From: Alphaproteobacteria bacterium
Lineage (GTDB): Bacteria > Pseudomonadota > Alphaproteobacteria > Sphingomonadales > Sphingomonadaceae
Assembly (NCBI GenBank): GCA_005883305.1
Contig: VBAC01000001.1
Coordinates: 1,240,001 to 1,304,000, forward strand
DNA: 64,000 bases
Reading direction: 5' to 3'
Shown piece after piece: positions 1 through 64,000 of the stretch (positions within the stretch are counted from its first letter, which is position 1; the number at the start of each line of letters is the position of its first letter). The notes beneath the pieces were generated by a model. That model was not told where the DNA came from. It worked only from the letters and a program-made list of their open reading frames with translations, and did not search any database. The position numbers were made by a program, and so were the translations under genes.

Positions 1-200
1 ATCCGAGCAGGAGGATCACCTCGGCCCCGGCGATCATCATGCCCGCCAGCAGCGCGGCATAGATCAGGTGTCTCCGGCTCATCGCCCCGAGTCTCTCGAG
101 CGGCGCCTCGACCAGCGCCCGATGAAGCGCGCGCGACAGCGGAATCGCGGGAAACAGCCTCATCACCACAATGACCAGCAACACGATGCCCGAGACCATG
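1..200 (-). CDS. Membrane protein, 3' end outside the window
   Basis: The frame opens at an ATG at 200 and runs leftward off the window edge without a stop, giving 66 visible residues. A purine-rich stretch just upstream (gagggagag) is a reasonable ribosome binding site. The N-terminus (MVSGIVLLVIVVMRLFP) is a hydrophobic segment, followed by a basic and acidic loop with SRALHRALVEAPLERLG, then a second hydrophobic segment starting near residue 46. It therefore looks like a small multi-pass inner-membrane protein. I do not recognise the family, and the missing C-terminus prevents a better call. Confidence 0.6.
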
Positions 201-278
201 GCGCTCTCCCTCTTGCCGGTCCGACATAAGTGCGGCGGGGGCGACTCGCTAGGTCGTACGGAAACTCAACTGTCTAAT

Positions 279-380
279 CCCTCCTCCTGAGGGGGAGGGT
301 AGGGTGGGGGTTTACGGCGTTCGCGGTTATTCGCGGATGCTGGAACCCCTCACCCCAGCCCTCTCCCCACGGGAGAGGGA
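279..380. repeat. Intergenic palindromic repeat, family B copy 1
   Basis: The left arm (from 279, ccctcctcctgagggggag) and right arm (to 380, ctctccccacgggagaggga) are inverted relatives with the shared core AACCCC-CACCC-CCCTC. They enclose an unrelated centre of about 40 bases. A second copy with the same arm sequence lies between ku and ligD. Each arm is itself a small hairpin. It fills most of the gap between the partial gene at the window start and the next small membrane protein. Confidence 0.7.
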
Positions 381-434
381 GCCCTATGGACCGCCCGTAG
401 CCCACGCGGAGCCACGGGCGCTCCTTACGGCCTG

Positions 435-719
435 TCAGCCGCCCGCCTGCTCGGACTTGCGGCCGAGAATACCGGTCGCGCCGAGGAGCGATCCGACAAA
501 CCCGCCGGCAATGCCTCCAACGATGATGATCGAGGTGATGTCGCCCTCGGCCCAGTTGGGATGGATTTGGCGCGCGGCGAGGATCGCGGCAGCCATCGCC
601 GCGGCCTTGCGCAGCCAGAAGGCCCACCATGGTCCCGGGCCCGGCCCGCGCGGCGGCGTTCCGCAGAAATCGTCAAACACCCAGCCAGCAGCCGCCACGA
701 GAATATATGTTATCAACAT
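435..719 (-). CDS. Small conserved-looking membrane protein, unknown function
   Basis: The gene encodes 94 residues. The start at 719 is supported by a GGGGGGAG purine run about six bases upstream. The sequence shows an N-terminal hydrophobic stretch (LITYILVAAAGWVF), a Gly/Pro/Trp-rich turn, a second apolar segment (AAAMAAAILAA) and a glycine-rich third segment (IIIVGGIAGGFVGSLLGATG). The last one has the GxxxG spacing of packed membrane helices. It stands alone, divergent from the aminopeptidase gene. No family is recognised. The call that it is real rests on the start context and coherent topology. Confidence 0.6.
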   Translation of the reverse strand: MLITYILVAAAGWVFDDFCGTPPRGPGPGPWWAFWLRKAAAMAAAILAARQIHPNWAEGDITSIIIVGGIAGGFVGSLLGATGILGRKSEQAGG

Positions 720-892
720 GCCGAACTCCCCCCTTCATCTGTGGAAACGCATACTGGTGCAGTGATCTGCGCATCCAAGTTATCGGTCCGACGGGGGCAA
801 TTGGCAATTAATTTCTTGGCCGCAACGATTGCCCGCCCCGGGCACGCTGTTCCAGTTGGCGGCTCTCGCGCGGTTGGGCTAAGCGGGTGCGC

Positions 893-2281
893 ATGATCGA
901 CCTCAAAGCGCTGCTGAAACCCGATCAGGGCCGGAATGCGATTCCACTCCAGCTCGTCGACAGGAAGGGCTTCGAGGCCTGGCTCAAGGACCAGCCCGCC
1001 CGAGTTCGCGGCGCGCTCGATGCCCAGGGCTTTCGCGGCGAGGGCTTCCAGCTTGCAATCCTCCCCGGCGAGCGCGACGAATGGTCCGCGGCGCTGGGAG
1101 TCGCCAATGTCGACGATCTCAGCCCCTGGTGCCTCGCCAAGGCCGCCGAAGCGCTTCCCGAAGGCACTTACCGCGTGGCCGGACGCGGGCCGGGGCCCGC
1201 GGTTCTCGGCTGGCTGCTGGGGCAGTACCGGTTCGATCGCTATAAAAAGGAAAAGAGGCCGGCCGGCCCGCGCGTGCTTCTCACCGACGATCCGGCGCGG
1301 ATCGGCGAGGCGGTGCTCGCGGCCGAAGCGACCTTCCTCGTCCGCGACCTCGTCAACATCCCCGCCGGGGACTTGGGTCCCGCCGAACTGGAGGCCGCCG
1401 TCCTCGCCCTCGCCGACGAAAGCGGCGCAAAGGTTACCGTCACCCGCGATCACGCCTTGGCCGAAGGCTATCCGATGATCGCCGCGGTCGGCGCCGCCGC
1501 CGCCCCGGGCCGCGAGCCGCGCCTGATCGAGCTCGAATATGGCGACCAGCGCCACCCGCGAATCGCCGTCGTCGGCAAGGGCGTCTGCTTCGATTCCGGC
1601 GGCCTCGACATCAAGCCCTCCTCCGGAATGCGGCTGATGAAGAAGGATATGGGCGGCGCTGCGCACGCTCTGGCGCTGGCGCGGATGGTGATCCACGGCA
1701 AGCTCCCGGTCCGCCTCCATTTGCTGATCCCGGCGGTCGAGAATGCCGTCTCGGCCGCCGCCTTCCGGCCGGGCGATGTACTCAAAAGCCGCAAGGGGCT
1801 GACCGTGGAGGTCGGCAACACCGATGCCGAGGGCCGCCTGATCCTCGGCGACGCTCTGGCCAAGGCGGCCGAAGGCGCCCCGGAGCTGATCCTCGATTTC
1901 GCGACCCTGACCGGCGCGGCCCGGGTCGCGCTGGGGCCGGATCTTCCGGCGACCTTCGTCAACGACGAGGCGCTCGCCGCCGAGCTGCTCGCCTGCGGCC
2001 ATGAAGCGTCGGACCCGCTTTGGCGCATGCCCCTGTGGAAGCCTTATGACGAGATGCTCGCGTCGGACATCGCCGATCTCGGCAACATGGCCGAGGCGCC
2101 GATGGCCGGCGCCGTCACCGCGGCCCTGTTCCTCCAGCGCTTCGTCCCGGAGGGCACCCCCTGGGCCCATCTCGACACCTTCGCCTGGCGCTCGTCGGCC
2201 AAACCGGGGCGGCCGAAGGGCGGCGACGCGCTCGGCCTTCGCGCCGCCTGGGAAGTGCTTCGCCGGCGCTACGGCCGATAG
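893..2281 (+). CDS. M17 family leucyl aminopeptidase
   Basis: This is a cytoplasmic metallo-exopeptidase that removes N-terminal residues from peptides. The M17 signature NTDAEGRL is present at about residue 309, and the metal/active-site block KGVCFDSGGLDIKP with MKKDMGGAAH lies around residue 229. Total length is 462 residues, normal for the family. A GTG at 887 lies two codons upstream in the same frame. I prefer the ATG at 893 because neither has a strong ribosome binding site and MIDLKALL resembles the usual N-terminus. The N-terminal domain is divergent, as in the alphaproteobacterial members often called the leucyl aminopeptidase family rather than PepA proper. Confidence 0.9.
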   Translation: MIDLKALLKPDQGRNAIPLQLVDRKGFEAWLKDQPARVRGALDAQGFRGEGFQLAILPGERDEWSAALGVANVDDLSPWCLAKAAEALPEGTYRVAGRGPGPAVLGWLLGQYRFDRYKKEKRPAGPRVLLTDDPARIGEAVLAAEATFLVRDLVNIPAGDLGPAELEAAVLALADESGAKVTVTRDHALAEGYPMIAAVGAAAAPGREPRLIELEYGDQRHPRIAVVGKGVCFDSGGLDIKPSSGMRLMKKDMGGAAHALALARMVIHGKLPVRLHLLIPAVENAVSAAAFRPGDVLKSRKGLTVEVGNTDAEGRLILGDALAKAAEGAPELILDFATLTGAARVALGPDLPATFVNDEALAAELLACGHEASDPLWRMPLWKPYDEMLASDIADLGNMAEAPMAGAVTAALFLQRFVPEGTPWAHLDTFAWRSSAKPGRPKGGDALGLRAAWEVLRRRYGR

Positions 2282-2391
2282 CATTCCGCCGCCGAATCGC
2301 CTCGCTCCCGCGACTAATCGGAAACGAAACGGTCTCTGGAAGGTTGTTACGTTCGAACAGCCTTACCCTCTTACCGAGTCGGAGCAGGAAC

Positions 2392-2760
2392 GTGGCCGAT
2401 CAAGCCCTGCGAAGCTGGATGCACACGCTGATCAACTATGTGCGTTCAGGGCAGCCCGATCTTACCAACCGCCAGATGGCGCTGATGATGCTCGTTTATC
2501 TGACGCCGGGGCCGCACACGGTGCGCGGGCTCGCGCAGCTGCTCGGCGTGTCGAAGCCGGTCATCACTCGCGCCTTGAACACGCTCGGCGCGCTCGGCTA
2601 TCTGCGCCGCGTTCGCGACGAGAGCGACAGGCGCAATGTCTTCGTCGCGAAGACCAGCACGGGACAGGAATTTCTTGAAGGCTTCAACCGCAATCTCGAA
2701 CATTCGGGGAGCGACCGCAGAGCGCCCCGGGAGTCCGGACTCCTCCTCCAGCACGGATGA
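2392..2760 (+). CDS. MarR-family transcriptional regulator
   Basis: The winged-helix region is clear: LTNRQMALMMLVYLTPGPHTVRG is followed by the recognition-helix segment LAQLLGVSKPVITRALNTL and the wing DESDRRNVF. That order is the standard MarR/winged-helix layout for a small dimeric DNA-binding regulator. The GTG at 2392 has GGAG eight bases upstream and gives 122 residues. An ATG at 2344 would add 16 residues but lacks a Shine-Dalgarno sequence. The C-terminal tail after EFLEGFNRNLEH overlaps the next gene and does not look like a conserved helix, so the end may be altered. Its ligand and targets cannot be read from the sequence. Confidence 0.8.
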   Translation: MADQALRSWMHTLINYVRSGQPDLTNRQMALMMLVYLTPGPHTVRGLAQLLGVSKPVITRALNTLGALGYLRRVRDESDRRNVFVAKTSTGQEFLEGFNRNLEHSGSDRRAPRESGLLLQHG

Positions 2761-3586
2761 AGTCTTCCGCCTCGACGGCCCCTCACGGCCGATCGACGCC
2801 CGGATCCACGCCTGGCGCAGCGACCTCGCCGACGTCGCTCTGGCCGGCCGGATCTTCGCTCCTCACTACGCCAGGCCGATCGTCCGCGCCTGCGGCTCTC
2901 AGCCCGCTTTCGTTTGGCCCGGCGCCCTCGGCGACGGCGACGCGATCAGCGAGCTCCTCCCCGGGGAGGAATTCGCGGTGCTCGAATATGCCGGCGGACG
3001 CGCCTGGGGCTTCTGCAAGGCGGATCACGTCGTCGGCTATGTCGAGGCGATCGCTCTGGCCGACCCGATCGAGCCGACCCACGTGGTTTGCGAAAGGAAC
3101 GCGCCGGTCGCCGCCGACGAACGGGTGACCTCGCCGGTCATCGCCCATCTGCCGATGGGCGCCCGGCTTCACGGCCACCCCTGCGGCGGCTGCCTCGCTA
3201 CCGAATATGGCTGCGTTTCGATGAGTCATTTGCGCGCCTTCGACGATCCCGAGCCCGATCCGGTGGTCGTCGCCGAGCGGCTGCTCGGAGTCCCCTGGCT
3301 TCCCGGCGGCCGCAGCGAGCAAGGGATCGACGCCGCCGGCCTCGTCCAGCTCGCGCTCGGCCTCGCCGGAATCCGCTCGCCGCGCCTGCCCGACCAGCTC
3401 AGGAGCTTCGGGGACCCGGTCCCGGACGGCGCCAGAGCGGAGCGGTGCGATCTGGTGCTGTTCGAAGGCGGTGCCGGGCTGATGATCGACGATCTGATGA
3501 TGATCCACGCCAGCGCGGAGTCAGGCCGGGTGACGGTCGAGGCGCTCGCGCTCCATCCCGAGAGGCGATTGCACCGGCTGGCCTGA
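2636..3586 (+). CDS. NlpC/P60-like protein lacking catalytic Cys and His
   Basis: Residues from about 40 onward match the SH3-plus-NlpC/P60 proteins usually found beside this aminopeptidase. An N-terminal bacterial-SH3-like region ends near VSMSHLRAF, and an NlpC/P60 core follows with PWLPGGRSEQGID. Active family members have DCSGLV at the nucleophile, but here the sequence reads DAAGLV. The segment that normally carries the catalytic His (HVGI-type) reads GAGLMIDD. The usual peptidoglycan endopeptidase chemistry should therefore be absent. The start is uncertain. ATG 2636 and TTG 2675 (AGGA five bases upstream) both overlap the MarR frame, while recognisable homology begins near 2750 without a start codon of its own. 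Confidence 0.75.
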   Translation: MSSSRRPARDRNFLKASTAISNIRGATAERPGSPDSSSSTDEVFRLDGPSRPIDARIHAWRSDLADVALAGRIFAPHYARPIVRACGSQPAFVWPGALGDGDAISELLPGEEFAVLEYAGGRAWGFCKADHVVGYVEAIALADPIEPTHVVCERNAPVAADERVTSPVIAHLPMGARLHGHPCGGCLATEYGCVSMSHLRAFDDPEPDPVVVAERLLGVPWLPGGRSEQGIDAAGLVQLALGLAGIRSPRLPDQLRSFGDPVPDGARAERCDLVLFEGGAGLMIDDLMMIHASAESGRVTVEALALHPERRLHRLA

Positions 3587-3644
3587 CCATTGCATTTCGC
3601 TCCCGAAACGAGCACCTTCCCCCGATAACAAAGGGGAGGATGGC

Positions 3645-4061
3645 ATGAACGGAACGATCGGCGCGCCCGCGCCGGCCTGGCTTCGCATCGTCGCGGCGCT
3701 CGGCCTGGTCTGGAACCTGTTCGGTATCTACAATTATCTGATGACCGTGGGAATGGTGGAGGGCATGGACGCCGCCGCCGCCGATTCCATGCCCGCCTGG
3801 GTCACCGGCGCCTTCGCCATCGCCGTCTTCGGCGGAGCCCTCGGCTGCGTCGGCCTGCTCATGCTCAAGCGCTGGTCGAAGCTCCTGCTGCTGCTGTCGC
3901 TGCTCGGCGTGATCGCCATGGACGTGTGGATGTTCGCGCTCTCCGGCCTCAGTTCGACCATGGCCGGGGCGGAAATGGGCGTGACGATCGCGGTGCTGGT
4001 AATCGCCGTCTTCCTCGCCTGGCTCGCTCACGACGCGGACAGGAAAGGCTGGCTCAGCTAG
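3645..4061 (+). CDS. Four-helix integral membrane protein
   Basis: The gene encodes 138 residues with a good ribosome binding site (GGGGAGG) seven bases before ATG 3645. Four hydrophobic segments are visible: LRIVAALGLVWNLFGIYNYL, WVTGAFAIAVFGGALGCVGLL, LLLLLSLLGVIAMDVWMFAL and GVTIAVLVIAVFLAWLAH. The loops are short and the C-terminus is charged. Similar proteins in related bacteria are annotated only as hypothetical or, loosely, as sugar-transporter-like. No substrate-binding motif is visible, so no function is assigned. It is followed by a palindromic repeat and the convergent mltG. Confidence 0.75.
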   Translation: MNGTIGAPAPAWLRIVAALGLVWNLFGIYNYLMTVGMVEGMDAAAADSMPAWVTGAFAIAVFGGALGCVGLLMLKRWSKLLLLLSLLGVIAMDVWMFALSGLSSTMAGAEMGVTIAVLVIAVFLAWLAHDADRKGWLS

Positions 4062-4098
4062 AAGTCCGCTCTCGATCAGCTCGGGCCGGCCAGAAAGA

Positions 4099-4212
4099 GT
4101 CATCCCGGCGGAAGCCGGGACCCATGAACATCGGTCGTTTCAGGAGAGGTGCCGCCGCCTGGCCCGCATCTCACCGTCGGAGTTCATAGGTCCCGGCTTC
4201 CGCCGGGATGAC
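4099..4212. repeat. Intergenic palindromic repeat, family A copy 1
   Basis: The left arm gtcatcccggcggaagccgg at 4099 and its reverse complement ending at 4212 enclose a unique centre of roughly 55 bases. Arms of about 29 bases match almost perfectly. It lies between two convergent genes, where a transcript from either side would fold it into a long hairpin. Two further copies with the same arms occur in this window. Confidence 0.85.
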
Positions 4213-4262
4213 TCGGTTTGGTTGGTCGGCCGAAGACCTGTGCATATCTCACGCTCTAACCC

Positions 4263-5255
4263 TCACATCTCCCCCCGCGCCCGGCGGAGTGCATACCAGC
4301 GCGCGACATTGGCCTGGTGCTGCGCCAGCGTGTCGGCGAAGACGTGACCGCCCGTTCCGTCGGCGACGAAGTAGAGCGCATTGGTCGGCGCCGGATCGAG
4401 CACGGCGGCGATCGAATCGCGCCCGGGATTGGCGATCGGCCCGATCGGAAGGCCGGCCGAGGCGTAGGTGTTGTAGCCGTTATTGGCTCTCAGCTCCGAC
4501 AATAGGATCCGCCGCCCGAGCGGCCGGCCGCGGGTGACCGGGTAGATCACCGTGGGATCGGCCTGGAGCGGCATTCCGCGCCTCAGCCGGTTCGAATAGA
4601 CCCCGGCGATCAGCCGCCGCTCGGAGGGCTTTCCGGTCTCCTTCTCGACGATCGACGCGAGAATGATCGCCGCCTCCGGGCTGACCACCGCCGCGCCCGG
4701 CCTGCGCGCGCGCCACAGCCGGTCGAGCTCGCGCCGCATCGCATTCTGCATCCGCGCGAGCACCGCCGCCCGGCTCTCGCCGCGCCGGTAATTGTAGGTG
4801 TTGGGCAGCACCGAGCCCTCGACCGGCACTTCGATCGCGCCGGTGAGATAGGGCAGCCGCATCAGTCGCTCGTGCACCAGCACGGACGGCATGCCCTCCG
4901 GAACGGTCACCGCCCGCTGCACCGGCCGGCCGAACTGGAGGTGGTGAAGCACCGCCGCCGCGCTCATTCCGGCTGGCAGCAGGAACTCGCCCGCCTGGAC
5001 CGGCGCGTGGGCGCCGAACAGCCGGGCGAAGCCGCGAAAGGTTGTCGCGTTGCCGCGGATCGCGCCCGCCGCCTCGAGCTGCCCGGCCACCTTGGCCACG
5101 CTCGATCCCTGGTCGACGATGATCGTCACCGGCGCTGAGGCCGGCCCGGGCCCCACCCACAGCAGCCACGTCCCAATGCCCGCGGCGAGGATCAGCAGCG
5201 CCGGGACGAACAGGACGAGCAGGAGGCGGCGCGACACCCGGCTTAGGGTCCGCAT
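4263..5255 (-). CDS. mltG: Endolytic murein transglycosylase MltG
   Basis: MltG is an inner-membrane-anchored enzyme that cuts nascent glycan strands and limits their length. The protein is 330 residues with an N-terminal membrane anchor (LLLVLFVPALLILAAGIGTWLL) and a LysM-like region. The YceG catalytic block includes ASIVEKETG with the catalytic Glu, then PLQADPTVIY and YNTYASAGLPIGPIANPG near the C-terminus. Together with LYFVADGTGGH, these are diagnostic. It lies downstream of acpP and fabF on the same strand, an arrangement common in Proteobacteria. A palindromic repeat of 116 bases sits in the 194-base gap after fabF, so coupling to that operon may be reduced. Confidence 0.95.
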   Translation of the reverse strand: MRTLSRVSRRLLLVLFVPALLILAAGIGTWLLWVGPGPASAPVTIIVDQGSSVAKVAGQLEAAGAIRGNATTFRGFARLFGAHAPVQAGEFLLPAGMSAAAVLHHLQFGRPVQRAVTVPEGMPSVLVHERLMRLPYLTGAIEVPVEGSVLPNTYNYRRGESRAAVLARMQNAMRRELDRLWRARRPGAAVVSPEAAIILASIVEKETGKPSERRLIAGVYSNRLRRGMPLQADPTVIYPVTRGRPLGRRILLSELRANNGYNTYASAGLPIGPIANPGRDSIAAVLDPAPTNALYFVADGTGGHVFADTLAQHQANVARWYALRRARGEM

Positions 5256-5290
5256 TCAATTAGGTTTGGCGATTTCCGTCCAATTACAGA

Positions 5291-5406
5291 GTCATCCCGG
5301 CGAAAGCCGGGACCCATGAACTCTGCATCGCCAGAAAAAGCTCCGGACTTTGCCACCCTTTCTTCGCCCTCCGGTGTGCATGGGTCCCGGCCTTCGCCGG
5401 GATGAC
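5291..5406. repeat. Intergenic palindromic repeat, family A copy 2
   Basis: The arms are the same as in the copy at 4099 (gtcatcccggcgaaagccgg and its complement), enclosing a different centre. It occupies the gap between fabF and mltG, which are transcribed in the same direction. In the mRNA it would form a stable stem-loop and could act as a processing or attenuation element. Confidence 0.85.
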
Positions 5407-5449
5407 TCCCTTTTTTGCCCCAAACCTCAATTCTAATTGAGCACGAACC

Positions 5450-6706
5450 CTAGATCGCCTTCATCACCAGGCTGGCATTGGTCCCGCCGAAGCCGAAGCT
5501 GTTGTTGAGCACCGCCTTCACTTCGCGCTTCTTGGCCTTGTGCGGCACGAGGTCGACGCCCTCGGTGCCCTCGTCCGGATTGTCGAGGTTGAGCGTCGGC
5601 GGCACGATCTGGTCGCGGATCGCAAGGATGCAGAAGATCGCCTCGACTGCGCCCGCGCCGCCCAGCAAATGGCCGATCGCCGACTTGGTCGAGCTCATCG
5701 AAACCTTGCCGATCGCGTTGCCAAACAGGCGCTTCACGGCGCCGAGCTCGATCGTGTCGGCCATGGTCGAGGTGCCGTGCGCGTTGATATAGTCGATGTC
5801 GCTCGGCGCCATTCCGGCCTTCTTCAGCGCCATCTCCATCGACCGGTAGGCGCCCGAGCCTTCCGGATGCGGCGCCGTGACGTGATGCGCGTCCCCCGAC
5901 AGGCCGTAGCCCACCACCTCGGCATAGATTTTCGCGCCTCGCGCCTTGGCATGCTCATATTCCTCGAGCACGACGACCCCGGCGCCCTCCCCCATGACGA
6001 AGCCGTCGCGGTCCTTGTCATAGGGGCGGCTCGCCTGCTCCGGCCGGTCGTTGTAGCTCATGTTGAGCGCCCGGGCCTGGGCGAAGCCGGCGATTCCGAT
6101 CGGGCAGATTGTCGCTTCCGCTCCGCCGGCAAGCATGATGTCGGCATCGTCGTCGCGGATCATCCGCGCCGCGTCGCCGATCGAATGGGCGCCGGTCGAG
6201 CAGGCGGTGACGACCGCGTGGTTCGGCCCCATCAGGCCGTATTTGATGCTCACCTGGCCCGAGATGAGGTTGATCAGCCGCCCGTGGACGAAATGCGGGC
6301 TGACGCGTCCCGGCCCCTTTTCGGCCAGCAGCAGGCTTTCGCTTTCGATTCCCGGAAGGCCGCCGATGCCCGAGCCGATCGAGACCCCGGCGCGAAGCCG
6401 GGTCGCCTCGTCCATGTCGGTGAGGCCCGCATCCTCGAGCGCCTGCCCGGCCGCGTCGAGGCCGTAGATGATGAAGGGATCGACCTGCCGCTGCGTCTTA
6501 TGGTCGACGCGCTTGTCCGGATCGAAACCATATTCATGATCCTTCGGCTTCACCTCGCAAGCGATCGTGCACTTCTGGTCGCTCGGATCGAACTTGGTGA
6601 TCCTTCCGGCGCCGCTCTTGGACGCCAGGATGTTCCTCCAGCTCGTCTCGACGTCACCGCCGAGCGGCGTGACGAGACCCAGACCAGTGACGACGACGCG
6701 GCGCAT
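5450..6706 (-). CDS. fabF: 3-oxoacyl-ACP synthase II
   Basis: FabF condenses malonyl-ACP with growing acyl-ACP in cytoplasmic type II fatty-acid synthesis. The Cys-His-His triad is visible in VVTACSTGAHSIG, INAHGTSTMAD and SAIGHLLGGAG. The start is decided by the ribosome binding site: AAGGAG stands nine bases before the ATG at 6706. An in-frame ATG six codons further upstream (6724) would place that site inside the coding sequence. From 6706 the protein is 418 residues, the normal family length, and begins MRRVVVTGLG as usual. It follows acpP after a terminator-like hairpin. Confidence 0.95.
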   Translation of the reverse strand: MRRVVVTGLGLVTPLGGDVETSWRNILASKSGAGRITKFDPSDQKCTIACEVKPKDHEYGFDPDKRVDHKTQRQVDPFIIYGLDAAGQALEDAGLTDMDEATRLRAGVSIGSGIGGLPGIESESLLLAEKGPGRVSPHFVHGRLINLISGQVSIKYGLMGPNHAVVTACSTGAHSIGDAARMIRDDDADIMLAGGAEATICPIGIAGFAQARALNMSYNDRPEQASRPYDKDRDGFVMGEGAGVVVLEEYEHAKARGAKIYAEVVGYGLSGDAHHVTAPHPEGSGAYRSMEMALKKAGMAPSDIDYINAHGTSTMADTIELGAVKRLFGNAIGKVSMSSTKSAIGHLLGGAGAVEAIFCILAIRDQIVPPTLNLDNPDEGTEGVDLVPHKAKKREVKAVLNNSFGFGGTNASLVMKAI

Positions 6707-6727
6707 GTACGGATACTCCTTCAAGAC

Positions 6728-6765
6728 AAAAACGGCCCCCCGACCGGAGACGGGGAGCCGTTTTT
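6728..6765 (-). terminator. Hairpin with T-run between acpP and fabF
   Basis: On the minus strand the sequence reads AAAAACGGCTCCCCG, a short loop, then CGGGG-GCCGTTTTT. This is a GC stem ending in five T residues. It lies 50 bases after the acpP stop and 21 bases before the fabF start codon. The stem is symmetrical and could work in either direction. It probably ends most acpP transcripts and lets a fraction read through into fabF, giving the high ACP:FabF ratio that cells need. That role is inferred. Confidence 0.7.
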
Positions 6766-6815
6766 AAGACAAAGCGGCTCGCTTTCCGCCGGCCGGCGGA
6801 GGCGCTCCCTAAGGG

Positions 6816-7052
6816 TTAGGCCTTGTTCTGGTCGATATAGTCGATCGCGTCCTTGACGGTCGTGATCTTCTCGGCGGCGTCGTCCGGGATCTCGACCCCG
6901 AATTCCTCCTCGAACGCCATGACCAGCTCGACGATGTCGAGGCTGTCGGCGCCGAGATCGTCGATGAAGCTCGCTTCCTCGGTGACCTTGTCCGCCTCGA
7001 CGCCCAAATGCTCGACGACGATTTTCTTCACGCGGTCAGCGGTCTCGCTCAT
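6816..7052 (-). CDS. acpP: Acyl carrier protein
   Basis: The protein has 78 residues, is strongly acidic, and carries the phosphopantetheine attachment motif [10 protein letters not shown] with Ser37. It carries acyl intermediates for fatty-acid and lipid synthesis in the cytoplasm. A GGAAAGG purine run precedes the ATG. It is the first gene of the acpP-fabF-mltG block and is followed by a terminator-like hairpin. Confidence 0.98.
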
Positions 7053-7198
7053 AGTTCACCTTTCCCTAGAGGCTTATTCGTTGCCACACGCCCTAGCCGC
7101 ACGCGGGCGGGAAAGGCAAGTGGAGATGGGGTGCGGGTCTCCAGCCCTCGCCTGTCGTCGAGATGGTCTTTTAATCCCTTTTGCGCCACTCAGGAGCC

Positions 7199-8413
7199 AT
7201 GTTGAGGGGGCTGGCGAGCGGATCATGGCTGACGGAGCGGCGGCTCCGCACGATCGCCCTGCTTTCCCTCGCGGCGGCGGTGGCGATGATCGTCTTCCTC
7301 ATCGCCACGGCGCACGGCACTCTGGACCGCTACGGGCGGCCGCTCGGCACCGATTTCTCCGGCGTCTGGAGCGCCGGCCGGATGGCGCTCGACGGCCATG
7401 CGGCCCAGGCCTGGGACTGGGAGGCCCATCACGGCGCCCAGCAGGCACTCCACGGCGATCCCGCCGTGCCCTTTTACGGCTGGCACTATCCGCCCCCGTT
7501 CCTGCTCGTCGCGGCGCTGCTCGCGACGCTGCCCTATCTCGCGGCCCTGTTCGTCTGGCAGGCCACGACGCTCGGCGCGGCCGCCCTGCTCGTGCAGCGC
7601 ATCGTTCCGGGCCGGACCGCGCTGCTCGCCACGCTCGGCGCGCCGGTCGCCTTCATCTGCGTCGCTCACGGGCATAACGGCTTCCTGACCGGCGCGCTGT
7701 TCGGCGGCGGGCTGCTGCTGCTCGACCGGCGCCCGTTCCTCGCTGGCTTCCTCTTCGGCTGCCTGATCTACAAGCCGCAATTCGCGCTCTTGATCCCGCC
7801 GCTGCTGCTCGTCTCCCGGCAGTGGCGCGCGATCCCGGGCGCGGCGCTGTCGGCGGGCCTGCTCGTCGCGCTGACGCTGGCGATCTGGGGCTGGCCGGTA
7901 TGGCGGGCCTTTCTCGATTCGCTGCCGCTCACCCAATCGGTCGTGCTCGAGGCCGGCAGCACCGGCTGGGAAAAGATCCAGAGCCCGTTCGCGATGATCC
8001 GCATGTGGGGCGGCGGCATCGCCTTCGCCTACGCGGTGCAGGCTTTCGCCACCCTCGCCGCGATCGGCGCCGCGCTGTGGCTCGCATGGCAAGGCCGGGC
8101 CGCGGAGCGCAATGCCGCGGCGCTGGCGGCGGCGCTCATCTCCACGCCCTATGTGCTCGACTACGATTTCGTCCTGCTCGGGATCGCCATCGCCTTCCTC
8201 GCGGCCGACGGCCTTCGGAGCGGCTTCCTGGACTGGGAGAAGACCCTCCTCGCTTTCTGCTGGATCGCGCCCTTCTTCGCGCGCCAGCTCGGGGCGCTCG
8301 CTTTGCTACCCCTCGGGCAGGCCAGCGCGATCATCGTGCTCGTGCTGGCGCTGCGCCGCGCCGCCGCGCTCGACGGCGCGCCTCAAAACATCGCCATCCC
8401 GCCGTTGACGTGA
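7199..8413 (+). CDS. GT87/DUF2029-type membrane glycosyltransferase-like protein
   Basis: The gene encodes 404 residues with about ten hydrophobic segments. An N-terminal acidic motif (GTDFSGVWSAG) follows the first helix, and WHYPPPFLL and KPQFALL lie in later loops. This pattern is typical of the DUF2029/GT87 family of polyprenyl-phosphate-dependent mannosyltransferase-like membrane proteins. The acidic residue in the first periplasmic loop fits the GT-C active-site layout. ATG 7199 has GGAG five bases upstream. The last 31 bases overlap the end of the convergent fabG. The donor and acceptor are unknown. Confidence 0.8.
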   Translation: MLRGLASGSWLTERRLRTIALLSLAAAVAMIVFLIATAHGTLDRYGRPLGTDFSGVWSAGRMALDGHAAQAWDWEAHHGAQQALHGDPAVPFYGWHYPPPFLLVAALLATLPYLAALFVWQATTLGAAALLVQRIVPGRTALLATLGAPVAFICVAHGHNGFLTGALFGGGLLLLDRRPFLAGFLFGCLIYKPQFALLIPPLLLVSRQWRAIPGAALSAGLLVALTLAIWGWPVWRAFLDSLPLTQSVVLEAGSTGWEKIQSPFAMIRMWGGGIAFAYAVQAFATLAAIGAALWLAWQGRAAERNAAALAAALISTPYVLDYDFVLLGIAIAFLAADGLRSGFLDWEKTLLAFCWIAPFFARQLGALALLPLGQASAIIVLVLALRRAAALDGAPQNIAIPPLT

Positions 8414-9120
8414 AGAGTCTGGCCGGTGACGTAGCCGGCCTCGCGGCTGGCGAGATAGACGGCGGCCGCGGCGATGTCCTCGCCCTTGCCGAGATCGCCG
8501 ATCGGGATCCGCCCGAGCAGGGCCTGCTTCTGCGCGTCCGGCAGCACGTCGGTCATCGCCGATCGGATGAAGCCCGGAGCGATGCAGTTGACCGTAATCC
8601 CGCGGCTCGCGACCTCCTGGGCGAGCGCCTTCGACATGCCGATCAGGCCCGCCTTGGACGCGGCATAATTGGCTTGGCCCGGATTGCCGGTTACTCCGAC
8701 CACCGAGGTGACCGAGACGATCCGCCCGAAGCGCGCGCGCATCATCGGCTTCATCGCCGCGCGGGCGAGGCGGAAGGCGGCCTCGAGGTTGATCCGGATG
8801 ACGTCCGACCACTCCTCGTCCTTCATCCGCATCGCCAGATTGTCGCGAGTCACTCCGGCATTGTTGACGAGGATGTCGAGCTGCCCCAGCGCCTCGACCG
8901 CCCGCGGCACCAGCCCATCGACCGCCGCCCCGTCGCCGAGATCGCAGGCCAAAGCGACATGCTCCCCCCCCAGCTCCCCACGAAACGCCTCCAGCTTCTC
9001 GGCATTCGACCCGGAAACCGCCAGCCGGGCCCCCTGCGCCGCGAGGCCCTTCGCAATCGCGGACCCAATCCCGCCCGAGGCGCCGGTGACGAGTGCGGTC
9101 ATTCCATTGAGGTCGAACAT
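8383..9120 (-). CDS. fabG: 3-oxoacyl-ACP reductase
   Basis: This NADPH-dependent short-chain dehydrogenase reduces beta-ketoacyl-ACP. It shows the Rossmann motif TGASGGIGSA at residues 13-22, NNAG near residue 87, the catalytic Ser in SVTSVVG and Tyr-x-x-x-Lys in YAASKAG. Length is 245 residues, as expected. It lies downstream of fabD, and the two are now separated by the inverted-repeat GxxExxY cassette. The start at 9120 has GGAG nine bases upstream, just outside the cassette. Confidence 0.97.
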   Translation of the reverse strand: MFDLNGMTALVTGASGGIGSAIAKGLAAQGARLAVSGSNAEKLEAFRGELGGEHVALACDLGDGAAVDGLVPRAVEALGQLDILVNNAGVTRDNLAMRMKDEEWSDVIRINLEAAFRLARAAMKPMMRARFGRIVSVTSVVGVTGNPGQANYAASKAGLIGMSKALAQEVASRGITVNCIAPGFIRSAMTDVLPDAQKQALLGRIPIGDLGKGEDIAAAAVYLASREAGYVTGQTLHVNGGMAMF

Positions 9121-9124
9121 GGTT

Positions 9125-9568
9125 TCAGGCTCCAGAAGAAGGGATGTTCACGCGGAGGCGCGGAGAAGAAGGGGAAGGCGCGGAGGGGCGGTAATCGTTG
9201 ACCACTCGCTTCACGCCTTCCTTCAAGGTTTCGCCGCCAAAATTTATGAGCAGCCCAACGGGCTGCCTTTTCAATCTAAGGTAGGTCAGCAGCTGCTTGC
9301 TATGGACCGGCATAAGGCGCTCCACCGATTTGACCTCGACCAGGAGCCGGTCGTCCACAACGAGATCGGCTCGAAACGCCGCCTCGAAGACGATTCCCTC
9401 GAACTCGGCGGTGATGAGCTGCTGCGTGACGACACCATAGCCCAAATCCTTGAGGCGCCCCGCAAGCAGCGCCACATAGACGGACTCCAGAAGACCGGGA
9501 CCGAGCTCGCGATGCAGGCGCAGGGCTACATCCAGGACATCGGCGGTGATCTCGTCAATTTCCTTCAT
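9125..9568 (-). CDS. GxxExxY family protein, nuclease-like
   Basis: The protein has 147 residues and carries the family signature GPGLLESVY (the GxxExxY motif) at residues 23-31, with ALRLHRELG before it. Further on, FRADLVVDDRLLVEVKS contains the D...ExK spacing of the PD-(D/E)XK nuclease fold. LLINFGGETLKEGVKR is the typical C-terminal element. The biological role of the family is not established. The gene sits wholly inside an element with inverted-repeat ends. Its ATG immediately follows the right repeat, and its last 22 or so codons are encoded by the left repeat and the flanking fabG leader. This gives a low-complexity Ser/Pro tail. Confidence 0.9.
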   Translation of the reverse strand: MKEIDEITADVLDVALRLHRELGPGLLESVYVALLAGRLKDLGYGVVTQQLITAEFEGIVFEAAFRADLVVDDRLLVEVKSVERLMPVHSKQLLTYLRLKRQPVGLLINFGGETLKEGVKRVVNDYRPSAPSPSSPRLRVNIPSSGA

Positions 9569-9611
9569 CCTTCTCCGCGCCTCTCCTTTCTTCTCCGCGC
9601 CTCCGCGTGAA
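9147..9611. mobile_element. Inverted-repeat cassette carrying a GxxExxY gene
   Basis: The left end (9147-9188) begins ttcacgcggaggcgcggag. The right end (9569-9611) is its inverted complement: the first 24 bases are identical and most of the remaining 18 match. Each arm also contains a tandem ggcgcggag repeat. The right end abuts the fabD stop codon exactly, and the left end is 26 bases before the fabG start, so the insertion spared both genes. There is no transposase. The unit resembles a small non-autonomous or gene-carrying mobile cassette. Mobility is inferred from structure only. Confidence 0.7.
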
Positions 9612-10535
9612 CTATATTTCCTTCACCAGCGCGTCGATGTCGTCCATCGTAATCACGCTGCTCACGCCCGCGTCCGGCGCGATGCGCTTGACCATTGGGC
9701 CCAGCACCTTGCCGCCCAGCTCGACGAAATGGGTGACGCCCGCGGCGGCCATGTTGGCGACGCTTTCGCGCCATCGCACGCGCCCGGTCACCTGCTCGAC
9801 GAGAAGCTCGCGGATCGTGTCCGGGCTGTCGACCGGCGAAGCGGTGACGTTGGCGTAGAGCGAGACCGCCGGCGGCTTCATCGCGACGCCGGCCAGCGCC
9901 TCGGCCATCGCGTCGGCCGCGGGCTTCATCAGCGGGCAGTGGAACGGCGCCGAGACCGGCAGCAGCAAGGCCCGCTTGGCGCCCATCTCCCTGGCGATCT
10001 CAAGCGCCCGCTCGATCGCCGCCTTGTGGCCCGAGATGACGATCTGCGACGGATCGTTGTCGTTGGCGACCGTGCAGACCTCCCCTTGCGCCGCCGCCTC
10101 GCACACGCGCTGGCCAAGCGCCAGATCGGCGCCGAGCAAGGCGGCCATCGCCCCCTCGCCCACCGGCACCGCCGCCTGCATCGCCCGGCCGCGCGTCTTG
10201 AGCAGGCGCGCGGTCGTTGCGAGATCGAACGTGCCACCTGCGCAGAGCGCCGAATATTCGCCAAGGCTGTGGCCGGCGACGAAATCGGCCTTGTCCTGAA
10301 GGTCGATTCCCGAAGCGCGCAAGGTGGCGATGGCGTTGGCCATGATCGCCGGCTGGGCGTTCTCGGTCAGCGTCAGCTCCTCCGCCGGGCCCTCGGCCAT
10401 TAGCCGCGCCAGCGACTGGCCGAGCGCCTCGTCGACCTCCTCGAGCACCGAGCGCGCCTCCCGGCTGGCCCCGGCCAGGGCCGCGCCCATGCCGACCGAC
10501 TGGCTCCCCTGCCCAGGGAAGATGAATGCGCGCAT
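9612..10535 (-). CDS. fabD: Malonyl-CoA:ACP transacylase
   Basis: FabD transfers malonyl groups from CoA to ACP. The nucleophile elbow GHSLGE is at about residue 88-93 (Ser90), and the N-terminal FPGQGSQ motif is intact. Starting at ATG 10535, with AAGGAG about seven bases upstream, the protein has 307 residues, normal for FabD. An 18-codon upstream extension is possible but lacks a ribosome binding site. The stop codon touches the inverted repeat of the GxxExxY cassette. Confidence 0.97.
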
Positions 10536-10595
10536 GGTCCGTCTCCTTGTCGTGCGGCGCTGGTTAGGCAGCGTCCCGCCGGCGCGCAAGCAGCC

Positions 10596-11267
10596 TCAGC
10601 GTCGCGTCGCGAACCAGATGACGTGGCGCGGCCCCTTGCCGTTGGCGCGGGCGCGCACCGCCACCTCGTCGACCGCGAAGCCGGAGCCGCCGAGCCTCCT
10701 CGCGAACGCCTTGTCCGGCGCCGCCGACCAGATGGCGAGGAGTCCGCCGGGCTTCAGAGCGCCGCGCGCCGCCGCCAGCCCCGCCGCCGAATAGAGCGCG
10801 TCGTTGCCGGCGCGGGTCAGCCCGTCCGGCCCGTTGTCGACGTCGAGCAGGATCGCGTCGTAAACCGCGCGTCCGGCGCCGATCTCGGCGGCGACGTCGC
10901 CTTCGATCAGCCTGACGCGCGGATCGTCGAGACAGCCCGCGGTCAGCTCGGCCATCGGCCCCCGCGCCCAGCGGATGATCGCCGGCACCAGCTCGGCGAC
11001 GACCACCGTCGCATCCTTGCCGAGCGCCGCCAGCGCCGCGCGCAAGGTGAAGCCCATGCCATAACCGCCGATCAGCAGGCGCGGCGCGCGGCGCCCTTGC
11101 AATCGCACGACGCTCATCTCCGCGAGCGCCGCCTCCGATCCGCTCATCCGGCTGTTCATCAGCTCGTTGCGGTCGAGCACGATCATGTAGTCCGCCCCGC
11201 GCCGGAACAGCCGCAGCTGCTCGCCGCCGGGCACGTCGGTCGTGTCGATCAGTTCGCGCAGAATCAT
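10596..11267 (-). CDS. Spermidine-synthase-like SAM-dependent methyltransferase fold protein
   Basis: The gene encodes 223 residues of Rossmann fold with a glycine motif ([16 protein letters not shown]) near residue 66. An acidic nucleotide-binding strand end follows ([10 protein letters not shown]), then [10 protein letters not shown] and [15 protein letters not shown]. This arrangement matches the spermidine synthase/putrescine aminopropyltransferase-like group. Proteins of this short type are usually annotated only as spermidine synthase-like, and the polyamine-binding residues are not clearly conserved. The substrate is therefore unknown. It is divergent from the rpsF operon. Confidence 0.75.
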
Positions 11268-11474
11268 CGGGGCTCCCCTCGACGCGGGCCGCCGCTTTGT
11301 CGAGTCATTGCTGGCACCCGCAGGGGTTGCTTTTTCTCCCCATCTCGGCCAGAGGCGCCGCAGTCCGGGGCCAAGGCTCAGCCTTTCGCCCCGGCTTTTG
11401 CTTTACGACGACAGCCGGAGGGGCGTCCGCATTGGGCGGCGCCAGCGATCGGCCAAAAGAAGGACAAGCGCGAC

Positions 11475-11909
11475 ATGGCTCTCTACGAGCATGTGTTTCT
11501 CGCGCGTCAGGATCTGGCCCAGGCCCAGGTCGACGCGCTGGCGGAAAACGCCACCAAGATCATCGAGGACAACGGGGGCAAGGTCGTCAAGACCGAGACC
11601 TGGGGTCTTCGCAACATCGCCTACCGGATCGCCAAGAACCGCAAGGCGCACTACGTCGCCCTCGATTTCGAGGCGCCATCCAACGTTGTCGCCGAGCTCG
11701 AGCGCCAGACCCAGATCAACGAGGACGTGATCCGCTACCTCACGATCAAGGTCGATGAGCACGAGGCCGGCCCGAGCGCGATGATGCGCCGCGGCGAGCG
11801 CGACAAGCGCCGCGACGACGAGCGTGGCGATCGCGGCGATCGCTTCGGCGGCGACCGCGACCGCGGCGACCGCGGCCCGCGCCGCAACCGCGACGAAATC
11901 GAAGCTTAA
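11475..11909 (+). CDS. rpsF: 30S ribosomal protein S6
   Basis: The core of about 100 residues ([14 protein letters not shown] at the start, [20 protein letters not shown] in the middle) is a clear S6. A C-terminal tail of about 40 residues rich in Arg, Asp and Gly follows ([18 protein letters not shown]), a lineage-type extension beyond the canonical end. S6 binds S18 on the 30S platform. It is the first gene of rpsF-rpsR-rplI. The 207 bases upstream probably hold the promoter and leader, but I could not identify a specific regulatory fold. Confidence 0.97.
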
Positions 11910-11923
11910 GGAGGCAAGACACG

Positions 11924-12148
11924 ATGGCACGCCCATTTTTCCGCCGCCGCAAGTCCTGCCCCTTCTCCGGCAAGGATGCGCCGCGCATCGACTATAAGGA
12001 CGTCCGCCTGATGCAGGGCTTCGTCTCCGAGCGGGGCAAGATCGTCCCGAGCCGCATCACCGCGGTCTCCACCAAGAAGCAGCGCGAGTTGGCGAAGGCG
12101 ATCAAGCGCGCCCGCCATCTCGGCCTGCTTCCCTATGTCGTGAAATAA
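11924..12148 (+). CDS. rpsR: 30S ribosomal protein S18
   Basis: The protein has 74 residues, is basic, and shows the typical [11 protein letters not shown]-terminus and the C-terminal [14 protein letters not shown]18 is the assembly partner of S6. It lies 14 bases after rpsF and 12 bases before rplI, with ribosome binding sites in both gaps, so the three genes form one operon. Confidence 0.98.
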
Positions 12149-12160
12149 GGAGCGAGGACG

Positions 12161-12811
12161 ATGGACGTCATTCTGCTCGAGCGCATCGAGAAGCTGGGTT
12201 CGATCGGCGACGTGGTGAAGGTGAAGAACGGCTATGCCCGCAACTTCCTCCTTCCCCGCGGCAAGGCCCTTCGCGCCAACGATAGCAACCGCAAGGTCTT
12301 CGAGGCCAATCGCGAGAAGATCGAAGCGACCAACGCCGAGCGCCGCGGCGCGGCCGAGGCCGATTCGAAGAAGATCGACGGCGCCAAGATCCAACTGATC
12401 CGGCAGGCGTCGAACGCCGGCCATCTCTACGGATCGGTCAGCGCGCGCGATCTCGCCGAGGCGCTGGAGGCCCAAGGCCACAAGGTCGCCAAGAACCAGA
12501 TCGTCCTCGACAAGCCGATCAAGTCGATCGGCCTTCAGGACGTTCGGATCGCGCTTCACCCCGAAGTGTCGGTGACGATCAGCGTAAACGTCGCCCGCTC
12601 GCCCGAAGAGGCCGAGCTTCAGGCGGCCGGCAAGGACGTGATGGCCGAGATGTTCGAGAAGGATGTCTCGGGCTTCATCGAGGAGCGCGACGAGACGCTC
12701 GAGCCGGGCGAGATCGCACCGGAGCCGGCGGCGGAAGCTGCCGAGGCTGCTCCGGCCGAGACCGCCGAGGCTGGCGCGGACGAGGAAGGCGAGACGGCCG
12801 ACCAGGCCTGA
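12161..12811 (+). CDS. rplI: 50S ribosomal protein L9
   Basis: The N-terminal domain MDVILLERIEKLGSIGDVVKVKNGYARNFLLP is diagnostic for L9, and the C-terminal domain extends to about residue 155. The protein is 216 residues, longer than the usual 150 or so. The extra C-terminal 60 residues are Ala/Glu-rich and acidic (EPAAEAAEAAPAETAEAG). Such tails occur in this bacterial group and probably do not alter the core role on the 50S subunit. A strong terminator follows. Confidence 0.97.
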   Translation: MDVILLERIEKLGSIGDVVKVKNGYARNFLLPRGKALRANDSNRKVFEANREKIEATNAERRGAAEADSKKIDGAKIQLIRQASNAGHLYGSVSARDLAEALEAQGHKVAKNQIVLDKPIKSIGLQDVRIALHPEVSVTISVNVARSPEEAELQAAGKDVMAEMFEKDVSGFIEERDETLEPGEIAPEPAAEAAEAAPAETAEAGADEEGETADQA

Positions 12812-12835
12812 CGCTGCCGCCGACAAAAAGACAGA

Positions 12836-12866
12836 GGCCGCCAGTTCGCTGGCGGCCTTTTTCTTT
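12836..12866 (+). terminator. Rho-independent terminator of rpsF-rpsR-rplI
   Basis: A GGCCGCCAG stem, a four-base loop (TTCG) and the complementary CTGGCGGCC are followed by a run of T residues (tttttcttt). It begins 24 bases after the rplI stop. Confidence 0.9.
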
Positions 12867-13026
12867 GCCTTAATTCCTTGTCACTCCGGACTTGATCCGG
12901 GGTCCATCTTCCCTCTCGGCCGCCGCGCAGCACATGCGACCAGACAAGCGAGCTCGGAACATCTGCATCCTAATTCGCTCCCATGAAGGTCAGCCCATTG
13001 GGCAGATCGGTGACGTCGCATCGAAT

Positions 13027-14118
13027 TCAGTTGACGAATTTACGCGTCAGAGTCCACGTCGTCCAACATAGCTTCCGGCGGGCCGACGAACCCGAGCTTG
13101 GCGCCCCAACCCATAGGCTCGTCTTCGCATCTACGGGCTGATAGGTCGGCCCCACAATGTGCACCGGCTTCAACTTTGTCTCACCGTCATTGTCGAGTTC
13201 GGGCGCGACATAACAAAACTCTGTGACGTAGCTGGCCCCGAAGGTATCCTGATAACGGACAAAGCCCCTCAGGACGAAGTGCCCTCTAGGCTCATCCGCC
13301 TCTAACTCAGACCACTTCGCCCAAGCCTTGCGGATGCCCTCGCGCGTCAGCCGCACTTCCCTATCGCGGCGCTGACCCGGTGGAATCACGCCGACATTAC
13401 TCGATATGTTGCGGGCAACCTTCTTGTATCGGTTCACGGCCTTCCAATCGCCGGCATCGAGAAAGGCGTAGAACTCCGCAGAAATCGCAGGTGTCCGCCC
13501 GCTGTTCTCAAAGGTGACCTTCGCGTGAGGCAGCCGGCCCTCTTCTTCGGATAGGTAGACCAGTGCGCGCGTAGCGTGAACGTAGGGCTGTAGCTCCGCA
13601 CGAGCCACAGCCCGCGCGAGGTTCAATTGCGCCTCCTGATGACTCGTCGCCTTCTTCGTTTCATCAGCGGTTTCGCGTGCGAGCGCGATAGAGATCCGGC
13701 CTTGCCCGAGTGCCCTGAGGACAAGAACGATACTCATAAGAGAGAGGATGGCGCCTATCGAAGCCACTACGAGGCTATTGTTGGCGACGTTAACGGACTC
13801 GGTCGCGGCTTCCGCAGCGCGCCATTGTGCGCATAGGTCGGCGACTTCGTGATTGCGAGCGCGATAGCAATCGTCGCTCCACGGATTGGGATACGCGGTG
13901 AAGATATTGGCGGGCGGTAGCAGGGGCCTTCTGAAAACTTCTTCAAGATTTTCAGAAGACGAGGCGGATGCGTTGGCCGAAGCCGAAGACGCCTCAGCCG
14001 TGATGTTCGCCGCCGGAGCAGGGGCTGGAGCTGGCCGATGTTTGGGTGCCGGAGCCGCAGCGGCGACCGCCAACCCGGCAAACATCAGGGCTACCGCCAA
14101 CAAGAAACGGTGACACAT
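13027..14118 (-). CDS. Hypothetical exported or anchored protein with coiled region, lower GC
   Basis: ATG 14118 has GGGGGATC upstream and gives 363 residues. The N-terminus is a signal-like segment (FLLAVALMFAGLAVAAAAP), followed by a Pro/Ala/Ser-rich linker. A transmembrane helix (SLVVASIGAILSLMSIVLVL) is preceded by an alpha-helical stretch and followed by a charged helix (ARETADETKKATSHQEAQL). The C-terminal half has an Ig-like-sounding strand with FENSGRTPA, a motif common in uncharacterised alphaproteobacterial membrane proteins. Codon use and base composition are visibly less GC-rich than in the neighbours, suggesting relatively recent acquisition. The function is unknown. Confidence 0.7.
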   Translation of the reverse strand: MCHRFLLAVALMFAGLAVAAAAPAPKHRPAPAPAPAANITAEASSASANASASSSENLEEVFRRPLLPPANIFTAYPNPWSDDCYRARNHEVADLCAQWRAAEAATESVNVANNSLVVASIGAILSLMSIVLVLRALGQGRISIALARETADETKKATSHQEAQLNLARAVARAELQPYVHATRALVYLSEEEGRLPHAKVTFENSGRTPAISAEFYAFLDAGDWKAVNRYKKVARNISSNVGVIPPGQRRDREVRLTREGIRKAWAKWSELEADEPRGHFVLRGFVRYQDTFGASYVTEFCYVAPELDNDGETKLKPVHIVGPTYQPVDAKTSLWVGAPSSGSSARRKLCWTTWTLTRKFVN

Positions 14119-14319
14119 CGCTGATCCCCCCGCCGCCACAATGCCGGGTCCGAAAAACTATTTCAATTTAAGGTTTCGACCCCGAAGCAGGTGTATTTTC
14201 TAAAAAGGATAGTTCGAAAGGTTGCGCGTCCGGATCAACGAAAGAGATTCTTATTCCGCGACTATGCACGGGCAAGAAGGCGGACTCCGAAATCTAGCTC
14301 GGAATGACGAATTGCGAAC

Positions 14320-14361
14320 GGGCCGCCGCTCCGCTGGAGTCGGCGGCCCTTTTCTTTTTTC
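14320..14361 (+). terminator. Orphan plus-strand terminator
   Basis: The stem GGGCCGCCG / CGGCGGCCC with a short loop is followed by ttttcttttttc on the plus strand. No plus-strand gene ends here: the gene to the left runs the other way and the gene to the right starts downstream. The hairpin therefore implies either a small plus-strand transcript from about 14150-14320 or a relic left after insertion of the neighbouring lower-GC gene. Its stem and T-run resemble the rplI terminator. Confidence 0.6.
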
Positions 14362-14406
14362 TTCCGCTTTGCCTATGAGCGGCGGGCCAGGAAGAGGGTG
14401 AATGAG

Positions 14407-15819
14407 ATGATGCTGCGGGTGTTCGGCCGGATCCTGTTTCTCTTGCTCGTCGCCGGCGCGGCGCCTGCCTCCGCCCAGCAATTCACGGCGGCCGAGACCG
14501 CGCGGATCGACGCGCTGGTCCACCGCTCGCTCGAAGCGACGGGCGTGCCCTCGGCCTCGATCGCGGTCGTTCGCGGCGGCCGGATCGTCTTCGCCCGCGC
14601 CTACGGCACGCAATCGCCGGCCTTGCGCGAAGCCTCGCCCGACGCGCTCTACCAGATCGCCTCCGTGTCCAAGCAGTTCACCGCCGCCGCCATCCTCATC
14701 CTTCGCGATCAGGGCCGCCTCTCGCTCGACGACACGGTCTCCAAATATATTCCCGGGATCACCGGCGGCGAGCGGATCACCATCCGCCAATTGCTCAGCC
14801 ACACGTCGGGCCTGCAGGATTACTGGCCGCAGGATTACAGCTTCGAGGCGATGTCGCACCCGACGACCCCGCAGGTGATCGTCGACCGCTGGGCACGCAA
14901 GCCGCTCGACTTCGAGCCCGGCACGCAGTGGCAATATTCGAACACCGGCTATGTCGTCGCCGGGCTGATCGTCGAGCGCGTCTCCGGCCAGCCGCTCCTG
15001 GCCTTCCTCCAGCAGCACATCTTCCGCCCGCTCGGCATTCACCCGATCGACCAGGACCTCGCCGTCGGCCGGGGCTTTCCGGTCGGCTATCGCCGCAATG
15101 CGCTCGGGCCGGTGCGGCCGGAGACTCCGGCGGGGACCGGCTGGCTCTACGCGGCGGGCGAGCTGGCGATGAGCGCGCCGGATCTCGCCCGCTGGGACAT
15201 CGCGCGGATCGACCGCTCCCTCCTGCCGGCGCGCGACTGGCAGGAGCAGGAGACGCCGGTCGACCTCTCGACCGGCCGCACGACCAGCTACGGCCTCGGC
15301 GTCCAGACCAACGACATCGCCGGCCGCCACGCCATCAGCCATGGCGGCGAGGCGGTCGGCTTCCTCTCGACCAACATCGTCTTCCCCCGCGACCGCGAGG
15401 CGGTGGTCGTGCTGGTCAATGCCTGGTTCGGCGATTCGCACGACCGGATCGCGCGCGGGATCATCGACATCATGCACCCGCCGCTGGCGAGCGGCGCCAC
15501 CGGCGACGACGATGCCGCTCTGGCCGCCGCGCGCCGGGTCTACGACCAGCTGCGCGGCGGCCGGCTCGACCGCGCTTTGCTGACCGAGGACGCCAACTTC
15601 TACTTCACCGACGAGGTCCAGCACGATTATCGGGACAGCCTCGGCCCCCTCGGCGACCCGCAGGGCTTCGCCGCGAGCGGGCCGGCGCGGCTTCGCGGCG
15701 GCTTCGTCAACCGCAATTACGCGGTGACCTACCAGGGCCGCCGGCTGACCGTCGTCACCTATGCCGAGCCCGGCGCGGCCGGGAGGTTCGAGCAGTTTCT
15801 GGTGATGCCGGCCGGCTGA
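14407..15819 (+). CDS. Exported serine hydrolase, beta-lactamase/penicillin-binding-protein-like
   Basis: This is a class C beta-lactamase-fold hydrolase (PF00144 type). A signal peptide is visible (MMLRVFGRILFLLLVAGAAPASAQ), so it is periplasmic. The catalytic triad motifs are SxxK in ASVSKQF, YxN in QYSNTGY and HxG in SHGGEAVG. The remaining C-terminal stretch of about 100 residues forms a small extra domain. I chose ATG 14407; GTG 14398 is three codons upstream. Members include esterases, D-aminopeptidases and true beta-lactamases, and the sequence does not separate these. Confidence 0.85.
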   Translation: MMLRVFGRILFLLLVAGAAPASAQQFTAAETARIDALVHRSLEATGVPSASIAVVRGGRIVFARAYGTQSPALREASPDALYQIASVSKQFTAAAILILRDQGRLSLDDTVSKYIPGITGGERITIRQLLSHTSGLQDYWPQDYSFEAMSHPTTPQVIVDRWARKPLDFEPGTQWQYSNTGYVVAGLIVERVSGQPLLAFLQQHIFRPLGIHPIDQDLAVGRGFPVGYRRNALGPVRPETPAGTGWLYAAGELAMSAPDLARWDIARIDRSLLPARDWQEQETPVDLSTGRTTSYGLGVQTNDIAGRHAISHGGEAVGFLSTNIVFPRDREAVVVLVNAWFGDSHDRIARGIIDIMHPPLASGATGDDDAALAAARRVYDQLRGGRLDRALLTEDANFYFTDEVQHDYRDSLGPLGDPQGFAASGPARLRGGFVNRNYAVTYQGRRLTVVTYAEPGAAGRFEQFLVMPAG

Positions 15820-15821
15820 GC

Positions 15822-16817
15822 ATGATCGAAGGCATCGCCCGAAGCCCGCAATGGCTGCCGTTCGCGCCCGATCCGGCAAGCGGCGGGATCTGCCTGCTGA
15901 AGCTCGAGGAAGCGGACTATCGCGCGGCGAGCTTTCTCGACCAGCGCATATTGACGCCCCGATCCGAGCTTCGCGCCGCTGGGTGGGCCGAGATCGCCCT
16001 GCCCGCCGAGGCGCGGCGGGACGCCAACTGGATCTTCCACATCGGCAATGTCGGCTCGACCCTGATCTCGCGCTTGCTGGGCGAGCTGCCCGGGATCTTC
16101 GCCCTTCGCGAGCCGCTCCTCCTTCGGGATTTCGCCGCCTCGCCGCCGCCGGGCGAGCGCTTCGACACGCTCGTCGCGCTCCTCTCGCGAACCTTTCGCC
16201 CGGAGCAGCGCGCCAACGTCAAGGCCACCAGCTTCACCAGCGAGATCGCGCCGCGCCTGGTCGCGCCGGGCTCGCGCGCCTTGTTCCTCTACGCTTCGCC
16301 CGAGCGCTATCTCGAGAACATCCTCGCCGGCGAGAACAGCTGGCAGACGCTTGCAGCGCTGAGCCCGACCCGCCTCGCGCGGCTGCAAAGCCGGTGCCCC
16401 GGCCTCGAAGCGGACATCGCCGCGATGCACGACGGGCTCAAGGCGGCGCTCGGCTGGGCCTGCGAGACGACCTCGCTCGAGCGGGCCGCCGCGGCGCTGC
16501 CGCAAGGAAGCGTGATGTGGCTCGATTTCGACCGCTTCCTCGACGATCCCGCCCGCCACCTCATCGAAATCGCCGCCCATTTCGGGGAAAGCGTGGACTC
16601 CGCGACCGCCAAAGCGGTCTGCGAAGGCCCGCTGATGCGCCGCTATTCCAAGGCGCTGGAATATGAATATTCCCCCGCGCTCCGCCGCGAGATCCTCGCC
16701 GACGCCCGCCGCCGCCATGCAGCGCCGATCCGCGACGCCTTGAACTGGCTAGCCGCCCTCGAAAGCCGCTATCCTTGCGCCGCGCAGGCGATTCGCCGGG
16801 CGCGCGGGGAGGGCTGA
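15822..16817 (+). CDS. Sulfotransferase-like P-loop protein
   Basis: The gene encodes 331 residues. Around residue 68, WIFHIGNVGSTLISRLLGE matches the 5'-phosphosulfate-binding loop position of sulfotransferases, followed by a REPLLLRDF segment as in that family. A later RALFLYASPERYLENIL region could be the 3'-phosphate loop. The typical PRSGTT loop is altered to GNVGST, so catalytic activity is uncertain. The start follows the previous stop by two bases, and the stop overlaps the next gene's start (TGATG). It is probably co-transcribed with both neighbours. Confidence 0.65.
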   Translation: MIEGIARSPQWLPFAPDPASGGICLLKLEEADYRAASFLDQRILTPRSELRAAGWAEIALPAEARRDANWIFHIGNVGSTLISRLLGELPGIFALREPLLLRDFAASPPPGERFDTLVALLSRTFRPEQRANVKATSFTSEIAPRLVAPGSRALFLYASPERYLENILAGENSWQTLAALSPTRLARLQSRCPGLEADIAAMHDGLKAALGWACETTSLERAAAALPQGSVMWLDFDRFLDDPARHLIEIAAHFGESVDSATAKAVCEGPLMRRYSKALEYEYSPALRREILADARRRHAAPIRDALNWLAALESRYPCAAQAIRRARGEG

Positions 16818-17482
16818 TGTTCAAGGAAATCCCGGATCTACTGACACAGGCCCAGGTCGCCGAACTGACCCGAATCGCGAGCGCCGCGCGGTTCGTCGAC
16901 GGCCGCATCTCCAATCCGCATTCGACGGTGAAGAACAACCTCCAGCTCGACGACGACAAGGCCTATCAGGCCTCCTCGCAACTGATGCTGAAGGCGCTCT
17001 ACGCGCACGAGGATTTCCGCAACTTCGCCTTCCCGGTGGCGATCCTGCCGCCGCTGATGACCCGCTACACGCCCAGCATGCGCTACGGCGCCCATGCCGA
17101 CGCGGCCTTCCTGCAGCTCGGGGCGCAGGCGCTTCGCTCCGACCTCAGCTGCACGATCTTCCTCGGCGATCCGGCGGCTTACGAGGGCGGCGCGCTCACC
17201 ATCCACCTCGGCACTCGGAGCGTCTCCTTCCGCGGAAAGCCGGGAAGCGCGATCGTCTATCCGTCGGACAGGCTCCACGAGGTCGAGCCGGTGACCAAGG
17301 GCGAACGCCTCGTCGCCATCACCTTCATCCAGAGCCGAATCCCCGACACCGCCAATCGCGAGACGCTCTACGAGCTCAACGAAGTCGCCGCGCTCGAAGG
17401 CCTGAGGATGGACAAGGCCAATTTCACCCGCCTCCAGCTGGTCCAGGCGAACCTGCTGCGCAAATGGGGCGAGACGGCTTGA
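16817..17482 (+). CDS. PKHD-type Fe(II)/2-oxoglutarate dioxygenase
   Basis: The protein has 221 residues. The facial triad is visible as HxD in YGAHADAAF and a distal His in DRLHEVEPV. The 2-oxoglutarate-binding Arg is likely in GERLVAITF. The length and PSMRYGAHAD region fit the PKHD-type hydroxylase (PiuC/YbiX) family, often linked to iron uptake genes elsewhere. Here no TonB receptor is adjacent. The partner is the sulfotransferase-like gene it overlaps by one base, so a joint modification function is possible but not shown. Confidence 0.88.
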   Translation: MFKEIPDLLTQAQVAELTRIASAARFVDGRISNPHSTVKNNLQLDDDKAYQASSQLMLKALYAHEDFRNFAFPVAILPPLMTRYTPSMRYGAHADAAFLQLGAQALRSDLSCTIFLGDPAAYEGGALTIHLGTRSVSFRGKPGSAIVYPSDRLHEVEPVTKGERLVAITFIQSRIPDTANRETLYELNEVAALEGLRMDKANFTRLQLVQANLLRKWGETA

Positions 17483-17510
17483 GACAGGATCGACTGGGCC
17501 TGATTTGGTC

Positions 17511-17594
17511 CGTCATTGCGAGCGTAGCGAAGCAATCCAGTGCTGAGTCCGAGGCCCGCTGGATTGCTCCGTCGCTACGCTCCTCGCAATGACG
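17511..17594. repeat. Intergenic palindromic repeat, family C
   Basis: The left arm cgtcattgcgagcgtagcga and its inverted copy ending at 17594 (gctcctcgcaatgacg) enclose a short centre, with ccag/ctgg inner arms. The element lies between two convergent genes and would fold as one long hairpin. It differs in sequence from families A and B. Confidence 0.8.
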
Positions 17595-17615
17595 AACTGA
17601 CCAGGGCGACGTGGC

Positions 17616-18908
17616 CTAGCGTATCGCGTCCAGCGCCACCCCTTTCGTCTCCTTTGCCAGCAGCGCCGAGACCCCGCTGATCGCGCAGGCGATGGCGACG
17701 TAGAGCGCGACGGGCGTCGCCGATCCGTAGCTCTGGTAGAGCCGCAAAGCGACGATCGGCGCCAGCGAGCCGGCGAAGATCGCGGTCAGCTGGTAGGCGA
17801 TCGAGGCGCCCGAATAGCGGATGCGAGTGGGGAACAGCTCGGCGATCATCGCCGCCTGCGGCCCGTACATCGTGCCGTGGAGCACCAGCCCGACGACGAG
17901 CGCGGCGACGATCGCCAGCTTGTCTCCGCTGGCCAGCAGCGGGAACAGAGCGAAGCTCCAGCCGGCGAGGCCGAAGGCGCCGATCGCATAGACCGGCCGC
18001 CTTCCGATCCGGTCGGAAAGCCGCGCCGCGAGCGGGATGGCGGCGAACTGCACCGCCGCGCCGATCAGCAGCGCGTTGAGCGCGAGCGAGCGGCTCTCGG
18101 CCGAAATCTCGACGAGGAAGGTGAGCGAGAAGGCGGTGAGCACGTAATAGGAAATGTTCTCGCCGAGCCTCAGGCCCGCCCCGAGCAGCACCGCCTTGGG
18201 GCGCTCGCGCAGCACCTCGATCGCCGGAAGCTTGGGCGGCGTCTCCGACTCCTCCAGCGCCGCCTCGAACATCCGGCTCTCGGCGACGCGGTTGCGGACG
18301 TAGAAGCCGACCGCGATCAGGACGATCGAGGCGAGGAACGGCACGCGCCAGCCCCAGGCGAGGAAATCCGCCTCGCTCAGCGTGCCGCTGATGGCGGCAA
18401 GCATTCCGGCGGAGAGCAGGAAGCCGGCAGCGACTCCCGCCTGCGGCCAGCTCGCCCAGAAGCCGCGCCGCGCGGCGTCGCCATGCTCGGCGGCCATCAG
18501 CACCGCCCCGCCCCATTCCCCGCCGACCGCGAAGCCCTGGACGAGGCGCAGGACGATCAAGGCCACCGCCGCCCAGATTCCGATCGTCTCGTAAGTCGGA
18601 AGCAGGCCGATCAGCACGGTCGCGGCGCCCATCAGCAGCAGGCTCAGCATCAAAAGGCGCTTGCGTCCGATCCGGTCGCCATAATGGCCGAAGACGATTC
18701 CGCCGAGCGGCCGGGCGACGAAGCCCAGCGCATAAGTGGCGAAGGCCAGCAGAGTCCCCGTCAGCGGATCGTATTGCGGGAAGAAGAGGTGGCCGAAGAC
18801 GAGCGCCGCCGCCGAATTGTAGAGGAAGAAATCATACCATTCGATGGTCGTGCCGATCAGGCTCGCCATCAGCACCCGCCTCAGCGGCGTCGCCTGCTCC
18901 TGTGCCAA
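17616..18908 (-). CDS. MHS-family MFS transporter
   Basis: The gene encodes 430 residues with twelve hydrophobic segments. The cytoplasmic loop 2-3 motif DRIGRKRLLMLSL and the LVQGFAVGGEWGGAV segment are typical of the metabolite:H+ symporter (ProP/ShiA-like) branch of the major facilitator superfamily. A second copy of the loop motif (SDRIGRRPVYAIG) appears in the second half. I place the start at TTG 18908 because GGAGGGG lies just upstream; ATG 18869 is the alternative. The substrate (an organic acid or osmolyte) is not determined. It is downstream of the small lipoprotein gene. Confidence 0.9.
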   Translation of the reverse strand: MAQEQATPLRRVLMASLIGTTIEWYDFFLYNSAAALVFGHLFFPQYDPLTGTLLAFATYALGFVARPLGGIVFGHYGDRIGRKRLLMLSLLLMGAATVLIGLLPTYETIGIWAAVALIVLRLVQGFAVGGEWGGAVLMAAEHGDAARRGFWASWPQAGVAAGFLLSAGMLAAISGTLSEADFLAWGWRVPFLASIVLIAVGFYVRNRVAESRMFEAALEESETPPKLPAIEVLRERPKAVLLGAGLRLGENISYYVLTAFSLTFLVEISAESRSLALNALLIGAAVQFAAIPLAARLSDRIGRRPVYAIGAFGLAGWSFALFPLLASGDKLAIVAALVVGLVLHGTMYGPQAAMIAELFPTRIRYSGASIAYQLTAIFAGSLAPIVALRLYQSYGSATPVALYVAIACAISGVSALLAKETKGVALDAIR

Positions 18909-18922
18909 AGTCCCCTCCCCCT

Positions 18923-19393
18923 TCAGGTTCCGCAGCGCCACACGCCGTCCAGCTCCATCTGCTGGCTGGCGCGGCGGTTGGTGACCGTGATCCGCCCGGG
19001 CCAGCTTCCCGCCGCGCCCTCGCCGGCCGGAATCTCGCCGGTGCGCCCGACGCTGATGCCGACCTCGCGATCCTCGAAAAAGCCCCCGGTCGGTCCCATC
19101 GGACCCGAAGGAGTGAAGCGACGGAGCAGCCCGGCGACCCGGGCGATCGCCCCGGACGGCGTGACCGCAAGCAGGATGCGCCCGCCGCGGCTGAAATCGC
19201 AGGCCGTGACACCCAGCGCGGCCAGATCCGTGGGCGCGAGCGGCGCGATCCGCGCGGCGGCCTGGGGATCGACCTCTTCCTTCTCCGGAGTCGAGAGCTG
19301 CTTGATCTGATTCTCGCTGGCGCCGCCGCGCACCGGCTCGCCGCTTTGGCCGCAACCGGCCGCCAGCAACACGATCGCCAGCCAGGCGCGCAT
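18923..19393 (-). CDS. Small putative lipoprotein, unknown function
   Basis: The gene encodes 156 residues. The N-terminus [19 protein letters not shown] is a signal peptide with a lipobox (LAAGC), so the mature protein is likely lipid-anchored at Cys14. The rest is soluble with no family I recognise. A C-terminal WRCGT carries a second cysteine. Its ATG overlaps the folE stop (TGATG), indicating translational coupling with folE and probably with the MHS transporter gene 14 bases downstream. Confidence 0.75.
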   Translation of the reverse strand: MRAWLAIVLLAAGCGQSGEPVRGGASENQIKQLSTPEKEEVDPQAAARIAPLAPTDLAALGVTACDFSRGGRILLAVTPSGAIARVAGLLRRFTPSGPMGPTGGFFEDREVGISVGRTGEIPAGEGAAGSWPGRITVTNRRASQQMELDGVWRCGT

Positions 19394-20007
19394 CAATAGC
19401 CCATCAGGGCCAGCACCTCGCGGCGGCTTCGTTCGTCGTCCCTGAACACGCCCATCATCCGGCTGGTGGTCATCATCACGCCGGGAGTCGCCACTCCCCG
19501 GGCGCTCATGCAGGCGTGGCTCGCCTCGATCACCACCGCCACGCCGAGCGGCTGGAGATGCTCGCAAATGCAGTCGGCGACCTGCGCCGTCAGCCGCTCC
19601 TGGACCTGCAGGCGGCGCGCATAGCCGTGCAGCACGCGGGCGAGCTTGGAGATGCCGACGACCCGGTTGCGCGGCAGATAGGCGATCGCTGCCTTGCCGA
19701 TGATCGGCGCGAGATGATGCTCGCAATGGGACTGGAACGGGATGTCCTTGAGCAGCACGATCTCGTCATAGCCGCCGACCTCCTCGAAGGTTCGCGAAAG
19801 GTGACGCGCGGGATCCTCGTCATAGCCGCGGGCATATTCCTTCCAGGCGCGCGCCACCCGCGCCGGCGTGTCGAGCAGCCCCTCGCGCTCGGGATCGTCG
19901 CCGGCCCAGCGGATCAGCGTTCGCACCGCCTCCTGGACGTCCTTCGGAACCGCGATCTTGTTCGGTTCGCCCACCAGATCCCCGTCCTCGGGGCCGCCGC
20001 CGTTCAT
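19393..20007 (-). CDS. folE: GTP cyclohydrolase I
   Basis: This is the first enzyme of tetrahydrofolate biosynthesis, converting GTP to 7,8-dihydroneopterin triphosphate. The zinc and active-site block [17 protein letters not shown] is present around residue 88, and QVQERLT plus CMSARGV later in the sequence are also conserved. Length is 204 residues. It is the first gene of a minus-strand set with the lipoprotein and the MHS transporter. Confidence 0.96.
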
Positions 20008-20062
20008 TCGCCTGTCTCCCTCGGGAGGGCGAATACACGGCGGCCGGGCCTGCGCCTAGATG

Positions 20063-20914
20063 TCAGCAGTGCCGGCCGCCGCCTCCGGGATCGCGATTGG
20101 GGCCGCTGTCGGTGTCGGTGCACCCCATTCGGCGCGGGCTGCCGCCGCGTCCACCGCGGCCGCGCCCTGCCGGATCGGCCTGCGGACCGCTGTCGCTGTC
20201 GGTGATTCCGCCGCCGTTGCCGTTGCCGAAACCGCCGCGCCGGCCGCGGCCGGCAGGATCGGCGTTGGGCCCGGAATCGTTGTCGGTCAGGCCGCCGCCA
20301 CCGCCATTGCCGCGCCTGCCGTGCCCTGCCGGATCGGCGTTGGGGCCGGAATCGCTGTCGCTCGTCCCGCCGCGGCCGCGCCGCCCATGGCCGGCCGGGT
20401 CGGCGCTCGGCCCGGAATCGCTGTCGGAATAGCCCCCGCCGCCGCCGCGCCCGTGGCCCGCAGGATCGGCATAAGCGCCGCTGTCGTTGTCGGTGACCCC
20501 GCCTCTGCCGCCGCCGCCGTTTCGGCCATGCCCCGCTGGATCCGCCTGCGGGCCGCTGTCGCTGTCCGAATAGCCGCCGCCGCCGCGCCCGTGCCCTGCC
20601 GGATCGGCCTGGGGCCCGCTGTCATTGTCGGTGAAGCCGCCGCCGCCCTGGCAGTTTCGGCCGTTGCCCGCCGGATCCGCGCCACCGCCCGAATCGCTGT
20701 CGGAGCAGCCGCCCCGGCCGCCCTGATAGCCGCCTGCGTAGCGCCCGTAGCCGCGATAGCCGTGCCCGGCGCCGATCGGATCGTAGGGGTCGGCATCGCT
20801 GTGGCCGCCCATTCCGACGCAGCCGGTGAGAGCGAGGAACGAGCCCGCCCCGGCGGCGCCGGTTCCGACCCTGGCGAGGAACGAACGCCTGCTTATCGGG
20901 CGAGTCGGCTTCAT
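20063..20914 (-). CDS. Tat-exported glycine-rich lipoprotein with nine DxDSG repeats
   Basis: The gene encodes 283 residues. The N-terminus has a twin-arginine motif (SRRSFLARVG) and ends in a lipobox-like LTGC, so it is probably exported folded and lipidated. From residue 69 to the end, nine imperfect repeats of about 22-28 residues follow. Each carries (S/T)-D-(S/N/T)-D-S-G-x-x-x-DP and usually AGxGR, separated by glycine/arginine spacers. The acidic DxDSG units resemble calcium-binding loops, but that is an inference. The opposite strand contains a long alanine-rich open frame that is only the shadow of this repeat. Confidence 0.75.
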   Translation of the reverse strand: MKPTRPISRRSFLARVGTGAAGAGSFLALTGCVGMGGHSDADPYDPIGAGHGYRGYGRYAGGYQGGRGGCSDSDSGGGADPAGNGRNCQGGGGFTDNDSGPQADPAGHGRGGGGYSDSDSGPQADPAGHGRNGGGGRGGVTDNDSGAYADPAGHGRGGGGGYSDSDSGPSADPAGHGRRGRGGTSDSDSGPNADPAGHGRRGNGGGGGLTDNDSGPNADPAGRGRRGGFGNGNGGGITDSDSGPQADPAGRGRGGRGGSPRRMGCTDTDSGPNRDPGGGGRHC

Positions 20915-20988
20915 CGGCTGGTTCCCTTCCGCACAGGGATGGATGGCAGCGCTCGTAACGGGCGGGAAATGAACGCCGCCTTACGCGG

Positions 20989-21065
20989 TGGTGACCCCGA
21001 CAGGATTCGAACCTGTGGCCTACTGATTAGGAATCAGTCGCTCTATCCTGCTGAGCTACGGGGCC
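20989..21065 (-). tRNA. tRNA-Arg, anticodon CCT
   Basis: The minus strand reads GGCCCCG at the 5' end and CGGGGTC-A-CCA at the 3' end, with an encoded CCA tail. The anticodon stem ACTGA/TCAGT encloses the loop TTCCTAA, giving anticodon CCT (reads AGG). The T-arm contains GGTTCGAATCC. All four arms pair correctly. Confidence 0.97.
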
Positions 21066-21187
21066 TCCGCCACGGCCGCGGTTTGGCGCACCGGCCCGGC
21101 GCGGTCAATTCTCGACACTCCGCCATGCGACCAATCTTACCCCTTGTTAACCACTCGCAACTAGACACTGGCTCAAGGGAGACAGGC

Positions 21188-21832
21188 ATGCCGATCAACC
21201 TCAATCCGAACGGCGCGCTCGCTCGCGGCTGGCAGGGAGCGCAGTCCGTCGACTTCGGCGAGCGCCTCATCCTCCTGCTCTTCTTCGGCTGGTTCCTGTC
21301 GCACATCCTGCCAAGCGTCGCAGACCATCCGTACAATATGCTCATCCTCGTCTCGGAGACGCTGACTGCGCTCCTCGTCCTGGTCCGCCGGCCCGGACCC
21401 ATGGCCACCAGCTTCTACGCCTGGGCGATCGCGATCCTGGGCACGTGCGCGCCGTTGCTGGTGCTGCCGACGTCGAACGAATCCGGGCTCCCCGTGGCAG
21501 TGGCGGCGGGCCTGATGGTCGCCGGCCTCATGTTCAGCCTTGCCGCCAAAGGCTTTCTGCGGCGAAGCTTCGGCATCGTCGCGGCCAGCAGGGGCGTTCG
21601 GCGCGGCGGCCCCTATCGCCTTGTCCGCCATCCCATGTACGCCGGCTACATCGTCACCCAGATCGGCTTTCTTCTCATCAATCCCTCGTTGTGGAACGCA
21701 GCGGTTTACGCGCTGTCGTGGACGATGCAGGTGATGCGCATCGGCGAGGAGGAGAAGATTCTGTCGCGCGATGCAGCCTATCGCGATTACCAGGCCGACG
21801 TGCGCTACCGGCTGATTCCCGGCCTCTATTAG
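21188..21832 (+). CDS. ICMT/PEMT-like membrane methyltransferase
   Basis: The gene encodes 214 residues with about five hydrophobic segments. The C-terminal motif GGPYRLVRHPMYAGYI is the hallmark of the isoprenylcysteine carboxyl methyltransferase/phospholipid methyltransferase-like fold, with EEEKILSR-AAYRDY later. Bacterial members methylate small hydrophobic or lipid substrates using S-adenosylmethionine; the substrate here is unknown. The start at ATG 21188 has GGGAGACAGG upstream. Its last four bases overlap the convergent DUF1178 gene. Confidence 0.85.
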   Translation: MPINLNPNGALARGWQGAQSVDFGERLILLLFFGWFLSHILPSVADHPYNMLILVSETLTALLVLVRRPGPMATSFYAWAIAILGTCAPLLVLPTSNESGLPVAVAAGLMVAGLMFSLAAKGFLRRSFGIVAASRGVRRGGPYRLVRHPMYAGYIVTQIGFLLINPSLWNAAVYALSWTMQVMRIGEEEKILSRDAAYRDYQADVRYRLIPGLY

Positions 21833-22260
21833 TTCTGCTCGCCCGGCGGAGTGACCGGGAAGGGCAAGGGGGCGACCGGAATTCCCTCCTCGCGAAGGCC
21901 CTCGGCGACGGCCGGCGTGGCGCTGCCGTGGATCGCCCGCGCTTCCGCCTCGCCGAGATGGATCGCGCGGGCTTCGTCGGGGAAGCGGTCGCCGACATGC
22001 TCGCTTTTTTCGAGCAGCCTTTTCTGGGCCTCGGCCATCCCCGCCAGCGCCGCCTTCACCGCCTCGGGAGGCAAGCAGGCCGCCCGGTTTCCCTTCGCTC
22101 CGACGCTGGGGGCCATCGGGGCCTTCTCCACTTCGGCCGCGCCGCAGACCGGACAGGCGACCAAGCCTCGCGCGCGCTGCGCCTCATAATCCTCGCTCGA
22201 ACCGAACCATGCCTCGAAAACGTGGCCCTGAGCAGCGCAGCGCAGATCGAAGATGATCAC
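21829..22260 (-). CDS. DUF1178 family protein
   Basis: The gene encodes 143 residues. The N-terminus IIFDLRCAAQGHVFEAWFGSSEDYE with the zinc-ribbon-like CPVCG is the DUF1178 signature. The family is widespread in alphaproteobacteria and its role is unknown. It overlaps the nitrilase gene by four bases and belongs to the comF-grxC-nitrilase-DUF1178 set. Confidence 0.9.
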   Translation of the reverse strand: MIIFDLRCAAQGHVFEAWFGSSEDYEAQRARGLVACPVCGAAEVEKAPMAPSVGAKGNRAACLPPEAVKAALAGMAEAQKRLLEKSEHVGDRFPDEARAIHLGEAEARAIHGSATPAVAEGLREEGIPVAPLPFPVTPPGEQN

Positions 22261-23084
22261 GCGAGCTCGGGCCGTGGAATCGCGCGGCGATGCTGGATGG
22301 CCGGGACGCGCTGGCGCACCTCGTCGACCGCTGCGGGGTCGATTTCGGCGAAGGCGATGCCCGGCCCCTCGCCCCCCATGTCGAGCAGCACCTTGCCCCA
22401 GGGATCGACCACCAGCGAATGGCCGTAGGTGGCGCGGCCGTCCTCATGCTTGCCGACCTGGGCGGCGGCGATGACGAAGGCCCCCGCCTCGATCGCCCGG
22501 GCGCGCATCAGCACGTGCCAATGAGCCTGGCCGGTGGGCACGGTGAAGGCCGCCGGGATGCTGAAGGCCTTTGCGCCGCTGTCGCTGAGCGCCGAATAAA
22601 GCCCGGCGAAACGAAGGTCGTAGCAAATGGACAGGCCGAGCGGGCCGAGCGGAGTGTCGACCACGACAGCGCGGTCCCCGCCGCGATAGGAGGCCGATTC
22701 GCGCCAGCTCTCCCCGGTAGGCAGGTCGACATCGAACAGGTGAATCTTGTCGTAGCGCGCGCGGACCCTGCCCTCGCCGTCGATGACGAAGCCGCGATTG
22801 ACCAGCTTGCCGTCCGAGCCGCCCTTCAGCGCAAGCGAGCCGAGATGGACCCAGATCCCGGCCCCGGCCGCCGCCGCGCGCACCCGCGCCAGCACCGGAT
22901 CGTCCGCCTCTTCATGGAGATGGGCCGCGGCCCTGGCCCGGTCCTGGTCGAGCAGGCCGCTCATCTCGGGGGTGAACAGCATCCTCGCGCCGCCCCCCGC
23001 CGCTTCCGCGACACGGCCCGCCAGTTCGTTCGCGTTCGCCTCCGGATCGATCCCCGTCTGCGCCTGAAACAGGGCGATCCTCAT
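22257..23084 (-). CDS. Carbon-nitrogen hydrolase, nitrilase superfamily
   Basis: The gene encodes 275 residues. The Glu-Lys-Cys triad is visible in TPEMSG, RYDKIHLFD and SICYDLRF. Members hydrolyse amides or nitriles. The sequence and context fit the omega-amidase/deaminated-glutathione amidase branch, but the substrate is inferred only. Gene overlaps with grxC and DUF1178 indicate one transcript, consistent with a link to thiol metabolism. Confidence 0.93.
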   Translation of the reverse strand: MRIALFQAQTGIDPEANANELAGRVAEAAGGGARMLFTPEMSGLLDQDRARAAAHLHEEADDPVLARVRAAAAGAGIWVHLGSLALKGGSDGKLVNRGFVIDGEGRVRARYDKIHLFDVDLPTGESWRESASYRGGDRAVVVDTPLGPLGLSICYDLRFAGLYSALSDSGAKAFSIPAAFTVPTGQAHWHVLMRARAIEAGAFVIAAAQVGKHEDGRATYGHSLVVDPWGKVLLDMGGEGPGIAFAEIDPAAVDEVRQRVPAIQHRRAIPRPELA

Positions 23085-23338
23085 GCCTCGAGCATCGAAT
23101 CGAGTCGGCCGTCGCTGTCCAGCGCGTGGAGGTCGTCCGATCCGCCGATGTGGCGATCGTCGATGAAGATCTGCGGCACCGTGGTGCGCCCCTTGGCGCG
23201 CTGGATCATCTGCGCCTTCTTCCCCGAGTCCATGCCGACGTCGATCTCCTCATAGGCGACGCCCTTGCCATCGAGCAGACGCTTCGCCCGCGAGCAATAG
23301 CCGCAAAAGGCCCTGGTGTAGATTTCGACGCGCGCCAT
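23081..23338 (-). CDS. grxC: Glutaredoxin 3
   Basis: The protein has 85 residues with the active-site FCGYCSRAK at residues 10-18 and TVPQIFI and GGSDDLHAL in the glutathione-binding region. It is a dithiol glutaredoxin of the cytoplasm. It overlaps the nitrilase gene by four bases and follows comF by 46 bases. Confidence 0.96.
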   Translation of the reverse strand: MARVEIYTRAFCGYCSRAKRLLDGKGVAYEEIDVGMDSGKKAQMIQRAKGRTTVPQIFIDDRHIGGSDDLHALDSDGRLDSMLEA

Positions 23339-23384
23339 TCAAAATTCTCCTCGAATGCGGAGGTGAGGGCCAGCCGTGCGCCTG

Positions 23385-24125
23385 TCAATGATCCTCCTCG
23401 CGGACAACGCGCGCCCAGCACAAGACGTTCACCCGCACCGCGCCCGCTCGCCTGAGAGCGCCCGCGCAGGCATTGGCCGTCGCGCCGCTCGTATAGACGT
23501 CGTCGACCAGGGTCACGGCGCGGCCCTTGATCTCCTCCTTGCGCCGACGGTCGATTCGAAAGGCGCCGCGCACCGCGTCGCGGCGGGCGCGGCGGCCGAG
23601 GCCGCGAAGGGCCGGCGTCGCTTTGACCCGTTCGACCAAGTCGAGCCGGGCCTCGCCGCCGGTGCGCCGCGCGAGAGCCGTGGCGATCAGGGCCGCCTGA
23701 TTGTAGCCGCGCCGCCAGATGCGCCACCGATGCAGCGGCACGGGGACGAACAGATCGCCCGCGTCCACATGGCGAAGCATCAAGGCGGCCATCGTCTCGG
23801 CGATTCCGGGCCGGCCGCCATATTTGAGCTTGAGCGCCACCGCGCGCGATATGTCGCCATAGGCCACCGCGGCGCGCAGCCGGTCGAACGCCGGCGGCTC
23901 GGCCATGCACTGGCCGCAGATCACCGCGCCGCCTTCGCCATAGTCGAACGGCAGCGCGCAGCGCGCGCAGCAAGGATCGCCGAGAAAGACCAGCTTCGAC
24001 CAGCAATCGAGGCAGAAGCGGTGCGGGTCGGGCGTGATCGCCCCGCAGGCCGGGCAGCGCGGCGGAAGCGCGAAATCGAGGATCGGCCTGAATGCGCTTC
24101 GCGCCAGGGACGCCGCGGCTTGCAT
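23385..24125 (-). CDS. ComF family protein (phosphoribosyltransferase-like)
   Basis: The gene encodes 246 residues. The N-terminal half has a four-cysteine zinc ribbon (CPACG, FCLDC, CCARC, CGQC). The C-terminal half has a PRPP-binding-like motif VTLVDDVYTSGATANAC. This architecture defines ComF, a DNA-uptake and natural competence family. In non-competent bacteria it is often retained without known function. It lies upstream of grxC. Confidence 0.93.
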   Translation of the reverse strand: MQAAASLARSAFRPILDFALPPRCPACGAITPDPHRFCLDCWSKLVFLGDPCCARCALPFDYGEGGAVICGQCMAEPPAFDRLRAAVAYGDISRAVALKLKYGGRPGIAETMAALMLRHVDAGDLFVPVPLHRWRIWRRGYNQAALIATALARRTGGEARLDLVERVKATPALRGLGRRARRDAVRGAFRIDRRRKEEIKGRAVTLVDDVYTSGATANACAGALRRAGAVRVNVLCWARVVREEDH

Positions 24126-24187
24126 CGCCCAAGACTAGCGCCGGCGCGGTTGACAGCCAAGCCAATCCCGCCCATTTCGCCCGCGGC

Positions 24188-24261
24188 GGCCCGATGGCGG
24201 AGTGGTTACGCAGAGGACTGCAAATCCTTGCACGCCGGTTCGATTCCGGCTCGGGCCTCCA
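24188..24261 (+). tRNA. tRNA-Cys, anticodon GCA
   Basis: The sequence starts GGCCCGA and ends TCGGGCC-T-CCA. The anticodon stem AGGA/TCCT encloses a loop with the anticodon GCA. The T-arm has GGTTCGATTCC. CCA is encoded. The D-arm is of the short cysteine type. Confidence 0.97.
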
Positions 24262-24281
24262 AATATGATCGCTCCGGCGCT

Positions 24282-24665
24282 ATGATGGCCTCCATGATCG
24301 CCGGATCCTATTCCTATTCGCTAACCGATCCTCCCGGCTCCAGCGTCCTCGTCGCGGCGGTGTCGTGGCTCGAGGGCACCCTGCTCGGCACTGTCGCGAC
24401 GACCGTCGCCGTCATCGCCATCGCCTCGATCGGGCTGATGATGCTCACCGGGCGGATGAACCTGCGCCATGGAATCGTCGTCGTCCTCGGCTGCTTCATC
24501 CTATTCGGCGCCCGCTCGATCGTCGCGGGCCTGCGCGCCGACGACGGAGCCCAGACGGATGCCTACGCCTACCAGCCCGCGCCCGCGCCGCCGCCGCCGG
24601 CCATTCCCCAGCCGCCGCCCGCCAATCCCGATCCTTATGCCGGCGCCGCGATGCCCGCGCGCTGA
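24282..24665 (+). CDS. TrbC/VirB2-like small membrane protein, orphan
   Basis: The gene encodes 127 residues. The core TVATTVAVIAIASIGLMMLTG is followed by RMNLRHGIVVVLGCFILFGARSIVAGL. These are two hydrophobic helices with a short basic loop, exactly the TrbC/VirB2 pilin pattern. A Pro/Ala-rich tail follows. No other type IV secretion genes are nearby, so it is either an orphan or a member of a split system. It begins 21 bases after tRNA-Cys. Start choices at 24282, 24285 and 24294 are close together and undecided. Confidence 0.75.
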   Translation: MMASMIAGSYSYSLTDPPGSSVLVAAVSWLEGTLLGTVATTVAVIAIASIGLMMLTGRMNLRHGIVVVLGCFILFGARSIVAGLRADDGAQTDAYAYQPAPAPPPPAIPQPPPANPDPYAGAAMPAR

Positions 24666-24723
24666 GGGAACCCTCCCCTTCCCCATCAATTGAATCGCCT
24701 GCGACACGATCGGGAGGCGAATC

Positions 24724-25578
24724 ATGGCCGCGCGGCCTTATTGGAAGGGACAGATCAGGCTCGCTCTGGTCTCGATCCCCGTGGAAATCTATTCGGCGAC
24801 CCGCTCCGGCGCGACCATCGCCTTCAACCAGATCCACGAGCCGACCGGCAAGAGGATCAAATATGAGAAGGTCGTGCCCGGCGTCGGCGCGGTCGATCCG
24901 GACGAGATCGTCAAGGGCTATCAATACAGCAAGGGCAGCTACGTGCTGCTCGACGACGAGGAGCTGGAGGCGGTCAAGCTGGAGAGCAAGAAGACGCTCG
25001 AGCTGACCCAGTTCGTCGAGCCCGGCGAGATCGACCCGCTTTATTACGAACGGCCCTATTATGTCGTGCCCGCGGACGACCTCGCCGAGGAAGCGTTCGT
25101 CGTGCTGCGCGAGGCTTTGAGGGACACGAAGAAGGTCGCCCTCGGGCAGCTTACGCTGCGCGGCCGCGAATATGTCGTCAGCCTCAAGCCGTGCGGGCGC
25201 GGCATATTGCTGGAAACGTTGCGCTATTCCGACGAGGTGGTGAAGGCGCAGGGCTATTTCCGCGAGATCACCGACGCCAAGCCGGACCAGGAAATGCTCG
25301 AGCTCGCGGAGACTCTGATCGACAAAAAGACCGCCAAATTCGATCCCGCCAAGTTCCACGACCGCTACGTCGATGCCCTGCGCGAGCTGATCGAGAAGAA
25401 GCGCAAGTCGAAGGGGGCGCGGATCGAAGCGGAGGAGGAAGACGAAACGCCGCGGCGCGGCTCCAACGTCGTCGATCTGATGGCCGCGCTGAAGAAATCG
25501 ATAGAAAAGCCCGGCGCGAAGGCCGCCCCGAAGAAGGCGCCGGCGAAAAAGGCGGCGCCGGCAAGGAAGCGGGCGTAA
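24724..25578 (+). CDS. ku: Ku protein for non-homologous end joining
   Basis: The gene encodes 284 residues. The Ku core begins PYWKGQIRLALVSIPVEIYSAT and includes YEKVVPGVGAVDPDEIVKGYQYSKG. Homodimeric Ku binds DNA double-strand ends and recruits LigD. The C-terminal tail is Lys/Ala-rich (KAAPKKAPAKKAAPARK), a basic DNA-interaction tail found in many bacterial Ku proteins. A CGGGAGGCG ribosome binding site precedes the ATG. It is the first gene of the NHEJ pair. Confidence 0.97.
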   Translation: MAARPYWKGQIRLALVSIPVEIYSATRSGATIAFNQIHEPTGKRIKYEKVVPGVGAVDPDEIVKGYQYSKGSYVLLDDEELEAVKLESKKTLELTQFVEPGEIDPLYYERPYYVVPADDLAEEAFVVLREALRDTKKVALGQLTLRGREYVVSLKPCGRGILLETLRYSDEVVKAQGYFREITDAKPDQEMLELAETLIDKKTAKFDPAKFHDRYVDALRELIEKKRKSKGARIEAEEEDETPRRGSNVVDLMAALKKSIEKPGAKAAPKKAPAKKAAPARKRA

Positions 25579-25598
25579 ATGGAGGGCGCGGTCATAAA

Positions 25599-25701
25599 GC
25601 CCTCTCCCGTGGGGAGAGGGTTGGGTGAGGGGTTTCAGCCTCCGCGATTACCCGCCGACGCCCGACCCCCTCACCCCGACCCTCTCCCCACGGGAGAGGG
25701 C
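25599..25701. repeat. Intergenic palindromic repeat, family B copy 2
   Basis: Both arms are near-identical inverted copies of gccctctccccacgggagag, each a hairpin in itself, with centre sequence distinct from copy 1. It fills the gap between the Ku stop and the ligD start. Confidence 0.85.
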
Positions 25702-25722
25702 GTTTTGCGCCGCGTCTGAACC

Positions 25723-28200
25723 ATGCCCTCCCGCAAGACCGACCCCCTCGCCACCTACAATAAGAAACGCGATTTCGCGAAAACCGCGGAGCCTGCCGGC
25801 GCGCTCGCCAAAGGCGACCGCCATGGCTTCATGGTCCAGAAGCACGACGCGACCCGGCTCCATTACGATTTCCGGCTCGAGATGGACGGAGTCCTCAAGA
25901 GCTGGGCAGTGACCCGCGGGCCGAGCCTGGACCCGGCCGACCGCCGCCTTGCCGTGCGCACCGAGGATCACCCGCTGTCCTACGCCACGTTCGAAGGCAC
26001 CATCCCCAAGGGCCAATATGGCGGCGGAACGGTGATGCTGTGGGACCGCGGCACCTGGACTCCGGCGCCCGGCAAGGACCCGAGGCGGACGATCGAGGAA
26101 GGCCATCTCCATTTCACCCTCGATGGCGAGCGGATGAAGGGCGAATGGGTGATGTTCCGGATGAAGCCACGAGGGAAGGAGCGCGGCGAGAACTGGATCT
26201 TGAAGAAGGTCGACGACGCCTATGCGGGCAGCCCCACCGGCCTCGTCGACACCTATCTGACGTCGGTCAAGACCGGGCGGACGATGGACGAGATCGCGTC
26301 GGGCAAGAAGGCGAGGGAAATTGCTCCCCGGCGAAGGCCGGGGCCCAGGCAGGCCGCAGGCCTGGACCCCGACCCGCGCCGGGGAACGGCTTTCCCCAAA
26401 TTCCGCGAGCCGCAGAAGGCCACCCTCGTCGACGAGGTGCCCACCGGCGCCGGCTGGCTGCACGAGATGAAATATGACGGCTATCGCTGCCTGCTCGCGA
26501 TCGCCGGCGGGGAGGCGCGGATCTACACCCGCAAGGGCCTCGACTGGACGGACAAGTTCCCCGAGATCGCCGAGGCGGCGCGCGGGATCGAATGCGGCAG
26601 CGCCCTGCTCGACGGCGAGATCGTCGCCCTCGACGAGAAGGGCAATACCGGCTTCTCGGCGCTTCAGCAGGCCATTTCGGAAGGCGGCCGCGGGCTCAGC
26701 CTGTTCCTGTTCGACGCGCTGGAGATCGACGGCGAGAAATTGGAGGGCAAGGGCAATCTGGAGCGCAAGCAGAAGCTCGCCTCCCTGCTCGGCCCGGGCC
26801 GCCCTCCGTTCATCCTCTACGCCGACCATATCCTCGGCAAGGGCGAGCAGCTCTACCGGGCGATGTGCGAGGCCGGCCAGGAAGGGATCATCTCCAAGAA
26901 GGCCGACGCTCCCTATCGCCACGCGCGGACTAAGAGCTGGCTGAAGATCAAATGCACCCGCCGCCAGGAGTTCGTGATCGTCGGCTGGAGCGAGAGCGAC
27001 AAGAAGGGCCGCGGATTCCGCGCGCTGTTGCTCGGCCTCCACGAAGGGGGGAAGCTGCGCTACGCCGGCAAGGTCGGGACCGGCTTCTCGCAGGCGGTGC
27101 AGCACGATTTGCGCGCCAGGCTCGACAAGCTGGCGACGCAGAAGGCCCCTGCTCCCGTTCCTCGCGCCGAAGCGCGGGGCGCGCATTGGGTCAAGCCCAC
27201 GCTCGTCGCCGAGATTGCCTTCGCCGAGTTCACCGCCGACAATGTCGTCCGCCACGCGAGCTTCCTCGGGCTGCGCGGCGACAAGCCGGCCAAGGAGGTC
27301 GTCGCCGAAATGCCGCAAAAGACGCCCGCCGCCGCCACCGACGACGTGAAGATCTCGAATCCCGACCGGGTCATCTTCCCCGACGCCAAGGTCACCAAAG
27401 GCGAGCTTGCCGCTTATTATCGCGAGGTGGGCGAGCTCATGGCCGAATGGACCGCGAACCGGCCGATCAGCCTGGTGCGCTGCCCGCAGGGCCGAGCCAA
27501 GAAATGCTTCTTCCAGAAGCACGACAGCGGCACGTTCGGCGCCCACGTCCTTCATGTCCCGATCCGCGAGAAGGACGGGCACAACGAGGATTATCTCTAC
27601 GTCGAGGATTCGGCCGGGGTCATCGCCTGCGTGCAGATGGGGACGATTGAGTTCCACGGCTGGGGATCGAAGGTCGCCGACGTCGAGAAGCCTGACCGGA
27701 TCGTGTTCGACCTCGATCCGGACGTCGGGCTCGATTTCGAGCTGGTGAAGAAGGCGGCGCGCGACGTTCGCCGCCACCTCGCGGATATCGGCCTCACCAC
27801 CTTCCCGATGCTGACCGGCGGCAAGGGCGTGCATGTGATCGCTCCGCTGACTCCCGAGGCCGAGTGGCCGGAGGTCAAGGATTTCTGCCACCGCTTCGCG
27901 CTGGCGCTGGCCGAGGCCGAGCCCGAGCGCTTCACGGCAGCGCTTTCGAAGGCGAAGCGGACGGACCGGATCTTCATCGACTATCTGCGCAACCAGCGCG
28001 GGGCGACGGCGATCATGCCCTATTCCGCCCGCGCCCGCGAAGGCGCCCCGGTCGCCGCCCCGATCAACTGGGAGGAGCTGGACGAGATGCAGTCGGGCGC
28101 CCGCTTCAGCGTGCGCGATGCCGATCTGCTGCTCGATCGCGCCTCCTCGCGCCTGCTGCAGGGCTGGGGCGAGGCGAGCCAGGTTTTGCCGAAGGTTTAG
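25723..28200 (+). CDS. ligD: Multifunctional DNA ligase D
   Basis: LigD repairs double-strand breaks with Ku. Domain order is phosphoesterase, ligase, polymerase. The PE domain (about residues 20-160) shows HDATRLHYDFRLEMDGVLKSW. The ATP-dependent ligase motif I EMKYDGYR has the adenylated Lys at 250, with GFSALQQ and WLKIKC later. The polymerase/primase domain starts near residue 545 and has the metal-binding FDLDPD at 662-667. Total 825 residues is typical. An in-frame palindromic repeat occupies residues about 201-222, the linker between the PE and ligase domains. Confidence 0.97.
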   Translation: MPSRKTDPLATYNKKRDFAKTAEPAGALAKGDRHGFMVQKHDATRLHYDFRLEMDGVLKSWAVTRGPSLDPADRRLAVRTEDHPLSYATFEGTIPKGQYGGGTVMLWDRGTWTPAPGKDPRRTIEEGHLHFTLDGERMKGEWVMFRMKPRGKERGENWILKKVDDAYAGSPTGLVDTYLTSVKTGRTMDEIASGKKAREIAPRRRPGPRQAAGLDPDPRRGTAFPKFREPQKATLVDEVPTGAGWLHEMKYDGYRCLLAIAGGEARIYTRKGLDWTDKFPEIAEAARGIECGSALLDGEIVALDEKGNTGFSALQQAISEGGRGLSLFLFDALEIDGEKLEGKGNLERKQKLASLLGPGRPPFILYADHILGKGEQLYRAMCEAGQEGIISKKADAPYRHARTKSWLKIKCTRRQEFVIVGWSESDKKGRGFRALLLGLHEGGKLRYAGKVGTGFSQAVQHDLRARLDKLATQKAPAPVPRAEARGAHWVKPTLVAEIAFAEFTADNVVRHASFLGLRGDKPAKEVVAEMPQKTPAAATDDVKISNPDRVIFPDAKVTKGELAAYYREVGELMAEWTANRPISLVRCPQGRAKKCFFQKHDSGTFGAHVLHVPIREKDGHNEDYLYVEDSAGVIACVQMGTIEFHGWGSKVADVEKPDRIVFDLDPDVGLDFELVKKAARDVRRHLADIGLTTFPMLTGGKGVHVIAPLTPEAEWPEVKDFCHRFALALAEAEPERFTAALSKAKRTDRIFIDYLRNQRGATAIMPYSARAREGAPVAAPINWEELDEMQSGARFSVRDADLLLDRASSRLLQGWGEASQVLPKV
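26323..26387. repeat. Palindromic repeat inserted in frame in ligD
   Basis: The left arm (from 26323, gctccccggcgaaggccggg) is inverted-complementary to the right arm ending at 26387 (acccgcgccggggaac). About 22 of 28 positions match. It is related to the arms of the family A repeats. It encodes PRRRPGPRQ and GLDPDPRRG in the reading frame without a stop, and occurs in a linker that tolerates insertion. Confidence 0.7.
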
Positions 28201-28246
28201 GGTCAGGACTCAATTGGCTTGCTTGGATTGGCGAGCAATCTTTAGA

Positions 28247-28359
28247 GTCATCCCGGCGAAGGCCGGGACCCATGAACTCAATGTTCGGTGGGAAAGACGT
28301 AGGTCTGCGCTTCTTCCCGATCCAAGGTGTTCATAGGTCCCGGCCTTCGCCGGGATGAC
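28247..28359. repeat. Intergenic palindromic repeat, family A copy 3
   Basis: It has the same arms as the copies at 4099 and 5291 with a different centre of about 55 bases. It lies between the convergent ligD and the AraC regulator gene. Confidence 0.88.
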
Positions 28360-28405
28360 TCCGTTGAATTCCCACTCCAGGGGAATTTCCAATCGGATAC
28401 GGACT

Positions 28406-29272
28406 CTACGCCGCCAGCCCCCGCTGCCGGGTCCAGCTCTGCGGCGAGACGCCGTAGGTGCGGCGGAAGGCGTGGCTCAGCGCGACCTGGTCGGAATAGC
28501 CGGTCGCTTCGGCCACCTCCGCGAGCGAGCGGCCGCCGGCCGCAAGCAACTTCGCGGCGCGATCGAGACGCAGCGCACGATGGTAGGAGATGGGCGATTC
28601 GCCGTAGGCATCCTTGAAGTATCGGGCGAGGTGGAATTGCGACAGTCCGGCCACCGAAGCCATCTCGGCCAGCGTCACCGCCCGGGCGATATGTGCGTGA
28701 AGGAATTCGCGCGCTCGCTCGAGCCGGCGGAAGAGCTCGCGGCGGGTCGAAAGCTTGACCGCCTTGAGCCCGTCGATCGCCGCGCGGCTGCGCTCGAGCG
28801 GCTCGGCGATCGCCACCTCGACCCGGGCCACCAGCTCGTCGGCGATCGCCGGCCCGAGCAGCGGGTTGTGGGCGATCCGGCGGCCGTAGTCCCACAAGGT
28901 CCGGCCCAGCGCGCTGGCGCGGGTCGACAGGACCAGAGCGCGGCCGAGCACGGGATCGTCGCCATGGCCCGCGGGCAGGTTCGCGGCCCCATTGGTCGGC
29001 AGCAGTAGGCACAGGCCCGTCATCGCCGAGCGGTTGGTGCCGATGCATTGGCTGCCGGCGTCGAGATAGAGGAACTCGCCCGGCTTGACCGAGATCGTCC
29101 GTCCGTCGATCTCGTAGCGCTCGTCGCCGTCGAGCACGAGCTTGAGCGAGGGCGCGGGGGCTCCGATCATCGAGCTGCCCGGCCCAAGCGCGCAATAGAC
29201 CAGCTTGCCGTCGGGCACCGGCCCGCGCGGCGATTCGATTTGCCGATCCATCACGGTGAAGTCGCAGCCCAT
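28406..29272 (-). CDS. AraC-family transcriptional regulator
   Basis: The gene encodes 288 residues. The C-terminal pair of helix-turn-helices contains AEMASVAGLSQFHLARYFKDAYGES and LAEVAEATGYSDQVALSHAFRRTYGVSP, the standard AraC/XylS DNA-binding domain. The N-terminal part is a cupin-like sensor (GEFLYLDAGSQCIGTN). The ligand and targets are unknown. It is separated from the cytochrome genes, so it may control more distant genes. Confidence 0.92.
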   Translation of the reverse strand: MGCDFTVMDRQIESPRGPVPDGKLVYCALGPGSSMIGAPAPSLKLVLDGDERYEIDGRTISVKPGEFLYLDAGSQCIGTNRSAMTGLCLLLPTNGAANLPAGHGDDPVLGRALVLSTRASALGRTLWDYGRRIAHNPLLGPAIADELVARVEVAIAEPLERSRAAIDGLKAVKLSTRRELFRRLERAREFLHAHIARAVTLAEMASVAGLSQFHLARYFKDAYGESPISYHRALRLDRAAKLLAAGGRSLAEVAEATGYSDQVALSHAFRRTYGVSPQSWTRQRGLAA

Positions 29273-29330
29273 TCGCTCGTCCCGTGTCTTATCCCTCTAG
29301 GACAGTAGGACCGCGAATCTGAATGCCAGC

Positions 29331-29972
29331 TTACAAATAATTGGCGACGATCAGGGTAAGTCCGAGCGACAGGGCGGCGGCAGCCAAGAAACGCCACAGC
29401 GGCGCGGAAGTCATCGTCTCTCCGGACAGCGGCGCTTCCCGGCTCCCGGTAATCATCGAAATGACCAGATCTTCGCGCCTGGCGAAGCGATAATAGAGGA
29501 TCGCCGCCAGATGGAGCGCGATCAGGCCGAGCAGGACATAGAAGAAGGTCTCGTGGCGCTCGGCGAGGGTTCGTGCGCTCTCGTAGGAGACCCGGTGCGA
29601 AAGCGGCCCGGTCTCAAGCCCGTCCTCGTCGCTCGCGAACAGGCCGAGGCCGATCTGGACGGCGAGCACGGCCAGCATCGCCGCGACGCTCCAGCCGCCG
29701 AGCGGGTTGTGTCCGAAGGCGCCGCCGGGCGCGCGCAGGTAGGCAAGCACGGCGCTCGGGCCACGAAGGAAGCCGGCGAAACGCGCGGTCGAGCTGCCGA
29801 TCAGGCCCCAGATCAGACGAAACAGAACCAGGCCCAAAGCGACCTCGCCGAGCAGGATGTGGAGGTCCATCATATCGAGTTCGTGCGTCGCCCAGAGCGC
29901 CGGCACGAGTAGGACCAGCGCCCAGTGAAACAGTCGGATCGGCAGATCCCAGACTCGAACCCTCTCGACCAT
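29331..29972 (-). CDS. Cytochrome b561-like membrane cytochrome
   Basis: The gene encodes 213 residues with four or five hydrophobic segments and histidines at membrane-helix positions: RLFHWALVL near residue 14, MDLHILLGEVALG near 36 and YVLLGLIALHLAAILYYRF near 150. This is the cytochrome b561/Ni-hydrogenase b-type layout with bis-His haem. Its ATG overlaps the stop of the cytochrome c' gene by one base, so the two are translated together. It is the likely membrane electron partner of that c-type cytochrome. Confidence 0.88.
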   Translation of the reverse strand: MVERVRVWDLPIRLFHWALVLLVPALWATHELDMMDLHILLGEVALGLVLFRLIWGLIGSSTARFAGFLRGPSAVLAYLRAPGGAFGHNPLGGWSVAAMLAVLAVQIGLGLFASDEDGLETGPLSHRVSYESARTLAERHETFFYVLLGLIALHLAAILYYRFARREDLVISMITGSREAPLSGETMTSAPLWRFLAAAALSLGLTLIVANYL

Positions 29973-30436
29973 CAATGCTCGGGCGCCCGGTAGCTGTCGT
30001 GGCAGTTGCTGCACGCCCGCGCGACCGCCGGGACCGCGGCGCGGACGGCGTCGACATCGCCGCGCCGGGCGACGGCATCGAGATTGCGCGCGGCCACGAG
30101 CAATGCCGCGCCGGCGTGGGTGAAGCCGGAATGGTCGCTCCAGATTTCGGGCCGGGCGCGCGTGCGCACGCCGCTTTCCGCTCCGGTGCCGCGGGGGAAC
30201 CAGCGCAGCACGTTCGGCGCGTGGCCGACGATGGTTCGGCTGCCGGCGCGGATCGCGTCGATCGACGGCGCGCCGCTCCTCAGCTGGTCGTTGATCCCTT
30301 TCATCGCTCCGCCCATCTGCTTGTAATTGGCCTGGCGCATCCGGATCGTCTCGGCGGCGGACGAGGCGCGATTCTGCGCTGCGGCGGTGGTGACGAGAGC
30401 GGCCAGCGCCGCGGCGGTAAGGATGAGATGCTTCAC
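29972..30436 (-). CDS. Cytochrome c'/c556 family protein
   Basis: The gene encodes 154 residues with a signal peptide (MKHLILTAAALAALVTTAAAQ). The C-terminal haem-binding motif CSNCHDSYR is near the end, as is usual for the class II four-helix-bundle cytochromes c'. It is periplasmic. The order cytochrome c' then cytochrome b is a recurrent pair in Proteobacteria, feeding electrons to or from a quinone-linked b-type protein. The electron donor is unknown. Confidence 0.92.
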   Translation of the reverse strand: MKHLILTAAALAALVTTAAAQNRASSAAETIRMRQANYKQMGGAMKGINDQLRSGAPSIDAIRAGSRTIVGHAPNVLRWFPRGTGAESGVRTRARPEIWSDHSGFTHAGAALLVAARNLDAVARRGDVDAVRAAVPAVARACSNCHDSYRAPEH

Positions 30437-30751
30437 AGATCCACTCCACGCTTACTCGGGCCGCTCCTCATAATGAAGGTGCGGCGCGCGTCCAGCCGGC
30501 CAAACGAAAAGCGCCCCGGCCAGGGGGGAGCCGGGGCGCCTGCAACCGGCGGGGCGTTACGCAACTGGCCCGTACCGATAGATCGCTACGAGGATGCTTC
30601 TACCGACCTTCGGCTGAAGCGAGGCTGACCGCATTCGTCAGCCGCCGTTCAGCATTTGCGGGAACGTGTATTGTATAAATAATACACTTTATCCCTTGCG
30701 CTCGCAGGCGCGAGGCACCAATCTCTCCTCCGATCACGAACGGGGACAGAC
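30437..30751. other. Intergenic region between cytochrome c' and telA
   Basis: This gap of 315 bases holds no open frame that I support. It contains a GC hairpin at 30511-30540 (gcgccccggc to ccggggcgcc), the palindrome GTGTATT-N8-AATACAC at 30666-30687 and the telA ribosome binding site (ggggac). The hairpin has a CTTTTC run only on its minus-strand side, so it might terminate a minus-strand transcript, but no minus-strand gene ends there. Confidence 0.5.
30666..30687. promoter_or_regulatory. Operator-like palindrome upstream of telA
   Basis: GTGTATT and AATACAC are perfect seven-base inverted halves separated by eight bases, in an AT-rich context unlike the surroundings. The centre lies about 75 bases upstream of the telA start. 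The same TGTATT-N8-AATACA arrangement occurs at 50800-50819 before another gene. It fits a dimeric repressor site overlapping the promoter; the regulator is not identified. Confidence 0.6.
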
Positions 30752-31969
30752 ATGGCCACCCAGACCGACACCCAAGCCACCGCCGCGTCCACTCTGACGC
30801 TCGATCCGCCCCAGCCGCTCCAGATGGTTCAGCCCGAGCAGGCGGCGGGCCTGGTACCGCTCAAGGCCGAGGAGAAATCGGCGCTGGAGCAAAAGGTGGA
30901 CCAGTTCATCGGCGAGCTGGTCGCGCTCGACGCCAACTCGCCCGATTTCGGCAAGAAGGTCGATCAGCTGACGACGATGGGCCGCAAGGAGATCGCCGAA
31001 GCCGCCGGCGCCTCCAACCGTTTCCTCGACCGGCCGGTCAAGGCGATTGACAGCAACACCGGCATCGGCGCCAACCTCACGCAGCTCAGGAAGACGGTCG
31101 AGGATCTCGATCCCGGCCGCGGCGGCGCGCTGGCCAAGCCGCGCAAATTGTTCGGCATCATCCCGTTCGGCAACCGGCTGCGCGGCTATTTCCTGAAATA
31201 CCAGTCCGCCCAGAGCCACATCGCCGCGATCCTCGCCGCGCTCGCCTCCGGCAAGGACGAGCTGTTGATGGACAATGCCGCGATCGACACCGAGCGCGCC
31301 AATTTGTGGAAGTCGATGGGCAAGCTCGAGCAAATGATCCACATCTCCAAGGCGCTCGACGCGAAGCTCGAGGAGAAAGCGAACGAGCTCGATGCGACCG
31401 ATCCCGCAAAGGCCAAGGCGATCCGCGAGACCGCGCTCTTCTACACCCGCCAGCGCACCACCGACCTGCTGACCCAGATGGCGGTGACCGTTCAGGGCTA
31501 TCTCGCGCTCGACATCGTCAAGAAGAACAACGTCGAGCTGGTGAAGGGCGTCGACCGCGCGTCGACCACCACCGTCTCGGCGCTGCGGACCGCTGTCACC
31601 GTCGCCCAGGCGCTGACCAACCAGAGGCTGGTGCTGGAGCAGATCACCGCGCTCAACACCACGACGGCCAACATGATCGAATCGACCGGCGAATTGCTCA
31701 AGAGCCAATCGGCCGAGATCCACAAGCAGGCCGCGTCCTCGACCATTCCGCTCGAGACCCTTCAGCGCGCGTTCCAGAACATCTACGATACGATGGACAC
31801 GATCGACCGCTTCAAGGTCGAGGCGCTCGGCAACATGAAGCAGACGGTCGACACGCTCGGCCGCGAGGTCGAGAAGAGTCGCGGCTACATCGCCCGCGCC
31901 GAGGGAGTTGCCCAGAACCAGCTGGCCGGGCGGACCGCGGATTCGCCGTTCACCGCGCTCGAGGGATGA
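30752..31969 (+). CDS. TelA family toxic-anion-resistance protein
   Basis: The gene encodes 405 residues, predominantly helical. Motifs include FGKKVDQLTTMGRKEIAEAA, YFLKYQSAQSHIAAIL and LETLQRAFQNIYDTMDTIDRF. These match the TelA/KlaA family, first linked to tellurite resistance and more widely associated with envelope stress. It is immediately followed by an XpaC-like gene, a frequent partner. A promoter with the TGTATT-N8-AATACA operator precedes it, suggesting tight control. Confidence 0.9.
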   Translation: MATQTDTQATAASTLTLDPPQPLQMVQPEQAAGLVPLKAEEKSALEQKVDQFIGELVALDANSPDFGKKVDQLTTMGRKEIAEAAGASNRFLDRPVKAIDSNTGIGANLTQLRKTVEDLDPGRGGALAKPRKLFGIIPFGNRLRGYFLKYQSAQSHIAAILAALASGKDELLMDNAAIDTERANLWKSMGKLEQMIHISKALDAKLEEKANELDATDPAKAKAIRETALFYTRQRTTDLLTQMAVTVQGYLALDIVKKNNVELVKGVDRASTTTVSALRTAVTVAQALTNQRLVLEQITALNTTTANMIESTGELLKSQSAEIHKQAASSTIPLETLQRAFQNIYDTMDTIDRFKVEALGNMKQTVDTLGREVEKSRGYIARAEGVAQNQLAGRTADSPFTALEG

Positions 31970-31970
31970 G

Positions 31971-32690
31971 ATGACCGCCGACTCTCGGGTCCATCGGGTA
32001 GTTGCCCGCTTTGACGAAGCGAATGCGCGAATCCCGCGCGTCACTGCGGCGCGGCAGGGCTTCTCGCGCACGACTACGGCTTGGGCGAAGCGAATTGCCG
32101 CGCTGGCCATGGCGTTCGTGGGCCTTTTGGTCGCCACGGTCGCGTTCGGTCTTATCGTTGGACCGATTGGCTTGGGCGGGGTGTTCACGGTGGTTTTGCT
32201 CGGGATCATCGTCGCCGGCTTGATGCTCTACGCCGGGCGTGAAAAGCCGATCGTCGATTATAGGGAGGACATGCCGAATAAAGCTGTCGTGGAGCGGCTT
32301 GGAACATTGCTCACGCGCAAGCGCACAGCCCTTCCTGCCCCGGCGGCAAGCCGGATCGATGCGATCAGCGCTCAGCTCCCGTTGCTCGAAAGCCGCCTGT
32401 CCGAGACTCAGTTACTCGATCCGCTCGCTCAGGATGCGCGGCGGCTGATGGGCAAGCATCTGCCCGAGCTGATCGAACGCTACGAGCGCGTGCCCGCCCC
32501 CTACCGCCGCGAGCGCGACGCCGAGGGGCTGAGCGTGGATGACCGGCTCGTTCAGGGGCTCGATGCGGCCAAGACCGCGCTGGACGATCTCGGCCGCAAG
32601 CTTGCCCGCGAGGATGTGGACGCCTTCCAGACCCAGGGCCGCTTCATCGAGTCCCGCTACAAGGCGGACGGTTCGCTAGAGAGCGACTAG
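31971..32690 (+). CDS. XpaC-like membrane protein, partner of TelA
   Basis: The gene encodes 239 residues. Two neighbouring hydrophobic helices (IAALAMAFVGLLVATVAFGLI and GGVFTVVLLGIIVAGLMLYAG) are followed by a soluble helical domain (LPLLESRLSETQLLDPLAQ). This layout and the position directly after telA, one base after its stop, match the XpaC/5-bromo-4-chloroindolyl phosphate hydrolysis family found beside TelA. The name is historical and the biochemical role is unknown. The convergent DUF3309 gene overlaps its last four bases. Confidence 0.7.
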   Translation: MTADSRVHRVVARFDEANARIPRVTAARQGFSRTTTAWAKRIAALAMAFVGLLVATVAFGLIVGPIGLGGVFTVVLLGIIVAGLMLYAGREKPIVDYREDMPNKAVVERLGTLLTRKRTALPAPAASRIDAISAQLPLLESRLSETQLLDPLAQDARRLMGKHLPELIERYERVPAPYRRERDAEGLSVDDRLVQGLDAAKTALDDLGRKLAREDVDAFQTQGRFIESRYKADGSLESD

Positions 32691-32842
32691 ATCCTGCCCA
32701 TCAGGAGCAGGACGATCACGACGATCGCGATCAGGCCGAGGATGCCCGACGGGCCGTATCCCCAGCCGCGGCTGTAGCCCCACGACGGCAGCGCGCCGAT
32801 CAGGAGGAGGATCAAAAGGATGATCAGAATCGTGCCGAGCAT
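32687..32842 (-). CDS. DUF3309 small membrane protein
   Basis: The gene encodes 51 residues: a membrane helix LGTILIILLILLLIGALPSW, then GYSRGWGYGPSGILGLI, then a second helix IVVIVLLLMG. The central W-G-Y-G-PSG motif is typical of DUF3309, a small family common in alpha- and betaproteobacteria with unknown function. A GGGAGAG purine run precedes the ATG at 32842. Confidence 0.85.
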   Translation of the reverse strand: MLGTILIILLILLLIGALPSWGYSRGWGYGPSGILGLIAIVVIVLLLMGRI

Positions 32843-32895
32843 GGAAACTCTCCCAATGTTGTACGAGGGCGTAACGAGCGCGGCGGCGGCTGGTT

Positions 32896-34053
32896 TCACG
32901 CGGGGGTGAACTGCTCCCTCGCTCGGGCCAGCGCGGTGACGCCCGCGGCGATCGTCTCGGGCCTCTTGGCGAAGCACAGGCGCACGACATTGGTGACCGG
33001 CGCCTCGGCGTAGAAGGCCGAAACGGGAATGGCGGCGATCCCCGCTTCGGCGACTGCGCGGCGGCAAAAATCCATGTCTGCCAATGCGATGCCCGATGCC
33101 GCGAGGTCGACGCACAGAAAATAGGTCCCTTCGCAGGGCAAGGCCGCATAGCCCGCGGCCTCCAGCGCGGCGCGCATCGCCTCGCGCGGCTGCGCGAAGC
33201 CGGAGCGCATCGAATTAAAATAATCGTCGTCCTTGGCGAGACCGTAAGCCACGGCGCTCTGCAAATTGGGCGCGGTGGCGAAGGTGACGAACTGATGCGC
33301 TTTGGCAATGGTCTCGGCGATGGTCGGCGGCGCGACGACCCAGCCGACCTTCCAGCCGGTGACCGAGAATATCTTCCCCGCCGAGCCGATCTTGATCACC
33401 CGCTCGGCCATGCCCGGCAGGGATGCGATCGGCACGAACGGCCGGTCGAACACGAGATGCTCCCAGACTTCGTCGGAAAGGATCATCGCCCCGGCCCGCG
33501 CCGCCGCATCGGCGAGCAGCGCCAGCTCGCCCTCATCGAACACACGCGCGGTCGGGTTGTGCGGGTTATTGAAGAGGACCAGCCGCGTGCGCTGGCTGAA
33601 AGCCTCGGCCAGCAACTCCTCGGTGATCCTCCAGCCGGGCGGAGTCAGTCGGACCAGCCTCGGCACCCCGCCGGCGCGCAGGACCAGCGGAAGATAGGCG
33701 TCGTAGAGCGGCTGAAAGAGGACGACCTCGTCGCCGGGCTCGATCAGGGCCATCAGGCTCACCGCGAGCGCCTCGGTCGCCCCCGAGGTGACGATCACCT
33801 GCTCGGGCGAAAGCGCGAGCGCCTGGTGGCGGGCATAATGGGCTGCGACCGCCGCACGGAGCTCGGGCAGGCCGCGCATCGGCGGATATTGGTTGGAGCC
33901 CGCCGTCAACGCCTCGGCGGCCCTCGCCACCACGTCCTCGGGCCAGCCGAAATCCGGGAAGCCCTGGCCCAGATTGACCGCGCCAACCGCGCGCGCCGAC
34001 ATCGACATTTCCTCGAAGATCGAGGTCGGCATGTTGGCGAAGAGCGGGTTCAT
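32896..34053 (-). CDS. Class I/II PLP-dependent aminotransferase
   Basis: The gene encodes 385 residues of the fold type I aminotransferase family. GQGFPDFGWP at the N-terminus, NNPHNPTARVF, ILSDEVWEHL and the Schiff-base Lys in IGSAGKIFSVTGWKVGW are all conserved. These features match the kynurenine/methionine (YbdL-like) aminotransferase branch, but the amino-acid specificity is not fixed by the sequence. It is a cytoplasmic enzyme of amino-acid metabolism standing alone between convergent and divergent neighbours. Confidence 0.9.
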   Translation of the reverse strand: MNPLFANMPTSIFEEMSMSARAVGAVNLGQGFPDFGWPEDVVARAAEALTAGSNQYPPMRGLPELRAAVAAHYARHQALALSPEQVIVTSGATEALAVSLMALIEPGDEVVLFQPLYDAYLPLVLRAGGVPRLVRLTPPGWRITEELLAEAFSQRTRLVLFNNPHNPTARVFDEGELALLADAAARAGAMILSDEVWEHLVFDRPFVPIASLPGMAERVIKIGSAGKIFSVTGWKVGWVVAPPTIAETIAKAHQFVTFATAPNLQSAVAYGLAKDDDYFNSMRSGFAQPREAMRAALEAAGYAALPCEGTYFLCVDLAASGIALADMDFCRRAVAEAGIAAIPVSAFYAEAPVTNVVRLCFAKRPETIAAGVTALARAREQFTPA

Positions 34054-34134
34054 CGCCTTGCTCTAGCATGGCGCGGCACGGGCGGAACAGCTTGGGAGAT
34101 GACGGCCCCGGGCGCCGCCGCTAAGCCGGGCGCC

Positions 34135-34842
34135 ATGCCCCGCCGCTCCCGCCGCTCCCTCCCCTTCCGCATTCTCAAATGGCTCGTCGGCGGCCTGCTG
34201 ATCTTCCTCATCGGAAGCGTGCTCTGGGTGCTCGCCTACCGCTTCGTCGATCCCCCGATCACCTTCACCCAGGCCGCCGACGGAATGTGGGGCAATGGCC
34301 TGACGCGGGCCTGGCTTCCGATCGAGCGGATCGACCGCGACATGGTCCGCGCCGCCATCTCCGGCGAAGACGGCAAGTTCTGCGAGCATTGGGGCTTCGA
34401 TCCCGAGGCGATCGAGGCGGCGATGCGCCGCAACGCGGCCGGTGGCGCGGTCATCCGCGGCGGATCGACGATCAGCCAGCAGACGGCGAAGAACGTCTTC
34501 CTCTGGCAGGGCGGCGGCTATTCCCGCAAAGGCCTCGAGGCCTGGTTCACGCTGCTGATCGAGAATATCTGGGGAAAACGGCGGATCATGGAAATCTATC
34601 TCAACGTCGCCGAGACGGGGATCGGGACCTATGGCGCCGAGGCCGGGGCCCAACGCTATTTCGGCCATGGCGCCTCCTCGCTGAGCCCCGCCGAGGCGGC
34701 GCGAATCGCGGCCGTCTTCCCGCTGCCGAAGCGGCGCGCGGCGATCGACCCCCGCGGCTTCACCCGCCGCTACGGCAACATGATCCTGGCCCGCATGCGG
34801 ATCACCGGCCGCGACGGGCTGGACCGCTGCGTCTACGGCTGA
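34135..34842 (+). CDS. mtgA: Monofunctional biosynthetic peptidoglycan transglycosylase
   Basis: MtgA polymerises lipid II glycan strands at the inner membrane. An N-terminal membrane anchor (LKWLVGGLLIFLIGSVLWVLAY) precedes the GT51 domain, with the catalytic Glu in SGEDGKFCEHWGFD and the second conserved region GGSTISQQTAKNVFLW. KRRIMEIYLNVAETG is also conserved. The length is 235 residues from ATG 34135. ATG 34099 in the same frame is possible, but its purine run is too close to the codon. Confidence 0.95.
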   Translation: MPRRSRRSLPFRILKWLVGGLLIFLIGSVLWVLAYRFVDPPITFTQAADGMWGNGLTRAWLPIERIDRDMVRAAISGEDGKFCEHWGFDPEAIEAAMRRNAAGGAVIRGGSTISQQTAKNVFLWQGGGYSRKGLEAWFTLLIENIWGKRRIMEIYLNVAETGIGTYGAEAGAQRYFGHGASSLSPAEAARIAAVFPLPKRRAAIDPRGFTRRYGNMILARMRITGRDGLDRCVYG

Positions 34843-35243
34843 ACGTCGCCTCGGCGTACGGGGAGGCCGATCCGAATCTGCGCCCGTAAGGCGCGCTCAT
34901 CTGCCTCCCGCCCGGCCGCATGGGCGCGGGCACGCTCCGAGAGCAGCCTGGCGAGCACGACCTCCTGCTTGAGCGACATGAACGTCGCGCGGTCCAGATC
35001 GATCGGGTCCTCGAACTTGGCGACGAACTCGCCGTTGCGGCGCCAGGCGACATAGGCTCGACGCGGACCGATGCCCGGCACCTCGAGAGTCACCGGCGCG
35101 TGGAGCCTGAGCGTGACGTCGCAGGTCGCGCGAAAGCTGGTCTCGCTGCATTCGAGCAGGCGCACCTCCACGCTGCTCCAATCGTTGGGCGCGAGCCGAA
35201 CATCCTCGTCGAGCGCGAGCCTTTTATCGACGGCAGTCCGCAT
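34833..35243 (-). CDS. PilZ-domain protein, degenerate
   Basis: The gene encodes 136 residues. The beta-strand pattern SVEVRLLECSETSFRATCDV followed by VTLEVPGIGPRRAYVAWRRNGEFVAKFE looks like a PilZ barrel. The canonical RxxxR c-di-GMP motif and the D/NxSxxG box are not visible. It is adjacent to a two-PilZ-domain gene on the same strand. It may bind a partner rather than the nucleotide. Confidence 0.65.
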   Translation of the reverse strand: MRTAVDKRLALDEDVRLAPNDWSSVEVRLLECSETSFRATCDVTLRLHAPVTLEVPGIGPRRAYVAWRRNGEFVAKFEDPIDLDRATFMSLKQEVVLARLLSERARAHAAGREADERALRAQIRIGLPVRRGDVQP

Positions 35244-35250
35244 GCCCGGC

Positions 35251-36102
35251 TCAAAGGTCCTCGGGCCGAAGGCCGTAGGTGCGCGCCGACCAGGGCGATT
35301 CCGGATCGCCGTCGCTGCCGAGATAATCGGGCTTCACGTAGCGCGACAGGCCCGATTTCGGCGCCGTGACGGGCGTTCCGTCGGCGAGCAGCCGCATGTC
35401 GAACGGCGCTTCGAACAGCAAGCCGATCTGGCCCGAGCGGCACCAGCGCACACGGGCCTGGGCGGCGACCGCGCCGCCGCCGGCAAGCTCGAGCACCACC
35501 GGCGCCCCTTCCGGGAGATCCTCGCCGCAATCGAGCATCGCGCCGTTGGCGGAAATGTTGCGCAGCCGAACCTCGTGCGATTCGATGCCGCAATGGAGCA
35601 CGCCCTTCAGGATCAGGGCCTGGCGAGGGGCCCGGGCCGGTCTCATCGCGATCTTTTCCGGCTGCTCGCCCGCGCGGCGGCCGCTGACGATCAGCTGGCG
35701 CACGTTGGCGGGAGCGATGAGCACCGTTTCCTCGGCGAATTCCAGGCCGATGTGCCGCCCTTTGACCCAGCGCACGGCACAGCGGGTCTGGTTGCAATCC
35801 TCGATGCTGATGCTGATTCGCTCGCCGACCCGCGCCTCGATGTCGCTGTCGATCATGACTCCGTGCGACGAGACGTTGACGACCGCAACCTCGATCTTCT
35901 TCCGGCGGAAGGTGATCACCGCCTTGTCGGCGAGGTTCATGTGCCGATCCTCGCGCCGCTGGTTGGTCGTGCGCGATTCCTCTCGGCGAACGGCGATTCC
36001 CGTAAGGCCCGCACTGGGCCGGGGAGCGGCGCGCTCGGCGCCCTTGCGGACGACGATCTCGCGCGCGCCGCCCCCCTGCATGAGTGAACGTATCTCGTGC
36101 AT
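35251..36102 (-). CDS. Protein with two PilZ domains, putative c-di-GMP effector
   Basis: The gene encodes 283 residues. The first PilZ domain, about residues 47-140, has RREDR with VNVSSHGVMID, matching the RxxxR and (D/N)xSxxG nucleotide-binding pattern. The second, about residues 155-245, has the related LRNISANGAMLD. Such tandem PilZ proteins sense c-di-GMP, which controls the switch between motile and sessile life. The start at 36102 has no strong ribosome binding site. It is eight bases upstream of the single PilZ gene, so they are likely co-transcribed. Confidence 0.82.
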   Translation of the reverse strand: MHEIRSLMQGGGAREIVVRKGAERAAPRPSAGLTGIAVRREESRTTNQRREDRHMNLADKAVITFRRKKIEVAVVNVSSHGVMIDSDIEARVGERISISIEDCNQTRCAVRWVKGRHIGLEFAEETVLIAPANVRQLIVSGRRAGEQPEKIAMRPARAPRQALILKGVLHCGIESHEVRLRNISANGAMLDCGEDLPEGAPVVLELAGGGAVAAQARVRWCRSGQIGLLFEAPFDMRLLADGTPVTAPKSGLSRYVKPDYLGSDGDPESPWSARTYGLRPEDL

Positions 36103-36193
36103 AAACCAAACCCCCTTCCGGCCGCTTCCGGATTTGGGCCTATGCCACGAAAATTGCTGAGGAATTGTTACCCTGGAGTCTAATCTGGATTAA

Positions 36194-38017
<1,824 letters not shown>

Positions 38018-38031
38018 CAGAAATGCTCTTT

Positions 38032-38397
38032 CTACAAAGTGTAGGGTACATGAACCCCTGGCATGTTCGCCGGGAAGTCCCTGGTGTTACGCGTGACGAG
38101 GACCGCGCCGTTCACCTGCGCCGTCGCGAGGATGAAGGCATCGAGCAGCTTCATCCGCGAACGGTGCCGGATGTCCGCGGCGGCCGCGGCGATCCGCGCG
38201 TCCAGCTCGACCACCTCGAAAGGCTCGATCAACTGCTGAACCTCCGCCCGGCTTTCGAGCGGTTCGCCGGCGATTACCTCCGTCCAAACGATCCTGCTGA
38301 TGCGGTGGCGCGGATAGCGGAAGAGCTCCGCTCGCGCCTGCGCGCGGCGGAGCAGCCAGTCGATAACGATATTCGTGTCGAAAAAGGGATCGGACAT
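38032..38397 (-). CDS. PIN-domain toxin (VapC-like)
   Basis: The gene encodes 121 residues. The PIN-domain acidic residues are visible as FFDTNIVIDWLL (Asp7), the WTEVIAGEP segment (Glu), and later LLDAFILATA (Asp) and TRNTRDF (Asp). These are the four metal-binding residues of VapC RNases. It begins five bases after the antitoxin stop. The pair is a type II toxin-antitoxin module, expected to cleave tRNA or rRNA; the specific target is unknown. Confidence 0.88.
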   Translation of the reverse strand: MSDPFFDTNIVIDWLLRRAQARAELFRYPRHRISRIVWTEVIAGEPLESRAEVQQLIEPFEVVELDARIAAAAADIRHRSRMKLLDAFILATAQVNGAVLVTRNTRDFPANMPGVHVPYTL

Positions 38398-38402
38398 GGA
38401 GG

Positions 38403-38636
38403 TCAGTCGAAGGTCCGATCCTCGCGAATGGCGAGCTGGTATTCCAATCCATCCCGGATGTCCGCGCGGCCCGACCAATGGCCATAGCCGCGGTCGATCC
38501 AGTCGTTGTTCGAATTGCGCGCCAGGTAAAGGATCACGGCCTCGCGAATCGCCGCCGCACGGGATTGCTTGCGCTTGGCGGCCAAGGCATCGAGCTTTTC
38601 AATATCGTCATCGGGAATGTCGATCAGCGTGCGCAT
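38403..38636 (-). CDS. Ribbon-helix-helix antitoxin of the VapC-like toxin
   Basis: The gene encodes 77 residues. The N-terminus MRTLIDIPDDDIEKLDALAAKRKQSRAAAIREAV has the beta-strand-helix-helix pattern of CopG/RHH antitoxins. The C-terminal half (RGYGHWSGRADIRDGLEY) is the toxin-binding tail. It precedes vapC and lies downstream of a palindromic, AT-rich operator, as expected for autoregulation. Confidence 0.85.
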   Translation of the reverse strand: MRTLIDIPDDDIEKLDALAAKRKQSRAAAIREAVILYLARNSNNDWIDRGYGHWSGRADIRDGLEYQLAIREDRTFD

Positions 38637-38644
38637 GATATGTT

Positions 38645-38671
38645 GATATCATATCGCGATATCATACTCAA
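38645..38671 (-). promoter_or_regulatory. Operator/promoter of the toxin-antitoxin operon
   Basis: The sequence gatatcatatcgcgatatcat is a nested palindrome (GATAT, CGCG, ATATC) in an AT-rich patch between glmU and the antitoxin ATG at 38636. On the minus strand a possible -35 (TTGAGT) and -10 (TATCAA) are 17 bases apart. The -10 sits only about 6 bases before the ATG, so the transcript could have a very short or no leader. Autoregulation by the antitoxin is inferred. Confidence 0.6.
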
Positions 38672-40029
38672 CTCGTTTTCTCTTTCTTGGCCGCCATCGC
38701 CGTGCGGAAACGCTTGGCGCCGCCCGGCTTTTCGGTCTGGACGCCCCGGCCCAGCGCCACGGCGTCCGGCTGCACATCTCTGGTGATCACCGAGCCCGCG
38801 CCAACCAGGGCGCCGTCGCCGATCGTCACCGGGGCAACGAGTGCGCTGTTGGAGCCGATAAAGGCTCCGTCGCCGATCACCGTCCGATATTTGAAGAAGC
38901 CGTCATAATTGCAGGTGATCGTGCCCGCGCCGATGTTCGCGCCCGCGCCGATCTCCGCGTCGCCGAGATAGGCGAGATGATTGGCTTTGGCGCCCTTGCC
39001 CAGCTTCGCCTTCTTCACTTCGACGAAATTGCCGATCCGGGCGTCCTCGCCGATGTCGGCGCCGGGACGAAGACGCGCATAGGGACCCACCTGTGCGCCC
39101 GCCGCGATGACAGCGCCTTCGATATGGCTGAACGCCTTCACCGTGACCCGCTCGCCGATCGTGACTCCGGGGCCGAAAACCACGTTGGGCTCGATCACCG
39201 TGTCGCGCCCGATCCGGGTGTCGTGGGCGAACCAGACGGTGTCCGGGGCAACCAGGGTGACTCCGTCCGCCATAGCCTCGAGCCGGCGGCGCCGCTGCCA
39301 CTCGGCCTCGACCAGGGCCAGCTCGGCGCGGCTGTTGACGCCGGCCATCTCCCATGGTTCGGCCTCGATCACGGCCGACTTGCGGCCGTCCCGCCCGGCG
39401 AGCATCACCACGTCGGGAAGATAATATTCGCCGGCCGCATTGTCGTTGCCGACCCGGGCGAGCAAGGCGAACAGATCTTCGGCGCGCGCCGCCATCAGCC
39501 CCGAATTGCAGAGGTCCACTGCGCGCTCCTGCGGAGTCGCGTCCTTATATTCGACCATCTTTTCAATGGTTCCGTCGGGCGCCGCGAGAATCCGGCCATA
39601 GGCCTGCGGATCGGCGGGGCGGAACCCGACCACGACCGCCGCGGGCGAGTCCGGCGCGTTCAGCCGCGTCAGCATATGGGCCATCGTCTCGGCCTCGATC
39701 AGCGGGACGTCGCCGTAGAGGATTAGGACGTCGCCTTCGAAGCCGGCGAGGTTCGCTTCGGCCTGGCGCACGGCGTGGGCCGTGCCGAGCTGCCGATCCT
39801 GGACGACGAGCTCGCCGCCGCGCGCCTCGACGAGGGCCTGGACCTGCTCCCGGCCGGCCCCGACGACGACGATCTTGCGCGCCGGAGCGAGCGTGTCGAC
39901 GATTCCGAGCAGATGATCGAGCATCGCCCGGCCGGCGATCGGGTGAAGCACCTTGTGCACGTCGGACTTCATTCGCGTGCCCTTACCGGCAGCGAGGATG
40001 ATGGCGGCAAAGGGGCGGGCGCGCGTCAT
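38668..40029 (-). CDS. glmU: Bifunctional UDP-GlcNAc pyrophosphorylase / GlcN-1-P N-acetyltransferase
   Basis: GlmU performs the last two steps to UDP-N-acetylglucosamine. The N-terminal nucleotidyltransferase domain has ILAAGKGTRMKSD near residue 10. The C-terminal left-handed beta-helix shows the hexapeptide pattern (IGDGALVGAGSVITRDV) and the active-site-region YLGDAEIGAGANIGAGTITCNYDG. Total 453 residues from ATG 40029. Longer upstream frames are spurious. A toxin-antitoxin pair now stands between glmU and glmS. Confidence 0.97.
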   Translation of the reverse strand: MTRARPFAAIILAAGKGTRMKSDVHKVLHPIAGRAMLDHLLGIVDTLAPARKIVVVGAGREQVQALVEARGGELVVQDRQLGTAHAVRQAEANLAGFEGDVLILYGDVPLIEAETMAHMLTRLNAPDSPAAVVVGFRPADPQAYGRILAAPDGTIEKMVEYKDATPQERAVDLCNSGLMAARAEDLFALLARVGNDNAAGEYYLPDVVMLAGRDGRKSAVIEAEPWEMAGVNSRAELALVEAEWQRRRRLEAMADGVTLVAPDTVWFAHDTRIGRDTVIEPNVVFGPGVTIGERVTVKAFSHIEGAVIAAGAQVGPYARLRPGADIGEDARIGNFVEVKKAKLGKGAKANHLAYLGDAEIGAGANIGAGTITCNYDGFFKYRTVIGDGAFIGSNSALVAPVTIGDGALVGAGSVITRDVQPDAVALGRGVQTEKPGGAKRFRTAMAAKKEKTS

Positions 40030-40090
40030 GTGTGCTGCGGCATGGCACGACAGCCTTGCCATTTCCAGAGGCCGTCCCCAATCGACGGCG

Positions 40091-40753
40091 ATGGTCTCAT
40101 TTCCTTTCGACGTCGTCGCCTTCGATCTCGACGGCACACTCGCAGACACGTCGCCCGACATCGCTGCGGCCTTGAACCTGATGCTCGGCGATCTCGGGCG
40201 GCCGCCGCTGAAGCCCGAACATATTCGCTCGTTGATCGGCGACGGCGCCAAATCGCTGATCCGCAAGGCGCTGGCGGCCACGGGCGAGGCTGGCGATGCC
40301 CTCGTCGAAGAGGGCTATCCGATTTACCTCGACCGTTACGGCGACAACGTCTGCGCCGGCACGGTCCGCTATCCCCATGTCGAGCAAGCAATGGACGATC
40401 TGGCCGCGCGCGGCGTGCGGCTCGCGCTCTGCACGAACAAGCCGGAGGCGCTGACCCGCAAGCTGCTCGACGCGCTCGGCTGGTCCGAGCGCTTCGCCGC
40501 CATAGTTGGCGGCGACAGCTTGCCATGGCGCAAGCCGGACGCGCGTCCCCTGCTCGAGACCCTGGAGCGCGTCGGCGGCGGTCGGATGGCCTTCGTCGGC
40601 GATTCGATCATCGACGCTGAGACGGCGCAAGCGGCAGGCATCCCATTCATCGCCGTCAGCTTCGGCTTTTCCGACCTTCCGACGACCGAGTTCGGGGCCG
40701 ACGCGGTGATCGACGACTATGCCGAGCTGATCGATGTGCTGGAGCGCCTTTAG
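40091..40753 (+). CDS. HAD hydrolase, phosphoglycolate phosphatase-like
   Basis: The gene encodes 220 residues. HAD motif I is FDLDGTLADT (nucleophile Asp), motif II is CTNKPEA, and motif IV is FVGDSIIDAETAQAAG. The cap domain and GDGAKSLIRKA are as in Gph. It probably removes phosphoglycolate arising from DNA repair or ribulose bisphosphate oxygenation; specificity is inferred. The end overlaps the convergent NTase gene by four bases. Confidence 0.9.
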   Translation: MVSFPFDVVAFDLDGTLADTSPDIAAALNLMLGDLGRPPLKPEHIRSLIGDGAKSLIRKALAATGEAGDALVEEGYPIYLDRYGDNVCAGTVRYPHVEQAMDDLAARGVRLALCTNKPEALTRKLLDALGWSERFAAIVGGDSLPWRKPDARPLLETLERVGGGRMAFVGDSIIDAETAQAAGIPFIAVSFGFSDLPTTEFGADAVIDDYAELIDVLERL

Positions 40754-41742
40754 CGCGTGGCTTTGATCCATAGGTGCCGCGCAAGCATCAGCGGCGGCAT
40801 TCGAAGCCAGTGCGAGCGCACGTAGAAGAAAAAGCGGATCAATTTGCGGCGCTCCTGGCCCCATCCGTTGCGGGCGAGCAGGCGTGCCTCGAAGAGCCGG
40901 TCGGACAGGCGCGCGCGGCCGGCCCCAGCCGGGGTGCCGTAAAGGCGGTGCGCAAGCCGCAGCGCGCGAGCGACCGGGCCGGCAAGCTGGTGACGCCGCG
41001 CGCGGGCATCGAGCGTCCGCCGGAAATCGTCCGAATCGAACTCGCGCAGCAGACGATCGATGTCCCAGAGATTCCTGAGACCGCCAGCAAGGTCGCCGTC
41101 CGCGAAGAGATGCGCCGCAGCGTGGACGATCATGTCCGCCGGCGAAAGCGTGCGAAGCCCGTTTTCGAGCGCGACGCTGTCCGCGATCAGCGCCCCAGCG
41201 TCGGGGCTGGGCCGCGCCGTCGGGGGCAGGATCGTGTGGTGCACGTCGATCATCCGGTCGCGGTCCCGGTGGATCAGCGGGGGCAGCTCGTGCATCCAGC
41301 GGCGGTAATAACCGTCGTCATATCCCTTGGTGTCCTTCACATGCTCCCAGCCGGCGGCCAGCAGCGCCGCTTCGACCGCGTCGAGGGATTCGCGGGGCAC
41401 GAGGATGTCGAGATCGCCGACGCTGCGCCCGGCGCTGGCTTCCAGTCCGGCGGCGTGGAAGGCGGTGCCCTTCAGCAGAATCACCGGCACGCCGAGCGGG
41501 GCGAGCGCACGGCGGGCCATCTCCGCCTCCCACAGCGCCTGTGTGCGCTGGCGGGCGGAGTCGCGGCGAGCGGCGTCGAATATAGCCGCGACGCGCGGTG
41601 GAACGGCGCGGCCCTCCATGCGGCAGGCGAGGCTGCCGATAAGTTGCTCGGCGCGCGCGGCGCTGATGAGCGCATTCCAGTCCTCGATCGCCGTCCCGTG
41701 CGGATCGCTCAGGGCGCGAGCGAGAAGCCCGGCGGCCTTCAC
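40750..41742 (-). CDS. Nucleotidyltransferase-family protein (NTP_transf_5), HPr-rel-A locus
   Basis: The gene encodes 330 residues. LLKGTAFHAAGL and GRSVGDLDILVPRESLD match the nucleotidyltransferase fold PF14907 (NTP_transf_5), with the GS-like and DxD region in SVGDLDI. DRDRMIDVHHTI and LSPADMIVHAAAHLFADGD occur later. It starts at GTG 41742, overlapping the kinase gene stop (GTGA). It is the last gene of the four-gene set. The activity could be adenylyl or another nucleotide transfer onto a small protein, but the target is unknown. Confidence 0.85.
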   Translation of the reverse strand: MKAAGLLARALSDPHGTAIEDWNALISAARAEQLIGSLACRMEGRAVPPRVAAIFDAARRDSARQRTQALWEAEMARRALAPLGVPVILLKGTAFHAAGLEASAGRSVGDLDILVPRESLDAVEAALLAAGWEHVKDTKGYDDGYYRRWMHELPPLIHRDRDRMIDVHHTILPPTARPSPDAGALIADSVALENGLRTLSPADMIVHAAAHLFADGDLAGGLRNLWDIDRLLREFDSDDFRRTLDARARRHQLAGPVARALRLAHRLYGTPAGAGRARLSDRLFEARLLARNGWGQERRKLIRFFFYVRSHWLRMPPLMLARHLWIKATR

Positions 41743-42605
41743 GCGGCAAGCTCCTGCCGGAAATCCTCGACCAGGCCGAGCGCGGTCGCCGTGTCGGGAT
41801 AGTCGATGGCGAGCGCGGGCACGGCGCGGACGAGCCGGGTCAGCGCCGTAAAACCCGGCTCCCCGAGCGCGACATAGTTGGTCGAGGCCTGCGTGAGCCG
41901 CATGAACGTCTCCGCCTGCCCGACCGCACGCACGGCCGCTTCGGCACCGAAGCGCGGGAAGAGAATGAGCGCCGGCCTCGCGCCCTCCCCCATCCGCTCG
42001 ACCGCCTCCCGATTGGGCCGCAGGTGACGGATGTCGCCCTTGGGCGTGCCGGCGAGGCGCGGGCCGAAGCGCGCGGCCTCGGCCTCCGCCTCCATCACTG
42101 CGATCGCCTTGTTCTTGAGGCTGACCGCGCGCGGGAAGGGAAGCAGCATGCCGCTTTCCAGGTCGAGCAGGGCGAATTCGTCGCCCATCAGGCGCCAGCC
42201 GCGCTCGCCGAGAAGCGCGGCGAGAGTCGATTTGCCCGCGCCGGATTCGCCTGTGAGAATGAGCGCGCGCCCGTCCTTCTCGACGCTTGCGGCGTGGAGA
42301 AGGAGCCAGTTCTTCTGGCCGAGCGCCATTTGCAGGTTCATGCCCATCTCGGCCGCGAGCAGGCCCAGGGCCAAGGGCAGGGGCGCGGCGTCGGGCAGGA
42401 CGTAATCGCCGCGGATCGCCACCGAGGGGCGAAGGAATCGCCGCCAGGGCTTCTCGGGCTCGAGCCGCACGGTGAAATCGGCGATGCCCCCCTCGGGCGC
42501 GGGATAGCCGCGGTAGAGATCGGCGAGCGCGTCGAGCGGCCCGGGCCAGGCGCTGCCGATGCGAAAGCCCACCGCGCCGATCTGCACGTCGAACTGGTGC
42601 CTCAT
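41739..42605 (-). CDS. HprK-related kinase A
   Basis: The gene encodes 288 residues. The Walker A motif GESGAGKST and the following helix (LAALLGERGWRLMGDEFALLDL) have the HPr kinase/phosphorylase-like organisation, including GDEFALLD in the position of the HprK acidic block. The protein corresponds to the family annotated HprK-related kinase A. No HPr or PTS gene is nearby, so its phosphate acceptor is likely something other than HPr. The gene overlaps the PqqD-like gene by four bases and the NTase gene by four bases. Confidence 0.88.
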   Translation of the reverse strand: MRHQFDVQIGAVGFRIGSAWPGPLDALADLYRGYPAPEGGIADFTVRLEPEKPWRRFLRPSVAIRGDYVLPDAAPLPLALGLLAAEMGMNLQMALGQKNWLLLHAASVEKDGRALILTGESGAGKSTLAALLGERGWRLMGDEFALLDLESGMLLPFPRAVSLKNKAIAVMEAEAEAARFGPRLAGTPKGDIRHLRPNREAVERMGEGARPALILFPRFGAEAAVRAVGQAETFMRLTQASTNYVALGEPGFTALTRLVRAVPALAIDYPDTATALGLVEDFRQELAA

Positions 42606-42868
42606 GCCCGTCGCACCAGACCGGCCGCCTCAAGCTCGTTCAGCCGGGCATGGATGACCTCGCCGCCCTCGAACGCGAAACGGGCGCCCAGGCGGCGGAG
42701 CAGCTCGGCGGCGTCGGCGGGGCCCGCGCCCAGCGCGTCGAGGATTTCCGGCGCCGGCGGCGCGACGATGTGGGTCATGCCGGAGGATACATGATAGACG
42801 ACCGTGAGGCCATCGAGCGGGACCGAACGAACCGCTCCGCAATCCGCGATATAGACGGGATCGGCCAT
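42602..42868 (-). CDS. PqqD-like peptide chaperone of the HPr-rel-A system
   Basis: The gene encodes 88 residues. The PqqD/RRE fold pattern is visible: LDGLTVVYHVSSGMTHIVAPPAPEILDAL followed by a winged helix (RRLGARFAFEGGEVIHARLNELEAAGLVRRA). PqqD-like domains hold precursor peptides for modifying enzymes. Directly upstream lies the exported small protein and directly downstream the kinase, all on the same strand. It is probably the substrate-presenting subunit. Confidence 0.85.
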   Translation of the reverse strand: MADPVYIADCGAVRSVPLDGLTVVYHVSSGMTHIVAPPAPEILDALGAGPADAAELLRRLGARFAFEGGEVIHARLNELEAAGLVRRA

Positions 42869-42882
42869 CGGCCGCGCCCCGC

Positions 42883-43290
42883 TCAGCGCGGCATCTGCAG
42901 CGAGGCGTAGCAGGTGAAGCCGCTCATCCCCGCCTGCAGCCGCCGGATGTAATTGGCATAGGCCTGAGCAGCGCTCGGATCGACGCCGGCGGGCGTGGCG
43001 CCGGAGCGCAGCAGGTTCTTGACCTCCTCCCCGCGCAGCGGGCGCGCCAAAGGGGGCGCGGCGCCAGGCGTGCCGGGAGCGACCAGGCTGCCGTCGGGCG
43101 CGACATAGGAGCCGCCGGCCGTCGGCGCGGGCACCGGTATCTCGCAGTTGAGCACCGAGCCCGCGGTCTGGGCCAGCGCAGGGCGCACCGTGATGACCGT
43201 CGAAGCGGCCGCCGCGCCCAGCACGAGGACCGTGCGCCGGCTTGGAACGAAGCCGCTCGTCCCGATCGCCTCTTCGTCAGTGCCGCTCAT
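42883..43290 (-). CDS. Small Tat-exported protein, candidate substrate of the HPr-rel-A system
   Basis: The gene encodes 135 residues. The N-terminus contains PSRRTVLVLGAAAASTVITV, a twin-arginine signal, with ALAQ as the probable cleavage site. The mature part (about 95 residues) is Pro/Gly/Ala-rich, with two cysteines (LNCEIPV and FTCYASL) and a short C-terminus (ASLQMPR). It is the first gene of the four-gene operon, 14 bases before the PqqD-like gene. I do not recognise a family. Its position makes it the best candidate for the modified protein or peptide. Confidence 0.65.
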   Translation of the reverse strand: MSGTDEEAIGTSGFVPSRRTVLVLGAAAASTVITVRPALAQTAGSVLNCEIPVPAPTAGGSYVAPDGSLVAPGTPGAAPPLARPLRGEEVKNLLRSGATPAGVDPSAAQAYANYIRRLQAGMSGFTCYASLQMPR

Positions 43291-43386
43291 GGAATTTCCG
43301 ATACACCTGGGCCCTTTAATAAGGGTAAAGCGGGGACGAGGCGAGCGGCGGCATATCCAGGCGTCCCGCTTCGGGACAGGGGCGGG

Positions 43387-44610
43387 ATGACGGAGAAGAC
43401 GGCGATCAAGGCAGCGGCGATCAGCGTCGCGGGCACTGCCGGGGCGAGCGCCGCCATCCTTGCCGGCGCGCCTCCCGTCGCGGCGCTCATCGCGCTTGTC
43501 GCCGGAATTGCCTCCTATGCGATCGCGGCCGGTGCGGAGGCTCCAATGCCTGCGGAGACCGTGCCTGCCGGGCCCGCCCCGACGCCCCTTCCCCCCGCCG
43601 GCGACCTTCTGAACTCGGTCACCGATCCGATGCTGCTCGTGCGCGACCGCCGCGTGCTGATCGCCAACCGCGCGGCCAAGGACCTGCTGGGCGACCATAT
43701 CGAAGGATCGGACGTCCGCCTCGCCATTCGCCACCCCGCTGCGACCGAGCGGCTTGGAGATCACGGCCAGCGGGAAGAGGCGTTCGAGCTGATCAGCCTC
43801 GGCGAGTCGGGCGGGCAATGGGAGCTGGCGGTAACGCCGCTTCCCGACGGCAGCCGCACGGTGAGGCTGCGCGACCACAGCCAGGTCAGGGCGGCGGAGC
43901 AGATGCGCGTCAACTTCGTCGCCAATGCGAGCCATGAGCTCAGGACCCCGCTGGCGACCTTGCTCGGGTTTCTCGAGACGCTCGAGGACGAGGCGGCGGG
44001 CGGCGATGCGGCGACCCGCAACCGCTTCCTCGCCATTATGTCCGGCGAGGCGAAGCGCATGCGCGACCTGATCGACGATCTGATGTCCCTCTCGCGGATC
44101 GAGGCCGACCGTTACGCGCTGCCAGGTGAGACGGTCGCGCTCGCGCCGATCGTCGCGGAGGTCGTCGCAGGGCACGACGTCGCGGTCGACGATCGTGTGC
44201 CCGGCGCGGCGGTCCGCGGCGACCGCGGGGAGCTGGCGCAGATGCTGAGCAACCTCGTCGTCAACGCGATCAAATATGGCCGCGAGGGGACGCCTGTGCG
44301 AATTAGGCTGGAGGCGGCCCAGGGCGAATGCGTCCGCCTCAGCGTCGCCGACGAGGGCGAAGGCATCGCAGCGGAGCACATCCCTCGACTGACCGAGCGA
44401 TTCTACCGCGTCGACGCTGGCCGCAGCCGCCAGGTCGGCGGGACGGGCCTCGGCCTCGCCATCGTCAAGCACATCGTGCTGCGCCATCGCGGCCGCCTCG
44501 ATATCGCCAGCGAGCCCGGAGTCGGCACCACCGTCAGCGTCTACCTGCCGCTGGCGGAAGGCCTGTCATCAAAGAGTCATCCAGACGCCACACAAGCCAT
44601 CCCGTCCTGA
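43387..44610 (+). CDS. phoR: Phosphate regulon sensor histidine kinase
   Basis: The gene encodes 407 residues. The N-terminus has two hydrophobic segments (AAAISVAGTAGASAAILAG and AALIALVAGIASYAIAAG), then a PAS-like domain and the dimerisation/phosphoacceptor box NASHELRTPL with His179. HATPase motifs follow (NLVVNAIKYG, VADEGEGIA, GGTGLGLAIVKHI). The context before pstS and phoB identifies it as PhoR. It is divergent from the HPr-rel-A operon. A Pho box lies in its last codons. Confidence 0.93.
   Translation: MTEKTAIKAAAISVAGTAGASAAILAGAPPVAALIALVAGIASYAIAAGAEAPMPAETVPAGPAPTPLPPAGDLLNSVTDPMLLVRDRRVLIANRAAKDLLGDHIEGSDVRLAIRHPAATERLGDHGQREEAFELISLGESGGQWELAVTPLPDGSRTVRLRDHSQVRAAEQMRVNFVANASHELRTPLATLLGFLETLEDEAAGGDAATRNRFLAIMSGEAKRMRDLIDDLMSLSRIEADRYALPGETVALAPIVAEVVAGHDVAVDDRVPGAAVRGDRGELAQMLSNLVVNAIKYGREGTPVRIRLEAAQGECVRLSVADEGEGIAAEHIPRLTERFYRVDAGRSRQVGGTGLGLAIVKHIVLRHRGRLDIASEPGVGTTVSVYLPLAEGLSSKSHPDATQAIPS
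44563..44580 (+). promoter_or_regulatory. Pho box upstream of pstS, inside phoR
   Basis: CTGTCAT-CAAA-GAGTCAT matches the PhoB-binding consensus of two CTGTCAT-like seven-mers spaced by four bases. The first seven-mer is exact and the second matches at five of seven positions. It lies 60 bases upstream of the pstS start and within the phoR coding sequence. PhoB should bind here during phosphate starvation and drive the pst operon. Confidence 0.75.
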
Positions 44611-44639
44611 CCCGCCTGAGGGTCGCCAGGGAGGCTCAC

Positions 44640-45692
44640 TTGAAAAAATCGCTGATGACGATCCTCGGCGCGGCCCTCGCGCTCGCCGGCTGCGGCAGCC
44701 CGACCGGCACAGGCGGCGAAACCGCCCCGCGGCAGGAAATTCGAATCGTCGGCTCCTCGACGCTCTACCCCTTCACCGTGGCGGTCGCGGAGCGATTCGC
44801 TCAAGGGAGCGGCGGCTTCCGCGCCCCCATCGTCGAATCGACCGGCACCGGTGCGGGCCTCAACCTGTTCTGCAACGGAGTCGGCGCTCAGCATCCCGAC
44901 ATCGCCGACGCGTCGCGGCGGATCAAGGCGAGCGAGTTCCAGCAGTGTGTCCATAACGGGGTGCGCCAGATCGTCGAGGTCCCCGTCGGAATCGACGGGC
45001 TCGCCCTGATCGAATCCTCGCAGCGGCCGACCGGCTTCCGCCTCACCCCGCGCGACATCTACATGGCGCTCGCCGCCAACCCGTTCGGCCGTCCTCAGGC
45101 GGCGCACAGCTGGCACGAGGTCAATCCTGCGCTGCCCGACGTCCCGATCCGGGTCTACGGCCCGCCGCCCACCTCCGGCACACGCGACAGCTTCGCCGAG
45201 CTGATCCTCGAAAAGGGCTGCGACAGCGATCCGGCGATGGTCGCGCTCAAGTCGGCCGATTCGGACCGCCACAAGCAGGTCTGCACGCATATCCGCGAGG
45301 ACGGCGCATTCATCGAGGCCGGCGAGAACGACAATCTGCTGATGCAGCGGGTCGCCGAGAATCAGGGCGCGATCGGCGTTCTCGGCTATTCGTTCTTGGA
45401 GGAGAATGCGGATCGCGTGCGCGGCATTCCGATCGGCGGAATCGCTCCCACGGCGGAGACGATCCAGAACTTCACCTATCCCGGCGCGCGGCGGCTCTAC
45501 CTTTACGTGAAGGGGGAGCATTTCGGCGCCGTTCCGGGCCTTCGCGAGTTCCTGGCCGCTTACTCGCAAGCCTGGGGACCGGGCGGCTATCTCGCCCAGC
45601 ACGGCCTCATCCCGCTGACCGACGCCGAGCGCGCCGCGTCGCTCGCGATCGTGCAAAATCCGACGCCGATCACGGCCGAGGGGCTGCACTAG
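44640..45692 (+). CDS. pstS: Phosphate ABC transporter substrate-binding protein
   Basis: The gene encodes 350 residues. The N-terminus has a signal peptide with lipobox (LALAGC), so it is a lipoprotein anchored in the periplasm-facing membrane. The binding core includes RIVGSSTLYPFTVAVAERF, TGTGAGLNLFC and PPTSGTRDSFAE, the phosphate-binding loops of PstS. The start is TTG 44640 (TTGAAAAAATCG) with AGGGAGG about seven bases upstream. The Pho box at 44563 is just before it. Confidence 0.95.
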   Translation: MKKSLMTILGAALALAGCGSPTGTGGETAPRQEIRIVGSSTLYPFTVAVAERFAQGSGGFRAPIVESTGTGAGLNLFCNGVGAQHPDIADASRRIKASEFQQCVHNGVRQIVEVPVGIDGLALIESSQRPTGFRLTPRDIYMALAANPFGRPQAAHSWHEVNPALPDVPIRVYGPPPTSGTRDSFAELILEKGCDSDPAMVALKSADSDRHKQVCTHIREDGAFIEAGENDNLLMQRVAENQGAIGVLGYSFLEENADRVRGIPIGGIAPTAETIQNFTYPGARRLYLYVKGEHFGAVPGLREFLAAYSQAWGPGGYLAQHGLIPLTDAERAASLAIVQNPTPITAEGLH

Positions 45693-45719
45693 AGCGGATC
45701 GAGCCGGGGCGAACCGGAA

Positions 45720-47102
45720 GTGACCACGACGACCATAGCGCTGCTGTTGCTGGGCTTCGGGCTTATCGCCTGGCTGGCGGGGCGCGCCAAAGCGCGGGCG
45801 TTCCTGGGGCCGGACCGCGCCCGGCCCCATTCGCTGCCAAGCTATCATGGCTGGTATGCGGCCCTGTTCGCGGCCGTCCCGGCGATCGTCTTCCTGGTCG
45901 TCTGGGGCCAGGTGTCGGGAGGGCTGATCTATCAGCAGGTGATGGCCAGCCCGCAGGCGACGGCGCTGCCGAGCTTCGCCATGCAGCGCTCGGCGATCCT
46001 CGGCGAGGCCTATGCGCTCGCCACCGGCGCAGCGACCGCAGCCTTCAACCCGCAGGCGCGCGCCCTCGCGCCGGTCTACGCGCAGGCGATCTCTTTCTAT
46101 GCCTGGATCGGCTTGGCTGTCGCGGCCCTGATCGCCTTCGCCGGCGGCGCCTTCGCCTACACCCGCATTTCCCCCGCATTCCGCGCGCGCACGCGCGTCG
46201 AGCGAATGGTGATGGGGCTGCTGCTGGGGGCGTCGCTGATCGCGGTTCTGACGACTCTCGGCATCGTCGTCTCGCTCCTGTTCGAAAGCCTGCGATTCTT
46301 CGGCTTCGTCTCGCCGCTCGAATTCCTGACGGGCCTCAAGTGGAGCCCGCAAATGGCGATCCGCGCCGATCAGGCCGGATCGTCCGGAGCGTTCGGCGCC
46401 ATCCCGCTCTTCTGGGGGACGATCTTCATCGGCGCGATCATTGCAATGATCGTCGCCATTCCGCTGGGGCTGATGAGCGCGATCTACCTGACCCAATATG
46501 CGAGTCCCCGCCTGCGCGCCTGGATGAAGCCCTTGCTGGAGATCCTCGCCGGAGTGCCGACGGTCGTCTACGGCTATTTCGCGGCGCTGACGGTGGCGCC
46601 GGCCATTCGCGACCTCGGCCTCTCCCTCGGCATTCCGGCCTCGAGCGAATCGGCGCTTGCGGCAGGCCTGGTCATGGGCATCATGATCATCCCGTTCGTC
46701 TCCTCGATGGCCGACGACAGCCTCGCCGCGGTGCCGCAGGCGATGCGCGACGGCAGCCTGGCGATGGGCGCGACCCGCAGCGAGACGATCAAGAAGGTGC
46801 TCGTGCCCGCCGCCTTGCCCGGAGTGGTCGGCGGCGTGCTGCTCGCCGTCAGCCGGGCGATCGGCGAGACGATGATCGTGGTGATGGCGGCGGGGCTCGC
46901 CGCAAACCTCACCGCCAACCCCTTCGCCAGCGTAACCACGGTGACGACCCAGATCGTCCAGCTGCTGACCGGGGACCAGGAGTTCGACAGCCCGAAGACG
47001 CTCGCCGCCTTCGCCCTCGGCCTCGTCCTGTTCCTGATCACGCTCACGCTCAACATCGTCGCGCTTCGCGTTGTGAAGAAATATCGCGAAGCCTATGAGT
47101 GA
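45720..47102 (+). CDS. pstC: Phosphate ABC transporter permease PstC, long form
   Basis: The gene encodes 460 residues, larger than the usual 320 or so because of an N-terminal extension of several extra helices. The permease core has SAIYLTQYASPRLRAW, GVPTVVYGYF and the EAA loop region AMRDGSLAMGATRSETIKKVLVPAALPG. The start is GTG 45720. The long N-terminal form is found in many alphaproteobacteria. It overlaps pstA by eight bases. Confidence 0.94.
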   Translation: MTTTTIALLLLGFGLIAWLAGRAKARAFLGPDRARPHSLPSYHGWYAALFAAVPAIVFLVVWGQVSGGLIYQQVMASPQATALPSFAMQRSAILGEAYALATGAATAAFNPQARALAPVYAQAISFYAWIGLAVAALIAFAGGAFAYTRISPAFRARTRVERMVMGLLLGASLIAVLTTLGIVVSLLFESLRFFGFVSPLEFLTGLKWSPQMAIRADQAGSSGAFGAIPLFWGTIFIGAIIAMIVAIPLGLMSAIYLTQYASPRLRAWMKPLLEILAGVPTVVYGYFAALTVAPAIRDLGLSLGIPASSESALAAGLVMGIMIIPFVSSMADDSLAAVPQAMRDGSLAMGATRSETIKKVLVPAALPGVVGGVLLAVSRAIGETMIVVMAAGLAANLTANPFASVTTVTTQIVQLLTGDQEFDSPKTLAAFALGLVLFLITLTLNIVALRVVKKYREAYE

Positions 47103-48033
47103 CCCGACCCTCGAAGCGGCGGCCGGCCCGGCGCCGACCGACTGGAGCGGCAGCGCGATCCAGCGGCGAATCCGCCGCCGCTACGCGGCCGAGCGGCGTT
47201 TCCGGCTGGCCGGGCTCGCGGCGATCCTCATCTCCGCGGGCTTCCTCGCCTTCCTGCTCGGCAACATGCTGATGAACGGCCTTGGCGGTTTTGTCGAGAA
47301 TGGCGGCATCGACTGGGGATTCTTCACCGGGGCCGACGCGACCGAACCCGTGCGAGTCGGGATCTGGGGGGCGTTCAAGGGCTCCCTGCTGACGATGATC
47401 GTCACGCTTCTGCTCGCCTTCCCGGTCGGCGTGCTTTCGGCGGTCTATCTCGAAGAATATGCGCCCCGGAACCGCTGGACCGACATGATCGAGGTTTCGA
47501 TCAACAATCTCGCCGCGGTGCCCTCGATCATCTTCGGCCTGCTGGGGCTCGCGGTCTTCCTCAACACCTGGCACCTGCCGCGCTCGGCGCCGCTGGTCGG
47601 CGGGCTGACGCTGGCGCTGATGACCATGCCGGTGATCGTCATCGCGGGACGCAACGCGATCAAGGCGGTGCCGCCTTCGATCCGCGACGCGGCGCTCGGC
47701 ATCGGCGCGAGCCGGATCCAGGTCGTCTTCCACCACGTCTTGCCGCTGGCGCTGCCCGGAATCCTCACCGGCACGATCATCGGCATGGCCCGAGCGCTCG
47801 GCGAGACGGCACCGCTTCTGATGATCGGAATGCGCGCGTTCATCGCCGCGCCTCCGGGCGGCTTCGAGCAGCCGGCGACCGCTTTGCCCGTGCAGATCTT
47901 TCTCTGGTCGGACGAGGTCAGCCGCGGCTTCGTCGAGAAGACCTCGGCGGCGATCATCGTCCTGCTCGTCTTCCTGCTCGCGATGAACGGCATCGCCATC
48001 TATCTTCGCAACAAATTCGAGAAACGCTGGTGA
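47095..48033 (+). CDS. pstA: Phosphate ABC transporter permease PstA
   Basis: The gene encodes 312 residues with six or so hydrophobic helices. [29 protein letters not shown] and the EAA loop [27 protein letters not shown] are typical of PstA. It forms the membrane channel with PstC. The start overlaps the end of pstC. Confidence 0.95.
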
Positions 48034-48038
48034 ACCAT

Positions 48039-48845
48039 ATGACGGACCTTCGCTCCATTGCCGCAGAGGAAGCGGGCCCCGCCGAGGGCGCGGTGAAGAT
48101 GACCGCGCGCGGCGTTTCCGTCTTCTACGGCGACAAGAAAGCGATCGACGACGTCTCGATCGACGTCGGCCGCGAGCACGTGACGGCGTTTATCGGCCCC
48201 TCGGGCTGCGGCAAATCGACCTTTCTTCGCTGCCTCAACCGGATGAACGACACGATTCCCTCGGCGCGGGTCGAGGGGCGGATCGCGCTCGACGGAGAGG
48301 ACATCTACGCCTCGTCGATGGACGTCGTACAGCTTCGCGCCCGGGTCGGCATGGTGTTCCAGAAGCCGAACCCCTTCCCGAAGTCGATCTACGAGAACGT
48401 CGCCTATGGGCCCCGAATCCACGGGCTCGCCTCGGGCAAGAGCGAGATGGACCGGATCGTCGAGCGCTCGCTGCGACGCGCGGGCCTTTGGGAGGAGGTC
48501 AAGGACCGCCTGGCGGAGAGCGGTACCGCGCTTTCCGGCGGCCAGCAGCAGCGGCTGTGCATCGCCCGGGCGATCGCCGTCGATCCCGAGGTGATCCTGA
48601 TGGACGAGCCCTGCTCTGCGCTCGATCCGATCGCCACCGCCAAGATCGAGGAGCTGATCCACGAGCTTCGCGGCCGCTATGCGATCGTGATCGTCACCCA
48701 CAACATGCAGCAAGCGGCCCGAGTCTCCCAGCGCACCGCCTTCTTCCACCTCGGGAGCCTCGTCGAATATGGCGAGACCTCGGATATCTTCACCAATCCC
48801 AGGGCGACCCGCACCAAGGATTACATCACCGGCCGCTACGGCTGA
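48039..48845 (+). CDS. pstB: Phosphate ABC transporter ATP-binding protein
   Basis: The gene encodes 268 residues from ATG 48039. Walker A is GPSGCGKST, the signature [10 protein letters not shown] and Walker [14 protein letters not shown] are all present, together with the PstB-specific [18 protein letters not shown]. It couples ATP hydrolysis to phosphate import. GTG 48030, overlapping the pstA stop, is an alternative start, but GGTGAA stands well placed before 48039. Confidence 0.96.
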
Positions 48846-48856
48846 GGAGAACAGGC

Positions 48857-49570
48857 ATGGCGACGATCGGCCACACGATCAAGGCGTTCGACGCGGAGCT
48901 CGACACTCTGCGCGGCACGATCTGCGAGATGGGCGGTCTCGCCGAAACCGCGATCCAGGGCGCGATGCAGGCGCTCGTCCGCCGCGACCAGGAGGCGGCG
49001 GCAGCCGTCGTGAAGCGCGACAAGAGGATCGACGAGCTGGAGTTCGAGATCGAGCGCCAGGCGGTCCAGATCATCGCCCTGCGCGCGCCGATGGCCGACG
49101 ACCTGCGCGAGGTCGTCGCCGCGCTCAAGATCGCCGGGATCGTCGAGCGAATTGGCGATTATGCCAAGAACATCGCCAAGCGCGTCCCGAGCATCGAGGA
49201 CAGCAAGATCAGGCCGCTGTCGCTGCTTCCCGAAATGGCGCGGATCGCCGGCGAGATGCTGCGCGACGTGCTCGACGCCTTCGCCGCGCGCGACGCCGCC
49301 AAGGCCGCCATGGTGTGCGAGCGCGACGCCGCGGTGGACGATTTCTACAATTCGATCTTCCGCTCGCTGCTGACTCACATGATGGAGAACCCGCACAACA
49401 TCACGCCTGCCACCCACCTGCTGTTCGTCGCCAAGAATCTGGAGCGGATCGGCGATCATGCGACCAACGTCGCCGAGATGGTCTATTTCGCGGCCACCGG
49501 CGAACATCTCGCCGACCGGCCGAAGGGCGCGGACACGACCGCGATCGGGGCCGACGACCTTGGCAGCTAG
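48857..49570 (+). CDS. phoU: Phosphate signalling complex protein PhoU
   Basis: The gene encodes 237 residues of two three-helix repeats. DLREVVAALKIAGIVERIGDYAKNIAKR in the first and NPHNITPATHLLFVAKNLERIGDHATNVAEMV in the second carry the metal-binding E/D-x-x-x-D motifs. PhoU links transporter state to PhoR. It begins 11 bases after pstB. Confidence 0.96.
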   Translation: MATIGHTIKAFDAELDTLRGTICEMGGLAETAIQGAMQALVRRDQEAAAAVVKRDKRIDELEFEIERQAVQIIALRAPMADDLREVVAALKIAGIVERIGDYAKNIAKRVPSIEDSKIRPLSLLPEMARIAGEMLRDVLDAFAARDAAKAAMVCERDAAVDDFYNSIFRSLLTHMMENPHNITPATHLLFVAKNLERIGDHATNVAEMVYFAATGEHLADRPKGADTTAIGADDLGS

Positions 49571-50261
49571 AGGCCGGATCCTGCTCGTCGAGGACGACCC
49601 GGCGCTGGTCGCGCTGCTGACCTATCATTTCGAGCGCGAGGACTTCGAGATCCGGAGCACGCCGGACGGCGAGGACGCGCTGCTGATCGCCCGCGAAGGG
49701 CCGCCCGATCTGGTGATCCTAGACTGGATGCTGGAAGGCCTGTCGGGGATCGAGGTCTGCCGCCGCCTCCGCCGCGGGACGGAGACGGCCAACGTGCCGA
49801 TCATCATGCTCACGGCGCGTGGCGAGGAGGGCGACCGAATCCGCGGCCTCGAAACCGGCGCCGACGATTATGTGACCAAGCCCTTCTCCCCGCGCGAGCT
49901 GGTGGCGCGCGTGCTCGCCGTGCTTCGCCGGGTCCGCCCAGCGCTCGCCGGAGAAACCCTGTCCTACGCGGACATCGAGATGGACCTCGTCGCCCACCGG
50001 GTGAAACGCGGTGGCCGCCCCCTCGCGCTCGGGCCCACCGAATTTCGCCTATTGCGCCATTTTCTCGAACATCCGGGCCGCGTCTTCTCGCGCGAGCGGC
50101 TGCTCGATTCCGTCTGGGGCCGCGACAGCGACATCGAGCTGCGCACCGTCGACGTCCACATCCGTCGCCTCCGGCAGGCGATCAATGCGGGCGGGATGGC
50201 GGACATCATTCGAACGGTCCGGTCGGCCGGATACGCGCTCGACCTCGATCGGCAGGCATGA
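49560..50261 (+). CDS. phoB: Phosphate regulon response regulator
   Basis: The gene encodes 233 residues. The receiver domain shows RILLVEDDPALVALL and the phosphoacceptor Asp in LVILDWMLEGLSG, then LTARGEEGDR and the conserved Lys in YVTKPFSPRELVARV. The C-terminal winged helix (LGPTEFRLLRHFLEHPGRVFSRERLLDSVWG) is the OmpR/PhoB type. The start is TTG 49560, overlapping the phoU stop by 11 bases. It is the last gene of the pst operon and should bind the Pho box at 44563. Confidence 0.95.
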   Translation: MAARGRILLVEDDPALVALLTYHFEREDFEIRSTPDGEDALLIAREGPPDLVILDWMLEGLSGIEVCRRLRRGTETANVPIIMLTARGEEGDRIRGLETGADDYVTKPFSPRELVARVLAVLRRVRPALAGETLSYADIEMDLVAHRVKRGGRPLALGPTEFRLLRHFLEHPGRVFSRERLLDSVWGRDSDIELRTVDVHIRRLRQAINAGGMADIIRTVRSAGYALDLDRQA

Positions 50262-50369
50262 CGTGGAGCAAAGCAACGCGTTGCACGTTTAGCCTCCATC
50301 GTCCGCGCGCTGCGCCGCGGTGACACATGACGGGCGCCCAACGGGAGCGCCTAAACAAGGAGGTCCATC

Positions 50370-50729
50370 ATGAAATCAGCTCTGTTCGCCACCGCTCTTC
50401 TGTTCGCAGGCGCGGCCACGGCCCAAACCTATTCGACCACGACGACGACCACGACGACGGCGCCGGAGATGGCCACGAGCCAGACCGTCATGCCGAGCAA
50501 CGCCAATCCCGAGCGCGACGCGCGCGGCATCCCCGTGATCTCCGATCCGGCCACGGCGCCGGCCGGCTTCAACCAGGCGCCCGGCATGAACGGCATGGGC
50601 GGCCCGCTGGTCGACGCCTCCTCGCCGCCGGCGACCCAGCCCGCCGACGCCTCCTATCCGGCGTGCAGCCGGACCGTCACCGACAATTGCGTCCAGACCT
50701 ACGAGCGGGGCCGCAGCCCCACCCGCTAA
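50370..50729 (+). CDS. Small exported Pro/Thr-rich protein
   Basis: The gene encodes 119 residues. A signal peptide (MKSALFATALLFAGAATAQ) is followed by a Thr run (STTTTTTTT) and a Pro/Ala/Asn-rich stretch. The two cysteines near the C-terminus (PACSRTVTDNCVQ) may form a disulfide. The family is not recognised. It has a strong ribosome binding site (AAGGAGG) and its own terminator, so it is expressed alone. Confidence 0.75.
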   Translation: MKSALFATALLFAGAATAQTYSTTTTTTTTAPEMATSQTVMPSNANPERDARGIPVISDPATAPAGFNQAPGMNGMGGPLVDASSPPATQPADASYPACSRTVTDNCVQTYERGRSPTR

Positions 50730-50749
50730 GGCCTGTCGAGGCAAGGAAT

Positions 50750-50785
50750 TCCCCGGCCTGGCAATCGCCCGGCCGGGGTTTTTTT
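50750..50785 (+). terminator. Rho-independent terminator
   Basis: CCCCGGCC and GGCCGGGG form a perfect eight-base stem with a 12-base loop and a run of seven T residues. It ends the small exported protein gene. Confidence 0.92.
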
Positions 50786-50799
50786 CGTCTCCGCCTTGC

Positions 50800-50819
50800 T
50801 GTATTGCCTCACCAATACA
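50800..50819. promoter_or_regulatory. Operator-like palindrome, copy 2
   Basis: TGTATTG-N6-CAATACA is a perfect inverted repeat. In its inner form TGTATT-N8-AATACA it matches the site upstream of telA (30666-30687) in half-site and spacing. It lies 37 bases upstream of the next gene, overlapping where a promoter would be expected. Confidence 0.6.
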
Positions 50820-50855
50820 CTTGTGCTAGGCCTCTGCCCACAGGAGGGTGGATCT

Positions 50856-51968
50856 ATGTATAGCGAGAGCGATCTGGAAAATGCCGTCGCGGCGGGGGCG
50901 CTGACCCCTGCGCAGGCGGAAAGCTTCCGCGGCTACGTCGCGGCCGGGCGCCATGCGCCGATGGTCGACGAGGAACATTTCCGGCTGCTGACCGGCTTCA
51001 ACGACGTGTTCGTCGGCATCGCCGCCGCGATCATGCTGATCGCGGTGGGAGCGCTCGGTTATTATGTCGGGCCGCATGTCGGGGACGACGGACCCACGCC
51101 CTTCATGGGCCTGTTCGTCGCCGCGACCGCCTGGGGCCTCGCCGAATTCTTCACTCGCCAGCGGCGGATGGCTCTGCCGAGCATCATCCTGCTGCTCGCC
51201 TTCGTCGGCGGCGTTTTCGGAACGATCGTGTTCGGCGCGGGCACCGCTCTCGGCGACGCTTATTTCGAAGAAAACGGATCGGCGGTGGCGATCGTCATCT
51301 CCCTCGGCGCCGCGGTCGCGGCAGCCGCGGCCTGGATGCACTGGCGGCGGTTCCGGGTCCCGATCACGGTCGCCGTCGGCGCCGCCGCGGTGGTCGCGCT
51401 GGTCCTCGGCCTGCTCGCCTCGGGCTACGTCACGCCGGACATGAATGACGCCGACGCCGAGCGGATGAAGAACGTCCTCGAGCCCGTGGCCCTGCTGCTC
51501 GGCCTCGGCACGTTCCTCCTCGCGATGCGCTGGGATTCGTCCGATCCGCGCCGCGAGACCCGCCGCTCCGACGTCGCCTTCTGGCTCCACCTGCTGGCGG
51601 CTCCGCTGATGGTCCACCCGATCTTCGACCTGCTCGGGCTGACCCAGGGCGCGGCAACGGCTCTCGGGGCGATCGCGGTGGTCGTGCTCTATGTCGGGCT
51701 CGGCATGGTGGCGCTGGCGATCGACCGCCGGGCGCTGCTCGTTTCGGCGCTGGCCTATGTGCTGTTCGCGCTGAACCGGCTGTTCGAGACCTACGGCGTC
51801 GTCGAGCTCAACTTCGCGCTCACGGCGCTGGTGATCGGATCGTCCCTGCTGTTGCTCTCCGCCTTCTGGGCAAGCGCTCGCCGGGCGGTCGTCAACCCGC
51901 TGCCCGAGGGGCTGCGCGCGCGCCTTCCGGTGCTCGACAGGTCCGCCGCGGTGCCGCTGCCTGCCTGA
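50856..51968 (+). CDS. Multi-pass membrane protein, DUF2157-like arrangement
   Basis: The gene encodes 370 residues. A soluble N-terminal segment (SESDLENAVAAGALTPAQAESFRGYV) precedes eight to ten hydrophobic helices. The C-terminus is short and charged. The layout resembles membrane proteins annotated DUF2157 or uncharacterised conserved; I do not assign a function. The ribosome binding site AGGAGGG is strong. It carries the same operator-like sequence upstream as telA, suggesting joint regulation. Confidence 0.7.
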   Translation: MYSESDLENAVAAGALTPAQAESFRGYVAAGRHAPMVDEEHFRLLTGFNDVFVGIAAAIMLIAVGALGYYVGPHVGDDGPTPFMGLFVAATAWGLAEFFTRQRRMALPSIILLLAFVGGVFGTIVFGAGTALGDAYFEENGSAVAIVISLGAAVAAAAAWMHWRRFRVPITVAVGAAAVVALVLGLLASGYVTPDMNDADAERMKNVLEPVALLLGLGTFLLAMRWDSSDPRRETRRSDVAFWLHLLAAPLMVHPIFDLLGLTQGAATALGAIAVVVLYVGLGMVALAIDRRALLVSALAYVLFALNRLFETYGVVELNFALTALVIGSSLLLLSAFWASARRAVVNPLPEGLRARLPVLDRSAAVPLPA

Positions 51969-51989
51969 GCCGAGCCGGCCGACTACCTG

Positions 51990-52023
51990 ACCCCTCCGTG
52001 GCGACACGGGGGGGGTTTTCTTT
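51990..52023 (+). terminator. Rho-independent terminator
   Basis: A stem cccctccgtg / cacggggggg with a short loop is followed by ttttcttt, ending the DUF2157-like gene. Confidence 0.8.
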
Positions 52024-52028
52024 GATTT

Positions 52029-52379
52029 TCAGCCGGATACGACCTTGAGCAGGCGCCGCTCGATCGGCGCGAGGACCGGGCCGAGGTCGCGGCCGCGCTT
52101 CAGCACTTGGCCCGCCTCGCCGATCAGCGCCCACATGCCCTGCCGGTCCTGAAGGGCGGGGCGCTTCTCGATCCGGCATTCGGGGCGCTCGGAGCTTCGG
52201 CGGAAGGCGCAGAAGGCGGCGGCGCCCGGCTCGAAGGCGATGGCATAGTCCTTCCACTGGCCGGCTGCGACCATCCGGCCGTAAAGGTCGACGATTCGCT
52301 TCAATTCGCCGCGGTCGAAACCGACCGTCTCTTCGCGCCCTCCCGAGCCCTGCTGCGGAAACGGGAGGACCGTGCCCAT
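52029..52379 (-). CDS. DUF2794 family protein
   Basis: The gene encodes 116 residues. VGFDRGELKRIVDLYGRMVAAGQWKDYAIAF with ECRIEKRPALQDRQGMWAL is the DUF2794 pattern, a small alphaproteobacterial family of unknown role. Its ATG overlaps the cysE stop by one base, so the two are translated together. Confidence 0.88.
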   Translation of the reverse strand: MGTVLPFPQQGSGGREETVGFDRGELKRIVDLYGRMVAAGQWKDYAIAFEPGAAAFCAFRRSSERPECRIEKRPALQDRQGMWALIGEAGQVLKRGRDLGPVLAPIERRLLKVVSG

Positions 52380-53095
52380 CAGGCGCCGCTCCGGTTGCTG
52401 ACCTTGCGTCCCTTGGACGCCCTCCCTTCGATGCCGCCCTGCGCGTCGATCAGCTCGGCGAGCCGGGCGCGCAGCTGCTCGACCTCGCACTGGAGGATCT
52501 CGAGCTTCTGAGTCGCCGGATCGAGAGTGTCGGTGCACGGCGTGCCGTAGGGCAGGAAGGCTTTCGAGCTCTGCTCCGCCATGACCAGGGTGGAGCGCGC
52601 CGGAATGCCGACCATCGTCGCTCCGGGCGGCACGTCCCTGGTCACCACCGCATTGGCGCCGATCCGGGCGCGCGCGCCGACATGGATCGGGCCGAGCACC
52701 TGAGCGCCCGAGCCGATGATGACTCCGTCGCCGATGGTCGGGTGGCGCTTGCCCGGCGTCCCGTCGGTCGGGTTGGTGCCGCCGAGCGTGACCTGCTGAT
52801 AGATGGTGACGTCGTCGCCGACCGTCGCGGTTTCGCCGATCACCACGAAGCCGTGATCGATGAAGAAATTGCGGCCGATCTCGGCGCCCGGATGGATGTC
52901 GATCGCGGTCAGCATCCGCGACCAGTGATTGACCAGCCGGGCGAGGAAGAACAGGCCGCCCTTGTAGAGCCAGTGCGCGATGCGGTGGTAGAGCAGCGCC
53001 CAGACGCCCGGATAGAGCAGGATTTCCCAGCGGGACCGAGGCGCGGGATCGCGCGCCTTGACCGAGTCCAGATAGGCCAGAAGGGCCGATGCCAT
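52379..53095 (-). CDS. cysE: Serine O-acetyltransferase
   Basis: The gene encodes 238 residues. The left-handed beta-helix region shows GAEIGRNFFIDHGFVVIGETATVGDDVTIYQQVTLGG, the hallmark of serine acetyltransferase (EpsC/CysE short type). It makes O-acetylserine for cysteine synthesis. The N-terminal domain has HRIAHWLYKGG, and the C-terminal tail is short and basic. Confidence 0.94.
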   Translation of the reverse strand: MASALLAYLDSVKARDPAPRSRWEILLYPGVWALLYHRIAHWLYKGGLFFLARLVNHWSRMLTAIDIHPGAEIGRNFFIDHGFVVIGETATVGDDVTIYQQVTLGGTNPTDGTPGKRHPTIGDGVIIGSGAQVLGPIHVGARARIGANAVVTRDVPPGATMVGIPARSTLVMAEQSSKAFLPYGTPCTDTLDPATQKLEILQCEVEQLRARLAELIDAQGGIEGRASKGRKVSNRSGA

Positions 53096-53147
53096 GGCCT
53101 AGAGATAGTCCGCTTCGGTTAACATTTCCAGAGCGCGCAGCGTGCCC

Positions 53148-54995
53148 TCAGGCGCGCCGGGTTTCGACCCAGCGGTTCACTTCCTGCTCGAGGATGGTGA
53201 GCGGCAAGGCTCCCTTGAGCAGGATCTGGTGGAATTCCTTGAGATCGAAGCGGCTGCCCAGCGCCTGCTGCGCGTTGGCGCGCACCCGGGTCCAAACGGT
53301 GTGGCCGACCTTGTAGCTGCACGCCTGCCCGGGAGCGACGCAATAGCGGTCGATCTCGCGCTGCGTGCGCGGTACCGGGAAGCCGGTCGTGCGGACCATG
53401 TAGTCGGTCGCCTGGGCTCGGCCCCAGCCCTTGTGGTGGATGCCGGTGTCGACCACGAGCCGCGCGGCGCGGAACAGCAGGGACTGAAGATAGCCGACCG
53501 TGCCGAGCGGATTGCCCTCATAGACTCCGAGCTCCTCGGCGAGCTGCTCGGAATAGAGCGCCCAGCCTTCGGTATAGGCGCCGAAGGGCGACAGCTTGAG
53601 CAGCATGGGCGTGTCGCGGCTTTCCTGCGCGAGGCTGATCTGGAGATGGTGCCCGGGCAGGCCCTCATGGTGGGTCAGCGTCGGCAGCCCGTATTTCGGC
53701 CAGTCGTGCGTGTCCTTGAGGTTGATGTAGTAGAGCGCCGGCCGCGAATGATCGAGCGGAGCGCTGTTGTAATAGCCGTTGGGCGCGCCGTCCTGGATGA
53801 ATGCGGGGACCCGCACGACCTGGAGCTCGGCCTGCGGCAGGGTGGCGAAGGCGCGCGGCAGCAGCGGGCGGATATGATCGAGCTGGCGGTTCAGATCGGC
53901 GAGGAGCGTCGCCCTGCCCTCGTCGGTGTTCGGATAGAGCTGGGCCGGATCGTTGCCGAGCGCGGTCAGGCGGGCGCCGGTGTCTCCGGCTGCGACTCCC
54001 TGGCGGTCGAGGATCGTATTGATCCGCCCGCTGATCTCCGCGACCTGGGCGAGGCCGAGCTGGTGCACTTCCTCCGGCGTGAGGTTGGTGGTGGTCGCGG
54101 CGCGGACAGCGGCCGCGTAATAGTCCTCCCCGTTCGGCAGGCGGCCGACGCCCGCGGCGTCGGTGGCCCGGCCGCGCAGCTCGGTGACAAGCGCGATCTG
54201 CCGGTCGAGCGCCGGGTAGACCTGGCCGGAGACGATCGCCTCGGCCCGGGTGGCATATTCGCCGCCCAGATGGGCCTGGCCCGCCTTGCGCGCCAGCGAG
54301 CTGACCAGCACGCTCTCCCCCGCCGGATGATCGCGCAGCGCGCGCAGCTGGGCGAGCGTCGTATCGAGCACGAAGGACGGGGCGAAGACGCCCTTCGCGG
54401 CGTCCTGGCGCTGCTTCTCGCTATTCTGGTCGAGGGCGGTGGCGAAGGCCGCGATTCGGGCCAGATAGGCCTCGCCGTCCGCGGCGTTGGCGAGCGGCTG
54501 GGCGCGATCGAGAAAGTCGGGGACGCCCTGATAGGCGCCGTCCTGCTGGCTGATCACGTAAGGCGAATAGCCGAAGCCGTTATTGCCGTAGTCGAACCGC
54601 TCCAACCCCTCGAGCGCGATGCCGTTGATCGCCCCGAGCGTGTCGTAGTGCAGCCGGCTGCGCTCCGAGAGACCGGCGCGCGGGATCGCATCCATCTCGC
54701 CCTTGAAGCGGCGGAAGGCGGCGAGATCGTGCGCGCGCGCGGCCGGCGAATAGTCGCCGAGCTTGCTGCGCAGCCCGGCGCGCGGACCGGTGTCGAGCCC
54801 GAGCTGGGTCGCGAACTCCGGATTGTTCTCCATGAAATATGCGAAGATGCGGTCCATCAGCGCCGAGAGCGCCGCATCGGAGGCGCCCGCGGGCGCGGTC
54901 GCCGCGCCTTGGGCCAGAAGCCCGGTCGGGAGACCGGCGAGCAATGCGATCGCCGAGGCCGCGCCGGCCGACGCGAGGAAATTTCGTCTATCCAT
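53148..54995 (-). CDS. DUF885 family exported hydrolase
   Basis: The gene encodes 615 residues. A twin-arginine signal (MDRRNFLASAGAASAIALLAG) indicates Tat export. The C-terminal half has the zinc-metallopeptidase-like THHEGLPGHHLQ and FGAYTEGWALYSEQLAEELG, which define DUF885. Some relatives are reported peptidases, but the substrate is unknown. Length matches the family. The gene is divergent from the DUF202 gene. Confidence 0.9.
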   Translation of the reverse strand: MDRRNFLASAGAASAIALLAGLPTGLLAQGAATAPAGASDAALSALMDRIFAYFMENNPEFATQLGLDTGPRAGLRSKLGDYSPAARAHDLAAFRRFKGEMDAIPRAGLSERSRLHYDTLGAINGIALEGLERFDYGNNGFGYSPYVISQQDGAYQGVPDFLDRAQPLANAADGEAYLARIAAFATALDQNSEKQRQDAAKGVFAPSFVLDTTLAQLRALRDHPAGESVLVSSLARKAGQAHLGGEYATRAEAIVSGQVYPALDRQIALVTELRGRATDAAGVGRLPNGEDYYAAAVRAATTTNLTPEEVHQLGLAQVAEISGRINTILDRQGVAAGDTGARLTALGNDPAQLYPNTDEGRATLLADLNRQLDHIRPLLPRAFATLPQAELQVVRVPAFIQDGAPNGYYNSAPLDHSRPALYYINLKDTHDWPKYGLPTLTHHEGLPGHHLQISLAQESRDTPMLLKLSPFGAYTEGWALYSEQLAEELGVYEGNPLGTVGYLQSLLFRAARLVVDTGIHHKGWGRAQATDYMVRTTGFPVPRTQREIDRYCVAPGQACSYKVGHTVWTRVRANAQQALGSRFDLKEFHQILLKGALPLTILEQEVNRWVETRRA

Positions 54996-55149
54996 GAGTG
55001 CCAATCCCGCCAGGAGTGAGTCGTTTGAGACCCTACCGTTCCAGCCGCGCACCGGCTTGGCAAGGGGCGAGGCGATCAAGGGGGAATCGGAAGCGGCCGC
55101 CGGGGTTTGGCCCGATGGTCGCCGCGCCACCACTCCTGACAATGAAGCG

Positions 55150-55524
55150 ATGAGCCGTCCGCCGGCATTGCCCAACGACCTCGCCGCAGTGCGGACGATC
55201 CTGGCCGCCGACCGCACGCTGATGGCCTGGATCCGCACGTCGCTGGCGATGCTCGGCTTCGGCTTCGCGATCTACAAGTTCCTCGATGGAATGGTCCTGG
55301 AAGGCATTCTCGAGCGGACGCAAAGCCCGCGCCGGGTCGCGCTCGTCCTCTGCGCGATGGGAATCGCGTCCATCCTGTTCGGCACAATCAGTTATTGGAT
55401 GACGTTGCGCGACGTCAGCCGCGTGGAGCCCTTCCGGCTCATCCGGCTCGTTCTGATCATGGCCCTGATAATGTCGGCGGCGAGCCTTCTGATCTTCGCC
55501 GGAATCCTTGAGCGGCTCGTCTGA
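55150..55524 (+). CDS. DUF202 family membrane protein
   Basis: The gene encodes 124 residues. LAADRTLMAWIRTSLAMLGFGFAIYKFL at the N-terminal part is the DUF202 signature, with two more hydrophobic helices later (VALVLCAMGIASILFGTISYW and LVLIMALIMSAASLLIFAGIL). The family is found in bacteria and fungi and has no established function. Confidence 0.9.
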   Translation: MSRPPALPNDLAAVRTILAADRTLMAWIRTSLAMLGFGFAIYKFLDGMVLEGILERTQSPRRVALVLCAMGIASILFGTISYWMTLRDVSRVEPFRLIRLVLIMALIMSAASLLIFAGILERLV

Positions 55525-55623
55525 CGGCATCCGGGCGGCAGCATGCCCCTCTCAGGTCTATTCCCGAGTGTGCCCTAGGGATTCGGCTGATAGCCCGACT
55601 CGGTGAGAATAGGGGAAGGCAAG

Positions 55624-56454
55624 ATGCACGGAGTGATCATCAGGCTGTTCGGCACCGCCGCGTTCGGGGTCGCGATCTTCGCCGCTTCGCCGGCCGGCGC
55701 GCAGGCGCTCCAGGACCGGTTCTGGCTCCAGGCCTCGGCTTATTATCCGAAAATCGATACCGATGTGAGGCTCGCCCCGGCGTCGAATCCGGACGGCGGC
55801 ACCGAGATCGACCTCGAAGGCGATTTCGGGCTCGACGACCGCGAGATCCTGCCCGCGATCAACGCCGGCGCCCGGATCGGGGGCCGTTTCTCGATCATCG
55901 CCGATTATTACCGGCTGGATCGCAATACGACGGCCACGATCAACCGCGCGATCACCGTCGAGAATGTGACTTATCCGGTCAACGCGTCGGTCACCGCGGG
56001 CTTCGGCTCGGACGTCTATCGGTTGAGCATCGGCTACGCCTTCCTCAGGCGCGACAATGCGGAGCTCGGCGCCTCGATCGGGCTTCACGCGACCGATTTC
56101 TCGATCAGCCTTCAGGGCCAGGGCACGGTCGGGACGGCGCCGATATCGAACCAGGTCCGCCGCCACGACTTCCTCGCGCCGATGCCGACGATCGGGCTAT
56201 TCGGCACTTGGGAGATCGCGCCGCGGCTGACGCTCGGGGGACGGATCGACTGGCTGTCGCTCGGGCTCGGCGACTATGACGGGCGGCTGTTCAACACCCA
56301 GGCGAGCCTGTCCTACCGCTTCGCCCGCAATTTCGGCGCCGGTATCATGTTCCGCTACGTCGATTATCGCGTAGACGTGGAGAAGCCGAACTATAATGGC
56401 CGCTTCACTTACTCCTTCGCCGGGCCTGCGGCTTTCATCGAGGTAGGATTTTGA
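55624..56454 (+). CDS. Outer-membrane beta-barrel-like protein
   Basis: The gene encodes 276 residues. A signal peptide (ending SPAGAQA) is followed by alternating short beta strands (QDRFWLQASAYYPKIDTD, GGRFSIIADYYRLD, DVYRLSIGYAFLRR) and a C-terminal aromatic end (AAFIEVGF), as in small outer-membrane barrels. It is probably a porin-like or surface protein; the family is not recognised. GGGGAAGG precedes the ATG at 55624. Confidence 0.8.
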   Translation: MHGVIIRLFGTAAFGVAIFAASPAGAQALQDRFWLQASAYYPKIDTDVRLAPASNPDGGTEIDLEGDFGLDDREILPAINAGARIGGRFSIIADYYRLDRNTTATINRAITVENVTYPVNASVTAGFGSDVYRLSIGYAFLRRDNAELGASIGLHATDFSISLQGQGTVGTAPISNQVRRHDFLAPMPTIGLFGTWEIAPRLTLGGRIDWLSLGLGDYDGRLFNTQASLSYRFARNFGAGIMFRYVDYRVDVEKPNYNGRFTYSFAGPAAFIEVGF

Positions 56455-56480
56455 CCGCCGCCCATGTTGCGGCGCAATAA

Positions 56481-59056
<2,576 letters not shown>

Positions 59057-59093
59057 CCTTGCGCGCGGCCGCGCCTTCGCTCATTCTCGCCCG

Positions 59094-60107
59094 ATGACCG
59101 ATCTAGACGCCTTCATCGCCGGCCTGCCGAAAGCCGAGCTGCACATGCACATCGAGGGAAGCCTCGAACCCGAATTGATGTTCGCGCTTGCCGAACGCAA
59201 CGGGATCGAGATCCCGTTCGCCAGCGTCGAGGACCTGCGCGCGGCCTACAGCTTCTCGAACCTGCAGGACTTCCTCGACATCTACTATCAGGGCGCCGAC
59301 GTGCTTCGCACGGAAGAGGATTTCCGCGATCTCGCCGCCGCCTATTTCCAGCGCGCGGCGGCCGACAACGTGCGCCACGCCGAGATTTTCTTCGACCCCC
59401 AGACGCATACCGCGCGCGGAATTCCCTTCGACACCGTCGTGCGCGGGCTGCTGGCCGGAATGGCCGATGCGGAGGCGCGGCACGGCATCACCTCCAGGCT
59501 CATCCTCTGCTTCCTGAGGCATCTCGACGAGGCCGACGCCTTCGTCACGCTGGAGCAGGCCAGGCCCTGGCTCGGCCGGATCGCGGCGGTCGGCCTCGAT
59601 TCATCGGAGCTCGGCCATCCGCCGGAGAAGTTCGCGCGAGTCTTCGCCGCCGCCGCCGCGCTGGGCCTCAGGCGGGTCGCCCATGCCGGGGAGGAAGGGC
59701 CGCCGGACTATGTGCTTCAGGCGCTGGACGTGCTGGAGATCGACCGGCTCGACCACGGCAATCGAAGCCTCGAGGACGAGGCGCTCGTCGAGCGCCTCGC
59801 GGGCGAGCAAATGACGTTGACCGTCTGCCCGCTGTCGAACGTCAAATTGTGCAACGTCGCCTCGATCGACGCCCATCCGATCGACCGGATGCTCGCGCTC
59901 GGCCTTCGGGCGACGATCAACTCCGACGACCCTGCCTATTTCGGCGGCTACGTGAACGACAATTATCGCGCCGTCGCGCACGCGCGCGGGCTGACTCGGG
60001 ACGACCTCGCCACCCTCGCGCGCAACTCCTTCCTCGGCGCCTTTCTGGACGAAGAGTCGAAGGCGGCGCATATTGCCCGTCTCGACGCCTATGTCGCCGC
60101 GGCCTGA
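59094..60107 (+). CDS. Adenine deaminase of the adenosine-deaminase fold
   Basis: The gene encodes 337 residues. The metal-binding pattern is HMHIEG at the N-terminus, RVAHAGEEG and DRLDHGNRS in the middle, and SDDPAYFGG near the end. The loop GLDSSELGHPPEKF is the form typical of adenine deaminase (Aah1-like), whereas adenosine deaminases usually have GxDLAG-type residues there. I therefore call adenine deaminase, though adenosine deaminase is the common default annotation. It functions in purine salvage. Confidence 0.85.
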   Translation: MTDLDAFIAGLPKAELHMHIEGSLEPELMFALAERNGIEIPFASVEDLRAAYSFSNLQDFLDIYYQGADVLRTEEDFRDLAAAYFQRAAADNVRHAEIFFDPQTHTARGIPFDTVVRGLLAGMADAEARHGITSRLILCFLRHLDEADAFVTLEQARPWLGRIAAVGLDSSELGHPPEKFARVFAAAAALGLRRVAHAGEEGPPDYVLQALDVLEIDRLDHGNRSLEDEALVERLAGEQMTLTVCPLSNVKLCNVASIDAHPIDRMLALGLRATINSDDPAYFGGYVNDNYRAVAHARGLTRDDLATLARNSFLGAFLDEESKAAHIARLDAYVAAA

Positions 60108-60119
60108 GGGAAAGCGGAG

Positions 60120-60449
60120 ATGCGCCTGACCTACGCCATCAAATATGTCGCCGACATGGATAAGGCGGTCGCCTTTCATCGCGACATTCTCGGCCTGACG
60201 CTCAAATTCGCCTCGCCCTTCTGGAGCGAGTTCGACACCGGAGCGACGACGCTGGCGCTTCACGCGGCTTCGGCCGAGCACCCCGCCGGCGGCGTCCAGC
60301 TCGGCTTCGGCACCGACGACCTTGCCGGCTTCTACGCCACGCACGAGGCGAACGGAGTCACTTTCACCCAGGAGCCGACGCCGATGCACGGCCACACCAT
60401 CGCCCGCTTCCTCGACTGCGAGGGTGCCGAGACCAGCATCGGCGGGTGA
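60120..60449 (+). CDS. VOC superfamily protein (glyoxalase-like)
   Basis: The gene encodes 109 residues. The N-terminal half begins YAIKYVADMDKAVAFHRDILGLTLKF, the glyoxalase/bleomycin resistance/VOC fold. Metal-binding positions appear partly (the N-terminal acidic residue is absent). The function is unknown. It follows the adenine deaminase gene by 12 bases, so it is probably co-transcribed. Confidence 0.85.
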   Translation: MRLTYAIKYVADMDKAVAFHRDILGLTLKFASPFWSEFDTGATTLALHAASAEHPAGGVQLGFGTDDLAGFYATHEANGVTFTQEPTPMHGHTIARFLDCEGAETSIGG

Positions 60450-60454
60450 TTGTC

Positions 60455-60973
60455 CTAGAGCGCGGCGTGAACCGTCGCCGCGGCCTTCATTACCGCGGCG
60501 ATGCGCGCGGCGGACTGGATCGTCTCGGCCTTGACGTTGTGCTGGGTGAGCACGCGCTCGTGCGCGTCGATGCACATGCCGCAGCCGTTCTGCGCGCTGA
60601 CCGCCAGGCTGAACAGCTCGAAGTCGGCCTTGTCGATGCCCGGCGCGCCGATCACGTTCATGCGCAGCTTCGCCGGAAGGGTCTGGTAGACCGGGTTCGA
60701 GGCGAGGTGGAGAAAGCGGTAGTAGACGTTGTTCATCGCCATCACCGCCGCCGCGGCGCGCGCGGCGTTGGCATAAGCCTCGTCGAGCTTGCCCGCGATC
60801 TCGGCCTCGGTCGCGTCGATCAGCGGCTTGTAACCCGTGCCGTGAGCGCAGGCGAGGAGCAGGCCGTATTTGCGATCGTCGCCGAGAATCTGGTCGGAGA
60901 GCAGCGAGCCGACGTTGAGCCGGATGTCCTTCGCATAGTCCGGAAGCGTGTCGGCGAATTCCTTCAAAGCCAT
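60455..60973 (-). CDS. AhpD-like carboxymuconolactone decarboxylase-family protein
   Basis: The gene encodes 172 residues. The active site CGMCIDAHE is the AhpD-type CxxC with the adjacent His. AhpD reduces AhpC in some bacteria, notably Mycobacterium. The gene lies downstream of ahpC in the same orientation. This pairing fits the AhpC/AhpD system rather than AhpC/AhpF. The C-terminal proton-relay residues are conserved. Confidence 0.92.
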   Translation of the reverse strand: MALKEFADTLPDYAKDIRLNVGSLLSDQILGDDRKYGLLLACAHGTGYKPLIDATEAEIAGKLDEAYANAARAAAAVMAMNNVYYRFLHLASNPVYQTLPAKLRMNVIGAPGIDKADFELFSLAVSAQNGCGMCIDAHERVLTQHNVKAETIQSAARIAAVMKAAATVHAAL

Positions 60974-61070
60974 TGCGATCGTCCTTGTTCGTGAATGAAA
61001 AAGGGGCGCGGCGCCTTCAGGGCTGCCGCGCCCCTTCCGAGGTGTCAGGCGGTTCGGGGGCTTAGGGGGG

Positions 61071-61613
61071 TTAAGCCGCGGGCCTGAGCACCTCCTCGCC
61101 GGCCGACCAGTTGCAGGGGCACAACTCGTCGGTCTGCAGCGCATCGAGAACGCGCAGAGTCTCGGCCGGATTGCGGCCGACATTGAGGCCGTTGACCGTG
61201 ACATGCTGAATGATGTTGTCGGGATCGACGATGAACGTGGCGCGGAAAGCGACATGCTCGTTCCTGTCGAGGATGCCGAGAGCCTCGGCCAGCTTCGCGC
61301 CATTGTCGGCGATCCACGGGAAATCGGCAGCGGCCAGTTGCTCGTCCGACCGGCGCCAGGCGAAGTGGACGTGGGCGGTATCGGTCGAGGCGCCGATCAG
61401 CACCGCGTCGCGGTCGGCGAAGTCACGCGCGAGCTCGCCATAGCCGACGATCTCCGTCGGGCAGACGAAGGTGAAGTCCTTCGGCCAGTAGAACAGGATC
61501 TTCCACTTGCCGTTCGTCTCGGCGAGATCGATCGTCTCTCCCGAGGGAAGAGCGGACGTGCCCTGCTGGACCGGAAGAGTGAGGTCGGGAAGCTTGTCGC
61601 CAACGGTAAGCAT
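61071..61613 (-). CDS. ahpC: Alkyl hydroperoxide reductase AhpC (peroxiredoxin)
   Basis: The gene encodes 180 residues. The peroxidatic Cys lies in FTFVCPTEIVG and the resolving Cys in DELCPCNW near the C-terminus. The CPCNW variant with two neighbouring cysteines is the mycobacterial-type AhpC that pairs with AhpD. The start is ATG 61613, with AGGAG eleven bases upstream; ATG 61622 has the ribosome binding site too close. It is divergent from oxyR, which presumably controls it. Confidence 0.93.
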   Translation of the reverse strand: MLTVGDKLPDLTLPVQQGTSALPSGETIDLAETNGKWKILFYWPKDFTFVCPTEIVGYGELARDFADRDAVLIGASTDTAHVHFAWRRSDEQLAAADFPWIADNGAKLAEALGILDRNEHVAFRATFIVDPDNIIQHVTVNGLNVGRNPAETLRVLDALQTDELCPCNWSAGEEVLRPAA

Positions 61614-61622
61614 GGAACGCAT

Positions 61623-61726
61623 TTCTCCTGTTTTGTGCGCTGCGGTAAAAGCCTTGTGCAGCGCATATAGGGGCTGGCACTTATCGTTCCAATAGATTAA
61701 ATCGCTGTCTTTGATCGAGTAAGGCG
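61623..61726. promoter_or_regulatory. Divergent ahpC/oxyR control region
   Basis: These 104 bases separate the divergent ahpC and oxyR genes. The stretch from about 61676 (ggcacttatcgttccaatag) to 61710 is AT-rich with partly symmetrical ATAG/ATCG blocks, as expected for LysR-type binding. The exact OxyR site cannot be fixed by reading. Confidence 0.55.
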
Positions 61727-62626
61727 ATGAGCACCTATCTACCCACTCTGAAGCAGCTCCAGTATCTGGTCGCGCTGCGCGACCACGGCCATTTCGGCCG
61801 CGCCGCGGAGGCGTGCTTCGTCACCCAATCGACCCTTTCGGCCGGAATCAAGGAGCTCGAGTCGCTGATCGGCGTGATGCTCGTCGAGCGGACGCGGCGC
61901 GTGGTGCGCTTCACCCCGCTCGGCATCCGGGTGGCGGAAAAGGCGCAGCGGATCCTGCGCGAGACCGAGGATCTGGCGGACATGGTGCGCGCGGCCGGCG
62001 AGCCGCTCGCCGGCGAGCTCCGGATGGGCGTGATCCCGACCATCGCTCCGTTCCTGCTTCCGACCTTGCTTCCGCGACTGCGCGATCAATGGCCGGACCT
62101 CAAGCTCTACCTGCGCGAGGAGACCAGCCAGGCGGCCTGCGACGCGCTCCAGCGCGGCCAGCTCGATTGCGTGCTCCTCGCCCTCCCCTTCGCCTGCGGC
62201 GAGGTCGAGCGGGCTGAGTTGTTCGAGGACCGTTTCCTGATCGCCTTTCCGCCCGGCGCGGCCGATGGCTTGCCCGACGCGGTGCCGGCCTCGGCGATCG
62301 ACGAGACCAAGCTGCTGCTGCTCGAGGACGGCCACTGCCTCAAGGACCATGCGCTTTCCGCCTGCAACCGGCCGGAGATGCGCGCCGAGGCGGCCATTCT
62401 CGGCACCTCGCTGCATACTTTGGTGCAGATGGTCGACAACGGCCTCGGCACGACGCTCGTCCCCCAAATGGCCGTCACCGCGGGCATTCTCGAGGGCACC
62501 CGGATCGTCGCCCGCCGCCTCGACGCCGACCACCCGTCCCGCCGCATAGCCCTCGTCTGGCGCAAGGGCAGCCCGCGCGAGAAGGAGTTTCGCCTGCTGG
62601 CCGACGCATTGAAGGCGGCGGCCTAG
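61727..62626 (+). CDS. oxyR: Hydrogen peroxide sensor OxyR (LysR family)
   Basis: The gene encodes 299 residues. The N-terminal helix-turn-helix is LRDHGHFGRAAEACFVTQSTLSAGIKELE. In the sensing domain, Cys appears in DGHCLKDHALSACN. The two cysteines are eleven residues apart, at the position of the redox-active pair of OxyR. Gene position, divergent from ahpC, supports the call. It senses hydrogen peroxide and activates ahpC and probably katG. Confidence 0.92.
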   Translation: MSTYLPTLKQLQYLVALRDHGHFGRAAEACFVTQSTLSAGIKELESLIGVMLVERTRRVVRFTPLGIRVAEKAQRILRETEDLADMVRAAGEPLAGELRMGVIPTIAPFLLPTLLPRLRDQWPDLKLYLREETSQAACDALQRGQLDCVLLALPFACGEVERAELFEDRFLIAFPPGAADGLPDAVPASAIDETKLLLLEDGHCLKDHALSACNRPEMRAEAAILGTSLHTLVQMVDNGLGTTLVPQMAVTAGILEGTRIVARRLDADHPSRRIALVWRKGSPREKEFRLLADALKAAA

Positions 62627-62635
62627 CTTATCCCC

Positions 62636-62667
62636 CCTCCCCCATGAAGCTGCGCTTCACAGGGAGG
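62636..62667. repeat. Short intergenic hairpin
   Basis: CCTCCC, TGAAGC, GCTTCA and GGGAGG form a stem of about 12 pairs around a three-base loop between the convergent oxyR and pgsA. No clear T-run follows it. It may act as a bidirectional terminator or be a short member of the palindromic repeat set. Confidence 0.6.
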
Positions 62668-62671
62668 AAAT

Positions 62672-63238
62672 CTAGTCCATGTGCTTCAGCCCGACCCTCA
62701 GATAGTCCCAGCCGGTGACCAGGGTCAGGGCGGCCGCGGCCCAGAGGCTGATCAGGCCGACGAGATGGACCCACGGCCATTGCGGCAGCGCGCCCGAGAG
62801 GATCAGCGCACCGAGCGACACCAGCTGGAAGGTCGTCTTCCACTTGGCGAGCTGGCTGACCGGCACCGAGACGCGAAGGGTGGCGAGGAACTCGCGCAGG
62901 CCCGAGACGATGATTTCCCGCAAGAGGATGACGAGCGCGGGAATGAGGTGCCATTCGGCGATGACCGGAGTCCCGTCGAGCGGCGGCCGGGCCACGAGGA
63001 GGACGATCACCGAGGCGACCATGATCTTGTCCGCGATCGGATCGAGAAACTGGCCGAGCCGCGACACCGTCCCCTGGGCGCGGGCGAGGTAGCCGTCGAG
63101 ATAATCGGTGATTCCGACCAGGCAGTAGAGCACGAAGGTCACCGCATAATCCCACCCGCCCGGTCTCCACAGCAGGAAGACGAGGATGGGCACGGCGAGG
63201 ATGCGCGAGAGCGTCAGCAGGTTGGGCAGCGTCAACAT
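62672..63238 (-). CDS. pgsA: CDP-diacylglycerol--glycerol-3-phosphate 3-phosphatidyltransferase
   Basis: The gene encodes 188 residues with several hydrophobic helices. The CDP-alcohol phosphotransferase motif is DYLDGYLARAQGTVSRLGQFLDPIADK (D-x2-DG-x2-AR-x8-G-x3-D-x3-D pattern). It makes phosphatidylglycerol phosphate in the inner membrane. The position upstream of the phospholipid transporter/acyltransferase gene is consistent. Confidence 0.95.
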   Translation of the reverse strand: MLTLPNLLTLSRILAVPILVFLLWRPGGWDYAVTFVLYCLVGITDYLDGYLARAQGTVSRLGQFLDPIADKIMVASVIVLLVARPPLDGTPVIAEWHLIPALVILLREIIVSGLREFLATLRVSVPVSQLAKWKTTFQLVSLGALILSGALPQWPWVHLVGLISLWAAAALTLVTGWDYLRVGLKHMD

Positions 63239-63447
63239 GCAAGGCCGGCCTTAGCCCCAATAGGGCAGGATTGGGAGCGCCTTGGCACGATTCGAACGGA
63301 CATAGCCGGTTTGCGGGGTCTTGTGCGGCTTCGCGGGCGCGGACTATGACCATCGCGCAAGGCCCGTTTTTGATAACGACACAAGGATGCCGATAAAGTG
63401 ATCACTGGCCTGGCGTCCGCCAAGGGACTTGCTCGCTTTCGTTCCCG

Positions 63448-64000
63448 ATGACCGGAGCCTTCCATCTTCTCGGCACCCGCCGCTTCCTGCCGCTCTTCGC
63501 GACTCAGATGCTGGGCGCGTTCAACGACAATCTGTTCAAGAACGCGATGGTCCTGTTCGTCGTGTATCAGGTCTACAACAACGAGCAGGCGGAGACCTGG
63601 TTCAGCGCGATCACCACGGGCGTGTTCATTCTGCCCTTCTTTCTGCTTTCGGCTTTGTCGGGCCAGCTCGCCGACGCAACGGACAAGGCGCGGATCATTC
63701 GTATCGTCAAGGCGTGCGAGATCGCGATCATGATCGCCGGCGCGGCGGGCCTGCTGATGGCCTGGATGCTCTACGGGCCATCCGGGCAAGCGTGGCTGAC
63801 GAGGCATGCGCCCTATCTCCAGCCCGTCTTCCACATCCTGTTCATGCCGCTGCTGTTGCTGGCCCTGTTCGCGATGGGGGTTCATTCGACCTTCTTCGGG
63901 CCGATCAAATACGCGATCCTGCCGCAGCAATTGCGCGCCGACGAAGTGCTGGGGGGGACCGGGCTGGTCGAGGCGGGGACCTATATCGCCATATTGGGCG
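63448..64000 (+). CDS. LplT/Aas-like MFS transporter with acyltransferase, 5' part
   Basis: The frame opens at ATG 63448 and is still open at the window end, giving 184 visible residues. LFATQMLGAFNDNLFKNAMVLFVVYQ is the typical first helix region of the lysophospholipid transporter LplT and the LplT-type domain of fused transporter-acyltransferases. FFGPIKYAILPQQL and LGGTGLVEAGTYIAIL follow. The frame has at least four hydrophobic segments here. In related bacteria this start belongs to a large protein with a C-terminal acyltransferase and AMP-ligase part, which lies beyond the window. Confidence 0.9.
   Translation, partial: MTGAFHLLGTRRFLPLFATQMLGAFNDNLFKNAMVLFVVYQVYNNEQAETWFSAITTGVFILPFFLLSALSGQLADATDKARIIRIVKACEIAIMIAGAAGLLMAWMLYGPSGQAWLTRHAPYLQPVFHILFMPLLLLALFAMGVHSTFFGPIKYAILPQQLRADEVLGGTGLVEAGTYIAILG

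Follow-up and report, generated by a model that had tools for sequence, protein, structure and literature searches.

A compact minus-strand operon of four genes, at 43290-40750 of the window (the whole 64,000-nucleotide stretch of Sphingomonadaceae DNA that was analysed), encodes in order a small protein, a PqqD_rel_X protein, an HprK_rel_A kinase, and a PF14907 nucleotidyltransferase, as read from both the open reading frames (ORFs) and the DNA. Judged from sequence comparisons, the small protein belongs to the HPr-rel-A system, carries a C-terminal signature that recurs across a large bacterial group, and is likely the substrate of the enzymes encoded beside it. We consider it reasonably likely that the operon as a whole makes a single modified, exported small protein. 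A named but unexplained enzyme trio gains a concrete candidate substrate and a candidate residue.

Table 1. Features of the four-gene operon and its flanks (window positions).
Feature	Coordinates	Strand	Details
Small Tat-type protein P0001	42883..43290	-	135 aa; proposed substrate
PqqD-like (RRE-like) protein	42602..42868	-	88 aa; TIGR04353 52.2 bits (cut-off 35); proposed precursor-binding adapter
HprK-related kinase A	41739..42605	-	288 aa; TIGR04352 248 bits (cut-off 200); proposed protein-serine kinase
PF14907 nucleotidyltransferase P0004	40750..41742	-	GTG start, 330 aa; PF14907 185.4 bits (cut-off 31.2); proposed to act on phosphoserine
PhoR-like sensor kinase	43387..44610	+	Flank, outside cassette; TIGR02966 288 bits, below cut-off of 334.2
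gph (phosphoglycolate phosphatase)	40097..40753	+	Other flank, outside cassette; TIGR01449 199 bits (cut-off 180), scored on the longer ORF 39953-40753

A sequence-only reading of the window had described a compact operon, and coordinates and DNA agree on that layout: 14 bases separate the small-protein gene from the PqqD-like gene, which overlaps the kinase gene by ATGA, and the kinase and nucleotidyltransferase genes overlap by GTGA. Because the same four-gene order is seen again in relatives, and three congeners have empty sites, the operon is more than a chance arrangement. The gene identities proposed in that reading also held, with TIGR04353, TIGR04352, and PF14907 all matched above cut-off and the small protein bearing an RR signal and two cysteines. 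A PF14907 nucleotidyltransferase beside the kinase counts as part of the definition of HPr-rel-A (NCBIfam TIGR04352 and TIGR04353). By the curated cut-offs the trio is a member of this system, as had been suggested in that reading. No radical SAM, HPr, or PTS genes were noticed when the ORF list of 36000-48000 was read by eye.

The N terminus of P0001 contains an RR pair, then a hydrophobic segment and ALA (the signal reads SRRTVLVLG...), with presumed cleavage after ALA40, as read by eye. The genome encodes a Tat translocase (TatC, 217 bits; cut-off 132.7), and together with the RR signal this marks P0001 as a predicted Tat-type export substrate. Its two cysteines, C49 and C127, are a proposed disulfide pair, and the second lies within the C-terminal motif T126-C127-Y-A-S130, of which S130 is the proposed acceptor. 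C49, T126, C127, and S130 were invariant across 36 small-protein sequences; conservation of the signal region was anchored on the best-fitting RR, which biases the column counts, and we give it little weight. Profile searches found no family match for P0001 or for 35 relatives, and its predicted structure was of low confidence (pLDDT 63.3, pTM 0.46). Among the 71 motif-bearing precursors picked in our first set, length ranged from 68 to 292 aa and the number of cysteines was even in 70. Pairwise BLASTP of P0001 with the precursor of a locus with XrtA-type genes (L095) gave a weak, misplaced match (E 0.008).

We then examined how widely the C-terminal motif accompanies the kinase. An upstream ORF bearing both a signal and a C-terminal [STN]CxxS was found in 78 of 100 kinase loci sampled phylum-wide. 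Among named loci, most of them sphingomonad (the best 80 of 586 relatives), 78 of 80 had one. Both tallies ask for the motif and so are not independent of it. In a further 4 of the 100 loci, such an ORF was inverted, cut by a contig end, or located elsewhere in the genome. When precursors were instead picked by signal and position alone, [ST]C[WYFLIVM]xS occurred in the last 60 residues of 70 of 82, against a mean of 0.6 and a maximum of 3 in shuffled sequences. This picker returned no precursor in 29 of 180 loci, and it missed or mispicked at inserted genes, long upstream reading frames, and contig ends. Outside the upstream zone, the motif was present in 2 of 276 signal-bearing ORFs, both of them displaced precursors.

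Within picks that had the [STN]C-hydrophobic frame, the residue three positions after the cysteine was serine in every case (71/71 and 58/58; 129/129 in all). All 129 serines are encoded by TCN codons, and there is therefore no codon-switch evidence for selection on the serine itself; the Cys-Ser pair could instead serve folding or recognition. Eleven loci carry a second type of precursor that lacks CxxS, and the acceptor is therefore not this motif everywhere. No precursor was identified in 6 of the 100 loci (L084, L085, L100, L101, L107, and L123); contig ends are close by in L100 and L123, and L085 holds an unclassified RR-bearing ORF. In one genome (G032, locus L070), the kinase match is in two pieces and the precursor is without the motif, which may reflect an assembly error, and this locus was excluded as evidence.

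The enzymes have conserved active-site residues. In 16 diverse kinases, H104, G122, G124, K125, S126, T127, D142-E143, K164-N165, and K189-G190 were invariant; three of these elements, the histidine, the P-loop, and the acidic pair, line up with their counterparts in solved HPr kinases, where the pair is Asp-Asp rather than Asp-Glu. The match of the kinase to Pfam Hpr_kinase_C was below cut-off (20.8 of 33.3 bits). S29, G30, T32, H33, and P38 were among the invariant columns of 22 PqqD-like sequences, for which a profile search by sequence gave no significant PDB relative and no solved RRE. The nucleotidyltransferase retains K91-G92, G105-R106, D110-x-D112, and D166 in all 34 sequences compared, and its predicted model (pLDDT 90.3) matches nucleotidyltransferase folds weakly. 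Using tblastn with P0004, we found this gene in 90 of the 100 kinase loci, six of the matches lying 2.6 to 3.2 kb from the kinase start. That count comes from a pass with two kinase queries read antisense and two loci (L061 and L082) in the wrong orientation, although the P0004 query was sound. Kinase and nucleotidyltransferase form one 696-aa ORF in one genome (G870; TIGR04352 350 bits at 10-289, PF14907 169 bits at 344-598). Additional enzymes were found at two individually tested loci: a GT4 glycosyltransferase at a Sphingobium locus (L208; PF00534, 98 bits) and a TPR-sulfotransferase at L095 (PF13469, 164 bits).

Co-occurrence and co-variation of the small protein with the enzymes had been proposed as checks in the sequence-only reading, and both analyses link the two. 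Among 26 genomes of the genus, including that of the window, kinase and small protein occur together in 23 and are both missing from 3. In those three (G008, G013, and G019), gph adjoins phoR, the four genes were not found between or around the pair, and a search of the whole genome gave neither the small protein nor a kinase above cut-off; G010 and G020 carry all four genes beside phoR. A search for the small protein in 60 genomes gave 26 matches, and all 26 genomes have a kinase above cut-off. Three genomes initially seemed to have the enzymes without a neighboring precursor, which was then found 4 kb upstream of the enzymes (G490) or at another locus beside phoR (G355 and G373, with TCFASI and SCLNSF). 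Precursor type also follows the kinase tree, with 2 changes compared with a shuffled mean of 10.6 and none of 500 shuffles as low. We assigned the types, A and B, from the motif and by visual inspection ahead of tree building, with 90 of 100 rows labelled; three unlabelled rows (L128, L139, and L159) later proved to have CxxS precursors, and two kinase rows exceeding 330 residues were trimmed to 300.

Together, the pairing with the enzymes, the joint absence, and the motif support, at the level of sequence, the earlier suggestion that the small protein is the substrate. We propose that the PqqD-like adapter would bind it while it is still cytoplasmic, perhaps via the signal region. The HprK-like kinase would then phosphorylate the constant serine of the C-terminal [ST]CxxS; we regard S130 as the favored site in P0001, with moderate confidence. 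The PF14907 transferase would next build on the phosphoserine, probably by adding a sugar or a sugar phosphate, joined in some lineages by an enzyme such as the GT4 glycosyltransferase of the one Sphingobium locus or the TPR-sulfotransferase of the one XrtA-type locus; that a sugar-type addition follows phosphorylation is tentative, with a slightly less than even chance. Finally, Tat would export the finished protein, the signal would be removed, and the even-numbered cysteines would pair outside. Points against this scheme are the Asp-Glu pair of the kinase, the lack of a solved RRE among relatives of the PqqD-like protein, the loci with no identified precursor or with one that lacks CxxS, and the reported lppN deletion described below. 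The sequence-only reading had proposed a protein that is phosphorylated or nucleotidylated. Phosphorylation is retained here, but nucleotidylation is better read as elaboration after phosphorylation, because excerpts of the pseudomycoidin literature credit a homologue of the nucleotidyltransferase with adding hexoses and because at least one locus includes a glycosyltransferase. The likely modification site is also sharpened to the C-terminal serine of [ST]CxxS, which was absent from that reading.

The small protein could be the substrate and yet receive another mark, such as a nucleotide on the serine or a modified cysteine, tyrosine, or C terminus, with CxxS acting as a recognition or disulfide element. 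The intact D110-x-D112 and D166, the weak resemblance to nucleotidyltransferase folds, and the invariance of the motif cysteine, which equals that of the serine, all fit such a mark, as does the suggestion, in excerpts of PMC9266682/PMC8498205, that PsmN may be a true nucleotidyltransferase. We nevertheless consider this unlikely, since HprK-like relatives with known products phosphorylate serine according to the available parts of PMC9266682, PMC8498205, and PMC13381572, and one divergent precursor (L113), matched by eye, carries AAYTSI close to its end and has perhaps lost the cysteine and kept the serine.

Less likely still is a different target for the enzymes, either an HPr-like molecule or one at the cell surface, which would leave the small protein as a separately acting secreted partner. 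Enzymes and precursor do lie at separate loci in G355 and G373. However, most loci that hold the enzymes also encode a small protein with a signal, the three congeners lack both, the type of the protein matches the kinase tree, and no second shared candidate was noticed on a non-systematic reading of the loci listed. Many loci of the order have the cassette beside phoR-pst and gph-glmU, and the small gene might on that account be a bystander of conserved gene order beside phoR. This is highly improbable: the pairing persists amid different neighbors (XrtA-type loci, G152, and G226), the small gene is gone where the enzymes are gone although phoR and gph remain, and among the 60 genomes searched none had the small gene without the enzymes. 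Empty sites and differing neighborhoods thus rule against mere synteny.

Two other roles for the operon were rejected. None of the four proteins had a PADLOC match that would indicate phage defence. Phosphate regulation was the other: the window holds a single Pho-box-like pattern (consensus match, at most 3 mismatches), which lies at 44563-44580 and not at the operon, and chance alone would give 1.6.

If the substrate reading holds, Pseudomonadota would have a Tat-routed version of the lasso and linear phosphopeptide kinase-plus-transferase pathway that works on whole small proteins and, in some lineages, lies beside exopolysaccharide genes. A surface- or exopolysaccharide-related role is a guess. 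A bolder and, as a whole, doubtful extension is that HPr-rel-A cassettes across Pseudomonadota make hypervariable, exported, disulfide-bonded phosphoglycoproteins; the Tat signal would also serve as the leader for the PqqD-like adapter, the C-terminal phosphoserine would anchor or prime a surface glycan, and lineage-specific glycosyltransferases or sulfotransferases would tailor it, as a Tat-routed counterpart of RiPP kinase pathways.

Among known systems, paeninodin and pseudomycoidin share with the operon an HprK-like kinase and a nucleotidyltransferase homologue, as far as the excerpts of PMC9266682 and PMC8498205 describe them; the substrate here is instead a Tat-type protein. In those excerpts, the kinases PadeK and PsmK phosphorylate a C-terminal serine, a review gives a His-Lys-Asp-Asp motif for lasso kinases, and PsmN is credited with adding one or two hexoses to the phosphoserine, although a host glycosyltransferase may act after it. 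A lasso pathway was rejected for our genome: there was no match to the B2-type protease (PF13471) in the whole genome (G000), and the cyclase model NF033535 gave an asparagine-synthase-type match of 207 of 525 bits, below cut-off and about 390 kb away, as sub-cut-off matches likewise occur in 9 of 14 control genomes.

A literature search of open-licence PMC papers did not find the term HPr-rel-A, and among the matches listed no paper describing the system was recognized, apart from one on linear polyphosphorylated peptides (LPP) of Bacillota as a relative (PMC13381572). In the excerpts of that paper, precursors of 35 to 200 aa, one to three per cluster, have a conserved N terminus and a variable remainder, and the clusters lie near polysaccharide loci, all points of likeness to the present loci; S3A, S3T, and S3Y changes left no phosphorylation by LppK, and deletion of lppN is reported there to have changed nothing detectable. 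By gene types, as far as those excerpts go, both systems combine an RRE-type adapter, an HprK-like kinase, and an NTP transferase, around a linear precursor in LPP and a proposed one here. On the LPP side, the excerpts add a signal peptidase of archaeal type and an MsbA-like exporter; the leader bears a YxxPxVL-type motif, and the acceptor is Ser3 of the core. Neither an SpI-like peptidase nor an MsbA-like exporter is among our four genes, and by reading P0001 lacks the leader motif, its sole YxxP being YVAPDG at 62, after the signal. Unlike LPP, the operon here pairs a Tat-type signal with a C-terminal CxxS, and none of its genes is a dedicated peptidase or exporter. The enzymes had been catalogued before, and the search of open-licence PMC papers gave no description of the likely substrate protein. 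HPr-rel-A consisted of named families only, to which a proposed substrate family, the CxxS signature, a Tat-type signal, and extra enzymes are now added.

The four minus-strand genes of the operon lie where the sequence-only reading had placed them, and its 14-base gap and two four-base overlaps are seen in the DNA. The assignment to the HPr-rel-A system made in that reading held as well, since the kinase and the PqqD-like protein exceed the curated cut-offs of HPr-rel-A models (the catalogued trio being TIGR04352, TIGR04353 and PF14907) and the last gene product scores above the PF14907 cut-off. The kinase retains the His, P-loop Lys, Asp-Glu and two Lys motifs, and its His, P-loop and acidic pair can be aligned with solved HPr kinases. 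The nucleotidyltransferase (NTase) retains DxD plus a third Asp, and its predicted structure weakly resembles nucleotidyltransferases (best E 1.1e-3). No Pfam or NCBIfam match was obtained for the small protein (P0001) or for 35 relatives.

The kinase scored above cut-off in 38/60 relatives, and all 26 relatives with a P0001-like protein fall within these 38. Co-occurrence of kinase and small protein, an expectation of the earlier reading, was borne out within the genus: among 26 genomes, our own included, both were found in 23 and neither in 3. In the cassette-less congeners G008, G013 and G019, gph adjoins phoR (the genes flanking the operon in the window), none of the four genes was seen in the 8.5 to 9.5 kb around gph/phoR, and a genome-wide search found neither kinase nor small protein; G010 and G020 carry all four genes beside phoR. 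Twelve relatives have a kinase above cut-off and no P0001 match, and a divergent signal-bearing small protein lies upstream in 11/11 examined. Judged from these sequences, the small protein is part of the HPr-rel-A system. Among sampled genomes, the kinase exceeded the cut-off in 8/289 (class), 156/396 (order) and 61/398 (phylum), and in 0/14 controls.

We sampled 100 kinase loci (first set) and 80 named loci, chiefly sphingomonads by title and the best 80 of 586 (second set). Precursors, the proposed substrates upstream of the kinase, were initially chosen by signal and position alone, without the motif, which yielded a candidate at 82/100 first-set loci. [ST]C[WYFLIVM]xS occurred within the last 60 residues of 70/82 such picks (shuffled mean, 0.6) and of 63/75 non-redundant picks (shuffled mean, 0.5). 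In the second set (best 80 of 586) 58/69 picks carried it, the remaining 11 being mispicked inserted genes where inspected. A wider scan requiring signal and motif together on the same strand within 5 kb was positive at 78/100 first-set and 78/80 second-set loci (best 80 of 586), the two second-set misses being kinases at contig ends. Of the 22 first-set misses, the precursor lacks CxxS in eleven, is inverted in one (L098) and sits at a different locus in two (L128 and L159); one retains the motif but lost the protein start at a contig end (L154), one is degenerate (L070), and for six no precursor was identified. Outside the upstream zone, the motif occurred in 2/276 signal-bearing ORFs (at L098 and L139, where the precursor is displaced) and in 7/2464 of all ORFs of at least 75 aa.

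None of 36 sequences departs from C49, T126, C127 or S130, but the pair of residues separating C127 from S130 is variable. All picks whose last 60 residues contain an [STN]C-hydrophobic frame have Ser, never Thr, at C+3 (129/129). Cysteines after the signal are even-numbered in 70/71 motif-bearing picks, which suggests that disulfides form outside the cytoplasm. Co-variation of precursor and kinase, proposed earlier as a check, was recovered: on a quick kinase tree of 90 labelled rows, precursor type changes 2 times versus 10.6 in shuffles, with 0/500 as low. Ten of the eleven non-CxxS loci cluster together in a supported 13-row group, and L113, whose precursor has AAYTSI near its end, lies outside it. 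At L058 and L144, a tandem pair of diverged precursor genes, each with a C-terminal CxxS, lies upstream of the kinase with one enzyme set.

Some Sphingobium loci carry an extra gene between precursor and adapter, a GT4 glycosyltransferase in the single one tested (L208), and others have no insert there; from precursor position, an insert is inferred in 12/80 named loci (best 80 of 586), 11 of them titled Sphingobium. One phylum-sample locus (L095) has a TPR-sulfotransferase between kinase and NTase, with glycosyltransferases and amidotransferase of the XrtA type as neighbours. At L255 and L256 (G355 and G373), the precursor adjoins phoR, far from the enzymes, which are encoded at a separate genomic site.

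Features of the window and of the sampled loci
Locus	Feature	Position	Strand
Window	PIN-like gene overlapping a small ribbon-helix-helix-like gene, between glmS and glmU; from the translations, looks like a VapBC-type toxin-antitoxin pair	38032-38636	minus
L104 (G870)	Kinase and NTase fused in a single 696-aa ORF (TIGR04352, 350 bits, residues 10-289; PF14907, 169 bits, residues 344-598)	5974-8064	plus
L076 (G017)	ArsR-like regulator and SRPBCC-like protein (by reading) between precursor and PqqD-like gene	1165-309 bases before kinase start	
L224	Another small glycine-rich ORF near the operon, RR signal RRSFLKTCGRFAASVPPAMTI	1896-2183 bases after kinase start	minus
L082, L099, L112-L119, L122 (11 loci)	Second precursor type, without CxxS; GYWKN-like stretch, by eye, in 7/11 (L112, L114, L115, L116, L118, L119, L122)		

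The HPr-rel-A enzymes are already known as families, and a 2026 paper on Bacillota (PMC13381572) described a linear pathway of the RRE/HprK/NTase kind; its main text contains no whole-word Proteobacteria, Pseudomonadota, Tat, twin-arginine or TIGR04352. As far as our searches go, no description of a Tat-type substrate family with a CxxS end is found in the literature or family databases. We propose that S130 would be phosphorylated in the cytoplasm, that the phosphoserine would then be elaborated and that the modified small protein would be exported by Tat. This order assumes that the enzymes are cytoplasmic; reading their sequences, we noticed no export signal. The chemistry is proposed because, in relatives whose products are known, a Ser is the residue phosphorylated. 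According to reviews, this Ser is C-terminal in both paeninodin and pseudomycoidin, with the hexoses of the latter credited to PsmN (PMC9266682, PMC8498205); in LppA it is reported to be Ser3, for which neither Thr nor Tyr substitutes (PMC13381572).
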